A stretch of DNA of 8,857 nt from Candidatus Iainarchaeum sp. (GTDB lineage: Archaea > B1Sed10-29 > WALL01 > JAGHAM01), in NCBI GenBank assembly GCA_021161465.1, contig JAGHAM010000031.1, positions 1 through 8,857 on the forward strand, in the 5' to 3' direction. Positions 1 through 8,857 of the stretch are shown one piece after another. Numbering within the stretch: the stretch's first letter is position 1; each line of letters opens with the position of its first letter. Under the pieces are notes generated by a model, which saw nothing but the letters and a program-made list of their open reading frames with translations, made no database searches and was not told the origin of the DNA. The position numbers and the translations under genes are program-made.

Positions 1-456
1 CCAGCCAAACTAATTGTAAAGTCAGTTCAGCCGATATACCCAATCAGGCCAGGTATAAGGTCAAATGCAACAGTCACGATTGAGAATACCGGCCAACAAA
101 AAAGTGGACAGTATAATATAACTTACGAGATAGTTAAGGGCTCCACTCCTAGCGCAACTGGTGCAACAAACAGGCTGCCACTTCCGGGTGGAACTTCGAG
201 GAAGGACGTCATTTCATGGGTTCCAACTGAAGCAGGGTCATACGCATTGAACGTTAGCGTTGTCGATTTATCCTCTGGAGAGATGAATTCCAAGATTATG
301 ACAATTGATGTATCCTCCCCACCCCAATATGGTGTGCCTGAGTATGGAACAACTGCACTTGTGTTTGCTCTAGTAGTTATCTCCCTGTTAGGATACTTTA
401 TGCAAAAACAGTCGTCGGAATGTAAGAAAAAACCATACAAAACACCAAAAGGATAA
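1..456 (+). CDS. C-terminal part of a membrane-anchored surface protein (5' end outside window)
   Basis: Frame 1 is open from the first base to a TAA at 454-456, giving the last 151 residues of a longer protein. Residues 1-105 look like an extracellular beta-sandwich (alternating hydrophobic strands, VTIENTGQQKSG, WVPTEAGSYALNVSV) of the CARDB/COG1361 type common in archaeal cell-surface proteins; that family call is by resemblance. Three N-glycosylation sequons are visible (NAT at residue 22, NIT at 39, NVS at 84). After a VPEYG motif (112-116) comes a hydrophobic span (about 117-134) and a lysine-rich tail, the layout of a C-terminal membrane anchor and similar to PEF-CTERM-type sorting signals. 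The protein is therefore probably exported and anchored with its bulk outside. The N-terminus and any catalytic part are not in the window. Membrane anchoring is confident; the fold is moderate. Confidence 0.8.
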   Translation, partial: PAKLIVKSVQPIYPIRPGIRSNATVTIENTGQQKSGQYNITYEIVKGSTPSATGATNRLPLPGGTSRKDVISWVPTEAGSYALNVSVVDLSSGEMNSKIMTIDVSSPPQYGVPEYGTTALVFALVVISLLGYFMQKQSSECKKKPYKTPKG

Positions 457-510
457 ATGAGATACATTGACTAAGTGGGTTTATTGTGTCACACAGCGCT
501 ATGTCAACAC

Positions 511-556
511 TACTGGTATTGTGCCTGCTGGCTGGTTCATAGTTTCCATACCAGTA
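511..556. repeat. Inverted repeat with 9-base perfect arms
   Basis: TACTGGTAT (511-519) is the exact reverse complement of ATACCAGTA (548-556), separated by 28 bases that themselves contain a small GCC/GGC hairpin. It lies 54 bases after the stop codon of the left surface-protein gene, in a convergent gap, so a role at the transcript 3' end is the simplest reading. No poly-T tract follows it, which argues against a classical archaeal terminator. Confidence 0.6.
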
Positions 557-785
557 ATCCACTGAAGGTTCTCATTATTATAAGAATAAGTATCCTACCC
601 GAATTTACCACAATTCAATTTGTTATTCGTCAGGAACTCTATAGGTGATAAAACACATAATTAGTTTTTGTTCTGGTTAATTCATTCTGTTAATCCCTAC
701 TTACAAAGAGGACCTATCGGTATGGTTTCCCATCTCTCCCACAAACCGAACACACATATAGGGGGGGTTGTAGATAAAATGTGAA

Positions 786-801
786 TGCTGATCTATCAGC
801 A
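786..801. repeat. Perfect 6-base-stem hairpin downstream of the cysteine-rich gene
   Basis: TGCTGA and TCAGCA pair perfectly around a four-base loop (TCTA). It lies 67 bases beyond the stop codon of the minus-strand cysteine-rich gene. It may protect or end that transcript, but there is only a broken T stretch after it on the minus strand. Confidence 0.45.
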
Positions 802-867
802 AAAGATCATTATAGTAGTAGTGGATGTATACTAGAAACCGTCACAAACCAACAAAATATGCTCCTA

Positions 868-3009
868 TCACTCGGGTGGTGGGCGGGGACCGTCAACTAT
901 ATCTACACAAACACAATAGGGTTTGGATGAATCTTTCTGTTTACATAAGTTATCTGCAATTGAGTTTTCAGGGTTGCACAAGATTATTAGTGGTGTATTC
1001 CCTTCGAAGAAACATGTATCCCCATAGTATGACTGGCCCCAACCTGCAGCTTGTGATGAGCATCTGCAGGCTATGGAAGCACCATCAGATTGACACCTCC
1101 CAGAAAAACAATCCTTGTTTGTACAAGTTTCGTTGCAATAGATATCAGCATCGAAACACCCCGGGTCACTTGGATCTGTTTTTCCGTTGCAATCGTTATC
1201 TACTCCATCATTACAATTCCCTGCTGCAATACTTTCCTCAGGCTTGCTGGTTCTCCATGCCCAGCTTGAACCATCGTATGTGCAGTAGTATGTTTTACCA
1301 CCACAGCTCTTGCTCTGGCAGTTTGTGTGCGAACTACTCGAACAAGTGTATGTAGTTCCAGCACTGCAACCACTAGCACTGCAGGTCTTCCCTGTTATGA
1401 GGGTGTTGGTGCCACATGAATCAGCAGTAGAGCAGGTGTTAGTGTAGTTCCACTGCCCAATGCTGCACGTCACACCATAATAGCAGGTAGTGCCTGCACC
1501 ACAGTAGCCATTTGCGCAATTGGTAGCACCACAGGTACACGAACCAACAGTAGTATCACCAGAGTAAGTGCAATCAGAGCAAATGTAACAAGTATTACCG
1601 GATATTCCTGTCGAATCAACCTGTTTGTCATCACACTCCTGGGACGCACCACATTGTGATTCGCACTCATTTGTTTCCTGATTTGAGCATGCACTTACAC
1701 CAGAACAGGATGCGCAGGAGAAACACTTACCAGTTTCACTATCACACTTGCCACTGCAACAATCAGAATCCTGAGTGCAGGTACCGCCATCGCTTGTGCA
1801 AGTTCCTCCGCAAGCAGGGTTCCCCGCACAGTCGGAGTCATCACAGTCTACAAAACTATCACAATCGTTGTCAATGTCATCTGTGCAGCTTACATCTGCT
1901 TCATTCCCAGTTGATGTATAATCTCCACATGAGCATGAACAGTCTGAACAATCTTTTGTAACTTCATTGCATTTTGCCGAACATGTGTCAGGATTGGAAC
2001 ATGTGTAGGTAGTGCAACTTGTGTTAGTTCCACAATCTGAGGATTTTGAACATGCTGGAGAACTGCACTTACCGGAGCAGCATATCTTACCAGTTCCACA
2101 TGAAGTACCATCAGCTAATGAATGATGTTTACAGTCACCACCATCACAGCTGTCTGATGTACACGGGTTGTTATCGTTGCAATCGGAGCTTGAAGAACAT
2201 CCCGTCCCTCCACTGCAATCAGAATCTTCGGAATGTGTGCAACCGGGTGGGCAACAGCCGTCATTGTCACCACAGTGCGGCCAGCTTATCTGACAAAAGC
2301 CTTTCACACAAAGGTCAATAGTACAATCATTATTATCGTTACAATCAGAGCTTGATTTGCATTGCCTGCAATCTTTATCAATTATATAATTACAACCAGA
2401 TGGGCAGCACCCATCCCCAGATTTACACTTAGACACGGCTGTGTGTAAGCAAGAAGTTTTGTTGTTACATTTATCCTCAGTGCATGGGTTTCCATCATCA
2501 CAATCTGAGTCAGATGAGCAAACTTGCACAGTACAATTCGCCACCTCATTTGGCTTTTTGTAAGTGGTGCCACAGTCATTCAAATCGGTGCAATTACGGG
2601 TTTGGATACCATTAACACATTCACCATAGTCTCCACAAGTCCAATTCTCTTCACAGGAAACAACCTGCTCCAAACCAACATCAACCATTTGCGCAATGCC
2701 CTGAGATACAGATAAATTCTCCCATTGTTCCTCATATCCAGGTGCTTTTGCGTAAACAAAGTAAGACCCCGAACTAACATTAAAATGGGCTACCCCACGG
2801 TCGTCCGTATTTGCCTCTGCGATGAGATTCTGGTTCAAATCATAAAGCTGGACTTTTGTCCCATTTAATGAGTGAAGCGACCACCTGTCATAAACCGCAA
2901 TATCGAGACCAGAACCCTCGTTGTTAGATAAAGTGGTATAAGCTACTATGCCAACTACTGCAGCAATTACTATCAAACCTAATATCAAAACTACAACTGG
3001 TGGTTTCAC
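868..3009 (-). CDS. Large secreted/anchored cysteine-rich modular protein
   Basis: This is a 713-residue protein that starts at GTG (3007-3009). Residues 5-24 are a strong hydrophobic segment followed by a long outside-type chain, so it is a signal anchor. Residues 33-115 resemble a carboxypeptidase-regulatory/PEGA-like beta-sandwich. Residues 119-159 resemble a thrombospondin-type-1 module (NWTCG, GIQTRNC, a later CGT). Residues 164-295 hold about two and a half copies of a 53-54-residue unit with the pattern SDC-DDxNPCTxDxC then DGCCPxGC. MopE-like acidic motifs (DNDC.....D..D..C) occur at about 375-394 and 599-618. Residues 411-430 have a knottin-like CC spacing. I count about 93 cysteines (13%), most likely disulfide-bonded outside the cell. 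No catalytic motif is seen. Adhesion, or metal binding by the DxDxD-type loops, is inference only. It is divergent from ileS and convergent with the left gene. Confidence 0.85.
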   Translation of the reverse strand: MKPPVVVLILGLIVIAAVVGIVAYTTLSNNEGSGLDIAVYDRWSLHSLNGTKVQLYDLNQNLIAEANTDDRGVAHFNVSSGSYFVYAKAPGYEEQWENLSVSQGIAQMVDVGLEQVVSCEENWTCGDYGECVNGIQTRNCTDLNDCGTTYKKPNEVANCTVQVCSSDSDCDDGNPCTEDKCNNKTSCLHTAVSKCKSGDGCCPSGCNYIIDKDCRQCKSSSDCNDNNDCTIDLCVKGFCQISWPHCGDNDGCCPPGCTHSEDSDCSGGTGCSSSSDCNDNNPCTSDSCDGGDCKHHSLADGTSCGTGKICCSGKCSSPACSKSSDCGTNTSCTTYTCSNPDTCSAKCNEVTKDCSDCSCSCGDYTSTGNEADVSCTDDIDNDCDSFVDCDDSDCAGNPACGGTCTSDGGTCTQDSDCCSGKCDSETGKCFSCASCSGVSACSNQETNECESQCGASQECDDKQVDSTGISGNTCYICSDCTYSGDTTVGSCTCGATNCANGYCGAGTTCYYGVTCSIGQWNYTNTCSTADSCGTNTLITGKTCSASGCSAGTTYTCSSSSHTNCQSKSCGGKTYYCTYDGSSWAWRTSKPEESIAAGNCNDGVDNDCNGKTDPSDPGCFDADIYCNETCTNKDCFSGRCQSDGASIACRCSSQAAGWGQSYYGDTCFFEGNTPLIILCNPENSIADNLCKQKDSSKPYCVCVDIVDGPRPPPE
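2125..2520 (-). repeat. In-gene tandem repeat of a cysteine module (period 159-162 bases)
   Basis: Within the cysteine-rich gene, residues 164-216 and 217-270, plus a partial third copy at 271-295, repeat the same cysteine spacing. Each begins CxSxSDC followed by an acidic Asn-rich loop and CTxDxC. The first two also share DGCCPxGC and end in DxDC. The DNA copies have diverged, so this is an old protein-level duplication rather than a recent DNA repeat. Confidence 0.75.
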
Positions 3010-3030
3010 ACCCTAAATAACACCCTTGTC

Positions 3031-3040
3031 TTTTAAATTA
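3031..3040 (-). promoter_or_regulatory. TATA box for the cysteine-rich gene, suggesting a leaderless transcript
   Basis: On the minus strand TAATTTAAAA is centred about 26 bases before the GTG start codon. Archaeal transcription starts some 22-27 bases past the TATA centre, which puts the start at or next to the start codon. A GGTG lies 11 bases before the GTG, so a leadered start further upstream is not excluded. Confidence 0.5.
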
Positions 3041-3170
3041 TTTACGGTTACACCAGGAGATAGCTATCCCTAGTTAAAGTATGTATACACCAAAGGGATA
3101 CTCACTGACTGTTTTCAGCACACCAGCCAAAACTACTAAAATGAAGGCATATAAGTCATTGAACACAACT

Positions 3171-3189
3171 TTTAAATATTTTATAAAAC
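3171..3189 (+). promoter_or_regulatory. TATA box for ileS
   Basis: Two overlapping candidates, TTTAAATATT and TTATAAAAC, lie in the divergent region about 95-110 bases before the ileS start. They predict a transcript start near 3200 and a leader of roughly 75-85 bases. The ribosome binding site AGTGAT (3274-3279) sits three bases before the ATG. Confidence 0.5.
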
Positions 3190-3282
3190 TAAATCTACGT
3201 GGTGTTTTTATTGGGAATCGCTTGATTGCTAAAGAGACAAGCACTTCCTTAGTTCTAGAATTAAAAGACAAACAGTGATTTC

Positions 3283-6075
3283 ATGGAACTTGATAGAGAG
3301 GCTAAAATAACGCAATACTGGGCCAAGCAAGGCATACCGGAGAAAGCCATCTCAAAGAAAGGCAAAAAATTCTTCTTTTTAGATGGGCCACCCTACGCCA
3401 CAGGCAGCATTCATATGGGCACGGCCCTGAACAAAGTTCTCAAAGATTACTACCTACGATACAAAAGAATGCGCGGCTTTAATGTCTGGAGCCAGCCCGG
3501 ATATGACACTCATGGGCTCCCAACAGAAGTAAAAGTTGAAAAGGAGCTTGGGATAAAGAAGAAAAACGAGATAGAGGATATGGGTGTAGAGAAATTCGTT
3601 GAAAAATGCAGGGAGTTTGCCACTAAGCATATAGGCGTTATGAACCAACAATTCCAAAATCTTGGCGTTTGGATGGACTGGGATAACCCCTACATGACAC
3701 TTAAACCAAGCTACATAGAGGGAGCATGGCACACGTTCAAAAAGGGATATGAAAAGGGTCTGTTTTACAGGGGAAAATACCCAGTACACATATGTCCACA
3801 CTGTGAAACAGTGGTTGCCTACAACGAGATAGAATACGAAAAGATAACTGATACATCAATTTATGTAAAGTTCAAGCTTCAGGGTAAAGACGAATATCTG
3901 CTTATCTGGACTACAACTCCATGGACGCTACCAGCCAATACAGGTGTCATGGTCCACCCAGACTATGAGTATGTGCTGGTTGAAACATTCAGGGGGAAAC
4001 TATGGATTGCAAAAGAGCTTCTTGATAACTTGATGGGCAAGCTTGAATCGGGTTACAGAATATTAAAGTCGGTTAAAGGAAAAAAGATGGAAGGGTGGGT
4101 TTATGAGAATCCACTTAATCTACCAGTTCAGGAAGGTATCAAAGGGCGAGTAGTCTTATCTGACAGGTACGTCACCCTTGATGCTGGAACTGGATTGGTC
4201 CATACAGCACCTGGACATGGGCAGGAGGATTATGAGGTAGGCAAGGCAAACAGCCTGCCGATGCCCTCTCCAGTTGGAATGGATGGTAGATTTGATAGCA
4301 CAGTTGGTAAGTACTCTGGGATGTTCGTTAAGGATGCAAACAAGGAGATAATAAAGGACCTTCAGGAAAGTGGCTACCTGCTTCACAAAGAGGATATAAC
4401 CCATGACTACCCGGTTTGCTGGAGATGTGGAACTCCTCTGTTATTTTTATCCGTTGAACAGTTGTTCTTCAAGGTTACAAACCTGCGCGACGAACTAATA
4501 AAGCAAAACAAAAAGGCTAACTGGATTCCGAGCTGGGCTGGAAAGCGGTTCGAGAACTGGCTTGAAAGCCTTGGCGACTGGCCTATAAGCAGGCAGAGGT
4601 ATTGGGGGACACCAGTACCTCTATGGGTTTGCGATAAGTGTGGGAAAGAGAAAGTCATAGAATCGTTGAGTGAGTTGGGGATAAAGGACCCCCATAGGCC
4701 GTTTATAGACAAAGTTGAGTTTAGCTGTGAATGCGGCGGAAAGATGAAGCGAGTGCCCGATGTTCTCGATGTCTGGTTTGATTCTGGAGTCGCACCATGG
4801 GCTTCGCTGGGATACCCAAAGAAGAAAGAGTTGTTTAATTCACTGTGGCCCGTGGATTTTGTCCTTGAGGGAGCTGACCAAACACGTGGCTGGTGGAATT
4901 CGCTTGCTATCTGTGGTCTTATAACAATGGGTAAGATACCGTTCAATAACATTGTTCAGCACGGGCTTGTGCTAAATCCAAGTGGAGAAGAGATGAGTAA
5001 AAGCAAGGGGACTGTAATAAAGCCTGAGGAGGTAATAGCAAAGCACGGCAGAGATGTGTTGAGGTACTTCCTGCTTAGGTATAATCCCGCTGAAGACTTT
5101 AAGTTCTCATGGGAGAAGTGTGAGGATGTTAAGAAGATTGTGAACGTTTTAGAGAATATTATTAAATTTACAGAGCTTTACTATACACCAGCAGAGCTTA
5201 AGAATCTGCAACCAGAAGACAAGTGGGTCATCTCAAAGATTAACTCTATCCAAGCAAAAGTTGAGGAATTAAATGACTCCTTCCAGGGGTTTAAATCGCT
5301 GGAGCTGTTGGAGAATTTTGTGCTAAACGACTTTTCCAGATGGTACATAAAACTAATCCGCAATAGGACCTGGCCAACTTATGATGGTGATGACAAGCAG
5401 GCTGCTCTTGCCACCTTGAAGTATGTGGTTGAGAAAGTGCTTCTGATGCTGGCACCCGTGTTGCCATACTTGACAGAAGATGCAAACCTGCGCCTTTTCA
5501 AATATGAAAGCATCCATCTGGCAGGCTGGCCAAAACTTGAAAAGGACAAGATAAACACAGAGATGGAAAAAGGCATGGAAATAGTAAAAAGTATAACCGA
5601 GCTCTGTCTGAATACCAGACAGGAAGCTGGCATAAAGCTTAGATGGCCTCTCACCGCCTTATATATAAACTCGCAAAATAAGGAGGTAAAAAAAGCCATC
5701 AGGGACTTTGGGGGGATAGTTAAACTAACCTGTAACGTAAAAGGGGTTGAATTAGGATGTGGAAAGGGTATAAAGAAGGAATTTGACGAGGGTGAGATTT
5801 ATCTTGATACAACTATGACTGATGAACTAATTGAAGAAGCCCTGGCTGGTGAGCTGGTAAGGAGGGTACAACTCCTAAGGAAAAAGAGGGGTTTGAAAGT
5901 TGGGGATAAGATACAACTAAAAATCAGTTCAGACAATGAAACAAATCAGATTCTAAAAAAGATAGAGCCTACTGTAAAGAAAAAGATTAGTATCTCGAAA
6001 TATGAAGTTGGCGCTAAGTGTGACTACAAAGAAGCTTTCAGTTTTCAGGATAAAAAGATAAGTATAGATTTCTGA
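3283..6075 (+). CDS. ileS: Ileucyl-tRNA synthetase, archaeal type, short
   Basis: Charges tRNA-Ile with isoleucine in the cytoplasm (class Ia synthetase). Visible in 930 residues: a HIGH-type motif HMGT at 44-47; archaeal/eukaryotic signature WMDWDNPYMTL; the CP1 editing domain with TTTPWTLPAN (210-219) and VHTAPGHGQEDY, whose H307 and D316 match the editing residues that clear Val-tRNA-Ile; metal-binding pairs C171/C174 with C379/C382, and C450/C453 with C482/C484; then DVLDVWFDSG and, after the second Rossmann half, EMSKSKG (570-576). An anticodon-binding helical domain follows, then a short tail (LAGELVRRVQLLRKKRG). Most archaeal IleRS exceed 1,000 residues from memory, so the C-terminal part is reduced. 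The first lysine of KMSKS is glutamate here. AGTGAT three bases upstream fixes the start. The editing sequence and signatures favour IleRS over ValRS. Confidence 0.95.
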   Translation: MELDREAKITQYWAKQGIPEKAISKKGKKFFFLDGPPYATGSIHMGTALNKVLKDYYLRYKRMRGFNVWSQPGYDTHGLPTEVKVEKELGIKKKNEIEDMGVEKFVEKCREFATKHIGVMNQQFQNLGVWMDWDNPYMTLKPSYIEGAWHTFKKGYEKGLFYRGKYPVHICPHCETVVAYNEIEYEKITDTSIYVKFKLQGKDEYLLIWTTTPWTLPANTGVMVHPDYEYVLVETFRGKLWIAKELLDNLMGKLESGYRILKSVKGKKMEGWVYENPLNLPVQEGIKGRVVLSDRYVTLDAGTGLVHTAPGHGQEDYEVGKANSLPMPSPVGMDGRFDSTVGKYSGMFVKDANKEIIKDLQESGYLLHKEDITHDYPVCWRCGTPLLFLSVEQLFFKVTNLRDELIKQNKKANWIPSWAGKRFENWLESLGDWPISRQRYWGTPVPLWVCDKCGKEKVIESLSELGIKDPHRPFIDKVEFSCECGGKMKRVPDVLDVWFDSGVAPWASLGYPKKKELFNSLWPVDFVLEGADQTRGWWNSLAICGLITMGKIPFNNIVQHGLVLNPSGEEMSKSKGTVIKPEEVIAKHGRDVLRYFLLRYNPAEDFKFSWEKCEDVKKIVNVLENIIKFTELYYTPAELKNLQPEDKWVISKINSIQAKVEELNDSFQGFKSLELLENFVLNDFSRWYIKLIRNRTWPTYDGDDKQAALATLKYVVEKVLLMLAPVLPYLTEDANLRLFKYESIHLAGWPKLEKDKINTEMEKGMEIVKSITELCLNTRQEAGIKLRWPLTALYINSQNKEVKKAIRDFGGIVKLTCNVKGVELGCGKGIKKEFDEGEIYLDTTMTDELIEEALAGELVRRVQLLRKKRGLKVGDKIQLKISSDNETNQILKKIEPTVKKKISISKYEVGAKCDYKEAFSFQDKKISIDF

Positions 6076-6089
6076 AAAAGACCGTAATG

Positions 6090-6098
6090 TATTTAAAA
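6090..6098 (+). promoter_or_regulatory. TATA box in the ileS-membrane protein gap
   Basis: TATTTAAAA is centred about 27 bases before the ATG at 6121, which would give a start-proximal or leaderless transcript. The gene also has GTGAT (6112-6116), four bases before the ATG, that would serve a read-through message from ileS. Confidence 0.45.
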
Positions 6099-6120
6099 GC
6101 CAGACGCATAAGTGATTTTA

Positions 6121-6957
6121 ATGGAACTAGAAGACTTTTTTAACTTCAAGGACTTTTTCAGGACTATGCTACTTGCATCCTCTTTATTCTTCATAATGGG
6201 AACCAGCTATGGTGTATTCCTCCATGCCATGTATTCATCACAGATTACAGGTGTAGCCCAGGATTTAAAGGACCTATCAGATGGAATGAAAGACATGGCG
6301 GATACTGCATATGAGAGTAGTGAAAAAACATCTGCGAGAGAATGGAAGGCCATTTCCACACGTGCTGCCACATTAGCCTCACAGATAAGCCCACCGGCAG
6401 TAACACCCAATGCATACACTTATTTTAACTACTGGGTTGCATCAGCCGCTTTCGTGAAACTCAGCTTAAGTGAAGATGTGCTAGGTTTAGACGCTAAAAC
6501 TCAAGAAGCTCTTAAAGTTCTTGATACAGGGGAAATCCTAGGTGGCAAGGGCTGGTGGGGTAGAACACAATTCAACATACCTGTGGAACGCCTTGGCAAA
6601 AGAGTTCAGCTGCTTGCAAAGAGGCCAGAGTTGCAAACTTATGCATGGACATTTTATATTTTTGTGTTCATTATAGGTTTCATAACTGCGTTTTTGGGAG
6701 TAAAAGAAAAGTATGATATACCTGTTCTCCCAGAGGTCATTTATGGGGTATTTATGCCTCTGCCATTCTTTGTCATATTTGCATTCACAGGATTGCTCGC
6801 CTACCTAGGGGTTGGCTTCCTAGACCCATCACAGGTGAACATACTGGCTATGATGATAAGCTTTGTGATAATGAGCAGTATATGCACCATAAGTGCAATA
6901 ATTGCGGTTTCGATAAAAACTAGAATGCAACCCCAAGAAGAGGAGGACATATACTAA
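6121..6957 (+). CDS. Four-span membrane protein of unknown function
   Basis: I do not recognise this 278-residue protein. Hydrophobic spans are visible at about residues 15-37, 174-194, 207-231 and 240-265. Between span 1 and span 2 is a soluble region of some 135 residues. Its first part (about 43-90) is rich in Asp, Lys, Ser and Ala with helix-like spacing, and it later contains GGKGWWGRTQ. The C-terminus is acidic (QEEEDIY). I chose ATG 6121 over the in-frame GTG at 6112, because that GTG is part of the GTGAT ribosome binding site and the spacing then matches ileS. It starts 45 bases after ileS on the same strand, so it may be co-transcribed, but it also has its own TATA box. No catalytic or transport motif is seen. 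Confidence 0.8.
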   Translation: MELEDFFNFKDFFRTMLLASSLFFIMGTSYGVFLHAMYSSQITGVAQDLKDLSDGMKDMADTAYESSEKTSAREWKAISTRAATLASQISPPAVTPNAYTYFNYWVASAAFVKLSLSEDVLGLDAKTQEALKVLDTGEILGGKGWWGRTQFNIPVERLGKRVQLLAKRPELQTYAWTFYIFVFIIGFITAFLGVKEKYDIPVLPEVIYGVFMPLPFFVIFAFTGLLAYLGVGFLDPSQVNILAMMISFVIMSSICTISAIIAVSIKTRMQPQEEEDIY

Positions 6958-6970
6958 CGCTAAACTCCAG

Positions 6971-6981
6971 ATTTATATATA
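6971..6981 (+). promoter_or_regulatory. TATA box and GGAGG ribosome binding site of the half-TBP gene
   Basis: ATTTATATATA lies about 37 bases before the ATG at 7013 and predicts a transcript start near 7002, leaving a leader of about 11 bases. That leader holds GGGAGG (7001-7006), six bases before the ATG. A second AT-rich match (TAAATATA, 6991-6998) is too close to the start codon to be the main box. Confidence 0.6.
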
Positions 6982-7012
6982 CGGCAAACATAAATATACA
7001 GGGAGGATTTAA

Positions 7013-7285
7013 ATGGAAAACAAATACAACGTCAAAATAGTTAATATGGTTGCATCTGCAAATTTGAAAGTCCAACTTGACTTGTTTGCTCTTGCTAAGA
7101 ACATAGACACCATAGAATATGAGCCAGAACAATTTCCTGGGGCAATACTCAAGCTGAGTGAGCCGCATGCATCCCTACTTCTATTTAAGAATGGTAAGGT
7201 AATATGCACTGGAGCTAGAAACGAAAATGAGATAAGGAAAGCTCTGGAAAGAACGACCCAGCTAATTTCAAAATATGCTACCTAA
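7013..7285 (+). CDS. tbp: Single-repeat (half-length) TATA-binding protein
   Basis: TBP bends DNA at TATA boxes and recruits TFB and RNA polymerase. Canonical archaeal TBP has about 180-190 residues made of two tandem copies of one fold; this protein has 90 and contains one. Recognisable in order: VNMVASANL (10-18, DNA-contacting strand with N11 and V13), QLDL, EYEPEQFPG (35-43), then LLLFKNGKVICTGAR (55-69) and a final amphipathic helix. The two phenylalanines that wedge into DNA in each TBP half (F41 and F58) are both kept, as are the glutamates of EPEQFPG near the TFB-contacting stirrup. The usual SGK is NGK. The TAA at 7283 is followed directly by another gene with its own ribosome binding site, so the second repeat is absent, not frameshifted. 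A homodimer would rebuild the saddle; that is inference. Confidence 0.9.
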   Translation: MENKYNVKIVNMVASANLKVQLDLFALAKNIDTIEYEPEQFPGAILKLSEPHASLLLFKNGKVICTGARNENEIRKALERTTQLISKYAT

Positions 7286-7296
7286 CTTGTTAAAGT

Positions 7297-7302
7297 GGTG
7301 AT
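7297..7302 (+). promoter_or_regulatory. Ribosome binding site that decides a TTG start
   Basis: GGTGAT is a full match to the archaeal 16S rRNA tail complement and ends three bases before TTG 7306. The same element, as AGTGAT, sits three bases before ileS and four before the membrane-protein gene. This common spacing supports TTG over the first in-frame ATG, 17 codons later. Confidence 0.7.
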
Positions 7303-7305
7303 ACC

Positions 7306-7875
7306 TTGGGTAAGATAGGGGAACTTGAGTTAATCAGCATATTGAGAAGTTATGGTATGAATTGTGAACACAATTTGAATCAGAAAAAAATAACTGACTT
7401 TATACCAGAAAGTGAATTAAAAACAGCCAACTACTGGCTAGATGAGAACAATAAATTACCCCGAAAAAGGCACACAATGGAAATAGACATATTTTCATGG
7501 AAAGAAAGCCATTGGGGCGCGCTTGCCATAGAGCAAAAAAGCCAGAACGGGAACCCAAAGACACTTGTTATTACAGAGGACCTCAGGCTGTACTCGAATA
7601 AGGTAGAGTTATGGAACGCTGGCAGGGAGTTATTCCTTCAGTGCAAAGGAGCAGGATATCTTGGTAGGGCTTTTGCATCGGTGAACCGTTTGAACACAGA
7701 AGTCATACCTGTTGGTGTGGTGGATTACAGCCTAAACGTATTTGGTACTCCCGCAAAATGGGTATTATATAATGGGGTATTCTTCGTTAACTCAAACAAC
7801 TTTGAAGAGTTTCTGGTGGCGTTCTTGGATAGGCGCAGCTGGGTGCATGATATAACCAGAAACAGGCTAACTTAG
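7306..7875 (+). CDS. PD-(D/E)XK nuclease-like protein
   Basis: A 189-residue soluble protein. I read it as a member of the PD-(D/E)XK fold from its motif order. An N-terminal helix GKIGELELISILRSYG (2-17) carries E6 and a glycine before the first strand. MEIDIFSW (58-65) offers D61. ALAIEQKSQ (72-80) offers the E76-x-K78 catalytic pair on the next strand, as in Mrr/Hjc/RecB-type nucleases that cut DNA with Mg2+. The C-terminal part (VIPVGVVDYS, WVLYNGVFFV) has two further beta strands and ends in a helix. No fused helicase or DNA-recognition domain is seen. The gene starts 20 bases after the half-TBP gene on the same strand with no TATA box between them, so the two are probably co-transcribed. 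Substrate is unknown; an inactive or RNA-acting relative is possible. Confidence 0.65.
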   Translation: MGKIGELELISILRSYGMNCEHNLNQKKITDFIPESELKTANYWLDENNKLPRKRHTMEIDIFSWKESHWGALAIEQKSQNGNPKTLVITEDLRLYSNKVELWNAGRELFLQCKGAGYLGRAFASVNRLNTEVIPVGVVDYSLNVFGTPAKWVLYNGVFFVNSNNFEEFLVAFLDRRSWVHDITRNRLT

Positions 7876-7897
7876 TGTCAAATATTTTCTGCAGATA

Positions 7898-7909
7898 GAT
7901 TTATATATC
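7898..7909 (+). promoter_or_regulatory. TATA box ahead of a gene-free structured region
   Basis: GATTTATATATC closely resembles the box of the half-TBP gene (GATTTATATATA counting one extra base). No protein start follows within 600 bases. It predicts a transcript beginning near 7930, exactly where strong base-pairing begins, so it likely drives a non-coding RNA. Confidence 0.55.
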
Positions 7910-7929
7910 AGTTTCACTTGAATATTAAA

Positions 7930-8245
7930 TCCGCCTTTAGGGAAGAGCAACTTAGGTTGTTCCAAAAGGTCCCTGCTTGCATACCAAAAGGAACATAAAA
8001 AGATGAGAGAAACACTCACCTTATCTAAGCTCTGATTCCCTAAGGGACTCCAGGAGCAGAGTCATTCAAGCTCCCTGAGTAGGTAGGAATCCTCTGAGTA
8101 GGTCCCTGTTTCAAACCCAAAGGAGGACCAATTGCGAAAGCAATCTGGCAATGGTAGTGAAATACTATGTTGTTCCCCCAAAAGGGATTGAAAAGGAGTG
8201 AGAGAATCGATCCTAGCTTGAACTTAGATGCTTCCTGGAACCTCA
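7930..8245 (+). ncRNA. Candidate structured non-coding RNA, class unknown
   Basis: No protein frame is credible here, but paired segments are dense. An 11-pair stem with one G-U joins 7934-7944 to 8036-8046. Just inside it GAGCAAC/GTTGTTC (7945-7962) forms a 7-pair hairpin with a TTAG loop. Next come an arm pairing 8047-8057 with 8070-8080 (two mismatches), GGTCC/GGACC (8101-8105 with 8125-8129), ATTGC-GAAA-GCAAT (8131-8144, a GNRA tetraloop), ATGGTA/TACTAT (8151-8168), and TCCC/GGGA (8174-8187). CTGAGTAGGT occurs twice (8075-8084, 8094-8103). A TATA box lies about 25 bases before the first stem. I could not match it to RNase P, SRP, 5S or box C/D RNA. The ends are approximate. An alternative pairing of 7928-7938 with 8181-8189 competes with the long stem. 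Confidence 0.45.
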
Positions 8246-8450
8246 TAATAACTCTTTCTAATTGTTAAGTTGCACTTGGATTACTCTTTTCATCCTCGTA
8301 TATACGACTGTTCTTATAACTTTTCTAACCATTAAGTTGCACTCCCATCCAGCAATTATACTATTTGTTAACAGGAGAGGGAATGAAAAGGTGGTGTCCT
8401 TGGTGCCGTGACAAGTCCATTCAGCAATTATACTATCTGGTAGTTGCTAT
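8246..8450. repeat. Two interspersed pairs of 22-base direct repeats
   Basis: Repeat A (TTTCTAA...TTAAGTTGCACT) occurs at 8255-8276 and 8322-8343 with 19 of 22 bases identical. Repeat B (CAT.CAGCAATTATACTAT.TG) occurs at 8346-8367 and 8418-8439 with 20 of 22 identical. The offsets are 67 and 72 bases. A weaker B-like stretch (CATCC then TATATAC) follows the first A, so the array may be a decayed tandem duplication of a ~70-base unit. CTTTTCAT (8286-8293) and ATGAAAAG (8383-8390) form an inverted pair. The second B copy ends in a hairpin (AGCAATTA 8423-8430 with TAGTTGCT 8441-8448). No transposase is nearby. It is not a CRISPR array: the copies are too few and imperfect. Confidence 0.65.
8296..8307. 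repeat. Perfect 12-base palindrome TCGTATATACGA
   Basis: This is a fully symmetric 12-base site between the two A repeats. It could be an operator for a dimeric DNA-binding protein, or simply AT-rich symmetry. The nearest start codon downstream is about 260 bases away. Confidence 0.5.
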
Positions 8451-8502
8451 AAACCCCATATACCCACAAACTCGCATACAAAAATCAGTTAGCTATGGGA
8501 AA

Positions 8503-8512
8503 GATATATAAA
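8503..8512 (+). promoter_or_regulatory. TATA box of the right-end secreted protein gene
   Basis: GATATATAAA, preceded by the purine-rich GGGAAA (possible BRE), predicts a start near 8533 and a leader of about 32 bases. GGTG (8554-8557) lies seven bases before the ATG at 8565. Confidence 0.6.
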
Positions 8513-8532
8513 CCTTGAACTGCAAAATAGTT

Positions 8533-8548
8533 ACAACTTATCAGTTGT
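8533..8548 (+). repeat. Perfect inverted repeat at the predicted transcript start
   Basis: ACAACT and AGTTGT pair perfectly around TATC. The site overlaps the predicted start of transcription and lies five bases before the ribosome binding site, so it could be a repressor operator or a 5' hairpin of the mRNA. Confidence 0.45.
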
Positions 8549-8564
8549 TAAAAGGTGTTTTCAC

Positions 8565-8857
8565 ATGAAGGGGGATTTTTTATCATTAGTCTTAGTGAGT
8601 TTTATCCTGCTAGTGGCAGGTGCAAACTCTATATTCACACCACCAAACACAATATTTGGGTGTATTGATACAGACGGTGGGAAAAACTGGGATGTTCAGG
8701 GTACCTGCAAGGACATAACCGGCACATACATAGACTCTTGTGGGAGAGAACCTTATGCCCAAAATGCATGGCTAAAAGAGTATTACTGTGAGAATGATGT
8801 ATGCAAACCAGTCTACAAATACTGTTGGTACTCGGAGGCCTGGGACACCAGCTATGG
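8565..8857 (+). CDS. Secreted cysteine-rich surface protein, N-terminal part (3' end outside window)
   Basis: The first 97 codons are in the window. Residues 1-20 form a signal peptide (MKGD, then a hydrophobic run LSLVLVSFILLVAGA), with cleavage likely after about residue 20. The mature part has C33 in GCIDTDGGKNWDVQGTC, then YIDSCG, EYYCENDVC and YKYC. This cysteine pattern, DTDGG plus N....GTC plus DSC plus EYYC, recurs as a short extracellular module in secreted proteins of uncultured DPANN-type archaea, from memory. Function is unknown; by analogy it would be a disulfide-rich repeat in a cell-surface protein. The start is fixed by the TATA box and GGTG seven bases upstream. It is not part of the ileS-nuclease block, since 690 bases and a probable RNA gene lie between. 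Confidence 0.85.
   Translation, partial: MKGDFLSLVLVSFILLVAGANSIFTPPNTIFGCIDTDGGKNWDVQGTCKDITGTYIDSCGREPYAQNAWLKEYYCENDVCKPVYKYCWYSEAWDTSY

Follow-up and report, generated by a model that had tools for sequence, protein, structure and literature searches.

In this study we identified a TATA-binding protein (TBP) made of a single repeat in the window, by which we mean the whole stretch of 8,857 nucleotides analysed here, which is one contig of the source genome. Judging from gene content, conserved residues, and fused relatives, with structures predicted for single chains, we consider it likely (probability about 0.74) that this is a working single-lobe TBP that acts as a dimeric saddle and receives the direction of transcription from TFB and the BRE, family A being the housekeeping form and family B, to which the window gene belongs, a paralogue. 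Across archaea and eukaryotes, TBP has been described as a fused duplication, and its single-lobe origin has been deduced without a studied living example. Here, whole lineages appear to carry out basal transcription with single lobes, beside fused relatives that represent several stages of divergence, and the view that TBP arose when a half-size protein was duplicated, long taken for granted, becomes directly testable. The same holds for the timing and number of TBP duplications and for the question of whether transcription can be initiated by a symmetric TBP dimer if TFB and the BRE alone determine the direction.

The features of the window gene are collected in Table 1. Its open reading frame is complete, from ATG to TAA, and a profile search with the window protein gave one PF00352 match, covering residues 7-88 and profile positions 2-85 of 85; because this match scores 95.1 bits (E = 2.3e-27) against a curated cut-off of 22.9 bits, chance is excluded for the domain. 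The NCBIfam models of full-length TBP scored 61-89 bits against the same protein, with cut-offs of 181-347, and were covered over half of their length; the chain contains one such stretch alone and lacks two tandem lobes. A one-repeat TBP at this place had been proposed in a first-pass annotation, and both the complete frame and the single domain bear this out. Likewise, F41, F58, the VNMVAS strand (residues 10-15), and the EPEQFPG stirrup were all found where that annotation had placed them. It had also credited the gene with signals of its own, of which the GGAGG site and the stop codon are present; as for the TATA box, we infer that this role belongs to TTTATATATA, a candidate element that agrees with the genome-wide promoter motif TTTWWAWA. 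In at least three genomes (L002, L055, and L060), members of the family of the downstream 189-aa gene lie close to a family B TBP. A virus origin of the window gene was considered and rejected: a scan of viral contigs gave distant TBP relatives only, with 35-44% identity, and PHROGs gave no match. Elsewhere in the window, positions 868-3009 of the reverse strand encode a 713-aa cysteine-rich protein in which Cys motifs recur many times, which is apparently membrane-anchored at the surface.

Table 1. Features in and around the single-lobe TBP gene; positions are those of the window.
Feature	Position	Strand	Basis or remark
Single-lobe TBP, family B	7013..7285	+	90 aa, one PF00352 repeat
Codons N11-M12-V13	7043..7051	+	Strand S1; N and V conserved in almost every lobe
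Stirrup EPEQFPG, residues 37-43, including kinking F41	7121..7141	+	Lobe alignment
Codon of the second kinking phenylalanine, F58	7184..7186	+	Sequence and lobe alignment
GGAGG ribosome-binding site	7002..7006	+	6 bases upstream of the ATG
Candidate TATA element TTTATATATA	6972..6981	+	About 31 bp upstream of the ATG; 55-bp gap after the upstream gene
189-aa gene, no known family, TTG start	7306..7875	+	Downstream of the window gene

The structural comparison agrees with this assignment. AlphaFold2 predicted a confident TBP-lobe fold for the window protein (pLDDT 92.2, pTM 0.79), and a structure search matched the model to one lobe of solved TBPs with TM scores mostly of 0.80-0.90, the best three matches being single lobes of the human, Sulfolobus, and M. 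jannaschii TBPs (TM 0.87-0.88, 1.0-1.2 angstrom). A sequence search of the solved structures found no single-lobe TBP among them; every match covered two stretches. The window chain is predicted as a half-saddle, and a whole saddle was predicted for its fused relative G012, a natural tandem (pLDDT 91.7; TM 0.91/0.93 to the P. woesei TBP, 1ais), which suggests that two near-identical lobes of this clade fit together when fused.

Yeast TBP contacts DNA through N69, V71, F99, L114, F116, T124, and their C-lobe twins, and the lobe alignment shows the matching positions to be kept in the window protein, which retains N11, V13, F41, P42, L56, F58, and T66, with I64 in place of V. We take N11 and V13 to be the counterparts of the yeast minor-groove contacts N69/V71 and N159/V161, and the S1 strand in which they lie is expected to pair with a second subunit. 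The EPEQF stirrup is the C-lobe site contacted by TFIIB/TFB; it occurs in all 55 canonical C-lobes examined but in 25 of the 55 canonical N-lobes, and we found it in 51 of 52 single lobes and in all 48 lobes of the clade tandems; its sequence in the window protein, EPEQF as in canonical C-lobes, points to a TFB-binding stirrup. The positions that discriminate N-lobes from C-lobes are mixed in the single lobes (D23 is N-like and L57 is C-like), which agrees with the earlier remark that the window protein has traits of the N-half and the C-half of archaeal TBPs alike. The canonical archaeal TBPs (Pyrococcus woesei 1ais, Sulfolobus acidocaldarius 1mp9, and M. jannaschii 2z8u) have the lobe fold, the DNA-contact residues, and the TFB stirrup in common with the window protein and, like it, co-occur with TFB and BRE/TATA promoters, the fold being matched with TM scores of 0.80-0.89; however, the window protein has one lobe per chain instead of two, and its sequence falls outside the N-lobe and C-lobe groups. 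The N-terminal TBP-like domain of RNase HIII and the TBP-like domains of DNA glycosylases also hold a single copy of the fold, but they are parts of enzymes, whereas the window protein is a stand-alone chain of 90 aa; 8-oxoguanine glycosylase matched the window model weakly (TM 0.43, E = 0.2).

The closest two-lobe relatives are the near-symmetric tandem TBPs of Micrarchaeota and Diapherotrites (e.g., L038, L065, and L071), which have the lobe family in common with the window TBP but carry two fused lobes per chain, apparently from separate or homogenised duplications. In the two-lobe TBPs of G012 and G011, the halves are 79-80% identical, whereas canonical archaeal TBPs have a median of 49%. 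Three tandems (L065, L067, and L095) have a common linker pattern, Y-K-PP-F-KPKF, and some tandems show raised codon sharing between their lobes. In our lobe trees, built from 87 columns with no outside root, all the Micrarchaeota-Diapherotrites lobes lie outside the canonical N+C lobe group (100/100) and the canonical C-lobes form one group (100/98), so the descent of the clade lobes from a canonical C-lobe is disfavoured. The monophyly of the canonical N-lobes was not rejected (p = 0.45), and therefore the clade may join at the stem or near an N-lobe. The lobes of the clade tandems tend to cluster by protein family rather than by N/C position. Topology tests, whose p values are somewhat optimistic since the groups were partly picked after the first tree, rejected both the derivation of the clade tandems from one shared ancient (canonical) duplication with independent lobes (AU p = 0.0005) and the union of all single lobes in one clade (p = 0.026), and a single duplication within the clade was disfavoured (p = 0.015). 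The two-lobe TBPs of the clade look separately duplicated or homogenised; homogenisation of lobes could mimic repeated duplication, and the linker patterns and codon sharing hint at it.

Three origins had been named for the window protein in the earlier annotation: a relic of the state before duplication, a secondary split, or a specialised paralogue. The last of these holds in so far as family B is a paralogue, and the tree of single repeats suggested there sets the clade lobes apart from both canonical halves; the relic is not established by it, as a pre-duplication stem and a reduced, N-lobe-like origin are both compatible with the tree. We lean slightly towards secondary reduction, in which a two-lobe ancestor lost one lobe and the remainder was averaged for self-pairing and re-duplicated in some lineages, a reading that concerns origin and is compatible with a dimeric function. 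It is somewhat more likely than a relic because other DPANN archaea carry a canonical two-lobe TBP (L117, Woesearchaeota, and L125, Aenigmatarchaeota), whose lobes fall into the usual N-lobe and C-lobe groups. A junction near the canonical N-lobe, which the tree permits, and the high N-C identity and codon sharing of some tandems, a sign of homogenisation or recent duplication, are also consistent with a reduction, but the placement of every clade lobe outside the canonical group speaks against it, and a C-lobe source conflicts with the support for the C-lobe group. A descent of the single lobes of this DPANN clade without a break from the pre-duplication state is rather doubtful; in that case, the canonical and several of the clade two-lobe TBPs would be separate duplications of an ancestral self-pairing lobe. 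In one genome (G011:C8:9538-10695 and L037:1333-2463), a 726-aa frame contains four TBP repeats, and another TBP consists of two near-identical lobes followed by a long Lys/Ala-rich tail. The Vulcanisaeta sp. JCM 14467 record (L124) has its two TBP lobes in separate reading frames, probably because of a frameshift in the record.

A search of the rest of the genome for a full-length TBP had been proposed in the first-pass annotation. Our genome-wide TBP-domain search of the source genome (976 kb in 40 contigs, 93% complete, 0.17% contamination) found no two-lobe TBP; its TBP-domain genes are two, both single-lobe, namely the window gene and a family A gene on a different contig (C14), whose protein begins with MEVNFRIENILASANLNVELDLYAIAKARDNVEYEPEQFPG. 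Considered as the TBP of this genome, the window gene encodes a genuine one-repeat TBP, but it is neither the only nor the main one. The genome has one TFB gene, whose 300-aa frame contains two cyclin repeats. Across the 19 genomes of the class, the majority of TBPs are single-lobe, and only single-lobe TBPs occur in G001, G002, G006, G009, G010, G013, G015, and G016. The family A gene of the source genome adjoins genes for L21e and Rpo4, neighbours identified by sequence reading; the family is present in most of the class, with L21e, Rpo4, and a third shared gene beside it in 9 of 12 loci, and is best read as the housekeeping form. Upstream of one family A gene, positions 1797-1804 of L001 hold the perfectly palindromic TTTATAAA.

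Family B is one well supported group in the lobe tree (100/96) and is restricted to the order of the window, where other genomes carry homologues of about the same length in variable neighbourhoods, in contrast to the ribosomal and RNA polymerase surroundings of family A. It is possible, if unlikely, that the window protein is a regulator that tunes or titrates A or acts at few promoters, basal transcription being the work of the A homodimer. This contrast in distribution and neighbours would suit such a regulator, and so would the several relatives that have family A only and a B relative, L053 (G005), whose stirrup residues have diverged; on the other hand, the DNA- and TFB-contact residues are kept in B, and G004 has family B only, though this genome is 66% complete. 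Two family B TBPs, L061 and L055 (G005, G007), are extended at the N-terminus by roughly 65-130 residues that are lysine-rich and resemble a histone tail.

With respect to promoters, genes were called mechanically in about 340 kb of the source genome, and a motif search of the sequences upstream of them returned AAA-NN-TTTWWAWA, that is, an A-rich block, two bases, and then an octamer. The octamer is nearly its own reverse complement (asymmetry of 0.20 bits, against an information content of 5.25 bits; bootstrap mean 0.44), and the BRE-like A-rich block lies upstream of it only. Two single-lobe genomes (G157 and G147) and one tandem genome (G198) have a similar motif; no clear TATA motif was found with mechanical gene calls in two canonical control genomes, and palindromic TATA boxes may be no commoner here than in canonical archaea. 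One TFB gene and a genome-wide BRE/TATA motif accompany the single-lobe TBPs of the source genome. In canonical archaea, the orientation of the TBP-TFB complex has been established to depend on the contact between TFB and the BRE (review PMC7289017), and because this contact already orients the canonical complex, a symmetric TBP dimer needs no new principle.

According to the dimeric reading, two single lobes would associate along their free S1 edge strands to give the usual saddle, whose phenylalanine pairs would insert at both ends of the near-palindromic TATA box and bend the DNA. Such a saddle would present two equivalent stirrups, and one TFB would bind the stirrup that faces the A-rich BRE, in such a way that TFB and the BRE, rather than TBP, would give the promoter its direction. 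Homodimers of family A would serve as the housekeeping TBP, and the order-restricted family B would form B-B homodimers or A-B heterodimers, perhaps at a subset of promoters. The first-pass annotation had envisaged a homodimer with direction left to TFB: the direction fits the promoter motif, but for the window protein an A-B heterodimer is as possible as a homodimer. Where a genome has one single-lobe TBP gene, a whole saddle is possible only as a homodimer. We regard as improbable a monomeric half-saddle with the remainder supplied by TFB or DNA; one chain is indeed predicted to fold confidently alone, but this would leave the S1 edge exposed, the octamer found in the promoters has its full length and is nearly symmetric, and the recurrence in the clade of tandem forms with nearly all contact residues in both lobes suggests that two lobes are needed.

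Single-lobe TBPs are not confined to the class of the window. In the Micrarchaeota-type class, a larger second DPANN class, 101 of 107 genomes gave a TBP match; among the matches listed, and counting by frame lengths, 32 genomes have tandem TBPs and about 68 of the 101 have single-lobe TBPs only. Three genomes of one contig are included: G157 has exactly one TBP match, which is single-lobe, and G147 and G197 have two separate single-lobe TBP genes each. The source genome is a 40-contig draft, and the loss of a second repeat by assembly error was raised in the earlier annotation, but single-lobe TBPs of similar length in dozens of independent genomes, several of them single-contig, exclude this.

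That single-lobe versions of TBP exist in archaea has been stated, with citation of an earlier study (Ravarani et al. 2020, PMC7221094). The TBPs meant there are, like the window TBP, archaeal and of one lobe; the passage in question gives neither lineage nor role, whereas here single lobes account for every TBP found in whole lineages. Our literature search, which reached few subscription papers, found no report of lineages whose sole TBP is single-lobe, and the relevant passages of two DPANN surveys record TBP as present, with its form unmentioned. The earlier study behind the statement on single-lobe archaeal TBPs is said to be that of Brindefalk et al. 2013. Outside both classes searched, a 90-aa single-lobe TBP frame (G098:C38:27624-27869) is the sole match in a 94%-complete genome.
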